From Bacteroidota bacterium (GTDB lineage: Bacteria; Bacteroidota; Ignavibacteria; Palsa-1295), in contig JAUZNX010000004.1 in NCBI GenBank assembly GCA_030706745.1, positions 124,001 to 188,000 on the forward strand: a DNA stretch of 64,000 nucleotides. The letters run 5' to 3'. Under the pieces are notes generated by a model. The model saw only the letters and a program-made list of their open reading frames with translations. It was not told the DNA's origin and ran no database searches. Positions within the stretch are counted from its first letter, which is position 1. Every line of letters begins with the position of its first letter. Positions 1 through 64,000 of the stretch are shown in pieces. A program made the translations under genes and the position numbers.

Positions 1-9
1 AAAATCTGA

Positions 10-522
10 TTATTCTCCTCGGTTCGCTACATCGAATCTGGGGTCGGCATCCTCATGGTGTGGCAGCGGGATTGAGCCCGGAATGCCCATGAGCGGAAAG
101 TCCTTGCGCAACGGATGATATTCGAAATCTTCCGGCATGTACATGCGGCGCAAGTCGGGGTGATTGTCGAAGATCACACCGAACATGTCGTAAGTCTCGC
201 GCTCATTCCAGTTGCAGCCCTCCCAAACGGAGCAGAGCGAGGGCACGTGCGGATCGCGCTCCTCGCAACGGACCTTGAGAAAGATGCGCTGCTTGGTCTT
301 GGGATTGCGGATATTGTAGGAGACTTCGAACCGCTCCTTCTTCTCCATTCGGTCGTGACCGAATGCGTCCATCAAATGGAGGAATCCGAACTCATGCTTC
401 AATCGCTTCGCGACATCGAGAATGCGTTCGCGTGAAACAATGGCGCCTTCGTCGCCGGCAATATCGACGTGGACGAAATTCAGGGAGGCGTCGGTCTCTT
501 TGAGTTGCTCGAAGCTAAACAT
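10..522 (-). CDS. nuoC: NADH-quinone oxidoreductase subunit C
   Basis: Subunit of the peripheral arm of respiratory complex I (NADH to quinone electron transfer, at the cytoplasmic face of the inner membrane). The 170-residue product carries the 30-kDa subunit signature at about residues 107-145 (ERETYDMFG, then HPDLRRM, then HPLRKDFPL). The length fits stand-alone NuoC rather than the NuoCD fusion. It lies 9 nt downstream of nuoB and ends 10 bp from the window edge, so nuoD would be expected just outside. Family assignment is firm. Confidence 0.96.
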   Translation of the reverse strand: MFSFEQLKETDASLNFVHVDIAGDEGAIVSRERILDVAKRLKHEFGFLHLMDAFGHDRMEKKERFEVSYNIRNPKTKQRIFLKVRCEERDPHVPSLCSVWEGCNWNERETYDMFGVIFDNHPDLRRMYMPEDFEYHPLRKDFPLMGIPGSIPLPHHEDADPRFDVANRGE

Positions 523-531
523 GCTGGGGTC

Positions 532-1125
532 TTAGACAGTAATAATCTTGCGCTCGCCGTGCTTGGCTGGCATCGCCCATGTGGCCGGACCTTCGATGAC
601 CGGGATCGGAATCTCGATCGGTTGCTGATTCGAAGCAGAGTCGATAATAGTGCCGCGCTTGAAAGGACGGTCGTGCTTGATTTCGTCCTGGATCATCATC
701 AATCCTTTTAGGAGTGAATCCGGTCGCGGCGGGCAGCCGACGACGTAGACATCGACAGGCAAAAACTGATTGATGCCCTGTACGACAGAGTAGGTCCGAT
801 AGATTCCGCCCGATACCGTGCAGACACCCATCGCAATTACCCACTTTGGCCCTGGCATTTGATCGTAAATCTTTCGTACGACCTTCGACATTTTGTAGGT
901 CACTGTGCCGGCCACGATCAGAAGATCGGCCTGACGTGGCGAGAACCGGAATACTTCCGAGCCAAAGCGCGACACATCGTAGCGCGGCCCGGCGAAGTGC
1001 ATCATTTCGATTGCACAGCAGGAAATGCCCAGCGGCATCGGCCATACCGCATTACGCCGCGCCCAGTTTACAAGATCATCGATCTTGCTGGTTATGAATC
1101 CTTCCGATTGCAGTTCTTCGATCAT
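532..1125 (-). CDS. nuoB: NADH-quinone oxidoreductase subunit B
   Basis: Complex I subunit that holds the terminal [4Fe-4S] cluster N2, which passes electrons to quinone. The four expected ligands are visible: the tandem C36-C37 ([10 protein letters not shown]), C102 (MGVCTVSGG) and C131 (VVGCPPRPD). The 197-residue product has a C-terminal extension of about 40 residues rich in Pro and Ile beyond the conserved core. It starts 6 nt after the nuoA stop and is clearly cotranscribed with nuoA and nuoC. Confidence 0.97.
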
Positions 1126-1131
1126 AAGTCG

Positions 1132-1488
1132 CTAGTCCCATTCCAGCGCGCCTTTTTTCAGGATATAGATGTATCCTACGAAAAGTAGCGCGATAAAGAT
1201 AAACATCTCCCAGAGGGCAAAGGCTCCTAATTTGCTGAACGTGACGGCCCACGGATAGAGAAAGACAAGCTCGATGTCGAAGATGATGAAGAGCATTCCG
1301 ACCACGTAATACTTGATCGAAACGCGCTCCCGCGTCGTGCCGACCGGGATCATGCCCGATTCGTACGTCGAGAGTTTCTGGAAGTTAGGCCGGCGCGGGC
1401 CGATCCAACGACTGAGAGTGACCATCATCACGCCGAATCCTATGGCGATGATGAGCATGAGGGCTATCGGAATGTAGTTCTGAAGCAT
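1132..1488 (-). CDS. nuoA: NADH-quinone oxidoreductase subunit A
   Basis: Small membrane subunit of complex I, 118 residues, with three hydrophobic segments (about 7-27, 64-84 and 91-111). The conserved family motif YESGMIP follows the first membrane helix in the loop that contacts the quinone site. It is the first gene of the nuoABC run on this strand. A promoter-like -7 motif lies 20 nt upstream of the start codon. Confidence 0.95.
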   Translation of the reverse strand: MLQNYIPIALMLIIAIGFGVMMVTLSRWIGPRRPNFQKLSTYESGMIPVGTTRERVSIKYYVVGMLFIIFDIELVFLYPWAVTFSKLGAFALWEMFIFIALLFVGYIYILKKGALEWD

Positions 1489-1508
1489 GGTTTCACGTTA
1501 ATCTTATA

Positions 1509-1516
1509 CAAAAATA
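1509..1516 (-). promoter_or_regulatory. Bacteroidota-type -7 element upstream of nuoA
   Basis: Read on the minus strand this is TATTTTTG, matching the Bacteroidota consensus TAnnTTTG, inside the longer string TCGTATTTTTGTA. The same 13-mer lies before mdh on the other strand. No matching -33 TTTG is visible at normal spacing, so the assignment rests on the -7 motif and its position in the 80-bp gap before nuoA. Confidence 0.45.
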
Positions 1517-1568
1517 CGACATATTGGGGGCTCGCGACCGATACTGGTATTCTCCAGTCCCTCGCTCC

Positions 1569-4500
1569 TTAGTCCAGGAACTCCAATTTCTCGATCGCGT
1601 GTGCTTCCAGTGTGGCAACATTATAGCTTTCGGCGACTTTGCCGGCGATCCGCACAGCTTCCGCCGTGGAGAGTTGCGTGTAATATTGGCGGTACTGCTC
1701 GGGCCAGACGACTACGTCCATCATGCCGCTCTTGTCTGAGAGATTCAGCATCAGCATTAGTTCGCCGCGCTTCGTGCGAACGGCCTTTGTCGCGGCCTTT
1801 GCGCCCACAACCGTTACGCGCTTGCCGATATGCCGAGCGAGATCGCTGGCGCGCACCGTACCCTCCGCATACTGCTTAAGGAAATCGCATGGATGATTCG
1901 TCACGGAATATCCGAATGTGTTGCGTTCCAACCGGAATTGATAGAGTGGATCGTAATCGCTCAGGTGCTGAAGTGAAATGTGAGAAAGATCATCCGCAAA
2001 TCCAAGTCCGGGCTGGCCGCTAAGCTTGTGCAAGTGAGAAGTCCCAAGCATCGCGGCTCGAAATCTAACCAGCATCTCGACTCGCCTTGTCCCGAAAGAA
2101 TCGCACGCTCCGAGCGTGACCAAGAGCGCGCCGTCTTCCATCGTGACACCGCTCCGAATGGCAAAGTCTTCGATAGAAGTGAATGGCGCTCCCGCGCGCG
2201 CCGCAAGCAATCGCTCACGTGACGCGCTCGATAAATCACTAAAGGCGACAAAGCCAAGCCGGATGCTTCGCTCATCATCGACTGTATGCTCATAGTGGCT
2301 CAGGTTCACATCGGGAAGCTTAACGGTAATACCGAGCAACCGCGCTTCATTGAGATACTCCTGATGCCGGTAGAACCCACCTTGATTGTTCAGCACCGAG
2401 CAGAGAAACTCCGCCGGATGATAGACTTTGAGCCACGCCTCCTGAAACGAAAGCACCGCGTAGCTGGCCGAGTGCGCCTTGCAAAACGAATAGCCCGAGA
2501 ACGAGATAATCTGTCGCCAGATCTCCTGCGCAATGGCATCATGAACGCCTTTTGATTTACAGCCATCCAGGAAACGGTCTTTGAGATCGGTCATCCGCTC
2601 GTGCGAGCGGGTCTTCCCGCTCATGGCGCGACGCATGAGATCGGCTTCGCCATACGAGAGTCCCGCAACGTCATGCGCAACCGTCAACACATCTTCCTGA
2701 TAGACCATGACGCCATACGTCTCCGGCATGAGCCGCGCAAGAATTGGATCGGCACGGTTGCGCCTCGCCGGGTCACGATGCCGCGCGATGAATTCCTGCA
2801 TCATGCCGGACTGCGCGACGCCGGGACGAATGACGGAGGAAGCGGCGGTGAGATTCTCAAATGTATCGGTTCGAAGCTTCCGCAGCAGTCCGATCATCGC
2901 GGGACTTTCGATGTAAAAGCAGCCGCGTGTTTTTCCAGTGCGGATCAGTTCTTTCGTTTGCTCGTCCGCGAATGCCACGTTCTCATTCTCGACGGGAGGC
3001 CGAGTGCCGGTGCGTCCTTCGACAAGCCGCATCGTATCCCAATAGGTACCAAGCCCACGCGTGGCGAGAATATCGAGCTTGATGAGTTTCCAATCGTCGG
3101 CGGAATACATGTCCTGCTGCGTGATTGGCACGCCGATGGGCGCCATTTGCACTGGCGTGTAATGGGTCATCGCTCTGTCGGCGATGAGCAGCCCACCCGC
3201 ATGGACCGAGAGATTTCGAGGAAAGCTCTCAATGCGCGCGGCACATTGCATCCACTGCTTGATATCCGCCGGCCGGTTGCCTTCGTTGAGAGCGCTCGAG
3301 CGCGACGCGACCTTGCCTTCGACATAGATCGTCCGAATGTGCGTCATCTGCTCGTTGATCTCGGCTTCAGTAAAGCCGAACGCCTTGCCGGTCTCGCGCA
3401 CTGCGCCACGATCGCGGTAACACTGAACTGTACACAACATGGCTGCTCGGGATTGACCGATGCTTCTGTTCTGGCCGAATGTATCGATCATATAGTGGAT
3501 GACCTCGTAGCGGTCCTTCCACGAAAAGTCAATATCGAAATCGGGTGGCATGGACCGCTCCGGATTCAGGAAGCGCTCGAAGCGAAGATGATTGCGGACG
3601 GGATCGACATTCGAGATTTCCAGACAATAGGCAATGAGTGAATTCGCGCCGGAGCCGCGGCCCAGATATGGGAAGTTCTTCCGCTTCGCGAACTGGATCA
3701 TGTCCCAGACGGCCAGGTAGTAGTCTGTCGCTCGCAATTCGATGATCGTTGCCAATTCCTGCTCGAAGCGCGCGTGGTGCTCGGCTGTGGGACGGTCGAA
3801 CCGCTTGCGGAAGCCGGCTTCCGCAAGCGCATGAAGAAATATCGCAGAGTCTTCAACCGGATACTTCGTGAATTTTGAGTAGCTGAAATCAAATTCGACG
3901 TTGCACGACTCTGCAATCTTCTGCGCATTGGCAAATGCGTCTTCGCCAACGTCCGAGAGAAGAGCGCGAAGTTCATGCTCGTTTGTAAATCGTTGGCTTT
4001 CCGCACCGACTTCCCACTCCGGCACGGTGTTGAGCGTGGTGTTACTGCCGATCGTGCGCAGGAGCTTATGCAGTGCGTGGTCCTCGCGTTTGGCAAAAAG
4101 AATGTCGTTCGTTGCGACGACTGGCAGCCGATATTGCCGATAGATAGTTCGAAGCTTCTTCCACTGCTTCCGCTCGTGCGGAGCAAGCTCCATGAAGAGG
4201 TTGCCTATTTTCATCTGTGGTGCAAGTTGCTCCAGGAGTGTGCTGCTCGATGATAGCATCACAATATCTTCCGAGCGATCGTGCAAGAATGGCGCGAGTG
4301 GCTTATACTCCAAGTCCTCTTCCTGAATCTCGACCTGTCCGGGTTCTTCGCTTTCGAGCGTGAGCTTTGGTTTGGTTTGTGGGATGGCTTCGAGAACTGC
4401 GGTGACCGTCTCGCAAATTTCCCGGTAGCCATCGGCATTTCGGGCGAGCAGCGTCGCTGTTTCGTGCCGCGTGCGAAGTTCGACACCAATAATCGGTTTG

Positions 4501-4673
4501 ATGCCATGCTTTTTTGTGGCGATATAGAACTCCACGGCGCCGGAGAGATTGTTCGTGTCGGTCTGCGCGATAGCAGTCATGCCGGCAGTTGCAGCAAGCT
4601 CGGCCAGCGCTTCCGACGGGATCGTGCCGCGGCTAAACGAGTACCAGGAATGCGTGTGCAGGTGCGTGAACAT
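1569..4673 (-). CDS. dnaE2: DnaE2-like (error-prone) DNA polymerase III alpha subunit
   Basis: C-family DNA polymerase of 1034 residues, shorter than typical replicative DnaE and close to the DnaE2/ImuC size. In order: PHP domain (HLHTHS at 4-9), polymerase palm with catalytic aspartates D380 and D382 (PPDFDIDF) and D534 (KLDILATRG), then a C-terminal OB-fold at about 940-1020. The polymerase triad is intact. In the PHP domain the usual TDH or TDF is TDT (T40), so metal-dependent nuclease activity is doubtful. It is the last gene of an operon with a Y-family polymerase and a DUF72 protein, 2 nt after the latter, which supports a role in damage-induced mutagenic repair rather than replication. 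A housekeeping dnaE would then lie elsewhere (inference). Confidence 0.87.
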   Translation of the reverse strand: MFTHLHTHSWYSFSRGTIPSEALAELAATAGMTAIAQTDTNNLSGAVEFYIATKKHGIKPIIGVELRTRHETATLLARNADGYREICETVTAVLEAIPQTKPKLTLESEEPGQVEIQEEDLEYKPLAPFLHDRSEDIVMLSSSSTLLEQLAPQMKIGNLFMELAPHERKQWKKLRTIYRQYRLPVVATNDILFAKREDHALHKLLRTIGSNTTLNTVPEWEVGAESQRFTNEHELRALLSDVGEDAFANAQKIAESCNVEFDFSYSKFTKYPVEDSAIFLHALAEAGFRKRFDRPTAEHHARFEQELATIIELRATDYYLAVWDMIQFAKRKNFPYLGRGSGANSLIAYCLEISNVDPVRNHLRFERFLNPERSMPPDFDIDFSWKDRYEVIHYMIDTFGQNRSIGQSRAAMLCTVQCYRDRGAVRETGKAFGFTEAEINEQMTHIRTIYVEGKVASRSSALNEGNRPADIKQWMQCAARIESFPRNLSVHAGGLLIADRAMTHYTPVQMAPIGVPITQQDMYSADDWKLIKLDILATRGLGTYWDTMRLVEGRTGTRPPVENENVAFADEQTKELIRTGKTRGCFYIESPAMIGLLRKLRTDTFENLTAASSVIRPGVAQSGMMQEFIARHRDPARRNRADPILARLMPETYGVMVYQEDVLTVAHDVAGLSYGEADLMRRAMSGKTRSHERMTDLKDRFLDGCKSKGVHDAIAQEIWRQIISFSGYSFCKAHSASYAVLSFQEAWLKVYHPAEFLCSVLNNQGGFYRHQEYLNEARLLGITVKLPDVNLSHYEHTVDDERSIRLGFVAFSDLSSASRERLLAARAGAPFTSIEDFAIRSGVTMEDGALLVTLGACDSFGTRRVEMLVRFRAAMLGTSHLHKLSGQPGLGFADDLSHISLQHLSDYDPLYQFRLERNTFGYSVTNHPCDFLKQYAEGTVRASDLARHIGKRVTVVGAKAATKAVRTKRGELMLMLNLSDKSGMMDVVVWPEQYRQYYTQLSTAEAVRIAGKVAESYNVATLEAHAIEKLEFLD

Positions 4674-4675
4674 GA

Positions 4676-5377
4676 TTACTTCGAGAGGATGGATGCCAGC
4701 GTGACGGCGTTGTCCATCGCCGATGGTGCTGGATGTGTCGCGAGGATCGCTGTGACGGTGTCGGATGATTCTCGTAGTGTGCGAATTCGTTGCGCGATGA
4801 CAGCAAGTTCCGCGTTGGTATAGCGATAGGCAAATCGCTCGCTGGCGAGATGCTCGAACCAGTGACGCTTATCGCGGCCCAGCAGCCGGAGTATCGCATG
4901 CTTTCCGCTCGCGTGAATGTCCTTGATGATGCCGGGCAATTCGGGTGCATCGTGCTGCACGACCGGAATCCTCTTGCCGCGCAGGACTTGCTCCGCCCGC
5001 GCCCACGAATGATGTTCGAACTCCAGGAAACACCGGAGCGGATACACATTCTCAACAATGTCGCACAATACGTCAAGCTGTGCTGCATCGTATTCACTCG
5101 TTCTTTCCAATGAGAGCATGAGCGTATCACGTCCCGGCCGTAGCGCGTTGATAAACACTGTCCACGCGGGCTGCGTAATGTATCGCTGCTCCGAATCCAG
5201 ATCGTCCATCGTGATACGCCACACGGAGTGCCGCGGCAGCTTCCGTACGTGGCGAATTACCGATGCTTCCGGCAGACTCATGATTGGGAATGAGAATTCT
5301 ATCGCGCTGATGCATGACGATGTTCCCGCTGTTTGTGGGCCATGTGCTCCTACTCCGATGGAGATGCCGTTGTTCAT
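4676..5377 (-). CDS. DUF72 family protein, N-terminally truncated
   Basis: 233 residues matching the middle and C-terminal parts of DUF72. Visible are the FLEFEHHSW stretch, VVQHDAPELPG, the AILRLLGRDKRHW motif and the C-terminal NAVTLASIL. The typical N-terminal GTSSW/GTSGW-Y--W motif, present in the second DUF72 gene of this window, is missing; only a weak GISIGVGAHG remains. The start ATG overlaps the stop of the upstream polymerase gene by 4 bp, so the two are translationally coupled. The molecular function of DUF72 is not established. Placement between two translesion polymerases suggests a repair role, where imuA sits in other phyla (inference). Confidence 0.75.
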   Translation of the reverse strand: MNNGISIGVGAHGPQTAGTSSCISAIEFSFPIMSLPEASVIRHVRKLPRHSVWRITMDDLDSEQRYITQPAWTVFINALRPGRDTLMLSLERTSEYDAAQLDVLCDIVENVYPLRCFLEFEHHSWARAEQVLRGKRIPVVQHDAPELPGIIKDIHASGKHAILRLLGRDKRHWFEHLASERFAYRYTNAELAVIAQRIRTLRESSDTVTAILATHPAPSAMDNAVTLASILSK

Positions 5378-6591
5378 GCTGCGACGCCGTGAGGTGTGAT
5401 GACATGCATGCGCGGCGCACTGGCGCCAGCGAAGCCGATAATGCGCTTGCCATATTTTTCACGGAGAGAATCGATCGCGGAGTAGAGCGGATCGACGTCG
5501 TGCTCTTCTTCGAAAAGAAATTGCTGTTCCAGGTCTTCTAAAAATGTATTCGCCTCGAGTCCCAACAATCGGACTCGCACGCGGCGCGTCCAGAGCGCGC
5601 GAAAGAGCTTCTCCGCCAGACGATAGATCGACTGGTCCTGATTGGTCCACGAGCAGGTCAGCGTTTTGGTCACCGTGGTAAAATCCGAATAACGGAGCTT
5701 GAGTGTGAGCTTGCTCGTCAGCAGCTTCGCCTTTCGCAGATCGCTGGCGAGCGCCGACGAGAGCGAGAGAAGAATCGAGTACAGCTTCTGCACGTCGATC
5801 GTGTCCTCGCCAAAGGTCTGCTCGCGCGAGTAGCTTTTTTGCTCGTGGGTCGGACGCACCGGCGAGTGATCGATCCCTTGCGCTCGCTCGTGAAGGTTAT
5901 TGCCCGCCTTGCGGCCAAAGAACCGTGAGAGAATCGGCACCGGAGTCTCCGCAAGCTGACCGATGCGCCGCACGCCGAGTTGCAGCAACTTCGTTTCGTT
6001 GACTTCGCCGACGCCCGGGAGCGCGCGAATGTTGAACGGCGAAAGAAACAACGCCTCTTCTCCATCGGCAACTCTGAAATGTCGTGCATCGCCTTTCTTC
6101 GCAACTTCGGTCGTTGCGACTTTCGCGATAAGCTTATTTGTCGCCAGGCCGCACGAAAGCGGAAGCTGTGTCTCGCCACTGACCGTCTTCCGAATCTCCT
6201 GCGCCCAGCGATATGTATCGCCTTTCAACCGCTCGGTCAGTGAGAGATCGAGATAGAACTCATCGACGCTCGACGTTTCGCAGATCGGCGCGAGATCGGT
6301 CAGGATTTCGCGGACGAGCTTCGAATACTCGGCATAGTGAATGTAATTGCCGTGAAGGAATACGGCCTGCGGGCACAGCCGGTAGGCCCGACGGATCGGC
6401 TGCGCCGAATGTACGCCGAATGCCCGCGCCTCGTAGTTGCAACCGGCCACGACGCCGCGCCCGAACGGATTGCCGCCCACGATCACCGGACGCTTTGCCA
6501 GCGCTGGATCGAGCAGCCGCTCCACCGATACGAAGAAGGTATCGAGGTCGAGATGAAGGATGTTGTGTCTGAAAGAATTATAGGTGCCCAT
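5374..6591 (-). CDS. dinB: Y-family DNA polymerase (Pol IV/DinB-like)
   Basis: Translesion DNA polymerase of 405 residues. The palm domain has D15 (HLDLDTFF) and D110-E111 (SSVDEFYLDL), so all three catalytic carboxylates are present, unlike the inactive ImuB proteins. A helix-hairpin-helix follows (ALPGVGEVNETKL), then the little-finger domain, and QQFLF at 356-360 resembles a beta-clamp binding motif. The start is placed at MGTYNSFRHN; the frame is open 51 codons further upstream, but that part is unlike the family and covers the divergent promoter region. First gene of the polymerase-DUF72-DnaE2 operon. No convincing LexA box was recognised upstream. Confidence 0.93.
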   Translation of the reverse strand: MGTYNSFRHNILHLDLDTFFVSVERLLDPALAKRPVIVGGNPFGRGVVAGCNYEARAFGVHSAQPIRRAYRLCPQAVFLHGNYIHYAEYSKLVREILTDLAPICETSSVDEFYLDLSLTERLKGDTYRWAQEIRKTVSGETQLPLSCGLATNKLIAKVATTEVAKKGDARHFRVADGEEALFLSPFNIRALPGVGEVNETKLLQLGVRRIGQLAETPVPILSRFFGRKAGNNLHERAQGIDHSPVRPTHEQKSYSREQTFGEDTIDVQKLYSILLSLSSALASDLRKAKLLTSKLTLKLRYSDFTTVTKTLTCSWTNQDQSIYRLAEKLFRALWTRRVRVRLLGLEANTFLEDLEQQFLFEEEHDVDPLYSAIDSLREKYGKRIIGFAGASAPRMHVITPHGVAA

Positions 6592-6665
6592 AAACCCACT
6601 GACTAATGTACGACAAAAATCGGGCAGGCCATAAAAATCCACTGGGCACCTTTTCTCCCGCGCAG

Positions 6666-6679
6666 GGCTTCGCGAAGCC
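6666..6679. promoter_or_regulatory. 14-bp perfect palindrome between divergent operons
   Basis: GGCTTCGCGAAGCC is fully self-complementary and lies in the 146-bp gap between the Y-family polymerase gene (minus) and the toxin-antitoxin pair (plus). Toxin-antitoxin pairs usually repress themselves through palindromic operators, so this is a candidate operator. A TATAAG -10-like string follows at 6714-6719. Position and symmetry are the only evidence. Confidence 0.35.
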
Positions 6680-6737
6680 GATGGAACCGCTTCCAGGCCA
6701 ATATTATTATCAGTATAAGATGGACAGAGAAACCAGC

Positions 6738-6959
6738 ATGACATTCTCGGATTTAGTGGAGGAGGTTCGGCACCGGTCGGTTGAACAGAAGGTGGAACTC
6801 GAGCATCTTCTGAAGCGCGATCTCATCGAAGCGCGAAGAAAGGAGATCTATGAGAATCATCTGCAAGCCGTCGAGGAAGCGAAGAGCGGCAAGCGTGTGC
6901 CGACATCCGACGTGAGCGAGTTCATGCGCCGGCTCGACGAAAATGGTCCGGATCGTTGA
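6738..6959 (+). CDS. Type II toxin-antitoxin antitoxin (RelB-like, small)
   Basis: 73-residue acidic/basic helical protein beginning MTFSDLVEEV and ending in a charged tail (FMRRLDE). It matches the small antitoxins found before RelE/YafQ-type toxins: an N-terminal helical part, an Arg/Glu-rich middle, and a C-terminal toxin-wrapping tail. The frame is open to 6606 upstream, but those extra residues are Pro/Gly/Tyr-rich and unlike the family, so the later ATG is preferred. It overlaps the toxin gene by 17 bp. Function is inferred from the pairing. Confidence 0.7.
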   Translation: MTFSDLVEEVRHRSVEQKVELEHLLKRDLIEARRKEIYENHLQAVEEAKSGKRVPTSDVSEFMRRLDENGPDR

Positions 6960-7212
6960 GAGTAGCGGCTTTATTCGCGCATACGCAAAGCTGGTCCGGC
7001 GGCGTCCCGAGCTGCGCGAAAAATTGCAAGAGAAGTTAGAAGTCTTCGTTAAGAATCCATTCGATCCATCGCTCGACACGCACAAGCTTTCCGGGCATTT
7101 GAAGGACTCAATGGCCTTCAGTCTGACCCGAAAGCTCCGAGTCGTGTTTTCCTTCGTCAAACCAGATCTCGTCACGCTCGAGGACATTGGCAACCATGAC
7201 GACGTGTATTAG
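6943..7212 (+). CDS. RelE/YafQ-type toxin (mRNA interferase)
   Basis: 89 residues with the RelE/ParE-superfamily fold pattern: an N-terminal helical pair with a basic cluster (KLVRRRPELREKL), the DTHKLSGHLKDSMAF region, a beta-strand with LRVVFSF, and the closing signature LEDIGNHDDVY typical of plasmid-stabilisation RelE proteins. Such toxins cleave mRNA at the ribosome and are neutralised by the cotranscribed antitoxin. The start overlaps the antitoxin stop, the usual layout. Confidence 0.82.
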   Translation: MVRIVESSGFIRAYAKLVRRRPELREKLQEKLEVFVKNPFDPSLDTHKLSGHLKDSMAFSLTRKLRVVFSFVKPDLVTLEDIGNHDDVY

Positions 7213-7294
7213 CCGGGCCGCGCGCCGATTCGCACGGTCACATGTCCATGCTCCCGAAGCGACTCATCGCACTCTCGGTTCTAGCGCCTGTGTT

Positions 7295-7340
7295 TTGTAG
7301 CGCACGCTTTAGCTTACGCGGGTAAAGGGCACTGCTACAA
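7295..7340. repeat. 46-bp intergenic inverted repeat with TTGTAGC/GCTACAA ends
   Basis: The left end TTGTAGCGCACGCTTTAGC and right end GCTACAA form 7-bp terminal inverted repeats around a core with a TTTAGC/GGTAAA motif. It resembles the short dispersed intergenic palindromes of the TGTAGCGCA-GCTTTAGC type seen in several environmental phyla (recollection, not checked). It lies between the toxin gene and the DUF72 gene; the rest of that 150-bp gap shows nothing else. Confidence 0.4.
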
Positions 7341-7362
7341 GTGCAAGTTGTTGTTGTGAGTC

Positions 7363-8316
7363 ATGGATTTCTCCGCCGAACGTCACGCGCCCAAACTGAA
7401 GGCTCTTGCGGAGCAAGGGATTTATCTCGGTACCTCGTCCTGGAAATACGAGGGCTGGATCGGGCAGGTCTATCGTGCGGACTATTCTGGCGCGCGATCG
7501 AGCGTGAGCAAGAAGCGATTCGAGGCCGAGTGCCTCAGTGAATATGCGAGCATCTTCCCCACCGTCTGCTTCGATGGCGGCTACTGGCGTTTCCCAGAGC
7601 CAAAGCAACTTTGTTCTTATGCCGAGCAATTGCCCGATGATTTCAAGTTCGCAATCAAAGTAACCAATACCATTACCGAGCGGCGAAACCGTGATGGCCG
7701 CACGAATCCCGATTATCTCATCGCACAACTCTTCGTCGAGCAATTCCTGGATCCGGTCCGCAGTTCGCTTGGTGAGAAGCTGGGGCCGATCGTCTTCGAG
7801 TTCAGTCCCTATTTTTTCGGCAAGCCATTCGGTCAGATTGATTATTCGCCGCTCGGATTCGTCAAGGATTTGCATGCATTTCTCAACGTGATCCCAAAAA
7901 CAGACTTGAAGCTGGCTGTCGAGGTGCGCGATCCGGAGTTACTGGCGTTTCCGCGTTACCTGGATTGCCTCGAGTATCACGGCGTTGCGCACGTGCTAAA
8001 CGAGCAGACCTGGATGCCGGAAATATTGGAGCAGATCGAAGTACCGGGAGTGTTCAGTGCACCGTTTTCGGTGATTCGCGCGCTCGTCCGGCCAGGCACC
8101 AAGCACAATGAGGCTGTCGAAGAATTCGCACCGTACAATCGTACCCAATTGGCGTTGCCACGTCTGCGTGAAGGGCTCGCGCAAGCGGTTCAGCAGGCTA
8201 ACGCCTCCCGACGCGGTCTCTATGCCTATGTGAATAACCGCACCGAAGGGAACGCGCCAAATACACTCGCTGCCGTGCTGGAAATTCTCTATCCAGATCC
8301 TCAGAATACTCCCTAG
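7363..8316 (+). CDS. DUF72 family protein (full length)
   Basis: 317-residue DUF72 protein with the family N-terminus GTSSWKYEGW, then a long central region (FAIKVTNTIT, IVFEFSPYF, LAVEVRDPELL) and a C-terminal YAYVNNRTEGNAPNTLAAVLE. The fold is predicted to be a TIM barrel; no enzymatic activity is established for the family. It is the second DUF72 gene within 3 kb, unlike the N-terminally shortened copy in the polymerase operon. It appears monocistronic. Confidence 0.88.
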   Translation: MDFSAERHAPKLKALAEQGIYLGTSSWKYEGWIGQVYRADYSGARSSVSKKRFEAECLSEYASIFPTVCFDGGYWRFPEPKQLCSYAEQLPDDFKFAIKVTNTITERRNRDGRTNPDYLIAQLFVEQFLDPVRSSLGEKLGPIVFEFSPYFFGKPFGQIDYSPLGFVKDLHAFLNVIPKTDLKLAVEVRDPELLAFPRYLDCLEYHGVAHVLNEQTWMPEILEQIEVPGVFSAPFSVIRALVRPGTKHNEAVEEFAPYNRTQLALPRLREGLAQAVQQANASRRGLYAYVNNRTEGNAPNTLAAVLEILYPDPQNTP

Positions 8317-8358
8317 GCGTTGGGCCCGAAGGTATGTCGCAGAGATGCAGAATGAATC

Positions 8359-8391
8359 TTTGATCGGGCCGCCGCAATCTTCGTATTTTTG
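8359..8391 (+). promoter_or_regulatory. Bacteroidota-type promoter of mdh
   Basis: TTTG at 8359-8362, a 21-nt spacer, and TATTTTTG at 8384-8391, matching the Bacteroidota primary sigma consensus (TTTG then TAnnTTTG). The start codon is 55 nt downstream. The -7 element sits in the string TCGTATTTTTGTA, identical to that before nuoA. Confidence 0.6.
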
Positions 8392-8445
8392 TAATGGAAA
8401 TTACCATCACCGTTCTCCACAATTCACTCCTCAGAACGAAAAAGC

Positions 8446-9369
8446 ATGAAGATTACCGTAGTCGGCGCCGGAAATGTTGGCGCAACCACCGCACAACGCA
8501 TTGCAGATAAGGAACTCGCCGAGCAAGTTGTGCTCGTCGATGTCGTCGAAGGCCTCCCGCAGGGCAAAGGCTTGGACATGTGGGAATCCGCCCCGATCGA
8601 AAGCTCGGACACTCGCATGATCGGTACCAATGGATACGAAGAGACCAAGGATTCCGATATTGTCATCCTCACGGCTGGCCTTGCACGCAAGCCGGGGATG
8701 TCACGTGATGATTTGCTCATCAAAAATGCCGAGATCGTTGGCGGCTGCGCCGAAAACGCGATCAAATATAGTCCAAACGCGATCTTTATTGTGGTGGCAA
8801 ATCCGCTCGATGTGATGGTCTACGTCACAATGAAGCGGACCGGCCTGGGACGCGAGAAGGTCATGGGGATGGCCGGCGTGCTGGATTCTTCACGGTTCCG
8901 GTCATTCATCGCGTTAGAGCTGAATGTCTCGGTCGAGGACGTAACAGCCTTTGTGCTCGGTGGCCATGGCGATTCGATGGTGCCGCTTCCTCGGTACTCG
9001 TCCGTTGCAGGGATACCTGTCACGGAGCTGATTCCCGCCGCGCGGCTGGCCGAGATCGTCCAGCGCACTCGCGATGGCGGCATTGAGATCGTCAACTTTC
9101 TCAAGACCGGAAGCGCGTACTACGCCCCATCAGCAGGCGCCGTGCAGATGGCAGAATCGATCGTGAAGAACAAGCACCGCGTGTTGCCGAGCGCCGTGTG
9201 GCTCAATGGGGAGTATGGCCTGAAGGATACCGTAGCCGGCGTACCGATCAAGATCGGTAAGACTGGAGTCGAGCAGGTCATCGAGATCAAACTACTGCCG
9301 GATGAAGCGGCTGCGCTGCAAAGAAGTGCAGATGATGTGAAGGCGAATATTGCCAAGCTGAAGTTCTGA
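8446..9369 (+). CDS. mdh: Malate dehydrogenase
   Basis: NAD-dependent malate dehydrogenase of the LDH-like type (307 residues), converting malate and oxaloacetate in the TCA cycle. It has the nucleotide-binding GAGNVG at 7-12, the mobile-loop Arg pair (R81 in [12 protein letters not shown], the position that distinguishes malate from lactate dehydrogenase), R150, and the catalytic His H174 in [10 protein letters not shown]. It is preceded by its own promoter and followed by a convergent lipoprotein gene. Confidence 0.95.
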
Positions 9370-9383
9370 TCTGCAAGCGCTCG

Positions 9384-10103
9384 CTATTTGGCGCGCTCGA
9401 CCGTGCCGCTGCCCGCAATGCTTGTGTGGACATCGGTAACGCCACCAATATAATGGATATTGCCGGAACCAGCGATGGAGGCATCGAGCCGACGTGACAC
9501 GTTCACGTCGGCTCCTCCGGAACCTGTGACATCGATTTTGGAGGTACCGGAATAGAGACTATCGGCGATAAGATTGCCGGAGCCAGCGATTTCACCGATA
9601 TGGCTCTCCGCTGAACCTGCGAGCTTGATCGAACCGGAGCCGGATATGGTGGTAGTCAAATCTTTTGCTTTGACCTGAAGATCGTAGGTCCCTGAGCCCG
9701 AAAGTTCGAGACTCAACCTATCGGAAGTAATCGGTGTGGTCGCGTGAATCTCACCGGATCCCGCGAGATCGATCGCGCTATAGGTCGGTGTTGAAATATA
9801 AAGCCGAATCGTTTTCGTTGGCCGAAGATTGCCCTCCGAGCTGACCGTCAGTTTGCCATCTTTAACTGTGGTGGTAATATGCTCGAGGAGGTTCTTATCT
9901 GCTTCGATGCGAATTCCGGATGGCTCTCCCTGCGACAGGATGACCTCGTACTCGCCTTCAAGTTCAATCGACTGGAATTTTCCTGGCGTCCGTTGATCTG
10001 TTATAATGGTCCCATTGCCAGTGTACGTTTCGAAGACGGTGGATATGTTGCGACCGCAGCCGGAGAGGATTAAAAGAAGGGTAGCAATGCTCAGAAATTT
10101 CAT
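9384..10103 (-). CDS. DUF2807 lipoprotein (putative auto-transporter adhesin head domain)
   Basis: 239-residue predicted lipoprotein. The start at MKFLSIATL gives a short signal peptide with lipobox LSGC; an ATG 18 codons upstream would put a polar stretch in front of it. The body is the DUF2807 beta-helix with a repeating AGSG/SGSG pattern (for example DLAGSGEIHA, LSGSGTYDL, IAGSGNIHYI), expected to stack as a right-handed parallel helix. It probably sits on the periplasmic or outer face of the outer membrane. Exact function unknown. Confidence 0.85.
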   Translation of the reverse strand: MKFLSIATLLLILSGCGRNISTVFETYTGNGTIITDQRTPGKFQSIELEGEYEVILSQGEPSGIRIEADKNLLEHITTTVKDGKLTVSSEGNLRPTKTIRLYISTPTYSAIDLAGSGEIHATTPITSDRLSLELSGSGTYDLQVKAKDLTTTISGSGSIKLAGSAESHIGEIAGSGNLIADSLYSGTSKIDVTGSGGADVNVSRRLDASIAGSGNIHYIGGVTDVHTSIAGSGTVERAK

Positions 10104-10232
10104 GGGATTTGAGAATGTGGTGTTGGTGGCTACGTGGCGGCAAGAATGGTGTTTCAATTCAAGCGATCTGCATTCTAACGGCTCTATTTCCTTTTAGTAT
10201 TTAACGGCGCGGGAATTGCTCTTTCACAGAGC

Positions 10233-10679
10233 ATGAATAACTCTAATGTGACTTCAGATGGTACGCGAGAGATGATCAGCCACGGAATCGCGCAGACTGT
10301 TGGTAGTCCATCGCGCGGTGAAGTGACCTCCTCGACTCAGTCGGCCCTCATGGGGATTGTGCTGGCGCGGATCGAAAGCGGGCAACTCTCCTTCTCCTCG
10401 TTGGTCAATCGATTCAACGAATTAGCGCCGGAGGCAACCCGAACTTGGATAGGACCCGGTATTAACGCGGCAATTACAGCGGCAGAAGTCGAGCGTATTC
10501 TCGGCCCCAGAGACTTAGCATCAATCTCGAATGAAGCGGGCCTGCCAGCCAGTGAAGTCTCCGTCGAACTGGCCCAACTGCTGCCGACAATCATTGACAA
10601 ATTCACACCCGAAGGTTCATTGCCGGATGCACCACTTGTGCGACAAGCCGCCGGCGATTTGCGAACGAAAATTTCGTAA
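10233..10679 (+). CDS. YidB-like (DUF937) protein
   Basis: 148 residues with the YidB/DUF937 pattern: a central TWIGPGINAAIT segment, then the helical ILGPRDLASISNEAGL with paired ELAQLLPTIIDKFTPEG. No signal peptide, so cytoplasmic. Function unknown in the family. It lies convergent to the membrane protein gene, with stop codons 4 nt apart, and divergent from the DUF2807 gene; the 129-bp divergent gap shows no clear promoter. Confidence 0.8.
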   Translation: MNNSNVTSDGTREMISHGIAQTVGSPSRGEVTSSTQSALMGIVLARIESGQLSFSSLVNRFNELAPEATRTWIGPGINAAITAAEVERILGPRDLASISNEAGLPASEVSVELAQLLPTIIDKFTPEGSLPDAPLVRQAAGDLRTKIS

Positions 10680-10683
10680 TCCT

Positions 10684-12231
10684 TCAAACTGCCGAGTGTC
10701 GTCGGAAAAGCTTATATGAGCCGATGGTGGTATCTAAGGTATAGGACTTCTCTATCAGCGATTCGAATTCCGGAAACCGCTTTATTTGCTCCATCGATGA
10801 CTCCCCATGCGGCAGCATCCAAAGATGATCGTCGGTCGTGACGAGCACGTAGACCGGTGGATGCCGCGTGAGATCACGAAGGAATTCTGCGCGCCATGAT
10901 TGCTGCAATGGTGTGAGCGGCTCAGCTTCGATCGGGTGCATCAACAAATGCTCATTCGATTGAAAGCGAGAACTGGCACTCCGGCCCGAGAGCTGGTAGG
11001 GCCAGATTCGCATTGCAAATATCTGTATGTAGTCACCTTCGAAGGTGTGTGCCTTGAGGTATCTTCCCGTCGCAAGTTCGTCACGAAGATTCATCTGTCC
11101 TCGCTGCTGGTCTGCGTAGATCGCTTCGAGAGATTTGCCCTCATGCCAGTCGCGAAGGAGCCGCATCGGCAAACGAGTTGCGCCAAACCCGAGCAGCACC
11201 ATGAGAAGCGCCACGATTGCGAAGCGATTTTGTCTGGACCATGAGATCAGACCCGCAAATCCCAATGCTGCAAGAACGCAGGCGATCGAGTAGGTTGGCA
11301 CAAAATGGTGTGCATCGCCCTGTCCCTGGATAAATGTCGAAATTGGTGCGACGAAACAGAGGGCCAACAAGAGCATGAGCGGACGTCTGTCATGCGATTG
11401 AAAGAACACAAGTGCTAATCCTGCGAAGTAGAAGTAAGTCATGACGCCGGAACCGCGGAAAGTCACTCCATGACGAAATTTGCCGTATACCTCGAGATTG
11501 AATAGGATTGTGGCTTCGAACAACTCGCCTACATGGCCAACGATCAAATAGAAGAAGATAATTGCCAAGGGAAGCAGGACGGACGATAGTGCAAAGACCA
11601 ACAGACTGCGGCGAGTCGTTTCACGCCGTTGCGTGAAGAGATACCATAATGCTGGAATCCCCGCCAGCACCATGAGTGGCCGGACCAATAACATCGCCCC
11701 AAGCATCAGGCCAGCCCAGCCCCATGCAGAAGCCACATGCTCGTCGCGATCGGTGCGCAGCAATTGTATTGCATAAAAAACGAGCATCGGAGCGACAAAG
11801 CAATCCCGCTGGCCCGTGTCCCAGACGCCAAGACCAATATAGGTAAAGGCGTAGAGTAATGGCGCGAAGAGCGCAGCGACGCCACTCGCATCGAGGCGTC
11901 GGGCCAATCGCGCGATCAGCCAACACGTCAGAATCTGAACGAGCAGATCGAACGTGGCAAAACCCAGAGCACTGGTGCCAAAAAGGAGAATCGCAAGCGC
12001 ATAAATAAACGCTCCGCCGGGAAAATTCTGGTCGAACGATGCGACATAGGGCAACCCGCCATGGAGTAAAGTCCATCCGAGATAATGATGGAATGACTGG
12101 TCCATCTGCATGGCGAACAGCAGTCGAGGAATCAGTGCTATCGAACCCAGTATGGTCCCTGCGCTCGCGAGCATAGCAGGAGATAGGGGGAGGGACGATT
12201 GGGTCTTCACTGGGCGCAAGAAGCTCAACAT
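10684..12231 (-). CDS. Multi-spanning membrane glycosyltransferase-like protein (GT39/ArnT-like)
   Basis: 515 residues with about 10 membrane segments and a soluble C-terminal third. The layout resembles GT-C glycosyltransferases of the ArnT/PMT kind: an early periplasmic loop with charged residues (MDQSFHHYLGW, SFDQNFPGGAF) followed by alternating helices. Such enzymes transfer sugars from polyprenyl phosphates on the outer face of the inner membrane. The neighbouring genes give no pathway. Substrate is unknown and the GT assignment is by architecture. Confidence 0.65.
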   Translation of the reverse strand: MLSFLRPVKTQSSLPLSPAMLASAGTILGSIALIPRLLFAMQMDQSFHHYLGWTLLHGGLPYVASFDQNFPGGAFIYALAILLFGTSALGFATFDLLVQILTCWLIARLARRLDASGVAALFAPLLYAFTYIGLGVWDTGQRDCFVAPMLVFYAIQLLRTDRDEHVASAWGWAGLMLGAMLLVRPLMVLAGIPALWYLFTQRRETTRRSLLVFALSSVLLPLAIIFFYLIVGHVGELFEATILFNLEVYGKFRHGVTFRGSGVMTYFYFAGLALVFFQSHDRRPLMLLLALCFVAPISTFIQGQGDAHHFVPTYSIACVLAALGFAGLISWSRQNRFAIVALLMVLLGFGATRLPMRLLRDWHEGKSLEAIYADQQRGQMNLRDELATGRYLKAHTFEGDYIQIFAMRIWPYQLSGRSASSRFQSNEHLLMHPIEAEPLTPLQQSWRAEFLRDLTRHPPVYVLVTTDDHLWMLPHGESSMEQIKRFPEFESLIEKSYTLDTTIGSYKLFRRHSAV

Positions 12232-12377
12232 AAGCCGAAATCGACTTGACGCGAATTCCTTTATTCCGGTTCCAGGACCATCCGGTTGCTCACCCTGAAT
12301 GTTCGGATGGAATAACAGTCCCTCAACATGTTACCGAGGCCATCAAGCCCGGGATTACAGTCTCAAAGGCACGCCCA

Positions 12378-12707
12378 CTATGAACCGAGAGAGGCCTTAT
12401 CCTCGTTTTTCGACTTCTCTGCCTTGCGCCGGATGCCAGTGTCGTCGCCCTTCTCGAAGCCTTGTCCGAAGAATGGGCTTCGGTTCGCGATCTCACTTTC
12501 GGGATCGACGGACTGATTCGGGCGGTCAAGTTCGGATACGGGTTCGCGAAAACGGCTCTTTGAATCGAGGATGTCCTCTTCCTCGACCTCGGGTCCCTCT
12601 TCACTCGGGGCCTCTGTCTCTACAACTTCGGCACCGCGTTCTGCAAAGAAGCGAGACTGGTTCAGCTCGTCTTCCTGATCGTTGTTCTTTCTGGTTTTTT
12701 CGCTCAT
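12378..12707 (-). CDS. Highly acidic, low-complexity hypothetical protein
   Basis: 109 residues starting MSEKTRKNNDQEDEL, rich in Glu, Asp, Ser and Arg with almost no hydrophobic core, so probably disordered. No family recognised. A start 6 codons upstream is possible. An open frame on the opposite strand over the same bases is Arg/Pro/Ser-rich and looks like a shadow. The 146-bp gap between this gene and the membrane protein shows nothing recognisable. Existence as a real gene is moderately supported. Confidence 0.5.
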   Translation of the reverse strand: MSEKTRKNNDQEDELNQSRFFAERGAEVVETEAPSEEGPEVEEEDILDSKSRFREPVSELDRPNQSVDPESEIANRSPFFGQGFEKGDDTGIRRKAEKSKNEDKASLGS

Positions 12708-12826
12708 ATTGACGTTTGAGTGCAAGATCGGTGCCGAGCTCGGAATGGTGCATCCTTCTTTGGAAAATGGGATGCATAACGCAATAAATGAGCAATAATC
12801 TTACCTGGTGGCAAGATGTTTTCAGA

Positions 12827-13567
12827 CTAATACTTTAGCATTGTTCTCCACATCTCGTACAACTCTCCAGTTGCCTTGACGTCCCGCATGCAATACTCCG
12901 CAATTTCTCTGTGGCGGCCTTCACTGAAGAAGAGCGGGACTTTATCGCCCGCAATCCCTTCCGACTTTGGTGAAGCAATTCCGAATGACTTGGTGTAAAA
13001 ATCGAGATTGAACTTCCGGGTCGCTCCCGCTTTATCGAAGCCCTGCCCAAAACAAAGTTTGTCCTGGAGATCGATGTGTTCGATGCCGCTGTACCGATCG
13101 CTGGCTGAGCCGCCAACTTTGAATTCCCACCGGGTGCCCGCCATCATGTTGACCGATGGCCGAATGCCGAGCACCGCACTACGAAGCATGAGAAAGGGGC
13201 AATCGAAATTGCGGCCATTGAAAGTAACGACGCCACTGTATTTCTCCGAAAGGCCATTCCAGAAATGCTGCAATAGGGCGGACTCATCCACGAATGCCTT
13301 GTACCGGATCTTCATGCCATCGCGTTCGACGATCTCATCCGATTCTTCCTGGGCAAGATAGAGTGCGCTACCTTTGAGCGTCTCATGCACGAGAGTGCCG
13401 ATGCAGACGACCTTGCCGGTTAGCGGATTGAGTCCGCCCCAGCCCTTTCGTTGCTCGCGTTCTTCCTCTGTGACAGCGCCGCGCAGCAGGTAATCGCGCT
13501 GCACTTCATCGAATGAGGTTTCAAAATCAAGCGGGATGGTTTCGATGTCGAAGATCAGGGTGCTCAT
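12827..13567 (-). CDS. Predicted 3'-5' exonuclease (PolB-like exonuclease domain, COG3298 type)
   Basis: 246 residues with a DEDD-superfamily exonuclease core: LIFDIETIP (D7, E9) as motif ExoI, VTFNGRNFDCPFL as ExoII and EYCMRDVKATGELY as ExoIII. The arrangement matches stand-alone proteins related to the proofreading domain of B-family polymerases. It probably degrades single-stranded DNA or RNA 3' ends. Cytoplasmic, apparently monocistronic. Confidence 0.85.
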   Translation of the reverse strand: MSTLIFDIETIPLDFETSFDEVQRDYLLRGAVTEEEREQRKGWGGLNPLTGKVVCIGTLVHETLKGSALYLAQEESDEIVERDGMKIRYKAFVDESALLQHFWNGLSEKYSGVVTFNGRNFDCPFLMLRSAVLGIRPSVNMMAGTRWEFKVGGSASDRYSGIEHIDLQDKLCFGQGFDKAGATRKFNLDFYTKSFGIASPKSEGIAGDKVPLFFSEGRHREIAEYCMRDVKATGELYEMWRTMLKY

Positions 13568-13574
13568 CGGTAGC

Positions 13575-13602
13575 GAGTTATGAGTAACGAGTAACGCGTG
13601 AC
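13575..13602. repeat. Heptamer tandem array (4 units)
   Basis: Four consecutive 7-bp units, GAGTTAT, GAGTAAC, GAGTAAC and GCGTGAC, lie just upstream of the exonuclease start codon and 74 bp before the aldo/keto reductase gene. A similar 7-bp array occurs at 16491-16511. These look like short tandem filler repeats. Confidence 0.5.
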
Positions 13603-13675
13603 AAGTTGAGAACGAGGAATTTGCATTGAACGATTCAACTTGGTGCTCGTTTGCCGATGCTCAATATTTTCAAAC

Positions 13676-14647
13676 ATGGACTACACGAACCTTGGCCGGA
13701 CCGGCCTGAAAGTCAGTCGCCTTTGTCTTGGGACGATGAACTTCGGTCATCGCACACCTGAAGCGGAAGCGTTTCGGATTATGGACCGCGCGCTCGAACT
13801 TGGCGTCAATTTCTTCGATACCGCGAACGTCTATACCCGTCCCGCACCGCGCGGAACAACCGAGACAATCGTCGGTAACTGGTTCGCGCAAGGCGATGGC
13901 CGGCGCGAGAAGGTCGTGCTCGCAACCAAACTCTATGGCGAAATGGACCCGTGGCCGAACAACGCGCGCTACGGAGCGCTCGCGATCCGCAAGGCCTGTG
14001 AAGCAAGCTTGAAGCGCATGCAGACGGATTATATCGATCTCTATCAGATGCACCACATCGACCGCGCGATCACGTGGGACGAGGCATGGCAGGCGTTCGA
14101 GCAATTGTTCACATCCGGCAAGATTGTCTATAGCGGCTCCTCGAACTTTGCCGGTTGGCATGTTGCCGCTGCCTGCGAAGCAGCAAAACGACGCAACTAT
14201 CTCGGGCTCGTCTCCGAGCAGAGTCTCTACAATCTCTTAGACCGCACCATCGAACTCGAAGTCATTCCTGCTTGTCAGCATTACGGACTCGGCCTTCTAC
14301 CCTGGTCGCCACTCGGTGGGGGATTGCTCGGTGGAATTCTTGAGGCATCAGGTGATGGTCGCAGAACATCCCCGGGCGTGCAGCAGAGGCTGGATGAAGC
14401 GCGCCCTCAAATTCAAGCATACGAATCGCTCTGCAAAGAAATCGGAGTTGCACCGGGTGTGCTGGCACTTGCATGGTTGCTCAGGCAACCGGCTGTCACG
14501 GCTCCGATTGTTGGTCCGCGGACCGTTGAGCAATTGGACGAAGCAGTTTCGGCGCTCACAATCGTAATTGAAGACGAGACACTGAAGCGACTGGACGAAA
14601 TCTTTCCCGGTCCGGGCGGCGCTGCCCCGGAAGCGTATGCCTGGTAA
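13676..14647 (+). CDS. Aldo/keto reductase
   Basis: 323-residue NADPH-dependent oxidoreductase. The catalytic tetrad is visible: D48 and Y53 (FFDTANVY), K85 (VLATKLYG) and H126 (LYQMHHID). The start MDYTNLGRTGLKVSRL is the classic family N-terminus; an in-frame upstream start is less likely. The C-terminus overlaps the following DUF488 gene by 11 bp, so the two are probably cotranscribed. Substrate unknown. Confidence 0.92.
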   Translation: MDYTNLGRTGLKVSRLCLGTMNFGHRTPEAEAFRIMDRALELGVNFFDTANVYTRPAPRGTTETIVGNWFAQGDGRREKVVLATKLYGEMDPWPNNARYGALAIRKACEASLKRMQTDYIDLYQMHHIDRAITWDEAWQAFEQLFTSGKIVYSGSSNFAGWHVAAACEAAKRRNYLGLVSEQSLYNLLDRTIELEVIPACQHYGLGLLPWSPLGGGLLGGILEASGDGRRTSPGVQQRLDEARPQIQAYESLCKEIGVAPGVLALAWLLRQPAVTAPIVGPRTVEQLDEAVSALTIVIEDETLKRLDEIFPGPGGAAPEAYAW

Positions 14648-15197
14648 ACGCATTGTATACTCAGTCGGACATTCGAATCGTCCAATCGAGGAATTCGTCT
14701 CGTTGCTCGAAGAGAATGAGATCGAGCTACTGGCTGATGTTAGGACCGTGCCGCGATCGCGTACGAACCCACAATTCAACCGCGAAACCTTGCCAGGCAC
14801 GCTGAAGAAACATGGCATCGAATACATCCATCTTGCGGCGCTCGGCGGGCTACGAGGGCACCGCAAGGATCAGCCCGCATCACGAAATACCTACTGGGAA
14901 AACGCCAGCTTCCGGAATTACGCTGACTATGCGGAGACAGCCGGATTTCGAGAAGGTCTGGATGAGTTGATTCATCTCGCTCGAGCGAAACGGACGGCAT
15001 TTATGTGTGCCGAAGCACTCTGGTGGCGTTGTCACCGGCGGATCATCACAGATTATCTGCTCGCGGGAGGTTTTGTCGTTCGCCACATTATGGGCACTGG
15101 AAAAGTTGAGGTTGCGAAATTGAACGAGCACGCCGCCATTCTAAAGAACGGATCGATCGAGTATCCCGGCGATCAGCGGGAGTTAGAGTTCGTATAG
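14637..15197 (+). CDS. DUF488 domain protein
   Basis: 186 residues with the DUF488 hallmarks: YSVGHSNRPIEEFV, LADVRTVPRSRTNPQF, the ALGGLRG loop and the FMCAEALWWRCHRRII segment with paired Cys and His. Function of the family is not established. It overlaps the aldo/keto reductase upstream and runs 15 bp into the convergent hemerythrin-domain gene. Confidence 0.88.
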   Translation: MPGKRIVYSVGHSNRPIEEFVSLLEENEIELLADVRTVPRSRTNPQFNRETLPGTLKKHGIEYIHLAALGGLRGHRKDQPASRNTYWENASFRNYADYAETAGFREGLDELIHLARAKRTAFMCAEALWWRCHRRIITDYLLAGGFVVRHIMGTGKVEVAKLNEHAAILKNGSIEYPGDQRELEFV

Positions 15198-15899
15198 GTC
15201 GGAGCCTTCCTCATCGTCCTCCTCGTAATTGAACGAGGTCGTTGCCTGAGCATTTGTACTGCTCTGAACATTTCGGGAAGGGTCGCTAAACTGCGGATGC
15301 TCAAATTCGAGCAACGGTGTCGTTGCTTCGTTATCATGCCCGCGCCGAAGTTTCTCGATCAACTCCAGCTTGTCAGAATTCGAAAGGACCTGATCGGCCA
15401 CAGAATATACTCGCTGCTCTTCGATCCGGACGTGCTCGCGATAGAGAATCGCAAGCTCTTTGCCAAGTGCTATAAAGGCGGCGTCTTCCGCAGCATGCTG
15501 CGCGTGCGACGCTTCAAGGGCCGCCGGGTCGTGCGGTTTCGCACGAAAGATTTCCCAGTCTTTCACGAGCGCTCGCAGCTTCTGCTCGAGAACCGTATGG
15601 CCTTCGATCAGGAACCGGATCGGTGCATTCGGCGGCTGAAAGCCAACGTGAGGCACCTTTGCGATCACGAAAGGAAATAAGTACCGTTCTTCGTCGCGCT
15701 CATGTTCTGGCGCAAGGACGGTAAAGAACCGAAACAATTCTTCCCATTCCGGTTGGGTAGCAAAGCTCTTGAAGACTCCGCGAGTTTCTGCGTCCTTCAG
15801 CAACGTTTCGAGTTCAACGCACGAATGCAGCACTTGTTTGTGCATGTCGCGAAAGAACGCAACGCCATCGGAATAGTTGTTCGGATCAAGGAGGATCAT
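15183..15899 (-). CDS. Hemerythrin (HHE) domain protein
   Basis: 238 residues forming a four-helix bundle with metal-ligand-like His/Glu positions: DMHKQVLHSC, LAPEHERDEERYLFP, IEGHTVLEQ, SHAQHAAEDAA and REHVRIEEQRVY. Such proteins bind a di-iron centre and sense or carry O2 or NO, or store iron. An acidic, disordered tail (EEDDEEGSDLYEL) follows from about residue 195. The start codon lies 3 nt from the end of an inverted-repeat element. Confidence 0.8.
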   Translation of the reverse strand: MILLDPNNYSDGVAFFRDMHKQVLHSCVELETLLKDAETRGVFKSFATQPEWEELFRFFTVLAPEHERDEERYLFPFVIAKVPHVGFQPPNAPIRFLIEGHTVLEQKLRALVKDWEIFRAKPHDPAALEASHAQHAAEDAAFIALGKELAILYREHVRIEEQRVYSVADQVLSNSDKLELIEKLRRGHDNEATTPLLEFEHPQFSDPSRNVQSSTNAQATTSFNYEEDDEEGSDLYEL

Positions 15900-15902
15900 G
15901 AG

Positions 15903-16041
15903 TCAGAACCGGGATTTATGAGATATTCGGGATGAATGGGATTTTGTGCTCGGAACGTTCCTTCATTTGCGGGATGAATCGCAATAGCGGACATGTTAAC
16001 CATCTTGCATATCCCAAATATCTCATAAATGCCGATTCTGA
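15903..16041. repeat. Short inverted-repeat element, copy A
   Basis: 139-bp element with 31-bp terminal inverted repeats at 15903-15933 and 16011-16041, matching at 28 of 31 positions. The arms start TCAGAACCGGGATT (left) and TCAGAATCGGCATT (right, read inward) and both continue ATGAGATATT then GGGAT. It fills the entire divergent gap between the hemerythrin gene and dut: the left arm starts 3 nt before one start codon and the last base of the right arm is the A of the dut ATG. It encodes no protein. The ends relate to copies B and C. Confidence 0.75.
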
Positions 16042-16484
16042 TGTCTGAACTTTTGATTAAACGGTTGAGTGACACGGACAGTGACATTCCGCTTCCCGGT
16101 TATGCGACCGAACATGCTGCCGGTATGGATATTCGCGTCAATAAGCCGGTCGAAATTGCGCCTGGTGCGGTCGTGCTTGCCCCGACCGGTATCGCGCTCG
16201 AAATTCCGGAAGGCTATGAAGGCCAGGTGCGGCCTCGGAGCGGTCTTGCCGCACAACACGGCATCACTTGTCTGAACTCGCCTGGAACGATCGATGCCGA
16301 TTATCGCGGCGAGTTGAAGGTGATCCTCATCAATCATGGCAAAGAGACGGTTCGATTCGAGCGCGGCCAGCGCGTCGCACAGCTTGTTATCAGCAAGTAC
16401 GAGCGCGTCGAAGTGATCGAAACCACGCAACTTGCGGAAACGGCACGTGCCTCCGGCGGCTTCGGTCACACTGGAATTCATTGA
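16041..16484 (+). CDS. dut: Deoxyuridine 5'-triphosphate nucleotidohydrolase (dUTPase)
   Basis: 147-residue trimeric dUTPase that hydrolyses dUTP to dUMP and PPi, keeping uracil out of DNA. All five motifs are visible: [25 protein letters not shown] with catalytic D85, RGQRVAQLV, and the C-terminal P-loop-like [10 protein letters not shown]. The start MSELLIKRL is used; an in-frame ATG four codons upstream lies inside the inverted repeat. Confidence 0.96.
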
Positions 16485-16490
16485 TCTGTA

Positions 16491-16511
16491 TTTGTCATTC
16501 GTCATTTGTCT
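16491..16511. repeat. Heptamer tandem array (3 units)
   Basis: Units TTTGTCA, TTCGTCA and TTTGTCT fill the 34-bp gap between dut and fbp. It is a second 7-bp-period array, comparable to the one at 13575-13602. Confidence 0.45.
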
Positions 16512-16518
16512 TTGAGCC

Positions 16519-17556
16519 GTGCCCCTCGTCCACGATAAAGTAATCACGATCGAGCGCCACATCATCGAGCAGCAGGCCAGCGCCGATGCTGAACGCTCTG
16601 ATGGTGCCACGGGCGATTTCTCCGCGCTACTGCGCGATCTGACGCTCGCATTCAAAATCATCAACCGCGAGGTCATGCAGGCCGGTCTGGTCGATGTGCT
16701 TGGCGCCACAGGCGATGTCAACGTGCAAGGCGAGATCGTCCAAAAGCTCGATGCCTTTGCCAACACGGTGATTTACCGCGCCATGGACCATGGTGGGCAT
16801 CTCTGTGGCATGGCCAGCGAAGAAGACCCGGATATTCTGCCAATCCCAAAAGATTACAAGTGTGGCCGCTACGTACTGCTGTTCGATCCACTCGACGGCT
16901 CTTCGAACATCGATGTGAACGTCTCGATCGGTACGATCTTCTCGATTCTTCGACGCGTCACGCCGGAGGAAACCCACGGTACGCTCGACGACTTCCTGCA
17001 ACCCGGCTACAAGCAAGTGGCAGCGGGCTACACGATCTATGGGCCTTCGACCATGCTGGTGTACACTGCGGGTCGCGGCGTATTTGGCTTTACGTATGAT
17101 CCCTCTGTCGGGGAGTTCTTGCTTTCACATGATGATATTCGGATTCCACAACACGGATCGATCTACAGTGTGAACGAAGGCAATTACCATAAGTGGGATT
17201 CGCGCGTTCAGCGGTTTATCGACTGGGCAAAGATGGATGTGCCCGACGAGCGCAAGAAGGCGTATTCGCTCCGGTATATTGGCTCGATGGTTGCGGATGT
17301 CCATCGGACGTTACTTTATGGCGGCGTATTCCTCTATCCGGCTGATGTGAAGAGTCACAAAGGCAAGCTCAGGCTGCTATACGAAGCCAACCCCATGTCC
17401 TTCGTGGTTGAGCAAGCCGGCGGCAAAGCGAGCGATGGTTCGCAGCGTGTACTGGAGATTCAGCCCGAGCATCTGCACCAGCGGACACCACTTATTGTTG
17501 GAAGCCCAAAGAACGTTGAAGAGGTAGAGAGATTTTTGAACGGGGATTACAGTTGA
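16519..17556 (+). CDS. fbp: Fructose-1,6-bisphosphatase, class I
   Basis: 345 residues. It dephosphorylates fructose 1,6-bisphosphate in gluconeogenesis. The metal-binding signature [19 protein letters not shown] is present, with the substrate loop around [11 protein letters not shown] and the C-terminal GGKASDG. The start is GTG at 16519. The last residues (NGDYS) and the stop codon fall in sequence that matches the ends of the neighbouring inverted-repeat element, so the original C-terminus may have been altered by insertion. Confidence 0.95.
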
Positions 17557-17708
17557 ACCGGGATTTCACGGATTGAGGGGGATTACGTGGACGATTTTTC
17601 GGATTGTCCTAGTGACGATCTAAGTACTTCTTAGTGAGTAAAACACGCTGGCACTTTAAGCGAAAACAAAATCCTATTAATCGTCCGCGTAATCCTGGTT
17701 CTGAATTA
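17554..17708. repeat. Short inverted-repeat element, copy B
   Basis: About 155 bp. The left end TGAACCGGGATTTCACGGAT starts at the fbp stop codon; the right end, read inward, is TCAGAACCAGGATTACGCGG and abuts the stop codon of the convergent gene. A second partial left end, TTGAACGGGGATT, sits just upstream at 17536 inside fbp. The interior is AT-rich, non-coding and unlike copies A and C. It occupies the whole gap between the two stop codons. Confidence 0.65.
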
Positions 17709-18257
17709 CGTCCTTGCCTTGCTCAGCAAGTTGAGTCCTTCTGTGGATCGTTCGAGCTTGAGCCGGTGGATAAGGTCCTGCACCATGGCGCGCTCTTTGT
17801 CATCGACCATGTGAAAGCTGATCATGTGCGGACTTCCGGCCCTGACTGCGGCAAGAGCAGCCTTAGAAATCGCGTTGCGCACATCGTCCGCTTCCCGCTC
17901 CGAAAGACGGCTCATGACGGCTGCGAGGAGCGAGAGCGCCCGCTGAAACATATTCGTGTCCCACGTTCCCCGGAGCATCGGAAGGAGCCCCATATCAGTC
18001 CCGATCGATTCCATGTCGGAATGTGAGGCCAGCGCGAAATCGCGCTCGATCTTCTGCAAGTATTCCTGCATCGCCTGGAATTCCGCAGTCGAAGTCGCAT
18101 CGTCACGGACGACGATTTGCATCACCGGAGCCAGCAACAGCGCGGCGAAGGCGAGCTTTGCCGGTGTCGTGTTGGAATCCTGCCACAAGCCAAGCGAACG
18201 CAACTCAGCGACTTCAGCGGCACCAAAAAATTGAGAGTTTTCGAGCGAGACAAGCAT
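17706..18257 (-). CDS. Hypothetical protein, alpha-helical
   Basis: 183 residues, no recognised family. It is mainly helical with a hydrophobic helix at about 33-50 (AKLAFAALLLAPVMQIVV) that may be buried rather than membrane-spanning, and no signal peptide. It precedes no obvious partner; the next gene on this strand (3-hydroxyacyl-CoA dehydrogenase-like) lies 39 bp upstream and may be cotranscribed. Function unknown. Confidence 0.6.
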   Translation of the reverse strand: MLVSLENSQFFGAAEVAELRSLGLWQDSNTTPAKLAFAALLLAPVMQIVVRDDATSTAEFQAMQEYLQKIERDFALASHSDMESIGTDMGLLPMLRGTWDTNMFQRALSLLAAVMSRLSEREADDVRNAISKAALAAVRAGSPHMISFHMVDDKERAMVQDLIHRLKLERSTEGLNLLSKART

Positions 18258-18296
18258 CGGGAAATGAAGAATAGTGTATTAGAAAAACTGAAACCT

Positions 18297-18956
18297 TCAA
18301 TCGAGGAATTTCATCCCGGCTTCTGCGTGGCGCCTCAGTAGCGGGGCGACTCGATACCTTTCCGGCGCAAGTTCACGGGCAAGCGCATCGAGTATGGCTA
18401 CGATAGTCTCCGCGCCGATCTCATCGCACCAGGCCAGCGGTCCTTTAGGGTAATTCGTGCCAAGCTTCATCGCAACGTCAATATCTTGCGCGGCAGCAAC
18501 TGACTCCTGCACGGCAAAGGCGGCTTCGTTTACGATCATCGCAAGGGTGCGCGGGAAAACTCCAGCAACAGTGTCGCCAATCTGCTCGCCGGTTTTGCCG
18601 AGGGCTGAGAGGAAGTTCATTGCCACTTCAGCGGTGTAGCTCGCTCCCATCGGGAGTGAGATTTCGACGGTCTTCTGTCGATCGAAATAATTCGGAAAGA
18701 TGGGCAGCCCGATCACTTGCGATCCATCGGAAAGCGCGCTTCGAACTCTCGTTGCCGAGAGTGTCAGGGTGTTGGTAAGAATCCGAGTTGACGACGCTAA
18801 AGAGGTCAATTGCTCTATCTTCCGCCCGGCATCGAGAAAAGCCGCATCAAAAACTGCATCCGGCGATTCCGACACCAATTCGATCGCAGCTTGCGACGAG
18901 AGATAGCTTGCGAAGCTATCGCGATATCTGTCGTCGGCAAGTAACTGGATTCGCAA
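18297..18956 (-). CDS. 3-hydroxyacyl-CoA dehydrogenase-like protein lacking the NAD-binding motif
   Basis: 219 residues. The C-terminal half (about 125-219) matches the 3HCDH C-terminal domain: FPRTLAMIVNEAAFAVQE, AMKLGTNYPKGPLAWCDEIG. The N-terminal half retains only the later strands of the Rossmann domain (NTLTLSATRV, GLPIFPNYFD) and lacks the GxGxxG nucleotide loop. It may be a scaffold or regulatory relative rather than an active dehydrogenase. It starts 3 nt after the purE stop, so it is cotranscribed with purE. Confidence 0.7.
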   Translation of the reverse strand: MRIQLLADDRYRDSFASYLSSQAAIELVSESPDAVFDAAFLDAGRKIEQLTSLASSTRILTNTLTLSATRVRSALSDGSQVIGLPIFPNYFDRQKTVEISLPMGASYTAEVAMNFLSALGKTGEQIGDTVAGVFPRTLAMIVNEAAFAVQESVAAAQDIDVAMKLGTNYPKGPLAWCDEIGAETIVAILDALARELAPERYRVAPLLRRHAEAGMKFLD

Positions 18957-18959
18957 TGG

Positions 18960-19448
18960 TTATCCTTCCAATTTGGCGTTTAGTACCGCCAAAGTCTGCT
19001 TCTCGCGATATGCCTGCAACTTCTCGCGGAGGGCGGAATCGGTCGTTGCGAGCATTGCGATAGCGAGCAGAGCAGCGTTCTTCGCGCCGGCCTTCCCGAT
19101 GGCCAGCGTGCCGACCGGAATTCCACCCGGCATCTGGACCGTCGAAAGGAGGGAGTCCATCCCGTTGAGCGCCTGACTTTCGATGGGGACTCCGAGCACC
19201 GGCAGCAGTGTCTGCGCCGCCAGCACCCCGGCCAGATGTGCTGCGCCACCGGCCGCGCCGATGATTACTTTCAAGCCGCGTCCTTCTGCGCTTTCGGCGT
19301 ATTCTGTTACGGCCTTCGGCGCCCGGTGCGCCGAAAGCACTCTGTACTCGTGCGGCACCCCAAACTCTGCCAGGACCTTCTGCGTCTCGCGCATCGTGTC
19401 CCAGTCCGAGGCGCTTCCCATGATAATACCGACAAGTGGTGTGTTCAT
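18960..19448 (-). CDS. purE: N5-carboxyaminoimidazole ribonucleotide mutase
   Basis: Class I PurE (162 residues), the mutase step of purine synthesis that moves the carboxylate from N5-CAIR to give CAIR. It has the substrate loop MGSASDWD and the catalytic His H41 in VLSAHRAP, then the [12 protein letters not shown] loop. No purK is adjacent. It is divergent from elbB across a 116-bp gap in which no clear promoter motif was found. Confidence 0.96.
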
Positions 19449-19564
19449 AATCGTCCGGGCCTAACAGGCTGTGTCTTACGGAGGTTTCAGTCCTTTGGCG
19501 AATGAGGGATTGCCCACGGTATTGAAATTGTTCACTCGTCCGTGAAACAAAATCTTTGATCATC

Positions 19565-20260
19565 ATGAGTAAGATCGCAGTCATTCTATCGGGTTCGGGG
19601 TATCTCGATGGCTCTGAGATCCGTGAAGCCGTCGGCGTCCTTTGGGCACTCAGCCGGGCTGGTGCCGAGGCCGAATGCTTCGCGCCGGACATCGTTCAGC
19701 GCGATGTGGTCGACCATCTGACCGGTGAGCCGGTTGCCGAGCGCCGTGAGGTGCTCGTGGAGTCCGCGCGCATCGCGCGCGGAAGTGTGTCGCCGCTCGC
19801 CGAGCTTCGGTCGAGCGAGTTCGATGCACTCATCATGCCCGGAGGGTTTGGGGCGGCGAAGAACCACTCATCGTTTGCTCACGAAGGTTCGAGCGGAAAT
19901 GTCTTGCCGGAGTTGGGATACATTCTCCATCAATTCCATGAAGAGGGGAAGCCAATCGGCGCCATCTGTATCGCTCCGGCAGTGCTTGCGCTCGCGTTTC
20001 CTGGTTTGCCACTCGAGCTTACCGTTGGGGCTATAGGCGATGCGTCGATGGAAATTGAAAAGCTCGGGCATACGCACATCGCAACCCAAGCACACGAGAT
20101 CCACGTTGACCGGGAGCACCGCATCGTTACGACACCAGCCTACATGTACGACGATGCTCAACTTGCCGATGTGTTCGAGGGGATCAAGAGTCTGGTGGAT
20201 GAAGTCATTCTAATGACGTCGAACCGCAGCGAATACAAGAAGTCTTTAGCGGGAGCCTGA
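19565..20260 (+). CDS. elbB: Glyoxalase/DJ-1-PfpI family protein (ElbB-like)
   Basis: 231 residues of the DJ-1/PfpI superfamily, ElbB subgroup. Visible are the N-terminal ILSGSGYLDGSEI, the MPGGFGAAKN loop and the nucleophile Cys C135 in IGAICIAPAV. Proteins of this type have glyoxalase activity toward small aldehydes. The start ATG at 19565 is chosen over a codon three triplets upstream. It lies 8 nt before alr and probably forms an operon with alr and murB. Confidence 0.9.
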   Translation: MSKIAVILSGSGYLDGSEIREAVGVLWALSRAGAEAECFAPDIVQRDVVDHLTGEPVAERREVLVESARIARGSVSPLAELRSSEFDALIMPGGFGAAKNHSSFAHEGSSGNVLPELGYILHQFHEEGKPIGAICIAPAVLALAFPGLPLELTVGAIGDASMEIEKLGHTHIATQAHEIHVDREHRIVTTPAYMYDDAQLADVFEGIKSLVDEVILMTSNRSEYKKSLAGA

Positions 20261-20268
20261 CAACTCGA

Positions 20269-21390
20269 ATGCGTCCCACCCGTGCCGAAATTCACGTCGA
20301 GCACTTCCTGCACAATCTCAAGTTCGTGCGAAGCAGGATCGGCCCGCGTGCGCGCATCATGCCGATCGTCAAGGCGAATGCCTACGGTCATGGCCTCGAC
20401 ATCATCGCGCGCGCTGCACTTGAGAGTCAGGAGATCGGTTACTTCGGAGTTGCGACCGAAGAAGAAGGCGCGCGGCTCCGCCGACTTACGTCGCTCCCAA
20501 TCCTGGTGTTGACTGGCGTCTTGCCAGACGAGACGGAGTTTTTCCTGCAACATCAACTCGATTTTACGCTGACCGATCGCGAGACACTTCATGCGATTGC
20601 GGCACGAGCGCAGGCCACCGGTGCTCGCGCAAGAGTCCACCTCAAAGTGGATACCGGCATGCGCCGCATGGGTGTCGAACCAGAGGATGCAATCCCGTTC
20701 TTACGAGAAATTGTATCGCTTGAAGAGTCGATCGAACTGGTCGGACTCGCGACACACTTCGCGACAAGTGACGAACTCGATCAATCATTTTTTCGGCGGC
20801 AACTCTCCGCATTCGAAGCTGTCGTTCGTGAGGCGAAGGATTCGGGAATCGAAATTCCACTGGTACACGCCGCCAATAGTGGTGCCATTCTCCAATTGCC
20901 GTGCGAGAGTGCGTTTGACATGGTGCGTCCTGGCATCATGCTCTATGGGTATGCTCCGAGCTTGGAATTGCAGGAGCAATATGGTGGAGAGCTACAACCA
21001 GCGCTTGGACTTGTAAGCACGGTCGTGTTCAAGAAGCATGTGAAAGCGGGCGAAGGCGTGAGCTACAATCTCCGATGGCATGCTCCGCGTGACACACAAA
21101 TTGCAACCGTTCCAATTGGTTATGGCGATGGCTATCCACGTCTTCTTACTGGCCGTGCAGTGGTAATGATCCGCGACAAGACATATCCCATCGTTGGCGC
21201 CATCTGCATGGATCAGGTAATGATCGATGTTGGCGAGGATGATGTCAAGACTGGTGACCTTGTTCAATTCATCACACCCTCGAACGATGGGATCGATGCA
21301 TGGGGCCTCGCACGGGCAATCGGAACAGTACCGTATGAGATTCTCACCGGTATCGCAGCGAGGGTCCCACGCGTGCAAATAGTTACATGA
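20269..21390 (+). CDS. alr: Alanine racemase
   Basis: 373-residue PLP enzyme that makes D-alanine for peptidoglycan. The PLP lysine is K35 in PIVKANAYGHG, and the second catalytic base is Y266 in GEGVSYNLRW, followed by the C-terminal domain with VPIGYGDGYPR and AICMDQVMIDVG. It overlaps murB by 4 bp (ATGA), so the two cell-wall genes are translationally coupled. Confidence 0.96.
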   Translation: MRPTRAEIHVEHFLHNLKFVRSRIGPRARIMPIVKANAYGHGLDIIARAALESQEIGYFGVATEEEGARLRRLTSLPILVLTGVLPDETEFFLQHQLDFTLTDRETLHAIAARAQATGARARVHLKVDTGMRRMGVEPEDAIPFLREIVSLEESIELVGLATHFATSDELDQSFFRRQLSAFEAVVREAKDSGIEIPLVHAANSGAILQLPCESAFDMVRPGIMLYGYAPSLELQEQYGGELQPALGLVSTVVFKKHVKAGEGVSYNLRWHAPRDTQIATVPIGYGDGYPRLLTGRAVVMIRDKTYPIVGAICMDQVMIDVGEDDVKTGDLVQFITPSNDGIDAWGLARAIGTVPYEILTGIAARVPRVQIVT

Positions 21391-22514
21391 TTCAAATCCG
21401 AAAGAGTCTTTCTCTCAAACCACTGACGACCTTCAAGATCGGCGGACCCGCGCGCGAATTCGTGGAAATCGCGGACGCAGAGGATATTCCCGAAGCTCTG
21501 GTCTACGCAGAGTCACATGCGCTGAAGACGTTAGTCCTCGGCGGCGGCAGTAACATGCTTGTCAGCGACAACGGCTTTGTTGGTCTCGTAATTAATGTCA
21601 AGAACAAGGGGATTGCTGAGTTAGGAAGTGGCCAACTCAAAGTTGCCTCCGGCGAGTATTGGGATCAGGTGGTGCAATTCGCAGTCGAGAGAGGACTCTG
21701 GGGCATCGAGAATCTCTCGCGTATTCCGGGACGAACGGGCGCAGTAGCGGTCCAGAACGTCGGCGCATACGGGCAGGAGATCAGTCAGGTGTTGGTGAGC
21801 GTCGAGGTGTACGACAGGAAAAAGAAATCCTTTCGAACGCTCACAAAAGAAGAATGTGGCTTTAGTTACCGAAAGAGCATCTTCAATACGACCGAAAAGA
21901 ACCGGTTTGTGATCCTCAATACGACGCTCCGATTGAGCGAGGAGCCGCATCGTAATCTCACGTATCCAGATGTAAAGAAGCGATTCGAAAACAATCCCGA
22001 GCCGACGCAGCAAGAAATTCGCGAAGCAATCAAAGAAATCCGCGATAAGAAATTTCCTTTCCCGCCCGAGTCAGTCGAGGGCAATGCTGGCTCGTTCTTC
22101 AAAAATTCGGTGCTATCTGGCGAGCAGTTCGGGCATCTTCTAACGCTCTTCCGTCGCAATTTGCCAGAGCATGTCGGGCGGTTGCATCAGATTACGAGAA
22201 CCGATCCCATTGCCCACCACCCTTTGCCATCTCCAGTGAAAGTCGCAAGCGCCTTCATCCTCGAAGCCTGCGGACTGAAAGGCTTTCGGCGCGGCGATGT
22301 GATGCTGAATCCCTCGCAGCCGGTCGTCGTGCTGAATGTCACCGGTCAAGCGACGGCGGACGAAGTCCTTTCGGTTGTGAAGCAAGTCCGTACGATCGTT
22401 GAGGAGAAGACCGGACTCCACCTTTATACCGAACCCGAGTTGATTGGATTCACGGCCGAGGAACTAGAAGAGTATGGGTTCAGCGAAGAGGAGATTACTC
22501 GCTACGTGGAGTAA
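21387..22514 (+). CDS. murB: UDP-N-acetylenolpyruvoylglucosamine reductase
   Basis: 375-residue FAD enzyme that reduces enolpyruvyl-UDP-GlcNAc to UDP-MurNAc in the second committed step of peptidoglycan synthesis. It has the FAD loops LGGGSNMLV (51-59) and IPGRTGAVAVQNVGAYGQE (113-131), the type I motif YRKSIF (161-166), and the catalytic Ser S236 in GNAGSFFKNS. Last gene of the elbB-alr-murB run. Confidence 0.96.
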   Translation: MIQIRKSLSLKPLTTFKIGGPAREFVEIADAEDIPEALVYAESHALKTLVLGGGSNMLVSDNGFVGLVINVKNKGIAELGSGQLKVASGEYWDQVVQFAVERGLWGIENLSRIPGRTGAVAVQNVGAYGQEISQVLVSVEVYDRKKKSFRTLTKEECGFSYRKSIFNTTEKNRFVILNTTLRLSEEPHRNLTYPDVKKRFENNPEPTQQEIREAIKEIRDKKFPFPPESVEGNAGSFFKNSVLSGEQFGHLLTLFRRNLPEHVGRLHQITRTDPIAHHPLPSPVKVASAFILEACGLKGFRRGDVMLNPSQPVVVLNVTGQATADEVLSVVKQVRTIVEEKTGLHLYTEPELIGFTAEELEEYGFSEEEITRYVE

Positions 22515-22516
22515 AC

Positions 22517-23281
22517 TCATTTTTGCTCATGCCGAGCGTCATCCCCGAAGACAGTGCGCACGGCTGGCAGCAACGAGACGAAGCGGCTCATGATGAGCAG
22601 ACTGAAGAAGAGTCCGACCATGCCCTGAATGGTCGCGATATAGCGAGCGACGCCAACCGGGTGGAGATCTCCATAGCCCACCGTAAGCTGTGTCGTCATA
22701 CTAAAGTAGAGGCAATCATAGAGGTGCGCGACGCCGTGGATATTCAGTGGCATGGTCGCATAGACGACTGCGAAGACCACGACAAGCTCAACGTAGGTGA
22801 TCGCAGCGAGAATGAGGTTGCGAGTGACCGAGACCGTCACGTGACTCGTCTCGGCAAAGCGCAATCGGTCGAACACGTTAAGATTGATGTTGGCCTGCGC
22901 GATGTCGATGACGCGCAACGCCATGAGGGCACGGATCATAATGAGTAACCATAACGCATTCGCTACGTGCAGCACTAATGCAAGCAGTACTTCGAAGACG
23001 ACCCAGAGCAAGATATACAGATCCACATGCCGGGCGCGATGGAGCATGCGTTCGATGACATAAGATTCTTTTTCGCGAGGATCATCGAGATCTTTCAGCG
23101 CCGCATACGTGAGTGAGCGTGTTGGAATGAAGAGAATCGAGGGCGAAACGAACTCGGCCCAAAACAGCACACGTTCGAAAAACCAAGAAATCGGACTGAA
23201 CTCCCGCAAACGAGCAATACTTTCGGGTTCATGCCGGGCTGAACGAAGTTCATCACGAAGCTTGACGTAAGGATTCAACAT
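22517..23281 (-). CDS. Potassium channel (two-pore-helix ion channel)
   Basis: 254 residues. Four hydrophobic segments (about 88-107, 109-120, 158-177 and 214-232), with the pore helix and selectivity filter TVGYGD at 200-205 preceding the last helix. Residues 1-60 are cytoplasmic and no C-terminal RCK domain is present, so gating is unknown. It ends 2 nt from the convergent murB stop. Confidence 0.9.
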   Translation of the reverse strand: MLNPYVKLRDELRSARHEPESIARLREFSPISWFFERVLFWAEFVSPSILFIPTRSLTYAALKDLDDPREKESYVIERMLHRARHVDLYILLWVVFEVLLALVLHVANALWLLIMIRALMALRVIDIAQANINLNVFDRLRFAETSHVTVSVTRNLILAAITYVELVVVFAVVYATMPLNIHGVAHLYDCLYFSMTTQLTVGYGDLHPVGVARYIATIQGMVGLFFSLLIMSRFVSLLPAVRTVFGDDARHEQK

Positions 23282-23345
23282 GGCTGGTCGGGTGGAGAAC
23301 TATCTCTACCAAACATATTGGGTCGCTCGTTCAAATCCAGGTAAA

Positions 23346-23374
23346 TAAAAAAGGCCCTCTCCAAACGAGAGGGC
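23346..23374 (-). terminator. Rho-independent terminator after yceI
   Basis: Inverted repeat GCCCTCTC (23354-23361) and GAGAGGGC (23367-23374) with a 5-nt loop. On the minus strand the stem is followed by a run of T. It lies 33 nt beyond the yceI stop codon on that strand, in the 125-bp gap before the ion-channel gene. Confidence 0.8.
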
Positions 23375-23406
23375 TTATTAAAGAGTATTTGGAAAATAGT
23401 ATTGGG

Positions 23407-24003
23407 CTAAGCCTTGACGAACTCCGCTTCCAGGGTGATTGTCACATCGTCGCCGACCACGAAGCCGCCAGCTTCGAGCGCGGCGTTCCACATGAGGCCA
23501 AAATCCTTACGGTTGATCTTGGTCCGTCCGCTGAATCCGATCCGGCTGCCGCCCCATGGATCTTTGACGATCTGAGTGGACTCGACATTCAATTTCACCG
23601 GTCGTGTGACCCCACGGATTGTGAGATCGCCTGCGACGATCAACTCGTCGCCGGACGTGTGCTGCCAATTCGTGGATCGAAATGTCAGCTCAGGATAGGT
23701 GGCCGCGTCGAAGAAATCGGCGCTCTTCAAGTGCGCGTCCCGGCTCGCCTCGCGCGTTTCGATGCTTGCGACCTGGAGCGTTGCGAGCAAGCTCGAGTGC
23801 TCGATGTTGAGCGGATCGAACTGGAGCTCGCCTGCCAGCTCGCGGAATTCGCCTTTGACGTTTGAGATCATAAGGTGCTTCACGCTAAATCCGGCGTGCG
23901 AATGGGTGGCATCAAGCGTCCACTTCGGAAGTGTCTCTGTTGATACTGCTGTGGGGTCAATCGCAGCAATTGGTTTCTCTAATGCATCTACGTTTGCGTT
24001 CAT
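23407..24003 (-). CDS. YceI family protein
   Basis: 198 residues with the YceI lipocalin-like fold: WTLDATHSHAGFSVKHLM, FRELAGELQFDP, the AHLKSADFFDAATYPELTF signature, and the C-terminal GGSRIGFSGRTKINRKDFGL. These proteins bind polyisoprenoid-like ligands. No signal peptide was seen, so it may be cytoplasmic. The start is ATG at 24003, with GGAG 6 nt upstream; in-frame codons further upstream are less well placed. It has its own terminator. Confidence 0.9.
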   Translation of the reverse strand: MNANVDALEKPIAAIDPTAVSTETLPKWTLDATHSHAGFSVKHLMISNVKGEFRELAGELQFDPLNIEHSSLLATLQVASIETREASRDAHLKSADFFDAATYPELTFRSTNWQHTSGDELIVAGDLTIRGVTRPVKLNVESTQIVKDPWGGSRIGFSGRTKINRKDFGLMWNAALEAGGFVVGDDVTITLEAEFVKA

Positions 24004-24261
24004 ACTCATCTCCATCAATTAGAAAACAAAATATTTGTTACAACAACGATTACGACGGACGGCAACACTTGTTTCAACAAATAATTCTTTTCCCGACCAA
24101 GATTCCGAGAGACAAGCAGGCATTTCTCATTGCCTATGTCCTTCCCAACGGCAGCACGGGGAAGTATTTGCCACTCATCCGCGTTAGCCCGAAACTCTGT
24201 TGAAATGGGGCAGTATAGGGGCCTTTGCCATTCTCCCTTCATCGTCAGCGATGGGTACTAA

Positions 24262-25695
24262 ATGGAAATAGCAGCGAACAAGATCAAAGGGACCAAGACG
24301 GTAGCTGAGGCCACAACAAATGGCTCGGCCATTCACGGCACGCCTGCCGCTGAGTTGGAGCGGAAGCTCCGCGATAAGACAGCGAAAATCGGTGTCATCG
24401 GCCTGGGCTACGTTGGTCTGCCGCTTGCGGTTGAATTCTCTGTCAAGGGCTTCGAAACCGTCGGGATCGATCTCGATCCGAACAAGATCGACTCTCTTAC
24501 TGCCGGCAAGAATTACATTCAGGATTTGCGAGATGAGGTCGTGGAAGGATGCCTGAAGAACGGTAAGCTCCGCGCCCAAAGGCACTATGATGGAGTAAGT
24601 TCGCTGGATGTTCTGTATATCTGCGTCCCGACGCCGTTCACGACGAACAAGGATCCAGACATTACTTACATTGTGAGTGCGGCAGAGTCGCTTGCGACTC
24701 AGCTTCGGGATGGACAACTCATCATTCTGAAATCAACGACGTTTCCGAATACCACGGAAGGCATCGTGCTGCCAATCCTCGAAGCGACAGGCAAGAAAGT
24801 TGGACAAGACTTCTTTCTCGCATTTTCGCCTGAGCGAATCGATCCGGGCAACCAAAAGTTTACGACGGCTAATACGCCGATTGTCGTCGGCGGCGTCACG
24901 CCGGAATGCACCCGACTCGCGGTTCTGACCAATCAGCAGATTATTGCGCAAGTGATTGCGGTCAGTGGGCCGAAAGTGGCGGAGATGGAAAAGCTCCTCG
25001 AGAATATTTTCCGCTCGGTCAATATTGCGCTTGTCAACGAACTTGCGCGTTTGTGCGATCGTATGGGTGGCATCAATATGTGGGAGGTGGTCGATGCGGC
25101 TGCCACGAAGCCATTCGGCTACATGCCGTTCTATCCGGGGCCGGGGATCGGCGGGCATTGCATTCTGATCGACCCCTATTATCTTGCCTGGCAGGCTCGC
25201 GCGCACGATTTCGAAACGAACTTCATCACGCTTGCTGCTGAGACGAATGAATCGATGCCGTTCTATGTCAAAGATCTTGTCTTTCGTGCTGTAGCCGATC
25301 TGCCAGTCCGTTTGCGGGATGCCAAAGTACTGATGCTTGGGGTCGCATTCAAACGCGATGTCGATGACACGCGCCATTCGCCCGCGATTCGCGTCATGGA
25401 GATTCTGATGGATGAGGGGGTCAACAATATTGCATACTGCGATCCATTCGTCCCCAATCTCTGGGTCAAGGGTTCTGATTTTGCCGCTCAAGAGCTGACG
25501 AAGGAATCGCTCGAAGCCGCCGATGTCGTTGTCATCACTACCGATCATACGAGTTACGATTATGAGTTTATCGTGAAGCACTCTGCGGTCGTGATCGACA
25601 CGCGAAATGCGACGAAGCATATCTCCGATCCAATTCTTCGTAGCAAGATCGTGCTTCTTGGATCGGGTCACCGCGCACCATCGAACACTCATTAG
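24262..25695 (+). CDS. wbpA: UDP-N-acetylglucosamine 6-dehydrogenase (WbpA-type)
   Basis: 477-residue nucleotide-sugar dehydrogenase, NAD-dependent, oxidising C6 of UDP-GlcNAc to the uronic acid. It has the Rossmann motif GLGYVGLP (about 47-54) after a 40-residue extra N-terminus, the SPERIDPG segment, the catalytic Cys C300 in GPGIGGHCILIDPYYL, and the C-terminal UDP-binding domain starting LMLGVAFKRDVDDTR. The PFYPGPGIGGHC context is of the WbpA/TviB type rather than WecC. First gene of the polysaccharide locus. The 258-bp gap before it shows no clear promoter. Confidence 0.9.
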   Translation: MEIAANKIKGTKTVAEATTNGSAIHGTPAAELERKLRDKTAKIGVIGLGYVGLPLAVEFSVKGFETVGIDLDPNKIDSLTAGKNYIQDLRDEVVEGCLKNGKLRAQRHYDGVSSLDVLYICVPTPFTTNKDPDITYIVSAAESLATQLRDGQLIILKSTTFPNTTEGIVLPILEATGKKVGQDFFLAFSPERIDPGNQKFTTANTPIVVGGVTPECTRLAVLTNQQIIAQVIAVSGPKVAEMEKLLENIFRSVNIALVNELARLCDRMGGINMWEVVDAAATKPFGYMPFYPGPGIGGHCILIDPYYLAWQARAHDFETNFITLAAETNESMPFYVKDLVFRAVADLPVRLRDAKVLMLGVAFKRDVDDTRHSPAIRVMEILMDEGVNNIAYCDPFVPNLWVKGSDFAAQELTKESLEAADVVVITTDHTSYDYEFIVKHSAVVIDTRNATKHISDPILRSKIVLLGSGHRAPSNTH

Positions 25696-25716
25696 TCCTA
25701 TCTGACCTATAGGACC

Positions 25717-26853
25717 ATGCCCCATACGCGTAAGCGAATTATTTTCATCGTCGGTGCTCGGCCCAATTTTATGAAGGTCGCGCCGGTCATCGAGGCCATG
25801 AAGCGCATCGCGCCTTACGCGTTCGAAACGCTCCTCGTGCATACTGGCCAGCATTATGACACGAACATGTCGGACGTGTTCTTTCGCGACCTGGAAATGC
25901 CGAGGCCGGATATTTTCCTGGGCGCCGGCTCAGGAACTCACGCCGAACAAACCGCGCGGGTAATGATCGCAATGGAATCCCTTCTTGCGGAGGAGAAATC
26001 CGATCTGATCCTTGTCCCCGGCGATGTGAATTCCACGCTGGCAACGACGATTGTCGCAGCAAAGGCAGGCCGAACGCTCGGTCATATCGAATCGGGACTT
26101 CGTTCGTTCGATCGCTCGATGCCGGAAGAAATCAATCGCATTGTGACCGATGAGTTCTCTCAATTCTGCTTCGTGACAGAGCCGAGCGGACTCGAGAATC
26201 TGAAGCATGAGGGGATTGCAGACGAGCGAGTCTTCTATGTTGGCAACACGATGATCGACTCACTCTACAGATATTTGGATCTGGCTCGAGCACGGTTTCC
26301 AGTGTTGTCGAACCAGTTAGCGATTACGAATCATGAATATGCACTTGTGACTCTGCATCGGCCGAGCAATGTCGATGATCCTCGCTCCCTCACGATGTTT
26401 GTGGAGTTATTCGAGGCAATGCGGTCGTTTGCACCCACCAACGGCCACGCGCGCATTGTGTTTCCGATCCATCCGCGAACGCGAAAAATGCTCGCCGAGT
26501 ACGATTTGTTATCACGCGTGCAAGCCAATGACCAACTGGTACTCATCGATCCTGTCGGATATCTCGATTTCGTAGCACTTCAGGCGCACGCCCGCGTTGT
26601 GCTGACAGATTCTGGTGGTATTCAAGAGGAGACTACGGCGCTCGGTGTGCCTTGTATTACACTTCGGGAAAATACGGAGCGACCTGTGACGGTGAGTGTG
26701 GGTACGAACGAACTCGTTGGAGTCGATCCATTGCAGATTCTCGAGTATGCGCGGAAGGCGTTCGAAGGCAAATGGAAGACGGCAGCAGTGCCGGAGTTAT
26801 GGGACGGTCACGCATCGGATCGGATCGTTCGAGTATTAATGGAAGTATTGTGA
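25717..26853 (+). CDS. wecB: UDP-N-acetylglucosamine 2-epimerase (non-hydrolysing)
   Basis: 378 residues. It interconverts UDP-GlcNAc and UDP-ManNAc, or the matching uronic acids if WbpI-like. Family motifs: FIVGARPNFMKVAPV, the HTGQHYD segment, VPGDVNSTLAT, GHIESGLRSF and the C-terminal TDSGGIQEE and TERPVTV. Together with the upstream dehydrogenase it would supply an N-acetylmannosaminuronic-type precursor (inference). Confidence 0.92.
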   Translation: MPHTRKRIIFIVGARPNFMKVAPVIEAMKRIAPYAFETLLVHTGQHYDTNMSDVFFRDLEMPRPDIFLGAGSGTHAEQTARVMIAMESLLAEEKSDLILVPGDVNSTLATTIVAAKAGRTLGHIESGLRSFDRSMPEEINRIVTDEFSQFCFVTEPSGLENLKHEGIADERVFYVGNTMIDSLYRYLDLARARFPVLSNQLAITNHEYALVTLHRPSNVDDPRSLTMFVELFEAMRSFAPTNGHARIVFPIHPRTRKMLAEYDLLSRVQANDQLVLIDPVGYLDFVALQAHARVVLTDSGGIQEETTALGVPCITLRENTERPVTVSVGTNELVGVDPLQILEYARKAFEGKWKTAAVPELWDGHASDRIVRVLMEVL

Positions 26854-26882
26854 AACGCAATCTCAATAGGAACATAGATATC

Positions 26883-28658
26883 ATGGTTCGCACATCCCGT
26901 TGGCTGTTGCTCGGCATAATCATTTATGTGAGCGCGCCGATGGGAGTCCGAGCACAAATGACGGCTCCCTCGCCAATTCCAACGATCGGATCTGGTGCAT
27001 CTGCTACCGATAAGTCTCTTACACCACCCACAAGCTTGGAGGCGCAGGTATTTGCAAGCGCGGTCGATCCGGCAGAGTATCATCTGGGACCTGGCGATGT
27101 GCTCCAATGTCGATTCTGGACGAGCGACCAAGCCTATTTCCCAGTCGTCTCATCAGACGAGATATTGCTGATTCCGCATATTGGAGAATTTCAGACTCAT
27201 GGCAAAACGCTGGCGGACCTTCGCAGTGAAGTCTATGGCAAGGCTGCCGGACTCTTCAAAAGTTTTTCGAGTGATCGATTGCGCCAAGATCCATCAAGCA
27301 GCCAAAATCCTCTCAGCCTTACAATCTACCAACCTCGACACATCTATGTTAAGGTGCAAGGGGATGTGTTGACGCCGAGCGGATTTGCATTATTGGCATC
27401 GACTCGCGCTGATGTGCCAGTTGATCTTGCGAATAGACCTCCGACAGATGCTGCGCCCCGCGACCCGGCCTCTGAACGGCAACGGAAAAACGAAAAGGAA
27501 CAGCGTCAACGAATTGAATCCGCATTTGGCAACCGACAGTTGGAGCCTGCCAGTCAGAGGTACATTACGATTTCTCATCCGGATGGTATGCGGGAGCGGC
27601 TCGATATGGTGCGCTATGACGCAATGCACGATCCGAAGGCTTCGCCTCTTCTTCGTGAAGGAGATGTCATCGATGTGCCATTTCGCGATGCAACTGCTGG
27701 CGTTATTGGTGTCTACGGCGCCGTTCAGTCGCCTGGGGAATTCGAATATGTAATAGGCGATTCACTTTCGTCAGCGGTGAAATACGCCTTTGGGCCTAAG
27801 TCGCAAGCAGACATGGAGCATGTCGAACTGACGCGCGTAATAGCGGATGCCGACCCCACAACGAAGGTCTACGATCTTTTGGCGATCGAGTCAGGTCGAG
27901 AGCCGGATGTTGCGCTCATGCGTGGCGATCGGGTGATTGTTCGTGGCAAGAGGGAACAAACTCACGCCGCCGTCGTCGTTGTTCGGGGCGAAGTTGGATC
28001 CCCCGGTGCATTCCCGATTGAAGACGGCCAGACTCACCTTTCCGATGTGATCAAAGAAGCTGGGGGGCTGACTCCCGAAGCATATCCGCGTGCCGGGAGA
28101 GTGCTGCGGCACGGGCATACGGGCCAAGTCCAGGCTGGATCTCTGGATGACATTAGTCGGTCAACCAGGCTTGCTGATATTACAGTCGAGGACACATTCA
28201 GCTTTGTTCGGCAAATGTCGATGCGGCAACCAGATCTTGTCGTTGATTTGGATCGGCTGCTGGTGCATGGTGACAAGTCGGAGGATATCGCGCTCGCTGA
28301 TGGAGATGAGATTATCATTCCAGAGCGGCCAACGACAGTTTACGTCTCCGGTTTTGTCAATCACTCCGGCTATGTGCCATATCAGGAGGGTGCGTCGTTG
28401 AACTTCTATGTAAGCCGAGCAGGTGGCTTTGCAGAGGGTGCGGTTCAATCCAGGACAGTAATCATCAAAGCAGGCACGAAGGCATGGATGGACCCTAGCG
28501 ATACGCATATCGAGGCCGGAGATGAGATATTTGTACCGAAGGAACCAGATATTCCCGTCGATGTCAAACGCAACGAGTTGACATCGCTTGTCACGATGTT
28601 TACGAGCATTGGAAGCTTTCTCGTGCTATTGTATCAGGTCTTCATAAAGAAACCCTAA
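26883..28658 (+). CDS. wza: Polysaccharide export outer-membrane protein (Wza-like, several SLBB domains)
   Basis: 591 residues with a signal peptide (RTSRWLLLGIIIYVSAPMG, cleavage near RAQ), a poly-export domain starting YHLGPGDVLQCRFW, then several SLBB beta-grasp domains (for example VYGAVQSPGEFEYVIGDSL, VVRGEVGSPGAFPIEDGQT, VSGFVNHSGYVPYQEGASL), and a single C-terminal membrane helix (about 567-585). It is the channel for surface polysaccharide across the outer membrane. No lipobox Cys is seen. A GTG at 26850, overlapping the previous stop by 4 bp as elsewhere in this operon, is an alternative start. Confidence 0.85.
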   Translation: MVRTSRWLLLGIIIYVSAPMGVRAQMTAPSPIPTIGSGASATDKSLTPPTSLEAQVFASAVDPAEYHLGPGDVLQCRFWTSDQAYFPVVSSDEILLIPHIGEFQTHGKTLADLRSEVYGKAAGLFKSFSSDRLRQDPSSSQNPLSLTIYQPRHIYVKVQGDVLTPSGFALLASTRADVPVDLANRPPTDAAPRDPASERQRKNEKEQRQRIESAFGNRQLEPASQRYITISHPDGMRERLDMVRYDAMHDPKASPLLREGDVIDVPFRDATAGVIGVYGAVQSPGEFEYVIGDSLSSAVKYAFGPKSQADMEHVELTRVIADADPTTKVYDLLAIESGREPDVALMRGDRVIVRGKREQTHAAVVVVRGEVGSPGAFPIEDGQTHLSDVIKEAGGLTPEAYPRAGRVLRHGHTGQVQAGSLDDISRSTRLADITVEDTFSFVRQMSMRQPDLVVDLDRLLVHGDKSEDIALADGDEIIIPERPTTVYVSGFVNHSGYVPYQEGASLNFYVSRAGGFAEGAVQSRTVIIKAGTKAWMDPSDTHIEAGDEIFVPKEPDIPVDVKRNELTSLVTMFTSIGSFLVLLYQVFIKKP

Positions 28659-28664
28659 CTTTCG

Positions 28665-30401
28665 ATGCGCTATGGCCGGCTCATTGCCGCGTTGCTTCTG
28701 TTCGTTCTCTGCCGAGGCACACTGCTCGCGCAGGTGTTGACATCGCGTCCGCATATCGGTGTCGAACAAGTGCCGATTGGCGAGGATGTCTATGCGTTTT
28801 TACGCCACCTTTCGGTACGGGGTACTATCGAAGGATATTCGGAAACCGAGCTTCCACTCACCGAATACGAGGTTTCCCAATTTCTCGAACAAGCGCGAGG
28901 GAGCACACTTTCGAGTTCCGAATCCGAACTGCTGCAAAAGTATTTGAGGACTTACGCTCATAAGCCACGCGAGGCCGTGACGATGTTCCCTGCACGAGAA
29001 GCCGAGCCGTTGTTCTGGGGCGGTATTCCTACCGATAAAGATAAGTATCTGTATCGCTGGTTCGATGACTCGACACAATCCGATCTTTTTGTGCATGCTG
29101 TCGGCAGCATCGACATTCGTCGAAAGACCGAACCGGATCCTGCCTCTGTAGGACTATTAACAGTCGGCGGACGATTCTCCGGGACTCTAACTGGTCGCGT
29201 TGGATACTATATGCAGACCACCAATGGCGAACGAGTAGGCGATGCCGCGCTTGCACTCGAAGACCCAATACTCGGTCGTAATAACGATCTTCGATATTTT
29301 TCCAAGCAGTTCTTCGATTTCACGTCTGCTGAATTGGCATACGATAACGATTGGTTCACGGCTAAGCTGGCACGTGAGCAGGCAGGAATTGGCGGAGGGT
29401 TTCAGAGCGATAATATTTTACTCTCGCCAAGCGTGCCATTCCTCGACTTTCTGTCACTTAGCGCCCATGCGGAAGCCGTTCGGTATCAGGCAATGCTCGC
29501 CTCATTGGTCGACGATACGATTACGGAACCTGCTCCGGCCTTGCCTGTGAAGTACCTCGCGCTTCATGATCTGACGATTCAAACGAGCCACAATGTCGAG
29601 TTTGGCTTCACTGACATTATGGTGTTTGCTCAGCGGCTTGATCTCGGATATCTCAACCCATTTTCTTTTCTGGGGACGGTAAAACACCAGCTCAATCAGC
29701 AAGATCAGGATAATAGCCTGCTCGGAGCGCACGCTCGATGGCGTCTGGCGCCAGGGATTGAATTGCGTGGCCAAGCTTTGCTCGATGATTTGGTCGCAAG
29801 TAAAATCGGGACCGGATATTGGGGCAATAAATGGGCTTGGCAGTTTGGCGCAATGTGGGCCGGCGCTTTCGGGATGCACGATCTCGATTGGGAAATGGAA
29901 TGGATTCGTGTCGATCCTTACACATATACTCATTGGGATCCGCACACGCAATATTCAAGTTCGCAGACGATTTTGGGAGCGCAAATCGGGCCGAACGCTC
30001 AAAGTCTATGGTCCATGCTGCGCTGGGTCCCTTCGGCCAAATGGACGGCTGCATTTGAAGGACAGTTCGTGCAGCGCGGAGAAAACGTCTTTGACACGGT
30101 GGGGACATTGCTCTACAATGCGGGAAGTGATTACACGCTTGGCATGTCCAAGGAAGGTCAGGAGAATCAGACCTATTTTCTAAATGGTCGTCGCGTCAAT
30201 ATTCTTACTTTGACGGCCACACTCAGCTTCGAACCATGGCGTGGTCTGGTTGTCTTTGCGCGCGGAACAAAGAAGGGCGTCGATTACTTAAACGAAGCTC
30301 CGGTCACTCCGGGCATTGACCTCGGCGGCCGATCTGTTTCGCTTGCGCCTCGCGAATTACCAGAGACGCTGGTTGCCTTTGGGGTGCGCGCGTTGTTTTA
30401 G
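28665..30401 (+). CDS. Wzi-like capsule assembly outer-membrane protein
   Basis: 578 residues with a signal peptide (IAALLLFVLCRGTLLAQ) and a body rich in alternating beta-strands. The pattern matches the capsule assembly Wzi family: LRHLSVRGTIEGYSETELPL, LGRNNDLRYFSKQFFDFTSA, DNDWFTAKLAREQAGIGGG. In Wzi these proteins are outer-membrane barrels that hold polysaccharide at the surface. It starts 6 nt after the Wza-like gene. Confidence 0.78.
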   Translation: MRYGRLIAALLLFVLCRGTLLAQVLTSRPHIGVEQVPIGEDVYAFLRHLSVRGTIEGYSETELPLTEYEVSQFLEQARGSTLSSSESELLQKYLRTYAHKPREAVTMFPAREAEPLFWGGIPTDKDKYLYRWFDDSTQSDLFVHAVGSIDIRRKTEPDPASVGLLTVGGRFSGTLTGRVGYYMQTTNGERVGDAALALEDPILGRNNDLRYFSKQFFDFTSAELAYDNDWFTAKLAREQAGIGGGFQSDNILLSPSVPFLDFLSLSAHAEAVRYQAMLASLVDDTITEPAPALPVKYLALHDLTIQTSHNVEFGFTDIMVFAQRLDLGYLNPFSFLGTVKHQLNQQDQDNSLLGAHARWRLAPGIELRGQALLDDLVASKIGTGYWGNKWAWQFGAMWAGAFGMHDLDWEMEWIRVDPYTYTHWDPHTQYSSSQTILGAQIGPNAQSLWSMLRWVPSAKWTAAFEGQFVQRGENVFDTVGTLLYNAGSDYTLGMSKEGQENQTYFLNGRRVNILTLTATLSFEPWRGLVVFARGTKKGVDYLNEAPVTPGIDLGGRSVSLAPRELPETLVAFGVRALF

Positions 30402-30415
30402 ACTGCCGACCGTTT

Positions 30416-31669
30416 TTGAATATGACATCGAATCTTCCTGAAGTGCATCCAAGACATAAAGAAACGCCCGCCGTGGGCGCGGACAACATTCCGATACTCG
30501 CGGATTCCGTGCCGCTAACACCGGCTCGCCGAGCCTGGGTGGAGAGTGTCACTATTGTGCTTTTGCATAAGTGGCTCATCCTGGCCGTGACCGTTATTGT
30601 CACTGCCGCAACCGCTTTCTACGCATTCACGGCAATGCCGAATGTGTTCACGGCCCATGCCGTCATTCTTCCGGCACGCCACGCGGGTGGGGGCGGACTC
30701 GATGCTGTTACATCCGGAATTTCCAGCACATTAAAAGATATCGGACTCGCCAAACTCAAAGGTGGAGAAGACAGCTACAGTCCACTTTCACTCATGCGGA
30801 GCCGGGAGTTGCAAGAAGGGCTCGTTAAGCAATTCCATTTTCAACAAGTCTATGACGCTCCCACGATGGACGATGCCATCAAGCAATTTGCCACCAACCT
30901 GGATGGCGAGTTGACCGAAGAGGGCAATTTCATTGTCAGCTTCCAGGACACGAGTCGGCAACGTGCCGCCGAAGTGACTAATGCTGTTGTCGATGCCATC
31001 AACAACATAAACAGCCGGCTTGCAAAAGAGGAGGCGGTCCACAATCTGACATACGTAGAGGAGCGATACAATACCAATGTTGCCGATCTTGATTCAGCCG
31101 AAGCAGCACTGGGTGCATTCCAACGAAAGTTCGGGGTCTTCTCGATCACCGAGCAGGCGCGGGCCGAGATGACGGCGCTTGCGGAACTTGAAGGGCAGAA
31201 GTCTATGGCCGAAATTGGACTTCATAATGCTCAGCAGATGTACGGTTCGAATTCGAGCGAGGCCGCCGTATATCGAAGCACAATCGAACAGCTAAGTTCT
31301 AAGCTTGGAGAAATGCAGGTCGGGATGGATACGAAGGCAAGCTCGTTTGTGCCGACGAATTCCATGCCCGATGTTGCGCTCAGCTACCTTCGGCTCATGC
31401 GCGAAGTCGAAATTCAGAGCAAGCTCAAAGCGTTTCTGCTTCCATCGCTTGAACAGGCAAAGCTCGATGAGAATCGAGACCTTTACGGATTCGTGACGCT
31501 GGATCACGCCGTTCCACCGAGTAAGAAGTCCGGGCCGCATCGCTCGATGATCCTGCTCCAGGCGCTGATTGGGAGCATGGTGATTAGTTCGATAGCAGTA
31601 ATTCTGTCAGTGAATGTTCGCCGCGCCCGTGTCAGATTTCAGATTGATCGCGAACGGTTAAGCGATTAG
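30416..31669 (+). CDS. Wzz-type polysaccharide chain-length determinant
   Basis: 417 residues with the Wzz layout: an N-terminal cytoplasmic part, TM1 at about 52-72, a long coiled-coil periplasmic region, and TM2 at about 378-400 preceded by a proline-containing loop (AVPPSKKSGPHR). It controls the length of the polymer made by the Wzy enzyme. The C-terminus is short (about 17 residues) and lacks the BY-kinase domain found in Wzc-type proteins. The start is TTG at 30416, or ATG two codons later. Confidence 0.85.
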   Translation: MNMTSNLPEVHPRHKETPAVGADNIPILADSVPLTPARRAWVESVTIVLLHKWLILAVTVIVTAATAFYAFTAMPNVFTAHAVILPARHAGGGGLDAVTSGISSTLKDIGLAKLKGGEDSYSPLSLMRSRELQEGLVKQFHFQQVYDAPTMDDAIKQFATNLDGELTEEGNFIVSFQDTSRQRAAEVTNAVVDAINNINSRLAKEEAVHNLTYVEERYNTNVADLDSAEAALGAFQRKFGVFSITEQARAEMTALAELEGQKSMAEIGLHNAQQMYGSNSSEAAVYRSTIEQLSSKLGEMQVGMDTKASSFVPTNSMPDVALSYLRLMREVEIQSKLKAFLLPSLEQAKLDENRDLYGFVTLDHAVPPSKKSGPHRSMILLQALIGSMVISSIAVILSVNVRRARVRFQIDRERLSD

Positions 31670-31676
31670 GAAATAA

Positions 31677-33173
31677 ATGATGATGCTCGGCAGCCCGGGA
31701 CCATATGCCGTGGTTGAAACGTCACCGTTGCGTTTGTCAACGGCGCAGATGCTTGCGGTAGCAAGTGCAGTCATCGCGTTGCTGGTTCTATCGGTTCTCG
31801 TCGCGGGGCCTTTCCTAAGCTATGCTGTTCTGGTGTTGATGATGGTTGGCTTTGCGATCATCCGCAACCCTGTGTTGTCAGTCCTTTCCTATGTGGTCAT
31901 CAACACGGTGCTGACACTTCGCCCCAAAGAATATGGTGGAGGTGGTGCTGCTCCCAGCGTCTTGGATTTCATGCTAGGATTGTGCCTGGCTGGAGTAATG
32001 GCCTATTGGATCGTTCGAATCAGGATTGTTGAACAGCAGCCTTTGAGTCGATCGCGAGAGCAACTGTACATGATGCTGTTTGCGGTTTGGGGTCTTATTG
32101 GTACGGGCATTGGCTTTCTCACGGGTGGGAATAACTTGTTCAATTCAGCCATCCGCGAGTTGTTGAACTTTACTCCCTTGCTCATATTGCCCATTATCTA
32201 TGAGCGGTATATCGAAACGGATTCTTCCGAGGAGCATGTCCTCATGTGGGCCGTGGTGGTCGCGGGATGCTTAATGCTTGTCTGGAACGCGCTCACGATG
32301 AGAAGCAACATACTGCGGGCGGCATATCTCTATCAGACTGGGCGTGCAACGACCGACCAAGAGCTTTCGGGATTTCTCACGCTGATTGCAGTCTCGTTCT
32401 TGATGTCGCTCCGTCGGAGCCGTTGGTTGATTCCGTTCGCGATCGTATTCCTTGCCGGTTGTTTCTCTATTGTCATTTCGATGTTCCGGGGATTATACAT
32501 TGCCACTGCTATTAGCATGGTATGCATGCTCTTCTCGGGAGATCGCGCCGAACGCCGGAGGGGCATTTCGAGAATCGGGCTTGCTGTGGGATCGGGAGTC
32601 CTACTCCTAATCCCCATCATTGAGTCGTCGAGACTCTTTCGATTGTTATTGATGGGGTTTGCCAATCGGATGCTATCTACCCAGCATCTCGGGACGGATC
32701 TTTCGCTCTTCAACCGATATGTCGAATGGCGGTACGAATGGAATGTTATCCTTCATGCGCCTCTCTTCGGCTATGGATTTGGTTCTCTGTGGCGCGTGTG
32801 GGATGCTCTTCTCGGATTTCATACTTGGATCGGGTTCAGTCATAGCAGCTACCTCTTTCTCCTATTGAAATCGGGCCTGGTTGGATTCTGTCTTTTCTTT
32901 CTAGCCTATTTCGGCTTCATGCGCAACGGCTATCGCTTGCTTCGGTCACCGAGGCTATCAGAAACGTCGCGAGCGATCGTTCGGGCAGGCATCGCATTTC
33001 TTTTGTTCATTTTGATCGATGCATATACCTCACCTGTATTTGACAGCAAAACGGATCTGGTCTGGGTCGGTCTCATCTGGGGCTACTTCCTTGCGTTGGA
33101 AAAAAGTCTTGGGATGCGCGGTCATCTTATCGAACAGAAGCCCGCGCTCTTAACCGCGAAGCCTATTACATGA
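31677..33173 (+). CDS. O-antigen polymerase/ligase-type membrane protein (Wzy/WaaL-like)
   Basis: 498 residues with about 12 membrane helices and a larger loop in the C-terminal half containing FGYGFGSLWRVW and TWIGFSHSSYLFLLLKSG, the pattern of the Wzy_C/O-antigen ligase family (a His before a Ser-rich helix). It polymerises repeat units or transfers the polymer to an acceptor in the periplasm. Polymerase is more likely here because the Wzx flippase follows directly (inference). It overlaps the flippase gene by 4 bp. Confidence 0.8.
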   Translation: MMMLGSPGPYAVVETSPLRLSTAQMLAVASAVIALLVLSVLVAGPFLSYAVLVLMMVGFAIIRNPVLSVLSYVVINTVLTLRPKEYGGGGAAPSVLDFMLGLCLAGVMAYWIVRIRIVEQQPLSRSREQLYMMLFAVWGLIGTGIGFLTGGNNLFNSAIRELLNFTPLLILPIIYERYIETDSSEEHVLMWAVVVAGCLMLVWNALTMRSNILRAAYLYQTGRATTDQELSGFLTLIAVSFLMSLRRSRWLIPFAIVFLAGCFSIVISMFRGLYIATAISMVCMLFSGDRAERRRGISRIGLAVGSGVLLLIPIIESSRLFRLLLMGFANRMLSTQHLGTDLSLFNRYVEWRYEWNVILHAPLFGYGFGSLWRVWDALLGFHTWIGFSHSSYLFLLLKSGLVGFCLFFLAYFGFMRNGYRLLRSPRLSETSRAIVRAGIAFLLFILIDAYTSPVFDSKTDLVWVGLIWGYFLALEKSLGMRGHLIEQKPALLTAKPIT

Positions 33174-34705
33174 GTCAACCCAGCCTCACCGTAGAGCTGC
33201 CGGAACAGCCATTGGGTACGCGTATCCTGCGCGGGGCTCTGGCTGGATTTGCCATCAATTTGGCGGGCAATGGCTTTCTGTTTATCGGCCAGTTGTTGAT
33301 TGCACGGCAACTCTCCCGGACTGAGTATGCAGAGTTCACCGTCTGCATCTCCCTGATGGCGATCCTTGCGATGTTTGCCGATCTTGGGATGAATCCTCTC
33401 ATCACACGGATGCTGGCGCAAGCAGAGGAGGATGCTTCGCGAGGAATGGAAGACCGCCGGGGATCGCTGCTGGGGACGGCTGTCGCGCTTCGACTCGTCT
33501 TATCAATCTTCGTGGCGCTAATCATCATCACGATCGGACGACTGTTCTACCCAGTTTCGATGGTACAGAATTGCCTGATTCTATTGATAACCCTTCTCAT
33601 CTCTTCGCGTGTCCTCGCCGTTCGACCCGCGGCTGAGTCCATGTTTAGAAGCCAGGGAAAGTACTATCTGGTTGCACTGTTTGCACTGTTCGACGCAGTT
33701 GCATTTGCGGTTTTGCTTTTTCTCGGCCGGTATTATACATTGCGCCTTCAGAGTGTACTCTGGGTTTATGCGTTGTGCAATGTGCCGGGGTTCATTCTGC
33801 TGGTGATTGCGCTTGTTCGATGGATACGTCGCGAGAATGTTTCGCTTCGGCTGGACCCGGTGCTTGCGAAAGGATTCTTGCTCGGCTCGATTCCGCTTTG
33901 CATCGGGACCATATTCCTCACCATTCACATCCAAATCGATAGCCTCCTTCTCGATAAGTTGAGCACGCCGTTTGAAGTCGCAAGTTACGGAGCCACGATG
34001 CGATTGAATGCCGCCGCTGCTCCGATTCCGCTCGTTCTCGCGGCGGTCATTGCCCCGGAGCTCACTCGGCTTTTGCGTCAGAACGATCAGACGCGATCGC
34101 TACAATTGACAGATATCTCGCTTCGGATTCTGCTCGTGCTTGGATTCTTCATTGCGCTTTTGATCACCACGTGTTCGGGTCTCATTGTACCATTGACGCT
34201 CGGGGAAAAATATGCTTCTGCCAGCCCGCTCCTGATCTGGACAGGTTGGATGCTGTTGCCGATCTTTATTGGCACCCTCCTTATGGAGGTGAGCGTGGCT
34301 GCGGGTCAATCTTGGTTCATGACTGCGAATGCCGGCGTTTGCATGGTCGCGGTGATTATCGGAGATCTATTCCTGCTACGAAAGTTCGGCGCAACGGGAG
34401 CGATGGTCTCCAAGCTCATTGCTGTCTCATTGGGGGCGGGACTCCTTGTTTGGTTATCCCGAAATTCGGGCCATCTTGATACCCGTCGGTTTACGTCTGC
34501 CTTTCTGCGAACGGGATTAGCCACCATAGCAAGCCTTGCCGCGTCCTGGCTCTTCATGGCTGGGAACTTCCATTTGGCGATCGTTGTGATCGTTCAAATG
34601 GGCATTTACTCTCTTGTGATCCACGCGACGAATGTGCTCACGGCACAGGAAGTTCTCTCCCTCTGGAGGAGAGTCACGAAACGACCAAGCGCAATCATCG
34701 GATGA
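33170..34705 (+). CDS. wzx: Oligosaccharide flippase (Wzx-like, MATE/MVF superfamily)
   Basis: 511 residues, about 14 membrane helices, flipping undecaprenyl-linked repeat units across the inner membrane. The N-terminus has GNGFLFIGQLLIARQLSRTEYAEFTV, typical of polysaccharide biosynthesis proteins of this class. Overlaps the neighbouring genes by 4 bp on both sides (ATGA), so it is tightly coupled. Confidence 0.85.
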   Translation: MSQPSLTVELPEQPLGTRILRGALAGFAINLAGNGFLFIGQLLIARQLSRTEYAEFTVCISLMAILAMFADLGMNPLITRMLAQAEEDASRGMEDRRGSLLGTAVALRLVLSIFVALIIITIGRLFYPVSMVQNCLILLITLLISSRVLAVRPAAESMFRSQGKYYLVALFALFDAVAFAVLLFLGRYYTLRLQSVLWVYALCNVPGFILLVIALVRWIRRENVSLRLDPVLAKGFLLGSIPLCIGTIFLTIHIQIDSLLLDKLSTPFEVASYGATMRLNAAAAPIPLVLAAVIAPELTRLLRQNDQTRSLQLTDISLRILLVLGFFIALLITTCSGLIVPLTLGEKYASASPLLIWTGWMLLPIFIGTLLMEVSVAAGQSWFMTANAGVCMVAVIIGDLFLLRKFGATGAMVSKLIAVSLGAGLLVWLSRNSGHLDTRRFTSAFLRTGLATIASLAASWLFMAGNFHLAIVVIVQMGIYSLVIHATNVLTAQEVLSLWRRVTKRPSAIIG

Positions 34706-35685
34706 AGTATAACTGGAATCCCTGGGAGGTGAAGAATTGGACCGCTGCTCGAGAAGAGTGGAGCAATCCTGATCTTCCAATGGTCACCCTTGGCGTATTG
34801 AACTATAATCGCTGTGCGGAACTGCGCCAAACGCTGGATGTTCTGACGCGCGCAGTCAAATATCCTCACTACGAGGTTATTGTTATTGACAACGGATCGA
34901 CCGATGGCAGTAACGAGATGATTCGGAATGAGTATCCGTCCGTCATTCTCCATGAAGTCGGCAAGAATCTTGGGGTGTCGGCGCGGAACATCGAGTTTGA
35001 TCTTGCACGAGGAAAGTACCTCTTCATGTTCGATGATGATACCTGCCCTGGAATGCCGGCCACGGTTTTGCGCATCGTCCAGCACATGGAGTCGAATCCA
35101 GACATTGCTGTGCTTAGCACCTCCTATTATCAGCCCGTTACTGGGATTATGGAGACAACTCGGTGGGAGAATTACCGATTTGGTGGCGATGAAAGGTCAG
35201 GATTCCAAACCCTTTTCCTCGTTGAAGGAGGGTCGTGTGTTCGCGTCGCGGCGCTCAAGGGTGCCGCTGGTTTCGATCCCGAATGGAGTGGCGCCGAAGG
35301 TATTGAGCTTGCGTTGCAGATTTACCAGCAGGATCTCGGGGTCTTCTTTTGTCCCTGGTTTTTGACCCTCCATTTTGTCTCACCATCTCCCAGGTTAGCG
35401 GGACGGTCTTATCGCGCGCATCGTGCGTATGTGAATTCTCGTCAGTTCGTTTGGATGATAGCTAAGCATTGGCCAATTACGGCAGCGCTTCCGCTTCTCA
35501 CATGTCTCATCCTTCGACGTATCCTTGCGATGGTGATGCATCGCCATACCGCAACGGAGAATATTCGCGGAATCTTCGATGGATTCAGAGCGATCACCCG
35601 GTTCGCCCGGTATGGCCCGAAGCTCAGTTGGAAACAGGTGTTTGCGATTCGTCGTTTCTATCTTGGGATGTTGCGATGGGCCTAA
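34702..35685 (+). CDS. Family 2 glycosyltransferase
   Basis: 327 residues, GT-A fold: VTLGVLNYNRCAELRQTLD, VIDNGSTDGSNEMI, the nucleotide-metal DDD motif in FMFDDDTCPGMP, and the acceptor region WSGAEGIELALQI. It probably adds one sugar to the lipid-linked repeat unit on the cytoplasmic face. A C-terminal hydrophobic segment (about 251-267) may dock it at the membrane. Donor unknown. Confidence 0.88.
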   Translation: MKYNWNPWEVKNWTAAREEWSNPDLPMVTLGVLNYNRCAELRQTLDVLTRAVKYPHYEVIVIDNGSTDGSNEMIRNEYPSVILHEVGKNLGVSARNIEFDLARGKYLFMFDDDTCPGMPATVLRIVQHMESNPDIAVLSTSYYQPVTGIMETTRWENYRFGGDERSGFQTLFLVEGGSCVRVAALKGAAGFDPEWSGAEGIELALQIYQQDLGVFFCPWFLTLHFVSPSPRLAGRSYRAHRAYVNSRQFVWMIAKHWPITAALPLLTCLILRRILAMVMHRHTATENIRGIFDGFRAITRFARYGPKLSWKQVFAIRRFYLGMLRWA

Positions 35686-35746
35686 CGTGCATTTGTAGGA
35701 GTGCACGGTGGCGGAACATAATATTTAGGGAGAGGATTAGTGTATC

Positions 35747-37351
35747 GTGAGGAGAGCATTGTGGCGATATGCCGCCGTTGTATTGTTTATCTTAGCGGCA
35801 CTTGTAACGAGGCCATACTACTACGCGGACTCTTTGGAGTACGCACAGTGTATTATTGCGCAGGAGGACGGTCAATCCCCGCCTATGTTCTTTGAATCGT
35901 CACACTTGCTTTGGAGGCCGTTGGGATGGGTGGTTCATTCGGCTCTTTTGCCGGTCCTAAGAAATCAGTTCGGTCTTGAGAGGTTTGCACAGGTCAATCT
36001 TTCGCTCATTCTCATTTCGCTGATTCTGAGCTTGACCGGTATCATTTATCTTTACCGTTTGCTTCGGCTTCTTCCCATATCTGAAGTTTCGGTACAGGTG
36101 ACGACTTTGATCTATGCCGTATCACAATGCGTGATGAATTATGGTATGACGGGTACAAGCTACATGTCAGGGATCAGCATACTCATCGCAGGTCTGTACT
36201 ATGTCTTCGACTCTGCACGTCGACTGTCGGTGGGATTAAGCCTCTGGGCTGCCGGAGTCTTGCTTGCGATTGCCCCGCTCCTTTGGATGCCGTACATCCT
36301 TGCACTGCCAGCCGCGATACTTGTCTACCCAACGGTTAATGGCTGGAATCGAAAAAACCTTGTAGAATCGCTGAGGCTCACGATGGTCGTGGCGCTCGTC
36401 GCGTTGGCAATCTTGGTGCCGTTCGTTGTGCATCTGCATCTGACCCCGGCCGGTTTCGTCCAGTGGGCACTGGATCCGGGGGACAAACACTATATGGCCG
36501 GCCCCCTGAGAACGGTATTCGGTCTACCCAAGACGCTCTTCTATCTGGGCAACGATGGCCTATACGTCAAACGCTTCCTCTATCACGATCCATATCATCC
36601 AGTCTCCGCTCTGATGCTCTTCGGTTTAGGCCTCTGGAAGATGGGCCTTTTCTACTCCCTACTGCTTGTCATCTTTGTGGTGATTTTGCGGGATCTGACC
36701 GCGCGTAAGTACCTGGTGTTTCTCCTAGTGGGCATTATTCCTAATTTGATATTATCGTTTCGCTGGGATGGAGCGGCATTAGAACGGCACCTGCCTCTCA
36801 TGCCCTTCCTGTTCATCGCCCTTGCCTTAGGGTTCGCGTATGGATCAACCACATTTGTGCGCCCGCTTATTGGAGCCGTAGGACTCGTTGTCCTAGTCCT
36901 GAATGTAAGCGCAATGTGGCCTTCCGTTTCTGCCGAGGCAGAGGCGCGGGGTACGGCTCATATCAGAGAGATCTGGCCACGACTTAACGACCACTCGATC
37001 GTTACCGTGCTGAATATCCAGGACGAGCTCGTTGTGTTCCAGAGGATTCATCCACTGAACCCTTACAATCAATCCCATCGACTTTGTCCATACCCTGTGT
37101 TGGGAAGCGTGGATGACAGCTCGCGATATTGGAGGGAGCGATTTGAACACGCTAAGAGAGAGGCCTGGATGGAGCATGGTGGGGTCTGGGTGAAGAAGTC
37201 CTTGTTGGCTTCTGCACCAGACGTTGATGACTACTGGATTGAAAACGAGAGACCGGGAATTTCCTGGAAGAACATCTCTAACTACTTCCGCCAGCAGTAC
37301 TACTCGGATTCAACGGATACCTTTCTTCTTCTCCAACCCGACCAGCCGTGA
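35747..37351 (+). CDS. Multi-spanning membrane protein, GT-C-like
   Basis: 534 residues with about 11 membrane helices and a soluble C-terminal domain of about 130 residues. The architecture (first helix, a periplasmic loop with ADSLEYAQ, then many helices) resembles polyprenyl-phosphate-dependent GT-C glycosyltransferases, but no firm family signature was recognised. Start is GTG at 35747. The 61-bp gap before it holds a small CGTGCA/TGCACG inverted repeat. It overlaps the next gene by 4 bp (GTGA). It could instead modify or release the polymer. Confidence 0.6.
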   Translation: MRRALWRYAAVVLFILAALVTRPYYYADSLEYAQCIIAQEDGQSPPMFFESSHLLWRPLGWVVHSALLPVLRNQFGLERFAQVNLSLILISLILSLTGIIYLYRLLRLLPISEVSVQVTTLIYAVSQCVMNYGMTGTSYMSGISILIAGLYYVFDSARRLSVGLSLWAAGVLLAIAPLLWMPYILALPAAILVYPTVNGWNRKNLVESLRLTMVVALVALAILVPFVVHLHLTPAGFVQWALDPGDKHYMAGPLRTVFGLPKTLFYLGNDGLYVKRFLYHDPYHPVSALMLFGLGLWKMGLFYSLLLVIFVVILRDLTARKYLVFLLVGIIPNLILSFRWDGAALERHLPLMPFLFIALALGFAYGSTTFVRPLIGAVGLVVLVLNVSAMWPSVSAEAEARGTAHIREIWPRLNDHSIVTVLNIQDELVVFQRIHPLNPYNQSHRLCPYPVLGSVDDSSRYWRERFEHAKREAWMEHGGVWVKKSLLASAPDVDDYWIENERPGISWKNISNYFRQQYYSDSTDTFLLLQPDQP

Positions 37352-38562
37352 CCATCCTCCAACTTGCCCCACGCATGCCGTATCCGTTAACGGATGGGGG
37401 AGCGATTGGTATCTGTTCGATTACCAAATGGCTCAAGCGTCTGGGGCATGAGGTAACGCTCATCACGTTTCCGCTCGATTCCAAGCAGGCAACAGATGAA
37501 GCAATCAACGATCTCGGCCAGTATGCGGATGTGCGGTTAATTAAGAAGCCGCTCCATCCACGCTGGTGCGTACTGTTGCGAACGCTGGTTCGTGGAGCGT
37601 ATCCCATCGAACGCAGGCAGATTCCGGAGATGTACCGGCTCATCGAGAGCACCATTGGGCAAAAATCATTTGATATCGTTCATGTCGATCACTCGCACAT
37701 GGGACCATACGGATTGTGGATCAAGGATCGCTACGGTTTGCCAATCGTGCTTCGAGAGCATAATTTCGAAGCCTTGATCTATGAGCGGTATGCGGAGCGG
37801 GAGACGAATCCAGTCAAGAGCTACCTCGCACGTTTGCATGGTGGCCGGTTGAAGCGGGAGGAGGCGCGGTTTCTTACGAACTTTGATGCAGTAGCTGCGA
37901 TCAGCCAGGAAGATGTTGCTGCGATGAAGCAAGTTGCTCCGGAAGGAAAATATAGGGTTATTCCGGCGGGGGTGGATATTGAGTATTTCAAGCCGAGGAA
38001 TTCTGAAGAGGATCCCAATTCCATTCTCTCGCTTGGAACGCTGGAATGGGACCCAAACTTCGATGCGACCCGATATTTTCTGGATGCCATCTTCCCGATT
38101 ATTCTCCAGCGCCGTCCGGCGACGGTTCTCCATATTGTTGGGTTCTCCGGAGAGCGTATTCTGCCGTTTTTGCAACGCTTTGGCCAATCTGTTCAGGTGC
38201 ATGGACGAGTGCCGGATGTGCGCGACTATTTAGCCCGAGCCGCCGTTCTGGTGGTGCCGCTCAGAATTGGTGGTGGTATGAGGCTGAAGCTGCTCGAGGC
38301 CTTTGCGGCAGGAAAGGCGATTGTTTCTACTTCCATCGGCGCCGAAGGAAACGAAGGCAAGGACGGGATTCACCTCTGGATTCGCGACGGTGCCGAATCA
38401 TTCGCCGATGCGGTCGTAAGACTGCTTTCTGACTCGGCAGCGCGGCAATCGCTTGGCATAAACGCACATGAACTTGCTGTGACGCGCTACGGATGGGATC
38501 ATGTTGTTAGCGAGTTCGTAAAGCTTTATGAAGAAGTTCTCCGAAACCGCGCGACTGAATGA
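37348..38562 (+). CDS. Family 4 (GT-B) glycosyltransferase
   Basis: 404 residues. GT-B signs: the N-terminal LAPRMPYPLTDGGAIGICS with a glycine-rich acceptor loop, the central VIPAGVDIEYF, the donor-domain start LSLGTLEWDPN, and the C-terminal nucleotide-sugar motif PLRIGGGMRLKLLEAFAAGK. The start is GTG at 37348, overlapping the previous stop by 4 bp. It builds the repeat unit. Donor sugar unknown. Confidence 0.88.
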   Translation: MTILQLAPRMPYPLTDGGAIGICSITKWLKRLGHEVTLITFPLDSKQATDEAINDLGQYADVRLIKKPLHPRWCVLLRTLVRGAYPIERRQIPEMYRLIESTIGQKSFDIVHVDHSHMGPYGLWIKDRYGLPIVLREHNFEALIYERYAERETNPVKSYLARLHGGRLKREEARFLTNFDAVAAISQEDVAAMKQVAPEGKYRVIPAGVDIEYFKPRNSEEDPNSILSLGTLEWDPNFDATRYFLDAIFPIILQRRPATVLHIVGFSGERILPFLQRFGQSVQVHGRVPDVRDYLARAAVLVVPLRIGGGMRLKLLEAFAAGKAIVSTSIGAEGNEGKDGIHLWIRDGAESFADAVVRLLSDSAARQSLGINAHELAVTRYGWDHVVSEFVKLYEEVLRNRATE

Positions 38563-38586
38563 TCCTGGGAGCGTTCAAAGAATTCG

Positions 38587-39774
38587 ATGATCTACGTTGC
38601 ACTCTTTTGCATTGCACTGTTGCTCTACTCGTATGTAGGGTTTCCGGTGCTTATCCGCATTTTGGCAAAGGTCGCTCCTCGCAAGTCGGGGATTGATGAA
38701 TCTTATCAGCCTGCGGTATCGATCATTTTACCGGCATTCAATGAGGAGCTTATTCTTGCAGACTGTCTTACGTCCCTCGTCAATCTAAAGTATCCTGCTG
38801 AGAAGATCGAGATCCTTTGCGGCTCGGACGGATCGACGGATCGAACAAATTCCATATTACTGGAATTTGCGGCGCGACATCAACAGATTAAGCCAGTTCT
38901 TTTCCCTGGCCAACGAGGCAAAATGCTGACTTTAAATGATCTCGTTGCGAAAGCCAAGAATGAGATCTTGCTATTCGTCGATGCTGATATTACGCTGCAT
39001 CCGAACACGCTCTTGTGCCATGTTCGGCATTATGCCGATCCCGAGACGGGTGCTGTTGCCGGTCACCTCGCGATGGATAGCGAGCAAGCGACCAGCATCT
39101 ATAAGTCGGAGAATAGTTATTGGCATATCGAGAGTGATCTCAGAAAACATGAAGCTGCGATCTGGTCGACGCTCGCCGTTTATGGTGGGAATTATTCGAT
39201 CCGCCGTGAACTCTGGCAATCCTTGCCGGATGGGAGAGTTTCGGACGATTTCTTTGTCGGACTACAAGTCGCATTATCTGGAAAGCGGATTCTCTTTGAT
39301 GAAGGAGCTATATCTATCGAGCAGTATGGTCGTACCTACCCGGATGAATTCCAGAGGAAGCGAAGGACGACGGCACGGACAATTCATACGCTTTCATATT
39401 TTCGGTCTTCGCTCATTCGTGGTCGTGTTGCCTGGCTCTTGTGGCCTCACAAAGTATTGCGATGGTTTGCTATGTATATCGTCCTCGCATTGGTGGCGAG
39501 CACCTTCCTCTCATTGTACAGCCCTCTCGCAGTAGTGCTGCTGTTGATTGAGCTTGCGCTCGGCTTGCTGGTGGTGATCGGTTGGGTTTCGAAGGGCTTA
39601 AAATCTCCGATTCCAGTCGCCAGCCAGATCTACTGGCTTTTCTCGATGAATATTGCGCTCGCATTAGGCGTCATTGATTTTCTATTCTCGAGCCCTGGAC
39701 CGTTGTGGGCGCAGACCACTCGAATTGCCAACGATCTTACGCCATCACTCAGCCGGGAGGTTTCCGCTCCGTGA
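38587..39774 (+). CDS. Membrane-bound family 2 glycosyltransferase (cellulose synthase/NodC-like)
   Basis: 395 residues: an N-terminal membrane helix, a GT-A domain with ILPAFNEELILADCL, DGSTDRTN, the DXD in LFVDADITLHPN, SDDFFVGLQV (catalytic-base region) and FQRKRRTTARTI, the variant of the QxxRW-type motif, then three C-terminal membrane helices. The processive-synthase layout suggests it may extend a sugar chain, though a QxxRW exact match is absent. The first gene after the GT4 gene. Confidence 0.83.
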   Translation: MIYVALFCIALLLYSYVGFPVLIRILAKVAPRKSGIDESYQPAVSIILPAFNEELILADCLTSLVNLKYPAEKIEILCGSDGSTDRTNSILLEFAARHQQIKPVLFPGQRGKMLTLNDLVAKAKNEILLFVDADITLHPNTLLCHVRHYADPETGAVAGHLAMDSEQATSIYKSENSYWHIESDLRKHEAAIWSTLAVYGGNYSIRRELWQSLPDGRVSDDFFVGLQVALSGKRILFDEGAISIEQYGRTYPDEFQRKRRTTARTIHTLSYFRSSLIRGRVAWLLWPHKVLRWFAMYIVLALVASTFLSLYSPLAVVLLLIELALGLLVVIGWVSKGLKSPIPVASQIYWLFSMNIALALGVIDFLFSSPGPLWAQTTRIANDLTPSLSREVSAP

Positions 39775-41240
39775 CCCCGCGCAAGGAACTCGTGCTGCTC
39801 ATCATCGGCGATTTTATCGCCCTGAATGCCGCGTGGGCAATATTCTTTTGGCTCCGAGTGGATTCTGGCTGGTTCGTTTTTCGGCATGCGGCACCAACGG
39901 ATGTTTCGCCTTCGCTTCTGCCGATCACGTCGCTCGAGATTTATCTGTTCTGGATGGCCATGTTCCTCATCTTCGGACTCTATCGGCCCTGGTACGTGCG
40001 GCCACCGTTCGATGAAATTGTGACGCTGCTAAAGACACTCGGGGTTGGGACCATCATACTTTCGTTAATCATATGGTGGGATTCATCAGACACGTCGGGT
40101 CTCGCCTCGAACGATCCACGTGTGTTGGGCTTGACCTACTGGTGTATCACTGCCTCACTTTGCGTGTCTATCCGATTGTTGATTCGCCACGGACAACGAC
40201 GTCTTTTGGAATCCGGAGTAGGCCGGCGACCATCCATTATCGTTGGTGAACCGGAGATGGTCAGGCAGTTGGCTGGACAGATTGCACATTACCCACGGCT
40301 CGGTTACGAGATCATTGGTTTTGTCAATTCGTCTTCCGAAGCGGGAGCCAAGATCCCGGCGTTGACCATTCAACAGCGCAATGGCAAGCCCATGCCGACG
40401 AAGGAAGTCCCACTGCTTGGCACGACCGAGGAATTGGAGTCCGTAATCGAAGCTTGTCATCCGAAAGAAATATTGATCGCGCTCGGCACAAACGAGCATG
40501 ACAAATTGATCGACCTCATTTCGCGTGCCTCACACTCGAATGTCGGACTCAAGATCGTGCCCGATCTCTATGACATTGTTTCAGGACAGGCGCGTACCCG
40601 CGAGATCTACGGCTTCCCGCTTATTGACATCAACCCGGTACTGCTAAGTCCGTGGGAGGAATCGGCGAAGCGAATGTTGGATGTGAGCGTGAGTGCTCTG
40701 ATTCTTGCGGTGGGCACACCAGTTTGGCTTCTAATCGCCGCATCGATCCGGCTGAGTTCGTCCGGACCCATTATTTATACGCAGGAGCGGCTCGGAAAGG
40801 ATGGCAGGAGATTCCACATCTTCAAATTTCGGTCGATGTACCTTGACGCCGAAAGCGGCGGGCCGCAATGGGCATCGAAGAACGATCCACGTGTAACACC
40901 GCTTGGTCGATTCTTGCGCAAATCTCACCTGGATGAAGTGCCGCAACTCTGGAACGTGCTGAAGGGAGATATGTCTCTTGTTGGTCCGCGGCCAGAGCGC
41001 GAGTTTTTTGTCAAGCAGTTACTGCGGGAGGTACCATATTACGAGCGGCGGCAGAAAGTCCGCCCCGGAGTGACCGGACTTTATCAAACCGCGGTTCATA
41101 AATATGATGAGAACATTGAGGACGTTAAGCAGAAGGTCAAGTACGATCTAATGTACATCGAGTCGATGTCGTTTCGTCTCGATGTGAAGATCCTCCTTCG
41201 GACGGTTTACATGATGATGCGTGGAAAGGGACAGGCATGA
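39771..41240 (+). CDS. Undecaprenyl-phosphate sugar phosphotransferase (initiating PGT, WcaJ/WbaP-type)
   Basis: 489 residues from a GTG start at 39771 that overlaps the previous stop by 4 bp (the frame is also open 22 codons further upstream). It transfers a sugar-phosphate to undecaprenyl phosphate to begin repeat-unit assembly. Order: four N-terminal membrane helices, a Rossmann-like CoA-binding domain (SIIVGEPEMVRQLAG), then the catalytic domain with SSGPIIYTQERLGKDG, FHIFKFRSM, RKSHLDEVPQLWNVLKGDMS and LVGPRPE. All catalytic-domain motifs are intact. Confidence 0.92.
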   Translation: MTPRKELVLLIIGDFIALNAAWAIFFWLRVDSGWFVFRHAAPTDVSPSLLPITSLEIYLFWMAMFLIFGLYRPWYVRPPFDEIVTLLKTLGVGTIILSLIIWWDSSDTSGLASNDPRVLGLTYWCITASLCVSIRLLIRHGQRRLLESGVGRRPSIIVGEPEMVRQLAGQIAHYPRLGYEIIGFVNSSSEAGAKIPALTIQQRNGKPMPTKEVPLLGTTEELESVIEACHPKEILIALGTNEHDKLIDLISRASHSNVGLKIVPDLYDIVSGQARTREIYGFPLIDINPVLLSPWEESAKRMLDVSVSALILAVGTPVWLLIAASIRLSSSGPIIYTQERLGKDGRRFHIFKFRSMYLDAESGGPQWASKNDPRVTPLGRFLRKSHLDEVPQLWNVLKGDMSLVGPRPEREFFVKQLLREVPYYERRQKVRPGVTGLYQTAVHKYDENIEDVKQKVKYDLMYIESMSFRLDVKILLRTVYMMMRGKGQA

Positions 41241-42187
41241 TCACAGCCTCGAACCCCCGTATTGGAATTATCCTCATTAATCTGAATGCTTATGAGGATA
41301 CAGCATTGTGCCTTCAGTCACTCGAATCACTCACGTACTCGAATACGGAGCTCATTTTGGTCGATAATGGCTCTCGCGACGGTTCCGGCGCGAAACTTCG
41401 AGCAGAATTTCCGAGTGTCACGCACATTCGCTCCGAGACCAATCTTGGATTCACCGGCGGGAATAACCTTGGCATTACGCATGCCCTCGATACCGGCTGT
41501 GAGCATGTGCTGCTATTGAACAACGATACGATCGTGACACCTGGCTTTCTCGAACCATTGCTCGCACGACTTGAGTCAGAACCACGGATCGCAGCGGTGA
41601 GTGGCAAAATCTACTATACGAAAGCCGCACAGAACGGACGTTCCGATATTCTGTGGTATGCTGGCTCATTCCGCAAATGGTGGATGGGTTTTAGCCATTT
41701 TGGGATTGACGAGGCCGACCGAGGACTCTATGACAAACCGATGGAGGTACCATATGCGTCCGGCTGTGAAATGCTGCTTCGTGGTACCGCGGTCCGGAGA
41801 GTTGGCCTTCTTTCAGATGATTATTTTGCCTACTGGGAGGAATCGGATTGGTGCGAGCGGGCCCGGAAGGCGGGATTTATAGCTTTTTATGAGCCGGCAA
41901 GCACGATTTACCACAACTATCGGAGTGGCGATCCGGGCAACGAATCACCGATTCATAATTATCTCCATTGCCGAAACGGATTTATCTTCGCCAGTGTCCA
42001 TGAGCATGGCTTTGGACGACTCAAATTTTGGTTACTCTTCCCGCTCGAATTAATCTATCGTAGCTTATGGGACATTCGGCGGAAAAATATCCGTGCCGGA
42101 TGGGCAACCCTTTGGGGCGTTTATGATTTCTTACGAGGCTACCGTGGCGAGCAGCGGCTTCGGGAGCGGGGTCTTATTCAATCTTAA
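41237..42187 (+). CDS. Family 2 glycosyltransferase (rhamnosyltransferase-like)
   Basis: 316 residues: [59 protein letters not shown], and the C-terminal [18 protein letters not shown] typical of the rhamnosyl-type subgroup of GT2. No membrane helices. It overlaps the PGT gene by 4 bp (ATGA). Donor sugar not known. Confidence 0.88.
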
Positions 42188-42206
42188 TTTCGAAAGAGGC
42201 AATAGC

Positions 42207-43352
42207 TTGGAAGCAGAAGTTCTTACCAGACCGATCCAAATGGTCGATGTTTTGGGTCAGTACCATCGTTATCAGGACGAGATCGACCGTGCGATTCTCG
42301 AAGTCGTGCGGAGCGGCAAATACATCAATGGGCCATACGTCGCGCGATTCGAGCGTGCCATGGAGAGCTATCTTGGTGTGAAGCATGCGATTGCCTGTGC
42401 CTCGGGTACCGACGCATTGCAGCTAACCCTGATGGCCATCGATCTCAAACCGGGCGACGAGGTTATCACAACACCCTTTACTTTTGCCGCGACAGCAGAA
42501 ACGATCGTGCTGCTTGGAGGCGTCCCTATCTATATTGACATCGATCCTGTGACATTTAATATCGATGTCGAAACGATCGAGTCAAGGATCACTTCGCGGA
42601 CCCGCGCGATCGTTCCAGTTCATCTCTTTGGGCAACCGGCGAATATGACGCGAATCCAGGAAATTGCGCGCAAGCATCGTCTGGTCGTAATCGAGGACGC
42701 TGCACAGGCCGTTGGAGCCTTGTGGGAAGGCAAGAAGGTGTGTGGGATTGGCGACATGGCCGCGATCTCGTTCTATCCGTCTAAGAATCTTGGAGCCTTC
42801 GGCGACGCCGGCATGGTCACAACGAATGATGACAAATACGCCCACGCCGTTCGCACGATTGCGAATCATGGATCCGAACGAGCGTATTATCATGATCGTC
42901 TCGGCGTAAATTCCCGCCTTGATGCCATCCAGGCTGCTATCCTAAATGTAAAGCTGCAATATTTAGATGAGTGGAATTGTACTCGTGCAGAAGCCGCTGC
43001 AAGCTACAGCAGTCTGTTCGCGGGATATTCAGAATTCTTGACCATACCGGAGGTTGACTCCCGTGCCACGCCAATATGGCATCAGTATTCGATCATACTC
43101 AAGGGCGCACGCGAACATGTGACGGAGTATTTGAAGCGCGCGCATGTGCCGTTCAATGTTTATTATCCCGTGCCGCTTCACCTGCAGAAGGCATACGGTG
43201 AGGGCAAGCTTGGTGATTTTCCTCACACAGAATATGCCGCCTCGCATATTCTTTCGCTCCCAATGCATTCCGAGCTGACGAGCGAGGACGTCGAGTATAT
43301 CGCAGGAGAAGTCATCGCGGGCCTCATGATCGCCAACGATCAACAAGCATAA
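42207..43352 (+). CDS. Sugar aminotransferase, DegT/DnrJ/EryC1 family (WbpE-like)
   Basis: 381 residues from TTG at 42207, which has AGAGG 7 nt upstream; an upstream in-frame ATG lies inside the previous gene. PLP enzyme that puts an amino group on a keto nucleotide sugar. The PLP lysine is K193 in [14 protein letters not shown]; also visible are [20 protein letters not shown] and [12 protein letters not shown]. It resembles WbpE, which acts on UDP-linked 3-keto uronic acids. The matching 3-dehydrogenase and acetyltransferase are not seen in this window. Confidence 0.88.
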
Positions 43353-43364
43353 CACCACACAACT

Positions 43365-44108
43365 ATGTCGCGCGCGCTTCTTATCATCCCCACATACAAC
43401 GAGCACGAGAATATCGCGCGACTTGTCAAGGAGGTCTTCGCCCAGCAGCCGAACTGCCCGGACGTAGAGCTTAATATCCTTGTCGTCGATGATAATTCTC
43501 CAGACGGCACTTCACTGGTCGTCAAAGAACTTCAGGCAGCAGAAGATCCCGCAAACCGGCATGTCCATTTGCTCTCGCGGCCCGGCAAGATGGGCTTGGG
43601 CACCGCATACGTCGACGGCTTTCGATTCGGGCTGGCCGAGGGTTACGATTATATTTTCGAGATGGACGCTGATTTTTCGCACGATCCGCGCGAGATCCCT
43701 AATTTCCTTCGGGAGATCAAGAATTATGATCTCGTGATTGGCTCGCGATATATACCCGGCGCACGAGTGGACAATTGGCCACGACGAAGACTATTGCTTT
43801 CCTATAATGCGAACGTCTATGCGCGCGTAATCACGGGAATTCCGGTCAAAGACGCGACTGGAGGGTTCAAGTGTTTTCGCCGAAAGGTCCTGGAGGCCAT
43901 CGATCTTGGCGATATCCGGTCGAACGGGTACGCATTTCAGATTGAGATGAACTTCCGGGCGTGGCGGAAAGGGTTTCGGATCAAGGAAATTCCAATCACA
44001 TTTGTCGATCGCAATGCTGGGTCGAGCAAGATGAGCCGTGCGATTGTCCGCGAGGCGGTCGGGATGGTCTGGAAGTTGAAAGCACGTGCCATCGCAGGCG
44101 AATTATAA
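43365..44108 (+). CDS. Polyprenyl-phosphate glycosyltransferase (dolichol-phosphate mannose synthase-like)
   Basis: 247 residues: IIPTYNEHENIARLVKE, VVDDNSPDGT, the DXD in FEMDADFSHDP, VIGSRYIPGA and DATGGFKCFRRKVL, and the closing FVDRNAGSSKMSRAIV. This is the DPM1 group, which charges a polyprenyl phosphate with mannose or another sugar for use by GT-C enzymes such as the GT-C-like membrane protein in this locus (inference). No C-terminal membrane helices. Confidence 0.9.
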   Translation: MSRALLIIPTYNEHENIARLVKEVFAQQPNCPDVELNILVVDDNSPDGTSLVVKELQAAEDPANRHVHLLSRPGKMGLGTAYVDGFRFGLAEGYDYIFEMDADFSHDPREIPNFLREIKNYDLVIGSRYIPGARVDNWPRRRLLLSYNANVYARVITGIPVKDATGGFKCFRRKVLEAIDLGDIRSNGYAFQIEMNFRAWRKGFRIKEIPITFVDRNAGSSKMSRAIVREAVGMVWKLKARAIAGEL

Positions 44109-46134
44109 CACTGTGGATCTTTCCATCATCATCGTCAGCTACAACGTCAAGGAGTTTCTCCGTGGCGCGATTGTGAGCGTCCAGCGCGCGCTAGCGGCCG
44201 GCGAAGTATCGGGAGAGATCATCATTGTTGATAATGCCTCTACGGACCGTAGCGTGGAAATGGTCCGGCAGGATTTTCCAGATGTTCGCCTCTTCGCGCT
44301 CGAAGAGAACCTCGGCTTCGGCCGCGCGAACAATCTGGCAATGCGGAATGCTCGCGGCGAACAATTTCTTCTCCTGAATCCAGATACCGTCGTTGGGGAA
44401 GACACGCTTCGTGTCATGCTCGAGTTTATGCGTGCACATCCGGATGCAGGACTTGCAGGATGCAAATTGCTCAATAGCGACGGGTCTTTCCAAATCAGTT
44501 GCCGCCGTGGCTTCCCAACTCCCTGGGCGAGTTTTGCGAAGCTATTTGGCCTCTCGCGGCTGATGCCAAACTCCAAATTGGTCGCCAGGTATAATCTTAC
44601 ATATCTTCCAATCGATCAGACCTATGAGGTGGATGCGCTCAGCGGTGCTTTCATCGTGATGACGCGAGCAGCCTTCGAAGCAACCAGGGGTTTCGACGAA
44701 GACTACTTCATGTATGGCGAAGACCTTGACCTGTGCTATCGTGCCAAGCAGGCCGGGTTCAATGTCTATTATGTACATAATACTGCCACGGTCCACTTCC
44801 AAGGCGAGTCTTCCAGACGAAGCTCGATGAATGAGGTCGCTGTCTTTTATGAGGCGATGCATATCTTCGTCAAGAAGAACTATCCGAAGTCCATACTCTT
44901 TCAGGCATTGTTGCGAATGGGCATTGCCGTTCGAACGAGCCTTGCATTTGTTCAGAAGTTTCGAGGGGCTGTACTGTTTGTCGCACTCGATTTCATTGCA
45001 GTCGCACTTGGCGTAGTCATCGCTTGCCAGCTCTTGCTTGGTGATTGGCTTGCGTTGCCGGCACGTGATTATCCCTATGCATTACTGTTGCCGCCATTGA
45101 TTGCGGTGATCTTGATTGCAGCGCTTCGCGGATACAATCATGCAGAACGCCGGAGCTCCCGTCAGGTTGTGCTTGCCATGCCGGCGATGCTTATCAGCTT
45201 TTCCTCACTCACTTATTTTTTTAAGGAGTATCCCGCAAGCCGGGCCATCGTACTTGCGGTGACGGTCACAGCGAGTCTTCTCTTGCTCACCAGCCGTTTG
45301 GCGATGCGACTCATCGATCGAATTCGCTGGGGTGGCGCGCAGTCTGCCAGCCCGATGATGCGACGTACGATCATCATCGGCACGAATGAGGAAGCTCGGC
45401 GCATTGCTGGCTTGCTCAAGCGGACGGAATTCCTTCGTCGATATGATGTGATCGGATTCATCGATCGCTCGCTTGAATCGCTTGGTGATGAGCTGTTGCC
45501 AGGAATTGCGATCCGCGGCGATGTCAACATGCTCCCCCGATTGGTGCGCGACGAGCGAATTCAAGAGGTGATTTTCGCGAGCGACACGCTATCCCATACC
45601 GCTATGCTCGAAACGATGCAACGGGTGGCGAGTGAAGCGCCTGCGACGCGAGTAAATTTCAATCTCGTGCCATCCGCTACCGATGTACTGATCGGGCGTC
45701 AGAAAATTGAATTACTATCCAAGGATCCAAATAGCGGACTGGCACTGATGCCGGTCGAACTCAATCTTCATCGGATTTCCCACCGTTTGGCCAAACGGCT
45801 GCTCGATCTGACCGTCAGCGGACTTGCATTACCTGTGGCAGCGATTCGACTTCTCATCGTGCCCCGCCACCAAAGTGATTTGGCGACCTGGCGCGAGATT
45901 TTTGCTGGTCGGTTGACACTGGTCAGCTTTGCATCGGGTGAGGCTCGCGCCGCATATTATAGCAAGCCAGGTCTGACAAGCCTTGCGGCTGTCGCTGCGC
46001 CTCGGGATGCGCGCGCAGAGGACATCCATCAATTCGATCAGTATTATGCGCGCAATCACACACTCGGAATGGATTGCGAAATTCTGCTAAAAGCCCTCTT
46101 GCTGCGGCGCGACCGGGCCTCTCACCCACAATAA
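44086..46134 (+). CDS. Fusion of family 2 glycosyltransferase with a catalytically deleted phosphoglycosyltransferase
   Basis: 682 residues. Residues 11-290 are a complete GT2 domain (DLSIIIVSYNVKEFL, VDNASTDRSVEM, LLNPDTVVGEDTL, YGEDLDLCYRAKQAGF). Then come membrane helices (about 305-415) and a CoA-binding-like Rossmann domain (RTIIIGTNEEARRIAG, about 427). The last 118 residues align with the start and end of a PGT catalytic domain (KRLLDLTVSGLAL, GRLTLVSFAS, KPGLTSLAA, DQYYARNHTLGMDCEILLKA), but the middle is missing: no KFRSM or DE-containing segment. The PGT half should be inactive. Start is GTG at 44086 or 44113. Confidence 0.8.
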   Translation: MPSQANYNTVDLSIIIVSYNVKEFLRGAIVSVQRALAAGEVSGEIIIVDNASTDRSVEMVRQDFPDVRLFALEENLGFGRANNLAMRNARGEQFLLLNPDTVVGEDTLRVMLEFMRAHPDAGLAGCKLLNSDGSFQISCRRGFPTPWASFAKLFGLSRLMPNSKLVARYNLTYLPIDQTYEVDALSGAFIVMTRAAFEATRGFDEDYFMYGEDLDLCYRAKQAGFNVYYVHNTATVHFQGESSRRSSMNEVAVFYEAMHIFVKKNYPKSILFQALLRMGIAVRTSLAFVQKFRGAVLFVALDFIAVALGVVIACQLLLGDWLALPARDYPYALLLPPLIAVILIAALRGYNHAERRSSRQVVLAMPAMLISFSSLTYFFKEYPASRAIVLAVTVTASLLLLTSRLAMRLIDRIRWGGAQSASPMMRRTIIIGTNEEARRIAGLLKRTEFLRRYDVIGFIDRSLESLGDELLPGIAIRGDVNMLPRLVRDERIQEVIFASDTLSHTAMLETMQRVASEAPATRVNFNLVPSATDVLIGRQKIELLSKDPNSGLALMPVELNLHRISHRLAKRLLDLTVSGLALPVAAIRLLIVPRHQSDLATWREIFAGRLTLVSFASGEARAAYYSKPGLTSLAAVAAPRDARAEDIHQFDQYYARNHTLGMDCEILLKALLLRRDRASHPQ

Positions 46135-46143
46135 CCTACGACT

Positions 46144-47175
46144 ATGGCGAAGATCGTACTCGAATTTGAAAAACCGATCGAAGAACTCGAGCAGAAACTC
46201 GAGGAAATGCGTAGCCTTTCCGAAACGGTCGATCTCACTAGTGAGATTGCCGCAATGTCCGCTAAAGTTGAAGAGCTGCGGTCGGAGATTTACCAGAACC
46301 TCACGCGCTGGCAACGCGTCCAGCTCGCACGTCATCCGGACCGGCCATATTCCCTCGATTATATCATGGCGTTGAGCCCAGATTTTGTCGAATTGCATGG
46401 AGATCGCTCTGTCCGGGACGACCCGGCAATCGTGGGTGGTTTTGGTACGCTTGACGAAATTGGGAGCGTCCTTTGGATCGGACATCAGAAAGGCCGAGAC
46501 ACAAAGCAAAATGTTTATCGGAATTTCGGCATGCCGAATCCGGAAGGATATCGAAAGGCACTTCGCTTGATGAAGCTGGCGGAAAAATTTGGCAAGCCCG
46601 TCATTACGCTGCTGGATACACCTGGCGCATTTCCAGGAATCGAGGCTGAGGAACGGGGACAAGCCGAGGCAATTGCGCGCAATCTCTTCGAGATGGCCCG
46701 CCTGAAAGTCCCTATTATTGTTGTCATCATCGGTGAAGGCGCCTCCGGAGGGGCGCTTGGGATCGGACTTGGCGATCGCATTTTGATGATGGAAAATGCG
46801 TGGTACAGCGTGATCTCACCTGAAAGTTGCTCTTCCATTCTTTGGCGTAGTTGGGACTATAAGGAGCAGGCCGCTGAAGCGCTCAAGCTCACGGCCATCG
46901 ACATGCTCTCGCAAGGGATAATCGATCGCATTATTCCAGAGCCATTGGGTGGGGCGCATCGCGCTCCAGAAACGGTCTTTCAATCGCTTAAGGAGATTTT
47001 GATCGAGGAAATCTCTGCATTGCACGAGGTACAGCGCTTCGGGACAGCATCGAATCTCGAACGGCGCACTGAGAAGTTCGGCTGCATGGGGGTCTGGCAA
47101 GAGGAAGCTGAGGTCCTGCCAGAGACAATGCTTGCGGGTATGTCGGAAGGGTCTTCGTTGACATCGGCTAACTGA
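46144..47175 (+). CDS. accA: Acetyl-CoA carboxylase carboxyltransferase subunit alpha
   Basis: 343 residues. It transfers the carboxyl group from carboxybiotin to acetyl-CoA to make malonyl-CoA for fatty acid synthesis. N-terminal helical part, then [51 protein letters not shown] and [18 protein letters not shown], all strongly conserved in AccA. No accD is adjacent. Directly follows the polysaccharide locus. Confidence 0.96.
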
Positions 47176-47182
47176 TGTTGGG

Positions 47183-47662
47183 ATGACTATCCTGTTACTT
47201 CTCATCGCAGGCTTTGCGTTTGTTGCCGTGGTGATTTTTTCCTCCACGGCTTTTGGAAGGCGGGGGACTCCCACGGCGGACCGAATGGATCTTGCTGCAC
47301 GCATTTGTGAAGCCTCTGCTCGAGATGCCTTCAGTATAGAACTGGATTATAGCATCGAGAGTCTTCCTTTGCTCGATAATTTGATTGAGCGCGGCTTCGC
47401 AAGTGGGTCTGGTGCAACAGACGATACGAAACTCGTCCTCGCTGCCTATGTGGGGCAGGTGTTCGTCCGAGCAGGAAAGGCAATATGGCAGGAGGCTCGA
47501 GACGATTCGAATCCGCGATTATTGATGCGAGATAATCAGGAAGTTGTGTCGCCGTTCGAAATCATTAATCAGAAACTCCAGGCACCTGAGAGCATAAATG
47601 TTGCGGCAACTGTACGCGGATTGATTTCAACAATGGAATCGAGCAAGAATGATGCGCAGTAA
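47183..47662 (+). CDS. Small hypothetical protein with an N-terminal membrane helix
   Basis: 159 residues. The N-terminal helix (ILLLLIAGFAFVAVVIF) is followed by a soluble domain with YVGQVFVRAGKAIWQEARDD and SPFEIINQKL. No family recognised. It starts 7 nt after accA and overlaps the next gene by 14 bp, so it is cotranscribed with both. Function unknown. Confidence 0.7.
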   Translation: MTILLLLIAGFAFVAVVIFSSTAFGRRGTPTADRMDLAARICEASARDAFSIELDYSIESLPLLDNLIERGFASGSGATDDTKLVLAAYVGQVFVRAGKAIWQEARDDSNPRLLMRDNQEVVSPFEIINQKLQAPESINVAATVRGLISTMESSKNDAQ

Positions 47663-48605
47663 CTCGCGCAAAGCCCGCCGGCTCCTGCCGATGGCCGCCA
47701 TCTTCTCGCTCCCGATTGTATGGGGTACGACCTTCGCCATTGTTCAGCGGGCACTTGGCGACGTGACACCAATGGCCTTCGTCGTCATCCGATTCGGTTT
47801 GGCGGGTGCATTCTTTCTCGTGATTTCCAAGCCGGCACGTCGAGGGGCCAAGTTGCTGCTCATTGCGCAGACTCCACATGAGCGTCGATTTCGCAGGGAT
47901 ATGATTATACTTGGGCTTGCTATTGGTGCGGGCTACATTTTTCAGACAATTGGTCTTCTGACGACCACCTCCGCTAAGTCGGCTTTTCTCACCTCGACAA
48001 CGGTCATCTGGACGCCACTCTTAGCGTGGGCGATGGGTCGTGAGCGCCTCACGCCGCAACTTCTGGTTGCGGTACTGGCAACAGTTGCGGGTATTTTCTT
48101 CCTTACGCAACCACTTCGAGCCGAAGGATTCCTGATCGGGGACGGCCTTTCACTTGCTTGCGCTCTGGCGTTTGGTGTCTATATTATCGTGATCGATCGC
48201 GCAATGTTGAGGGCCAAAGAATTTGCCGCGGATGAGCATGAGGCATCGATTATGGTGACTTCTACTCAAATTATTGCCGGGACGATAATCTTTCTCATCT
48301 GTATGCCCTTGATCGAGGTTCCACGCTTTCATGCCACCACCTTTAGCGTCGGATCGCTCGTTTATACAGGGATTATCGCAACCTGCATGACAGGATATTT
48401 GCAGAGCCGCTACCAGCACCATGTGACGCCAACGACGGCCTCGATCATCTACATGCTTGAGCCGGTCGTCGCCGCTGCTATCGCTGAAATATTTCTCACT
48501 GAACGAATGGGTTTTCTTGAAATGTTGGGCGGAGGGTTAATAATTATTGGTGTAATAATTGCGCAGGTGAAATTGCCGAATACTCGGGGTTCTACAAAGA
48601 GCTAA
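47649..48605 (+). CDS. EamA family (DMT superfamily) transporter
   Basis: 318 residues, ten predicted membrane helices in two five-helix repeats, each an EamA domain (first repeat: IVWGTTFAIVQRALGDVTP and TSAKSAFLTSTTVIWTPLLA; second: TPTTASIIYMLEPVVAAAIAE). Such proteins export metabolites across the inner membrane. Substrate unknown. The C-terminal helix contains EMLGGGLIIIGVIIAQV, typical for the family. Confidence 0.88.
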   Translation: MMRSNSRKARRLLPMAAIFSLPIVWGTTFAIVQRALGDVTPMAFVVIRFGLAGAFFLVISKPARRGAKLLLIAQTPHERRFRRDMIILGLAIGAGYIFQTIGLLTTTSAKSAFLTSTTVIWTPLLAWAMGRERLTPQLLVAVLATVAGIFFLTQPLRAEGFLIGDGLSLACALAFGVYIIVIDRAMLRAKEFAADEHEASIMVTSTQIIAGTIIFLICMPLIEVPRFHATTFSVGSLVYTGIIATCMTGYLQSRYQHHVTPTTASIIYMLEPVVAAAIAEIFLTERMGFLEMLGGGLIIIGVIIAQVKLPNTRGSTKS

Positions 48606-48612
48606 ACAAATT

Positions 48613-51600
48613 ATGTTACGCGCGACACGTCATTCTCTCATTCGCTCATTCATCCTTTGGGCTCCATGGGCCATTTGCATGCTCTGGATTCGCCCTGCTG
48701 CGGCCCAGGTCGGCACATCGTTCGGCAAGAATAAGGTCGAATACAAACATTTTGACTGGCACTACCTCCAGTCGCCGCATTTCGATATCTACTTTTATCA
48801 GGGCGGCCGCGAGTTGGCAGAGTTTGCGGCGGATCATGCGGAAATGGCGCTTGACTCAATTGAACGCGTGATGAAGTATGACATTACGAATCGAATCGCT
48901 ATCCTGATTTACAATTCTCACAACGATTTTCAGCAAACGAACGCCGTTGGAGAATTTCTACCTGAGGGAGTAGGTGGTGTCACAGAGCTTTTGAAGAACC
49001 GCGTGGTTCTTCCGTTCGAAGGGGATTTTGAATTATTCCGGCATGTCATTCATCATGAGTTGACCCACGCCGTCGTCAACGACATGTTTGTCGGAGGTAC
49101 ATATCAGTCCTTGCTAACGGGTGGAGGAATGGAAATTCCATCCTGGATGAACGAGGGCCTGGCGGAATACAATTCGCTCCATGGTTTGGACATCGAGACC
49201 GATATGTACATGCGTGATGCCGTGCTGAACGATGCGGTTCCGCCACTTACGCGCCTTGGCGGATATGTGCAGTATCGAGTCGGACAAACGATGTATTGGT
49301 ATATCGATCAGCGATATGGCCCTGATAAAGTCGGAGAACTATTGCAGCGCATCAAGACGAGTCGTTCCGTCGAGGCTGGCTTCCGATCGACGTTTGGGAT
49401 GACGATTCCCGAATTCGGCGACAAATTCCTGGAAGGCCTGAAGGTCCTATATTATCCCGACATTGCGCGCTATGCGGATCCGAATGACTATGCGGAAACC
49501 TTGGCGGACCACAAGAAGCTCGACGATTTTATGAATGTCTCCCCAGAGATTTCCCCACAAGGGGATCTCGTCGCATTCATCAGCGATCGGAGTGGGTACT
49601 ACGATGTTTACGTACAGAGCTTGACACAGCCGAGCTCCATCAAAAAGATTTTGAATGGTGGCGGAGCGAGCGCGAATTTCGAAGAGTTGCATCTGCTTAC
49701 GCCCGGTTTGAGTTGGTCGCCGGATGCGCGGCGCCTGGCGCTTGCCTCGAAGGCCGGCGAGACCGATGCGATTTTTTTGCTCGACGTCAATGGCGAAAAT
49801 CAGCAGCGCTTGCCGAATATCGATCTCGATGGAATTCAGGGACTCAAGTGGTCCCCCGATGGCAAATATATCGCTGTTATCGGGATTAAAGACGGTCAGA
49901 GTGATTTGTATCTCTATGACATCGAGCACAAGCAGCTTCGAAATCTTACCGATGATGTCTTCGCCGATCATGAACCAACCTGGACAGCTGATTCGAAGTC
50001 GATCTATTTTACCAGTGAGCGAGAGAATAATCTCGTATCGGGTCAGTATCCCATCCAGCGTACTGCTGGTGTAAACTTCGAAAGTCCAAACCGGGAGATT
50101 TATCGCTATGACATGGCGACCAACGCTATCGTGCGGATTACCACGACGCCGAATGCAAATGAGTATTATCCTGCACTGACGCAGGATAATCATCTCTTTT
50201 ATATTAGCGATGCCAATGGGATCAATAATATTTATCTGGCAAATGCCGATGGCTCGAACGCTCACCCCATCACGAATTCCGTATCGAAGATCGATCAAAT
50301 CTCAATCTCGAATGATGGGACCAAGCTCTGTTTTTCAACGATGCACAAGGGCGGATACGATCTCTTTACATTACGGAATCCCATCGATCGTCACATCGAT
50401 ACCCTTGGTCTAACCGAATACCGTAAGAACAACGGTGGACGTCTCGTTTCTCGGATCGATACGTCGCTCAAGGCCGGCAACCAACCAGATTCAGCAAAGG
50501 GCTATGGGAATGTCGGTGTCGATTTGCATGATTATGTCTTTAGCCAGAACCCCGCTGAAGAACGTGGCACGCATGGCACGCGCGATCATCGCGCACCGGC
50601 CTCCGTCGTGACAAACTTCAAGGATTCGACCGGACACTATATCGTCCATGAATACAAGACGGTATTTTCGCCTGACGTTATCATTGGCTCTGCTGGCTAT
50701 ACCGGCTACTACGGTTTGCAGGGCACGACGCAGATGCTCTTCTCGGACGAACTCGGCAATCAGCAGATCTTCTTTGCCACTAATCTGATTCTGGATCTCC
50801 GCAATTCAGATTATATTCTGGCATACTACAATTTGTCGAATCGCATCAATTGGGGTTTGCAGGGATATCACAGCGCAGCCTTCTTGCAGGAAACCTCCGA
50901 TCCTGATGCCCCAAACGAAATTCTTCCAATCGCCCGCTTTACTTCGACGGGTCTGGCGGGAATGGCCTCGTATCCATTGAATCGCTTTACGCGTTTCGAT
51001 TTTTCGGTAACGGGTGCCCTATTCCAGAAAGATCTTATCGTTTCTGAGAATGTGCCGACGAAGAATGCCTACGCGATTTTTCCGCAGGTGAATTATGTCC
51101 ATGATGACGCGCTCTACAGTTACTTCTATCCGATCGGCGGAACGCGATTTAATTTTGGCATTGCCGCTGCCCCGCAATTCGGAAGTGACTGGCTCGGATT
51201 CGTAACACCCACGATGGATCTTCGCCGCTATCTGAAGATCACGAGCACCTTCTCACTTGCGACTCGAGTGGCCGGTGCCGCAAGCTTCGGTCCCACGCCA
51301 CAGCACTTCTTTATTGGCGGCGTCGACAATTGGATTAACCGGTTCTACAAAACTCAAGGCTTTCCAATCAACTCACCACAGGACTTCGCCTTTTTCACAC
51401 CGGGTTTGCCGCTTCGAGGATTTGCCTATGATGAGCGGATCGGCACGCACTATGCGATGGCGAATATTGAATTGCGCTACCCATTCCCGATTAGTGTTGC
51501 AGGATTCCCGCTTGCATTCTTTGGCGATTCTTTCATCGATGCTGGAACCGCCTGGAATAATCAAGTCTATCTCTTCCAGCGGGCAGGCGATGGCAGTTGG

Positions 51601-51747
51601 ATAACCCGCGATCTCCTGATGTCGGCCGGAACGGGTATCCGAACATATCTTCTCGGATTTTACACGCACTTCGACATTGCCTGGACCACCAATCTGGCAT
51701 CGTGGTCCCATCCGAACTATATTATTTCGCTCGGCGAGGATTTCTAA
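48613..51747 (+). CDS. Secreted protease-propeller-barrel protein (gluzincin, PD40/TolB-like repeats, Omp85-like barrel)
   Basis: 1044 residues with a signal peptide (ICMLWIRPAAAQ). Residues 50-290 carry a gluzincin-type zinc site, H148-E149-L-T-H152 (RHVIHHELTHAV), with the third ligand probably E181 in PSWMNEGLAEY. Residues about 300-620 contain at least six WD40-like PD40 repeats, for example WSPDGKYIAVIG and ISNDGTKLCFST. The C-terminal part (about 720-1044) has alternating beta-strands, GFPINSPQD, LRGFAYDERIGTHYAMANIELRYPF and the DAGTAWNN motif, as in BamA/Omp85 barrels. It probably sits in the outer membrane with the protease and propeller outside the barrel. Substrate unknown. Confidence 0.82.
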   Translation: MLRATRHSLIRSFILWAPWAICMLWIRPAAAQVGTSFGKNKVEYKHFDWHYLQSPHFDIYFYQGGRELAEFAADHAEMALDSIERVMKYDITNRIAILIYNSHNDFQQTNAVGEFLPEGVGGVTELLKNRVVLPFEGDFELFRHVIHHELTHAVVNDMFVGGTYQSLLTGGGMEIPSWMNEGLAEYNSLHGLDIETDMYMRDAVLNDAVPPLTRLGGYVQYRVGQTMYWYIDQRYGPDKVGELLQRIKTSRSVEAGFRSTFGMTIPEFGDKFLEGLKVLYYPDIARYADPNDYAETLADHKKLDDFMNVSPEISPQGDLVAFISDRSGYYDVYVQSLTQPSSIKKILNGGGASANFEELHLLTPGLSWSPDARRLALASKAGETDAIFLLDVNGENQQRLPNIDLDGIQGLKWSPDGKYIAVIGIKDGQSDLYLYDIEHKQLRNLTDDVFADHEPTWTADSKSIYFTSERENNLVSGQYPIQRTAGVNFESPNREIYRYDMATNAIVRITTTPNANEYYPALTQDNHLFYISDANGINNIYLANADGSNAHPITNSVSKIDQISISNDGTKLCFSTMHKGGYDLFTLRNPIDRHIDTLGLTEYRKNNGGRLVSRIDTSLKAGNQPDSAKGYGNVGVDLHDYVFSQNPAEERGTHGTRDHRAPASVVTNFKDSTGHYIVHEYKTVFSPDVIIGSAGYTGYYGLQGTTQMLFSDELGNQQIFFATNLILDLRNSDYILAYYNLSNRINWGLQGYHSAAFLQETSDPDAPNEILPIARFTSTGLAGMASYPLNRFTRFDFSVTGALFQKDLIVSENVPTKNAYAIFPQVNYVHDDALYSYFYPIGGTRFNFGIAAAPQFGSDWLGFVTPTMDLRRYLKITSTFSLATRVAGAASFGPTPQHFFIGGVDNWINRFYKTQGFPINSPQDFAFFTPGLPLRGFAYDERIGTHYAMANIELRYPFPISVAGFPLAFFGDSFIDAGTAWNNQVYLFQRAGDGSWITRDLLMSAGTGIRTYLLGFYTHFDIAWTTNLASWSHPNYIISLGEDF

Positions 51748-52523
51748 ATGTGTGGCTTGCCGGCGAGCGGATCCGTCCATAGATTGCTGGCCGGTGATGC
51801 TTCGAGTGCCGCTTGCGCCTCGACTTCGCGCCAGATCAACTGACACGGGAAGCGGTTCTCATTTAGCGCCCGGCAGAGTACCAGCGAGTCGAACGCATTG
51901 CCCAACTCCTGCAAGTGCTTCAGCTCCGGATAACCACGAACACCATGCAGCACCGTGAGTTGTATCTTATGCAAGTGCGCCAACTGCCCAATCGCTGCCA
52001 ACTTCTGCCACTCCATGCCGTTCGTTTCGAGTGCATCGCGGGGCGAAATATCGATTGCCAGCCGCTCGATCTTCCGTTGCTGATACAGCGGAAGATTCGC
52101 CGCGAAATCGAACGTCAGGTCTACGGTCGGAATGATCTTCCGCGACGTAAACGTATCGCAATACGTCAGAAACAATTCTTCCGGCGTATCGAGTGGGAGG
52201 AAGATCCGGTAGATTCCCGCTTCCAGCATGGTACGGCAATCGTTTCGATGCCGGGGCGCTTCCGAAAGCGAAGCACACAGTGGAACATCCACGGCGGCGC
52301 GCATGCGCCGGATGAGGGCCAGGCTTTCCGCGTCCCACTGATCGCTATCGAAGAACTGAAGATTGATCATCTTCGAATTCTCTCGCCGCAGAAGCCGTGC
52401 TCGATCGACCGGGTCCTGCGAATAGATATCGCGCTCCGCGAAATGCGTCTCGTGCGCCAGGGCGCCGATTTGGCCGCCGCACAACCCGTGCTGGATCGGA
52501 ATCGATGGAATGATCAGTACCAT
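51744..52523 (-). CDS. HisA-like TIM-barrel protein lacking the catalytic motifs
   Basis: 259 residues with a HisA-like start (LIIPSIPIQHGLCGG), YSQDPVDRARLLRRENSKM and a TIM-barrel strand pattern. The usual IPAID, whose Asp is the catalytic base in HisA, reads IPSIP, and the GGGIR phosphate-binding motif is replaced by CASLSEAPRH. So the histidine-pathway isomerase reaction is unlikely. Start ATG at 52523 is preferred because the preceding 30 codons are polar and outside the fold. Convergent with the protease gene, overlapping by 4 bp. No other his genes nearby. Confidence 0.6.
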   Translation of the reverse strand: MVLIIPSIPIQHGLCGGQIGALAHETHFAERDIYSQDPVDRARLLRRENSKMINLQFFDSDQWDAESLALIRRMRAAVDVPLCASLSEAPRHRNDCRTMLEAGIYRIFLPLDTPEELFLTYCDTFTSRKIIPTVDLTFDFAANLPLYQQRKIERLAIDISPRDALETNGMEWQKLAAIGQLAHLHKIQLTVLHGVRGYPELKHLQELGNAFDSLVLCRALNENRFPCQLIWREVEAQAALEASPASNLWTDPLAGKPHI

Positions 52524-52646
52524 GAGTTCGCGCCCAACAGAGACGACGCGCCCAATAGTTTGTGTGGGTTTGTTCTTTTCATATTCATCCGCCGCCGCGG
52601 ATTCATATTTCATAATTCATATTTTCCCAGAAAACGGGTGCCCAAA

Positions 52647-52665
52647 GTTAAAGTAATACTTTAAC
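52647..52665. promoter_or_regulatory. Palindromic operator-like site
   Basis: GTTAAAGTAATACTTTAAC, a perfect 9+1+9 palindrome upstream of the HisA-like gene (about 125 bp before its start) and 172 bp before the promoter of the secreted protein. A dimeric regulator could bind here; none is encoded next to it. Confidence 0.4.
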
Positions 52666-52836
52666 TCTCTCTTTTGAGTTGTCATTTAATGAACGCCCGG
52701 CCCGCACTCACGATTCGAAACGCCTTCTGTTTTCAATGAGCATGGGTGCCCATGACCCACGCAACTAATATAATACGCCGCTTGGCGATTGATACCTACC
52801 TTCAAAAATATATTTTCATAAATCTTCAGCCAGGCC

Positions 52837-52865
52837 TTGACTTATGGAAAAATAGTTTGTATATT
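52837..52865 (+). promoter_or_regulatory. Promoter of the secreted repeat protein
   Basis: TTGACT at 52837-52842, a 17-nt spacer, and TATATT at 52860-52865: close to the standard sigma70 pattern. The -10 region continues as TATATTG, which also partly matches the Bacteroidota TAnnTTTG. The ATG of the signal-peptide frame is 64 nt downstream. Confidence 0.55.
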
Positions 52866-52929
52866 GTCCTTTTATTGGTTCCGGTGCCCTTCACACCGGT
52901 GGTTGTTCTAAAAATATTCGCTCTGAGTT

Positions 52930-53127
52930 ATGACACCAACTCTGCGTTCCGAAGTAGGTCATGCGTCCCCGCTTGACAATCTCCGATTTGTTGCAGTTTT
53001 CGCCTTCTTGCTGGCAGCAATGCTTGGGGGGGGGGGACAGCTATTCTTAAGGCGCAGACGCCACTCGCCAGATTCGTGCTCCCCACGAACACCACCGAAA
53101 CCGCCGTCCAGCCCACGTTCCGGGTGA
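52930..53127 (+). other. Signal-peptide frame of the secreted repeat protein (out of frame with its body)
   Basis: ATG at 52930 opens a short frame with polar N-terminal residues and a hydrophobic helix (LRFVAVFAFLLAAML) followed by four Gly from the G tract, then Arg-rich sequence that looks like a frameshift. The frame that follows the G tract in the body of the gene begins GGGTAILKAQTPLARFV, where a signal peptidase site (LKAQ) is expected. Joining the two needs a change of one extra G or two fewer. It is the missing 5' end of the next gene. Confidence 0.6.
53026..53036 (+). repeat. Homopolymeric G11 tract
   Basis: Eleven consecutive G in the signal-peptide region. At length 11 the start frame and the body frame do not match; at 12 or 9 they would. 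Long G runs of this kind are slippage-prone and are used for phase variation in some bacteria (established for example in Campylobacter and Neisseria). It could also be an assembly or sequencing error. Confidence 0.7.
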
Positions 53128-56100
53128 TTACGAAGTATCGGATCGATACGAGTTCGATTCATTGGAAGCGCCTACTGATCGATGATAGTACTAAAGTTCA
53201 AGTCCCCACGATTTGCGTCCTACCCTATTCTTCATATCAATCGTTTGATACGTTAAGCTTTGCTGACACGATTTGGGCCCTAATAGCAGATACAGGAACG
53301 GGAACGATCATTAACGACACAACAATCGAATTCAAGGCTTCAACATTGCTTAATTCGCAGTTGTTTGAAGTTGTTTTAATGGGCCTCCGGGAGATTTCGG
53401 GGAGCGACACAATAAATGTCTCGGACACCGTAGCACGATTAAGGTTCACGACGATCGCTTTGCCTCCGAAGCTCATTACTATCAACGCTTTTGCGGGCAG
53501 TGCTCTCCGTATGCATGACACGGTCACCGCTCGATTCACAAGTAAGCTTGACAGTGCAAACACATCATCAGGGCCGATTCTCTCCCTTTTCGTAAGACAT
53601 GCGACATTCGATACGACAAGTGATTCTCTGAGTGTCAACGACAGTACAATCGGGTCGCTTTCCTGGGTTGACGCGAATGATAGTTCAGTCGTACACACGC
53701 TGCCCACGACTCCATTCGGATTGGGCGACAATTATTTCATAAAATATGATCTCAGCGGTCTCACGGGCGATTCGACGCAGCAAGGGACATGGGATTTCAA
53801 TTGCCGCAAGTCTTTTAGGCTTAATATCACTACACAGGCGACCGCCGGACTCACTTCGCTTCCAACAATCCATTTTGACCCGAGGATAAACGAGGAATAC
53901 ATGATCGCGGTCGATTCGTTAAACGATACAACCGCAATCCTTGACACGAATTTTGTTGGCAGGATCGTAAATGCGAATGATACGGTGACCTACGCTGCAC
54001 CTGCCAGGTCGGCGTGTGCCGAATTTTGGAAATGGAGTTGTCCGGGATACCCGGCTTGGGATAACTCAACCGCGAATCCAATCGCGATATCGCTTGATCC
54101 CGACCATCTTTCTGATTTGAACCTCGTCGCTCTCTATAAGCCGATTCCACTCGATACGCTCATTGTGTCTGCCACGTGTCCAATCGGCTTCTACTGCGGC
54201 AATATTGAGATCAGGAGCGATTCGGTTGCATGCGGCGATGCTATTTCGGATACATGTGCCGACACGTGTAAGTACTATATTCAGCATCAACGGGTAGTAA
54301 GTCTCCGAGCTTACTCGAGTTCCAATCGATTTCAGTCTTGGAGTTCTTCCGATCCGAATATCGATGGTTCTACTTCGCCGTATGTGCAGTTAGTGATGAA
54401 TGGTACGGAGAGCTTCGTCGCAAATTTTGCCCCTCCGCCCAGCCCGCAGCCACCGTTTGCGGACCTGTGCGCTTCAATCCAGAAGGACAATGGGCATTCG
54501 GGATGGAGTTGCAATTCGAGCATTGCGAACATTGTAATTCCAAGTTGTAACTTGTTGAGTGGGGGATGCATTAGTGTCCCCTATGGGTCATCAAACCCTG
54601 TAACCATCAAGATTCTTGATCGGACCTACGGCATTAAGAGCTATTCCGATGCTGGTGGTTTTCATGATTGGGGCGGGGTGGTGCATGACTTATATTCGGG
54701 CGGAGGCAATGGCACCTTCACATTAACGGAAGTTGCGCCAGCCAATGTTACATTCGTTGTCGCAAAATTGCGCAAAGTCACCCTAACCATTATTGTGGCG
54801 AGGACTGATAAGCTCCTGCCAAAAGGAACACTCGTGACTGGCGCAGAGCAAGGAAACTTCCAGAGCATGTGGTGTCAAGTATCCCAGCAAGATGGGAATG
54901 GCGAGGCACTGCCGTACCCTGGCGCTGCAAGCTCGCCAACCGTTCCAGACAAGATGAGCTTCACACTGGAGTATGACCTCGGTACAATAGTCAATCTTTC
55001 CCCTGGCGCGAATAACGGGTTTACTTTTTCCGGCTGGACCGGCGGAGGTACGAGTCCGTTAACATTAACCATGAGTGATAATATCACAGTCGGGGAGAAT
55101 ATCCAAGCAGCGTTCATGGTGGTTAGCATTCGTTTCACGCGCGATGTGGCCGTGAATGAACAGCGATGGTATGATGTAGTTGATTTGCCTGTCGATCAAT
55201 GGGGTGACAATCAGGCCGACGTGTCCGCTCATCCAACTAATTCTCCAATGCATTGGGATACGACCGCTCCTCTTTCCTTCGTGGTAGAATTTAATCAGCC
55301 GATTGGAACAATCGGATCTGTTGATGGACACTACGGGCTTGCATACGAACGCTCCAAGGATTGGCGCCAAAGGCAACTATGTAGTCCGGCGGAGCCATCG
55401 TGGCATCTTAATCCTCAGGATCCATCCGGCAGCAGTATCATCGTAGATTTTGATTACGCCGGTTATCCCGACGTGTGGAAGGGTGAAGATTGCGCACTCG
55501 ACATCGCAATGCACAACATCATCACGAACACGAACGGCGAACACCTTTCGAATCGAGTGCGATTGCCTTTTTCAACAGTCGGCCCTGATCTAAAGTGGGA
55601 AATTCAGTGGTTCTGGCCAATGGGCCTCTGCGACGAAAGTCTATTCGAGGTCGTGCTTGGTCTTCCAGGTTCACTAAGGAATGTCTATCAAACTGGTTTG
55701 TGGGCTTATGAAAGTTCTTCCAAGAATATTGCTCAACTTTCTCCGTTTGGCTGGCCAACTGATAAAAACCCACAAGATAGCAGCCAATATGGTTTAGTTT
55801 GCGACAAAAGCGCAGAAATAGACAAGAATTGTCTCACGGTCAATAGAGTTGCCGGTGATGGAATGCTGACGATGCGTACGGAATGTTTTACTCATGGGGG
55901 CGGATGCGAAGGCGGGAATATAAGTTCTGCAATCTCTTTCGTCCTTTGGGCCGCGGCTACAGTAGGGATGGACGGAGGCATATCGTACCTGGTTAAAACA
56001 ATCGGTTTTGATGTCTTGCCCGCGGTGGTATCAAATCTGGGTCTAATATGGAGCACGTATCTAGAGACAGTCTCAAACTGGGGATGTGACAGATATGTAG

Positions 56101-56255
56101 GCTTTAGTTATTGGCCACCAGTCGGTCAAGCAAATTTTTGGGGATATTGGTTAAATGATGATGGGCATCATATTCCAGATCCAGATTGGGCCACCCCATA
56201 CGGATACGGCGATTATGGAGCATTGAAATCCCATGTAAATGTAACCATCCAATAA
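53076..56255 (+). CDS. Large secreted/surface repeat protein, signal-peptide frame broken at the G11 tract
   Basis: 1059 residues from a GTG at 53076; the true start is probably the ATG at 52930 in another frame. The N-terminal part (VLPTNTTETAVQPTFRV) is an Ig-like beta-domain. Divergent InlB B-repeat (Flg_new_2-type) segments are visible at about 390-450 (FQSWSSSDPNI) and 630-690 (GFTFSGWTGGG, TLTMSDNI). Residues about 690-1059 are unfamiliar, Trp/Gly/Cys-rich, with a hydrophobic stretch near 960-985. No T9SS sorting domain at the C-terminus. A 147-residue lipoprotein gene starts 1 bp after the stop. Base composition looks more AT-rich than its neighbours, which suggests transfer. Role: surface adhesin or effector (inference). 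Confidence 0.65.
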   Translation: MLPTNTTETAVQPTFRVITKYRIDTSSIHWKRLLIDDSTKVQVPTICVLPYSSYQSFDTLSFADTIWALIADTGTGTIINDTTIEFKASTLLNSQLFEVVLMGLREISGSDTINVSDTVARLRFTTIALPPKLITINAFAGSALRMHDTVTARFTSKLDSANTSSGPILSLFVRHATFDTTSDSLSVNDSTIGSLSWVDANDSSVVHTLPTTPFGLGDNYFIKYDLSGLTGDSTQQGTWDFNCRKSFRLNITTQATAGLTSLPTIHFDPRINEEYMIAVDSLNDTTAILDTNFVGRIVNANDTVTYAAPARSACAEFWKWSCPGYPAWDNSTANPIAISLDPDHLSDLNLVALYKPIPLDTLIVSATCPIGFYCGNIEIRSDSVACGDAISDTCADTCKYYIQHQRVVSLRAYSSSNRFQSWSSSDPNIDGSTSPYVQLVMNGTESFVANFAPPPSPQPPFADLCASIQKDNGHSGWSCNSSIANIVIPSCNLLSGGCISVPYGSSNPVTIKILDRTYGIKSYSDAGGFHDWGGVVHDLYSGGGNGTFTLTEVAPANVTFVVAKLRKVTLTIIVARTDKLLPKGTLVTGAEQGNFQSMWCQVSQQDGNGEALPYPGAASSPTVPDKMSFTLEYDLGTIVNLSPGANNGFTFSGWTGGGTSPLTLTMSDNITVGENIQAAFMVVSIRFTRDVAVNEQRWYDVVDLPVDQWGDNQADVSAHPTNSPMHWDTTAPLSFVVEFNQPIGTIGSVDGHYGLAYERSKDWRQRQLCSPAEPSWHLNPQDPSGSSIIVDFDYAGYPDVWKGEDCALDIAMHNIITNTNGEHLSNRVRLPFSTVGPDLKWEIQWFWPMGLCDESLFEVVLGLPGSLRNVYQTGLWAYESSSKNIAQLSPFGWPTDKNPQDSSQYGLVCDKSAEIDKNCLTVNRVAGDGMLTMRTECFTHGGGCEGGNISSAISFVLWAAATVGMDGGISYLVKTIGFDVLPAVVSNLGLIWSTYLETVSNWGCDRYVGFSYWPPVGQANFWGYWLNDDGHHIPDPDWATPYGYGDYGALKSHVNVTIQ

Positions 56256-56256
56256 A

Positions 56257-56700
56257 ATGGTGAAGTTCAAAGTGACACTCTACATGTCTATTCTATTCGC
56301 TTTTAGTGCCTGTTCTATTCCGAACCACTTCGAAAGAAGCTATTTGGAGCGGGTTAAAAGAGCGGGAAACCATTTGAAGGTTTCAAACTCGAGCTTTGAC
56401 TCAGTTTGGATGCGGGGCAGGCTATTCATTTCCAAGTATTCTGCATATCCCATAACCATCGACAACGATACACTTCTTGCAACAGCGCGTCCTTGTTTTT
56501 TCTGTGGGGGTTACGGTTACCGGATTGTTGCTTCGCATGATGGCGAGAGCGCTCACTCAATCGGCGCATTTTTTGAAATGGGTTTTTGGCATGCGTTTTA
56601 TTCTGTGCTTATTCCGTACGGAATCCCTGAGAATGTAGACATTCTTGCCAGTTACATGAGAACGGACAGCTTGCCATACCCGGAATTAATTTCAAGGTAA
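56257..56700 (+). CDS. Small predicted lipoprotein
   Basis: 147 residues starting 1 bp after the stop of the large secreted protein. Signal peptide with a lipobox-like FAFSAC, so probably anchored in a membrane and facing the periplasm or outside. The mature part has two Cys in RPCFFCGGYGYRI. No family recognised. The tight spacing implies a shared transcript and a partner role, such as an immunity or tethering protein (inference). Confidence 0.6.
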   Translation: MVKFKVTLYMSILFAFSACSIPNHFERSYLERVKRAGNHLKVSNSSFDSVWMRGRLFISKYSAYPITIDNDTLLATARPCFFCGGYGYRIVASHDGESAHSIGAFFEMGFWHAFYSVLIPYGIPENVDILASYMRTDSLPYPELISR

Positions 56701-56716
56701 TTTACAAATATCAAGC

Positions 56717-57379
56717 ATGACGAAAAGTACATACATCCTCATTTTTCAGTTGGCTCTGATTGTGCCAGTTGCACTCGCTCAAGCGCAATCAGTTTTCCTC
56801 ACGCCGGCGGGCGGCGAGGAGATCGCGGCGGGATCGACGCAGACGATCACATGGAACAAAGATTTAGCCAAAGGTATGCTCACGCTCTCGTTGTGGGATG
56901 GTGGTCACGCGAAGTGGAACACTATCTTCGCGAACGTGCCTTCGGAGGAAGGACATATCGCGTGGTCCGTTCCTGCGAATCTCGCGGGCAAGCGGTTCCG
57001 CATCAAGCTTTCGTCAACGGACTCGCTGCATGGCTCCGGTCTCACGCGGACGTTCTTTACCATTACTCAGCCACCCCCCGCCCCTCACATTGAAAAGGCG
57101 GAGAAGTTCGCGAAGCTCTCAGCCGTTCGCGTTCATCCCAATCCCGCACGCGATCAGGCGCTGATCTGCATCGATGAGATAGCGGCTGGCGAGCCGTTCA
57201 TCGCCGAAGTAGTCAGCATGACCGGCGAGCATATCGCTACGCTCTACGATGCGACGCCCGAAGCCGATCTCGGTCTGTGCCATCGTCTGGATTGCTCGCA
57301 CCTCGCAGCCGGGACCTATTTCGTCCGCATCGCGAATTCGACACAGGGCCGGACGGTGAAGTTTGAAGTGGCGCGGTAG
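56717..57379 (+). CDS. T9SS type A sorting domain-containing secreted protein
   Basis: 220 residues: signal peptide (LALIVPVALAQAQ), an Ig-like domain (LTPAGGEEIAAGSTQTITW, IAWSVPANLAGKRFRIKLSS), then a C-terminal type IX secretion sorting domain (VHPNPARDQALI, VVSMTGEHIATLYD, LAAGTYFVRI). Proteins with this domain are exported by T9SS and held at the cell surface or released. It is the clearest marker in the window of a Bacteroidota-type organism. Specific role unknown. Confidence 0.88.
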   Translation: MTKSTYILIFQLALIVPVALAQAQSVFLTPAGGEEIAAGSTQTITWNKDLAKGMLTLSLWDGGHAKWNTIFANVPSEEGHIAWSVPANLAGKRFRIKLSSTDSLHGSGLTRTFFTITQPPPAPHIEKAEKFAKLSAVRVHPNPARDQALICIDEIAAGEPFIAEVVSMTGEHIATLYDATPEADLGLCHRLDCSHLAAGTYFVRIANSTQGRTVKFEVAR

Positions 57380-57407
57380 CCCCGCTTCGGTAAGCGTAAT
57401 TGCTCAT

Positions 57408-57445
57408 CGCCCCGCACGGTTGCCGTTCGGGGCGTTTCCTTTTTC
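57408..57445 (+). terminator. Rho-independent terminator after the T9SS cargo gene
   Basis: Stem CGCCCCG (57408-57414) with CGGGGCG (57428-57434), extended internally by ACGG/CCGT, followed by TTTCCTTTTT. It ends the accessory operon 29 nt after its last stop codon, so the next gene should start from its own promoter. Confidence 0.75.
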
Positions 57446-57457
57446 GAATGTCCGGGA

Positions 57458-58240
57458 ATGCGCCGCTATGCAACGTTCGTTTGCCGTTGCAGAATACCAG
57501 TTATCCCACACACCGCATTGTTCTCACCGTCGATCGGCCCGCTGCTTTATGGCTTCGCGCTCCTGCTGCTGTTCTTCGTGCTCATGAATGCCGACCGGCG
57601 GTTTCGTGAGCATGTGAGCCGCTCCATGCTCCGCCCTTTCAATTTTTTCGCGGACCTACGCGATCGCCGGCTGCTGCCGAACGCCCAAACGACCTTGCTG
57701 GCAGTGATCCTTTCCGGCTCGGCGGCGCTGTGTCTGGGCGCGATCCTTCGGCATGTTTATGCGCTGGAAGCGACCAGAAATGCTGCCGGACAAGTGCTGC
57801 CGGTCGGGCTGCGCTCCTGGGCGCAGTCGGAAGATGGGAGTTTCTTCGGCATGGTGCTCTGGCTCACGCTGATCGTGCTCACGGTGATTCTCTTTATGGT
57901 ATTGGTGCTCCGGTTTATCGCGATCTTCAGAAAGGGCCGGATCATGATCGGGGACACGTACAATGTCGTTGTCTGGTCAGCGCTTCCCATTGTGGTGCTG
58001 TTGCCGTTCGATTTACTACTGCCCCGAATGGATGTGGAATTGAAGACAATCATACTCGCCGTGTCGATTTTGGTCGTGCTAATCCTTTGGGTGTATTACC
58101 GGCTGCTCAAAGGTGCGGGAGTGCTTTTCGATGTCTATCCGGCACGGCTGTACATTTATGGAACGTTCGCCTTGCTTGTCGTTACGATTCTTGTGCTTGG
58201 CTACCTTCAATCGCTTCATATCCTGTCGAATTTTCGATGA
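57458..58240 (+). CDS. Multi-spanning membrane protein of unknown function
   Basis: Up to 260 residues with five or six hydrophobic helices (for example GPLLYGFALLLLFFVL, TLLAVILSGSAALCLGAI, MVLWLTLIVLTVILFMV, IILAVSILVVLILWV, TFALLVVTILVLGYL). No family recognised. The frame opens 13 nt after the terminator, so the start is uncertain; a TTG at 57518 just before the first helix or an ATG at 57584 may be correct. The stop codon is the first base triplet of inverted-repeat copy C. Confidence 0.65.
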   Translation: MRRYATFVCRCRIPVIPHTALFSPSIGPLLYGFALLLLFFVLMNADRRFREHVSRSMLRPFNFFADLRDRRLLPNAQTTLLAVILSGSAALCLGAILRHVYALEATRNAAGQVLPVGLRSWAQSEDGSFFGMVLWLTLIVLTVILFMVLVLRFIAIFRKGRIMIGDTYNVVVWSALPIVVLLPFDLLLPRMDVELKTIILAVSILVVLILWVYYRLLKGAGVLFDVYPARLYIYGTFALLVVTILVLGYLQSLHILSNFR

Positions 58241-58455
58241 ACGGGGATTCCGCGGATTAACGGGGATTCCCCGGATTGATTTTTGGGATTCTTCGCTTGT
58301 GATGGTTGCCGTAGGATTGCTCGAAGTGAGGTGATGAGAATCTGCGAACGGTTTTTTCAGGAAAGACTTTGCCCTGGCTTGGGTTCAAATAGCGAGCTCA
58401 ATATCCTGCAATTTGTCTGGGAGATCCCCATTAATCCGCGTAATACAGGTTCTGA
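58238..58455. repeat. Short inverted-repeat element, copy C
   Basis: About 218 bp filling the gap between the membrane-protein stop and the smc ATG. The left end TGAACGGGGATTCCGCGGAT starts with the stop codon TGA and is followed by another GGGGATTCC. The right end, read inward, is TCAGAACCTGTATTACGCGG and continues ATTAATGGGGAT; its outer base adjoins the smc ATG. The interior is non-coding and unlike copies A and B. Confidence 0.65.
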
Positions 58456-61400
58456 ATGTATCTATCAAAATTAGAAATCATCGGGTTTAAGTCATTCGCG
58501 CAGAAGACTCTGCTGAAATTCGATGCCGGTATGACCGCAATTGTCGGTCCCAATGGCTGCGGCAAGACCAACGTGGTCGATGCGATCCGTTGGGCGCTTG
58601 GCGAGCAGAGAGCCAGCACGCTCCGCAGCGATCTGATGGAGAATGTCATCTTTAATGGGACGCGGACGCGCAAGCCCCTCGGCATGTCGGAAGTTTCTCT
58701 GACCATCGAGAACACGAAGGGTATTTTACCCACGGAATACCGCGAAGTGACAATCACTCGCCGATTATTCCGCTCCGGGGAGTCCGAATATTTGCTGAAT
58801 AAGGCGCAGTGCCGCCTGAAGGACATTATCGAGCTCTTCATGGATACCGGCATGGGCGCCAACGCCTATTCGGTGATCGAACTGAAGATGATCGAAACGA
58901 TCCTTTCGGACCGCACCGAAGAACGGCGCAAGCTCTTCGAGGAAGCAGCCGGCGTCACGAAATACAAAGCTCGCCGCAAGGAAGCGCTTCGACGGCTGGA
59001 GCAAGTCGCGCTGGATCTCTCTCGCGTGGATGATATTGTCAAGGAAGTGACGAAATCGGTCGCGACGCTGGAGCGGCAGGCCGAGCGTGCCAAACGCCAC
59101 GCGGAGCTATCCGGCGAATTGCGGTCGCTCGAGATCGAACTGATCGAGCGCGAATTCGCCCAGCATATTGGGCGGATGAGTCCGTTGCGCGAGGAGCTAT
59201 CCTCGGCGGCAAATCAACGCGATCAAATTACGGGCGAACTTTCGAAATACGAAGCATTGCTCGACGTACTCGAGCGCGAAGAGCACGATTTAGAAGCACA
59301 GCTTGCATCGGGCGACCGCGCTGTCCACGAAAAATCCGCGATCATCCAGCGGACCCGCGAGACGATTGTAGCTACCGAGGAGCGTCTCCGTTCACTCGCC
59401 GAACAACGTGAGCGTGCGACGACAGAGCGTGAGCGACTCATTCTCGAAAAGCAAGAACTGACCGAGCGGCTCTCCGTGATCGGCACCTCGCATGAGGAAG
59501 CGACTCGCAATCGTGCTGCGATAGAGGATGAGATGCGGGAGAAAGAGCAGATCAAGTCCCAGGCGGACGATGTGCTCCGCGCCAAACGTCAGGAATTGTC
59601 GAAGGCGCGCGATGAAGTCTATACGCTTCTGAATCTTCGCAACCAACGCTCGAACGAACTCGAGCGCCGGCGCGCCCGGTCCCACGAGATCGAACGTCGC
59701 CTGGCGCATATCGAAGCGGAACAATCCGGCATCAGCGGAAAGCGCGAGACACTCGAAACGCAAAGCACGGAGCTTGCCCGTGAACTCGAGACGGCCAATG
59801 CCGCCGTTGCCGCCGCCGAGCAAGAGGGGCTCGTGGCACAGGACCGAAAGGAGCAACTCAAAACCGAGTTAGACACGAAGCAGAACGAGTCCTTCGCATT
59901 GCAGGGCGAAATTGGCAAGAAGATCTCTAAGATCGAGTTTTTTACAAGTCTTGTGGAACAAGGCACCGGCGCTGGTGAAGCCGCGGAATACCTGATGGCT
60001 GAGCCTGGCTGGGCCTCACAAGAGCCGATCATGGTCGCCGACGCATTCACCACCGATGCGGCCTACCGCGCCGCGTTTGAAAGTGTATTAGGCGAAATCG
60101 CGTATTATCTCATCGTCCCCACAAGCCGAGATGCGTTCGAAGCCGTCGAAGTCCTTCGGCATTCACAAAAGGGCAAGGCGACTTTGGTCGCGCTCGATCG
60201 AGTGCCGGCTCCCACTGAAGCCTTGAGTCAGGGCGCGGTTTCCACTGGTGCGAGGCGCGCGCTTTCGCTTGCCAAGTTCGATGAGAAATATGGCAATCTT
60301 TTCCAACTCTTGCTGGGAAGCATCGTAATCGTCGATACGGTCGATCAGGCCTATGCCACGCTGGATGCGGATCGATCGGTCGAACGATGCGTAACGATCG
60401 AGGGTGAAGTCATTACACGTCAGGGTTTCGTCCGTGGCGGATCGCGTAAGAGCACCGAAGGCATCGTAATTGGCAAGCGCGAGCAGATCGAAGAGCTGGA
60501 GATTGAAGTCGAGAATCTGAAAGCGCAACTGGAGATTTGCGAGCAGCGCGTGGCAGAGCTCAACTCGGCATTTGAGGCGATCAATATCCGGGCAGCGGCG
60601 GCGCGAACTCGCGAGCGCGAGGAAGCGCGACGCGCCGTACAAGTGCGATCCTCCCAGGTCGAGTACGAACTGCGTCGCTCGCTCGAACAGCTTAACGCGC
60701 TCGGTGAGGAAGCGGGGCGGTTACGCAATGATCTTACTCCACTAACAGAATCACTGGCCGCGATTGCCGGTGAAGTTGCGGAGTTCGAGCGGCAGCATTC
60801 TGAAGCGATGGAGGGCGCCGCGCGTTCGCAACTCGCTGTCGAAACGGCCGAACAATTGCTCGCCGATGAATCGCGCCGCTGGACCGAGGTGCAAGTGCAC
60901 TACGCGGGGCTTTCGAGTGAGATCACACGTCTGGAATCCGAGCGCCTGGGTGCCGAGCGTGCTATTGCATCGGCCACGCAGCTTGCGGAGCAACGCGTTC
61001 GCGAGCGAGAGCGCGCTGAGACCGACCACGTTGAGCATACAGCGAAGCTCGAGACGTTTCGCACAATGCTGACCGGCCTTGAAGCAGAGCTTGCCAGTGC
61101 TACCGGGCAACGCGACGAACTTGCTGAAGCCAAGCGGACCAAGCAAGCGGAAGCACATACATACCGCGAGGCCCTGCGCGAGGAACGCGCCCGTCACAAT
61201 AAGACGATTGATATTACCCACGAACTTGAACTTAAGCTCCAGGAGATCGAGCAGAAGGTCCAGGCCCTTCGCGAGCGTGCCGCACAGGAGTTCGAAATCC
61301 TTTCGCTCGAACTGAAGTCGTTTGTCGAAGACGAGACCGGCACTGAAGGCGAAGCATTCAGCTTTGGAGATGCGCGCGAAAGTGTGCGGGAGCTAAAGCA

Positions 61401-62085
61401 AAAGATCAAGAACTTGGGAGCGGTCAATCTTTTGGCTTATGATGAATTCCAGAAGGAGAGCGAACGACTCCAATTCCTGACTGCACAGCGCAAGGATCTG
61501 AACGATGCGCAAAGGAATCTCGCAGAGACCATCGAAGAGATCAACCAAACCGCTACGCGCCAGTTTGTTGAGACATTCGAGGAGGTGCGCAAACACTTCC
61601 AGGATATTTTCCGGTCGCTTTTTGCAGAGGGTGACGAATGCGATCTCAATCTCGAAGCCGACAAAGATCCGCTCGAAGCACAAATCGAAATTACGGCCAA
61701 GCCACGAGGCAAGCGCGCTCAGTCCATCGACTTGCTTTCGCAAGGCGAGAAGACTATGACGGCAATCGCATTACTTTTCGCGATTTATCTCGTCAAGCCG
61801 AGTCCATTCTGCATCTTAGACGAAGTGGACGCACCGCTCGATGATTCAAACATCGATCGCTTCCTCACGATCATTCGCCGCTTCGCGCAAAACACGCAGT
61901 TCATCGTCGTGACGCACAACAAGCGCACGATGGCCGCCGCCGACGCGCTCTATGGCGTGACGCAGGAAGAGGACGGTCTCTCGAAGATCGTCAGCGTCCG
62001 CCTCAAACGCGAAGGGATGATCGTTCGTGGTAAAGGCGCCGAAGCGCAGGCAGTTTTGGCGGAAGAGTTGCTCGAAGCTGCATAG
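58456..62085 (+). CDS. smc: Chromosome segregation protein SMC
   Basis: 1209-residue condensin ATPase that compacts and segregates the chromosome. Walker A is GPNGCGKT at 31-38, followed by two long coiled-coil arms (about 170-500 and 670-1010), a hinge between them (about 510-660, with EGEVITRQGFVRGG), and the C-terminal head with the ABC signature LLSQGEKTMTAIALLFAIY at about 1092 and Walker B CILDEVDAPLDD at about 1118. No scpA or scpB is adjacent. Confidence 0.97.
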   Translation: MYLSKLEIIGFKSFAQKTLLKFDAGMTAIVGPNGCGKTNVVDAIRWALGEQRASTLRSDLMENVIFNGTRTRKPLGMSEVSLTIENTKGILPTEYREVTITRRLFRSGESEYLLNKAQCRLKDIIELFMDTGMGANAYSVIELKMIETILSDRTEERRKLFEEAAGVTKYKARRKEALRRLEQVALDLSRVDDIVKEVTKSVATLERQAERAKRHAELSGELRSLEIELIEREFAQHIGRMSPLREELSSAANQRDQITGELSKYEALLDVLEREEHDLEAQLASGDRAVHEKSAIIQRTRETIVATEERLRSLAEQRERATTERERLILEKQELTERLSVIGTSHEEATRNRAAIEDEMREKEQIKSQADDVLRAKRQELSKARDEVYTLLNLRNQRSNELERRRARSHEIERRLAHIEAEQSGISGKRETLETQSTELARELETANAAVAAAEQEGLVAQDRKEQLKTELDTKQNESFALQGEIGKKISKIEFFTSLVEQGTGAGEAAEYLMAEPGWASQEPIMVADAFTTDAAYRAAFESVLGEIAYYLIVPTSRDAFEAVEVLRHSQKGKATLVALDRVPAPTEALSQGAVSTGARRALSLAKFDEKYGNLFQLLLGSIVIVDTVDQAYATLDADRSVERCVTIEGEVITRQGFVRGGSRKSTEGIVIGKREQIEELEIEVENLKAQLEICEQRVAELNSAFEAINIRAAAARTREREEARRAVQVRSSQVEYELRRSLEQLNALGEEAGRLRNDLTPLTESLAAIAGEVAEFERQHSEAMEGAARSQLAVETAEQLLADESRRWTEVQVHYAGLSSEITRLESERLGAERAIASATQLAEQRVRERERAETDHVEHTAKLETFRTMLTGLEAELASATGQRDELAEAKRTKQAEAHTYREALREERARHNKTIDITHELELKLQEIEQKVQALRERAAQEFEILSLELKSFVEDETGTEGEAFSFGDARESVRELKQKIKNLGAVNLLAYDEFQKESERLQFLTAQRKDLNDAQRNLAETIEEINQTATRQFVETFEEVRKHFQDIFRSLFAEGDECDLNLEADKDPLEAQIEITAKPRGKRAQSIDLLSQGEKTMTAIALLFAIYLVKPSPFCILDEVDAPLDDSNIDRFLTIIRRFAQNTQFIVVTHNKRTMAAADALYGVTQEEDGLSKIVSVRLKREGMIVRGKGAEAQAVLAEELLEAA

Positions 62086-62094
62086 GAAGCCTGT

Positions 62095-63402
62095 ATGCGT
62101 ATCGCCTATTTCGATTGCTTTGCCGGTGTCAGCGGCGACATGACTGTTGCCGCAATGATCTCGGCCGGAATGCCGGTAGAGCATTTGCGCACCGAACTTG
62201 CTAAACTCCCGCTCACGGGCTACACCATCTCCACGCGCCTCCTCGAGCGGAGCATGATCTCCGCCGAGAAGTTCGATGTCAATCTCGAACATCATCATGA
62301 TGAGCATGAGCATCATGATGAGCATGAACATCATAATGAAGGCCATGAGCATCACCACGATGACCATGGGCACCATCATGGCAATCATCATCATCACGAG
62401 CATCATGAGACTCATGTGCACTCGCATGGGATGAGCTATGCGGAGATCTATTCGCTCATTGGCGCAAGCACGCTTGCAGAACGAGTTCGCGCCCGGGCGC
62501 AAGCGATCTTTCATGCCATTGGAGAAGCTGAAGCGCAAATTCACAACGTGCCGCTGGAGAAGATTCATTTTCACGAAGTTGGCGCGATCGATTCGATTGT
62601 CGACATTGTCTCGGTCGCAATTGGGCTGGAGTATTTCGAGGTGGAGGAGTGTCGCTCGCGGGTTGTGCCGCTCGGCGCAGGAGGTATGATAGAGACAGCA
62701 CATGGTCTTATGCCGATCCCGACGCCCGCGACACTTGAAATCCTGAAAGGGTATCCCACCGAGCTCGGTCGTGTCAGCACGGAAATGACAACGCCGACCG
62801 GCGCCGGGATTATTCGCGCCCTCAGCGGTGGGTTGCTCGCAACCAACGATCGCATTGAGCCCGTCACAGTCGGCTACGGCGCCGGTACGATGGAGTTCAA
62901 GGAAGTGCCGAATTTACTGCGAATTGTGATCGGTGAATTGAACGTGGCTCCGAGCGCGGGTGAAGCATTTCCCGATATTGATTATGTTATTCAGTTGACC
63001 ACTGCGATCGATGATATGACGCCGGCCATGCTCGCTTCGGTCCAGGAGCGACTGATGGAAGCCGGTGCGCTCGACGCCTATCTTCGCTCGATTGTCATGA
63101 AAAAGGGCCGTGCCGCGCAGGAATTGGTGATTCTTTCGAGTGAGGACTTAGCTGAATCAATGCTCGGGATTCTAGCGCGCGAAACCACAACCCTTGGCGT
63201 TCGCATCGAAAAGATCGAGCGGCGCATTGCCCGCAGGAATGCCGTGCAGCTTAATCATGATGAATTTGGCCCGGTACGTGCCAAGGAGGTAGTGCGGAAT
63301 GGCCGTCGGGAAACAGAAATTGAGCATGAGGAGGTGAAACGAATTGCCCGTGAGCATGGCTTATCAATGCGGGAAGTTTCCGAGCACTTCAGGCATGTGT
63401 AG
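62095..63402 (+). CDS. larC: Nickel pincer cofactor biosynthesis protein LarC-like, with a His-rich insert
   Basis: 435 residues. N-terminus MRIAYFDCFAGVSGDMT and the segment FHEVGAIDSIVDIVSVAIG are typical of LarC (former DUF111), which inserts nickel into the pyridinium cofactor of lactate racemase. Residues 66-111 hold 26 His among Asp and Glu, the family's metal-binding loop, here unusually long. It starts 9 nt after smc. larA, larB and larE are not in this window, so its client enzyme is unknown. Confidence 0.9.
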   Translation: MRIAYFDCFAGVSGDMTVAAMISAGMPVEHLRTELAKLPLTGYTISTRLLERSMISAEKFDVNLEHHHDEHEHHDEHEHHNEGHEHHHDDHGHHHGNHHHHEHHETHVHSHGMSYAEIYSLIGASTLAERVRARAQAIFHAIGEAEAQIHNVPLEKIHFHEVGAIDSIVDIVSVAIGLEYFEVEECRSRVVPLGAGGMIETAHGLMPIPTPATLEILKGYPTELGRVSTEMTTPTGAGIIRALSGGLLATNDRIEPVTVGYGAGTMEFKEVPNLLRIVIGELNVAPSAGEAFPDIDYVIQLTTAIDDMTPAMLASVQERLMEAGALDAYLRSIVMKKGRAAQELVILSSEDLAESMLGILARETTTLGVRIEKIERRIARRNAVQLNHDEFGPVRAKEVVRNGRRETEIEHEEVKRIAREHGLSMREVSEHFRHV

Positions 63403-63451
63403 AATTTGCCTTGCACATCCTGAGATTACGTAGCGTTCTTAGTTTGTTAGC

Positions 63452-64000
63452 ATGCGCTCCCGGTTCCTGTCCATCGGATTTCTTTTGACGCTCGCGCTGT
63501 GTCCGTTTGGGACGCCCTCTGCGCGCGCGCAGTTTCTCGCGCTCCGATCGCCGTTCGAGCGCTTTACCGACTATCGTCTCATCATCGGCTGGGGTGCTTC
63601 GACGCCGCCAAATTCGCAGTGGGATGAGTTCACGCATTCCACTTGGGCGGTCACGAATAAACAGATCAACTTCAATCAATATGCTTCGATCGAGTACGGC
63701 CAGTTTCGATTGGGCTTTATGGCATACAAGTTTCCGACTTCCGTGTTGCCGTTCGTCGTATGGAATCCACAATTTCAAATCGATCGATTTGGGGTCGGCG
63801 GTGATTCCAACCGATTGGCGCTTTCGATTCGGGCCGAGAATCTCTTCGCTAAACGGGATGCGAATGAATACCTGGGCAATGGACAAAGCGACAAGAGCCG
63901 GTATCCCGATCGCAATTCTCTCTCGTTTCTCGTGACCTATTGGCTTGGCCACAATCTCGATACAAGTGACTATGCCCGGTTCCTACGAGAAGCATCAGCC
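63452..64000 (+). CDS. Secreted/outer-membrane protein, cut by the window end
   Basis: Partial: 183 codons with no stop before the window end. Signal peptide SIGFLLTLALCPFGTPSA with cleavage near ARAQ, then beta-strand-rich sequence (YRLIIGWGAS, YASIEYGQFRLGFMAYKF, RLALSIRAENLFAKR). Probably a periplasmic or outer-membrane protein. No family recognised. A TAGTTTG lies about 11 nt upstream of the ATG. Confidence 0.6.
   Translation, partial: MRSRFLSIGFLLTLALCPFGTPSARAQFLALRSPFERFTDYRLIIGWGASTPPNSQWDEFTHSTWAVTNKQINFNQYASIEYGQFRLGFMAYKFPTSVLPFVVWNPQFQIDRFGVGGDSNRLALSIRAENLFAKRDANEYLGNGQSDKSRYPDRNSLSFLVTYWLGHNLDTSDYARFLREASA

Follow-up and report, generated by a model that had tools for sequence, protein, structure and literature searches.

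A gene-less inverted-repeat element fills the gap upstream of smc in an Ignavibacteriae genome and shares its arm class with GxxExxY loci

Results

Three inverted-repeat elements lie between genes in a 64 kb window

The window, that is, the whole 64 kb stretch of DNA that was analysed, comes from a Candidatus Kapaibacterium/Ignavibacteriae MAG (3.81 Mb, 30 contigs; G000). Its smc product is 94% identical over 400 residues to that of Candidatus Kapaibacterium sp. Chersky.7_45 (L101), the nearest named record, and the remaining near smc relatives are Ignavibacteriae/Bacteroidetes MAGs. The gap between the stop codon of a membrane-protein ORF and the ATG of smc is filled exactly by an element designated copy C (Table 1), which consists of ~48-nt arms in inverted orientation (GAACGGGGATTCCGCGGATT.../GAACCTGTATTACGCGGATT...), identical to each other at 30/43 positions, flanking a ~115-nt non-coding loop. 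The initial annotation had the left end beginning with the stop of the upstream gene and the right end adjoining smc, and both hold: the TGA that terminates the membrane-protein ORF is also the beginning of TGAACGGGGATTCCGCGGAT, and the right end, which reads TCAGAACCTGTATTACGCGG in the inward direction, ends in a TGA (58453-58455) directly before the smc ATG. ORF inspection of the loop revealed no GxxExxY ORF, and no Rfam match above gathering score was obtained for the window.

Table 1. Coordinates of the elements and adjoining genes, in positions of the window
Feature	Position	Strand	Comment
Copy A	15903..16041	.	Whole spacer between hemerythrin-like gene (-) and dut (+)
Copy B	~17537..17704	.	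Between fbp (+) and convergent gene (-)
Upstream membrane-protein ORF	57458..58240	+	Element supplies 3' end; start codon uncertain
Copy C	58238..58455		Between membrane-protein ORF and smc
TGA, stop of membrane-protein ORF	58238..58240	+	Its GA opens the element end GAAC
Left arm of copy C (GAACGGGGATTCCGCGGATTAACGGGGATTCCCCGGATTGATTTTTGG)	58239..58287	+	Arm profile R1, 46.1 bits, E 2.8e-12
Loop of copy C, non-coding	58288..58403	.	Partly aligns with the loop at the equivalent G001 site
Right arm of copy C (reverse complement GAACCTGTATTACGCGGATTAATGGGGATC...)	58404..58452	-	Arm profile R1, 40.1 bits
smc	58456..62085	+	ATG directly after the element's terminal TGA

Copies A and B occupy a divergent and a convergent gap, respectively; in a simple repeat finder run on the window, copy A alone stood out as an inverted pair. 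The initial annotation had placed all ends of the three elements within 3 nt of gene borders. All three copies exist and five of their six ends fit, the exception being the fbp end of copy B, where the ORF extends ~17 nt into the left arm and has its last codons and stop (17554-17556) inside the arm. At the dut site, the spacer of congeners is 47-61 nt and lacks an element. In three of them (G002, G003 and G004) this divergent spacer between dut and the hemerythrin-like gene (compared at L302-L307) contains a GGGAATATATTCCC palindrome, which is missing where copy A fills window positions 15900-16041.

The arms form a repeat family with at least two subfamilies

The arms belong to a repeat family. 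This bacterium has dozens of short inverted-repeat elements, copy C among them, that fill inter-gene gaps exactly. Allowing at most one mismatch, the end motif occurs 66 times in the genome, compared with 11 occurrences of a reversed control. A profile of the arms (R1) was built from sequence only, and it matches both ends of copy C, which carries terminal inverted arms of the GAACCNGGATTACGCGGATT class. Among at most 150 scored candidates per genome, R1 arms number 50 in G000 and 97, 1, 87, 45, 18 and 109 in the congeners G001 to G006, that is, 18-109 in five of the six congeners. G002, which has the single R1 match, holds a second subfamily (GAACCTTGATTTTATGAGAT; 23 matches vs 0 for the control) that is also frequent in G001 (34) and G006 (11) and has the ends GTCTGAAC...GTTCAGAC. 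An arm consensus of 40-50 nt and conserved GAAC ends are common to unlinked loci and to different species.

An unbiased palindrome scan of 849 kb, which is poor at detecting long-loop elements, returned mainly short-loop palindromes. Intergenic palindromes of other words (AGTTGATAGTGGATAG, ATCGGTCAGATC, AGTGCTGAGTGCTA) were seen at G000:C1:276427-277113, C1:599901-599966, C2:87272-87352 and C2:144796-144876, several of them at most 10 nt from gene borders, and a run of N lies at G000:C1:182464-184428.

Elements are confined to spacers and fit gene borders closely

Placement was analysed in an 849 kb sample (C1, part of C2 and the window) using codon-usage gene calls, which gave a coding fraction of 0.81-0.88. 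All 14 R1 elements in this sample are intergenic, even though genes take up over 80% of it, showing that the family is confined to spacers. The close fit to gene borders suggested by the initial annotation holds genome-wide when distances are measured. For the 18 two-armed elements with a resolvable partner arm, pooled from G000 and congeners (L273 was left out, its partner arm having been wrongly paired), the median spacer left over was 7 nt vs 302 nt under length-biased random insertion into spacers taken from G000 only (0/20000). With distances measured from the GAAC ends to gene borders at which the called start codons are uncertain, 20 of the 36 element ends lie at most 6 nt from a border, compared with 7.4 expected from random placement in random spacers (p ~1e-4). 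Many start codons are 0-12 nt from element ends, and by our own count 21/28 stop-type borders have a TGA, TAG or TAA in or overlapping the arm.

Arms create or merge with stop codons and native spacer is lost

Comparison with congeners showed that the stops of neighbouring genes either fall at element ends or are created by them. At the smc site an element is present in G001 and none in G002, G005 and G006; the membrane protein ends ..SNFR* here and runs on to ..NFSFVSSVLRAVAA in G002 and ..NFSPATPLVGRGA in G004, i.e. the upstream C-terminus is truncated at the element relative to congeners without it. In G001, which has no element at fbp, the C-terminus is FLNRSASR* and the stops of fbp and the convergent gene overlap, whereas in G000 FLN is followed by arm-derived GDYS*, a replaced C-terminus; the fbp target contains the microhomology GAACC. 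At the glnA site arm codons extend the upstream C-terminus: the native ends are ELNK* and ELTT* in G004 and G005, which lack an element, and the gene ends in arm-encoded EPGLR*, TEPRLHG* or SEP*, or in the TGA of TGAACC, in G000, G001, G002 and G003. At prfA, secY and an aldehyde-dehydrogenase site the arm starts exactly at the stop codon and protein length is not clearly altered.

At the dut and smc sites and, in part, the glnA site, some or all of the native spacer is absent; at dut the 47-61 nt found in congeners, including the GGGAATATATTCCC motif present in three of them, is gone. The fit is therefore not due to insertion alone, and part of it is explained by element-supplied stops together with loss of native spacer. 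The initial annotation had offered two explanations, insertion targeted to start or stop codons or selective removal of all other insertions. A real preference for stop codons is possible, and spacer loss does not fully account for the exact fusion to unchanged stops seen at prfA, at secY and at the aldehyde-dehydrogenase gene; the choice is nevertheless incomplete, as arms make or merge with the borders and native spacer disappears. The elements alter or set the stops of neighbours (fbp and the genes before glnA and smc) and replace spacers, and in this way they influence where proteins end and how far apart genes lie. No enrichment of Shine-Dalgarno cores was seen in front of starts (54 vs 55 of 459 genes; 22 vs 9 for longer cores), so that abutment to an ATG would be tolerable.

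The smc spacer carries different repeat types in other congeners: that of G004 (L190) has unrelated word repeats of the AGTGCTAAGTCCTGAG type, and that of G003 (L184) has AATTAAGAATTAAG and a REP-like palindrome.

The same arms enclose GxxExxY genes

GxxExxY proteins occur commonly, and to our knowledge no function has been attributed to them. PF13366 genes are present in 44/61 relatives, and inverted arms (score of at least 30) flank 39/46 GxxExxY loci across the class, compared with 2/135 size-matched control genes (p ~4e-21). Within the genus, arms of the copy C class enclose GxxExxY genes at four loci (L082, L083, L089 and L093), and arms of the subfamily 2 class do so at two (L085 and L092). 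The arms of the former four recur without an ORF in the same genus (L319, L346, L182 and L299); in G001, for example, ACCACGATTACGCGGATGATGCGGATTCGCAGGATT at the GxxExxY locus L083 is shared with ...GGATTCTCAGGATT at the gene-less L319. Upstream of obgE, one site is occupied by a GxxExxY element in G004 (L088) and by gene-less elements in G003 and G006. Within the genus, elements with and without the gene thus share arm sequences and in some cases lie at one and the same intergenic position. Judged by its arms, copy C is related to the elements that carry GxxExxY (PF13366) genes but has no gene itself. The initial annotation had mentioned similar intergenic repeats, sometimes around GxxExxY genes, in Bacteroidota and relatives, and the enclosing arms bear out this kinship.

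The GxxExxY protein matches TIGR04256 and is assigned via Pfam (PF13366, PDDEXK_3) to the PD-(D/E)XK nuclease superfamily, a placement that is predicted from sequence; a sequence search returned no homologue of solved structure. One GxxExxY gene was found in G000, and its arm words differ from those of copy C. The location of their genes within a repeat family that has numerous gene-less copies makes GxxExxY proteins testable as mobile-element enzymes.

Orthologous elements keep matched arms while their loops diverge

Elements are present at the smc, purC, prfA and P12 sites in both G000 and its sister species G001, and the smc junction of L101 is identical to that of G001. Copy C is therefore old here. 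The smc-site loops of G000 and G001 are 81% identical over 37 aligned positions, a short stretch; for prfA and P12 the loop parts that align are 74-77% identical, and loop homology is weak at purC and was also recorded for P10. Despite diverged loops, the arms within well-preserved G001 elements are identical at 44/44 (prfA), 43/45 (purC) and 41/44 (smc) positions. Of 27 variable columns in the GGATT subfamily, the two arms of one element agree at 21.1 and shuffled partners at 13.2 (0/5000); the 23 elements compared were preselected for at least 28/42 matching positions, which somewhat inflates the within-element figure. In subfamily 2 arm matching is weak (6.05 vs 5.26), so homogenisation is not general and arm matching was rejected as a general rule.

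Loops of non-orthologous elements show no similarity to each other. There is consequently no sign of recent copying of whole units, and transposition of this kind was rejected as an explanation. Among 20 elements of subfamily 2, a sister subfamily of that of copy C, no target-site duplication of at least 3 bp was found above chance, and 2-bp duplications showed a weak excess at one offset (7 vs 2.7). At map/secY, the elements of G000 and G001 (L320, L321) share a site but differ in word class, and therefore replacement or repeated hits also occur. The possibility that loops are native spacer inside added arms was raised by the P12 loop of G003, which aligns with an arm-less spacer in G005; it was rejected because that spacer contains inner-arm remnants (ACGATTTACAGGATG), and the G005 spacer is better read as a putative decayed element.

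Quasi-palindromes are known to be corrected by template switching (PMC8794818). Such correction would give matched arms, as would selection for a hairpin, and the combination of matched arms with diverging loops offers a natural setting in which the template-switch repair of palindromes can be measured.

Discussion

We consider it probable that copy C belongs to a family of inverted-repeat elements as an old, non-autonomous member without a gene, that its fuller relatives carry GxxExxY between the same arms, and that the family reached its present distribution by spread, survival at gene edges and loss of spacer. Copies would have spread through the GxxExxY enzyme acting in trans on the arms. 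Only insertions at gene edges would have survived because the arms hold stops in most frames, and abutment to an ATG may be tolerated as the genus hardly uses Shine-Dalgarno sites. Redundant native spacer would then have been lost, and template switching that corrects the quasi-palindrome (or hairpin selection) may be what mainly keeps the arms matched while the loops drift. Copy C itself is probably immobile in this genome, since its arms are decaying and the sole GxxExxY gene found has other arm words.

Insertion could instead be actively targeted to gene borders, for example by an enzyme or RNA intermediate that recognises a TRA stop beside an accessible transcript end. We regard this as unlikely: arms that begin at stops of unchanged position (prfA, secY, aldehyde dehydrogenase) and the majority of ends within 6 nt of a border agree with it, but targeting of native stops does not predict a stop inside the arm with a changed native C-terminus (smc, fbp, glnA), native spacer is missing at dut and smc, and start-start (copy A) as well as stop-stop (copy B) gaps are occupied. 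Slightly less likely again is a host regulatory role for the hairpins, kept by selection as terminators, mRNA stabilisers or promoters, with a secondary link to GxxExxY. Tandem, convergent and divergent gaps are all occupied, the word class at P7 differs between sister species, congeners lack an element at the same site, and one arm class ranges from 1 to 109 copies between congeners among the matches listed. These observations stand against the persistence of orthologous copies across species and the pairing of arms that is kept while loops drift, both of which a regulatory role would account for; the fold of copy C points both ways, being stronger than shuffles as RNA (z -2.6) and not significantly so as DNA (z -1.5).

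An origin without any mobile element, by template switching in place with growth halted at coding sequence, appears very improbable. Template switching both makes and corrects inverted repeats (PMC8794818), which would suit arms that match within an element and loops that are specific to a locus. However, growth in place cannot yield a 40-50 nt arm consensus with GAAC ends common to unlinked loci and species, and complete genes lie between the same arms.

Palindromic, MITE-like and short-word repeats at gene borders are already known kinds (PMC3733652, PMC2229807, PMC4679880). REP elements and REPtrons are GTAG-tagged palindromes with RAYT transposases (PMC3733652). Like the present family, they are multi-copy intergenic palindromes, often near or overlapping gene ends, with proposed mobilisation in trans by an associated enzyme; unlike them, our elements have ~48-nt arms, a loop of more than 100 nt and an associated gene of the PD-(D/E)XK type, as predicted by Pfam, in place of a tyrosine transposase. 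The GTAG tetranucleotide is absent at the element ends, which are TGAAC/TCAGAAC or GTCTGAAC. Bacterial MITE-like sequences (PMC2229807) share the terminal inverted repeats, the multiple copies and the gene-less copies of an apparently larger element, but the present elements have no known transposase and arms of GGATT words, and those of subfamily 2 showed no target-site duplication of at least 3 bp; the ends of copy C match GxxExxY elements, and GxxExxY is not a known transposase. The TAACTGA repeats of marine Beggiatoaceae (PMC4679880) are likewise short-word and intergenic, lie beside start codons, overlap upstream stops and supply stops, whereas they are direct 7-nt repeats, essentially without inverted arms, for which no associated gene of the GxxExxY kind was reported. 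Among the closest counterparts are GxxExxY loci themselves (TIGR04256/PF13366), in which genes lie between inverted arms, in this genus with the arm sequence of copy C, although copy C and most copies are gene-less. No account of GxxExxY arms or of gene-less copies was found in the literature searched, mostly outside subscription journals, and neither the family nor its fit to gene borders appears to have been described so far.

A small ORF enclosed by inverted arms is also characteristic of 23S rRNA intervening sequences with S23/four-helix-bundle genes (PF05635), which differ in gene, in their ~7-nt words and, in classic cases, in their rRNA location. Copy C has no PF05635 ORF between its arms, and its words differ from the ~7-nt four-helix words. 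Intergenic four-helix loci whose arms are word repeats are numerous in the same genomes, and 14/18 four-helix-bundle loci have inverted arms. Tentatively, and with rather less confidence than in the reading of copy C favoured above, GxxExxY proteins could be the dedicated enzymes of a class-wide, undescribed group of mobile elements with ~9-nt tandem-word inverted arms at gene edges, concerted arm evolution and many gene-less copies, including C, with four-helix-bundle (S23-like) genes running a parallel system of ~7-nt words. A sub-class of the four-helix-bundle loci with 7-nt-word arms adjoins tRNA-like sequences, as judged by eye, in three genomes (L205, L207 and L208).
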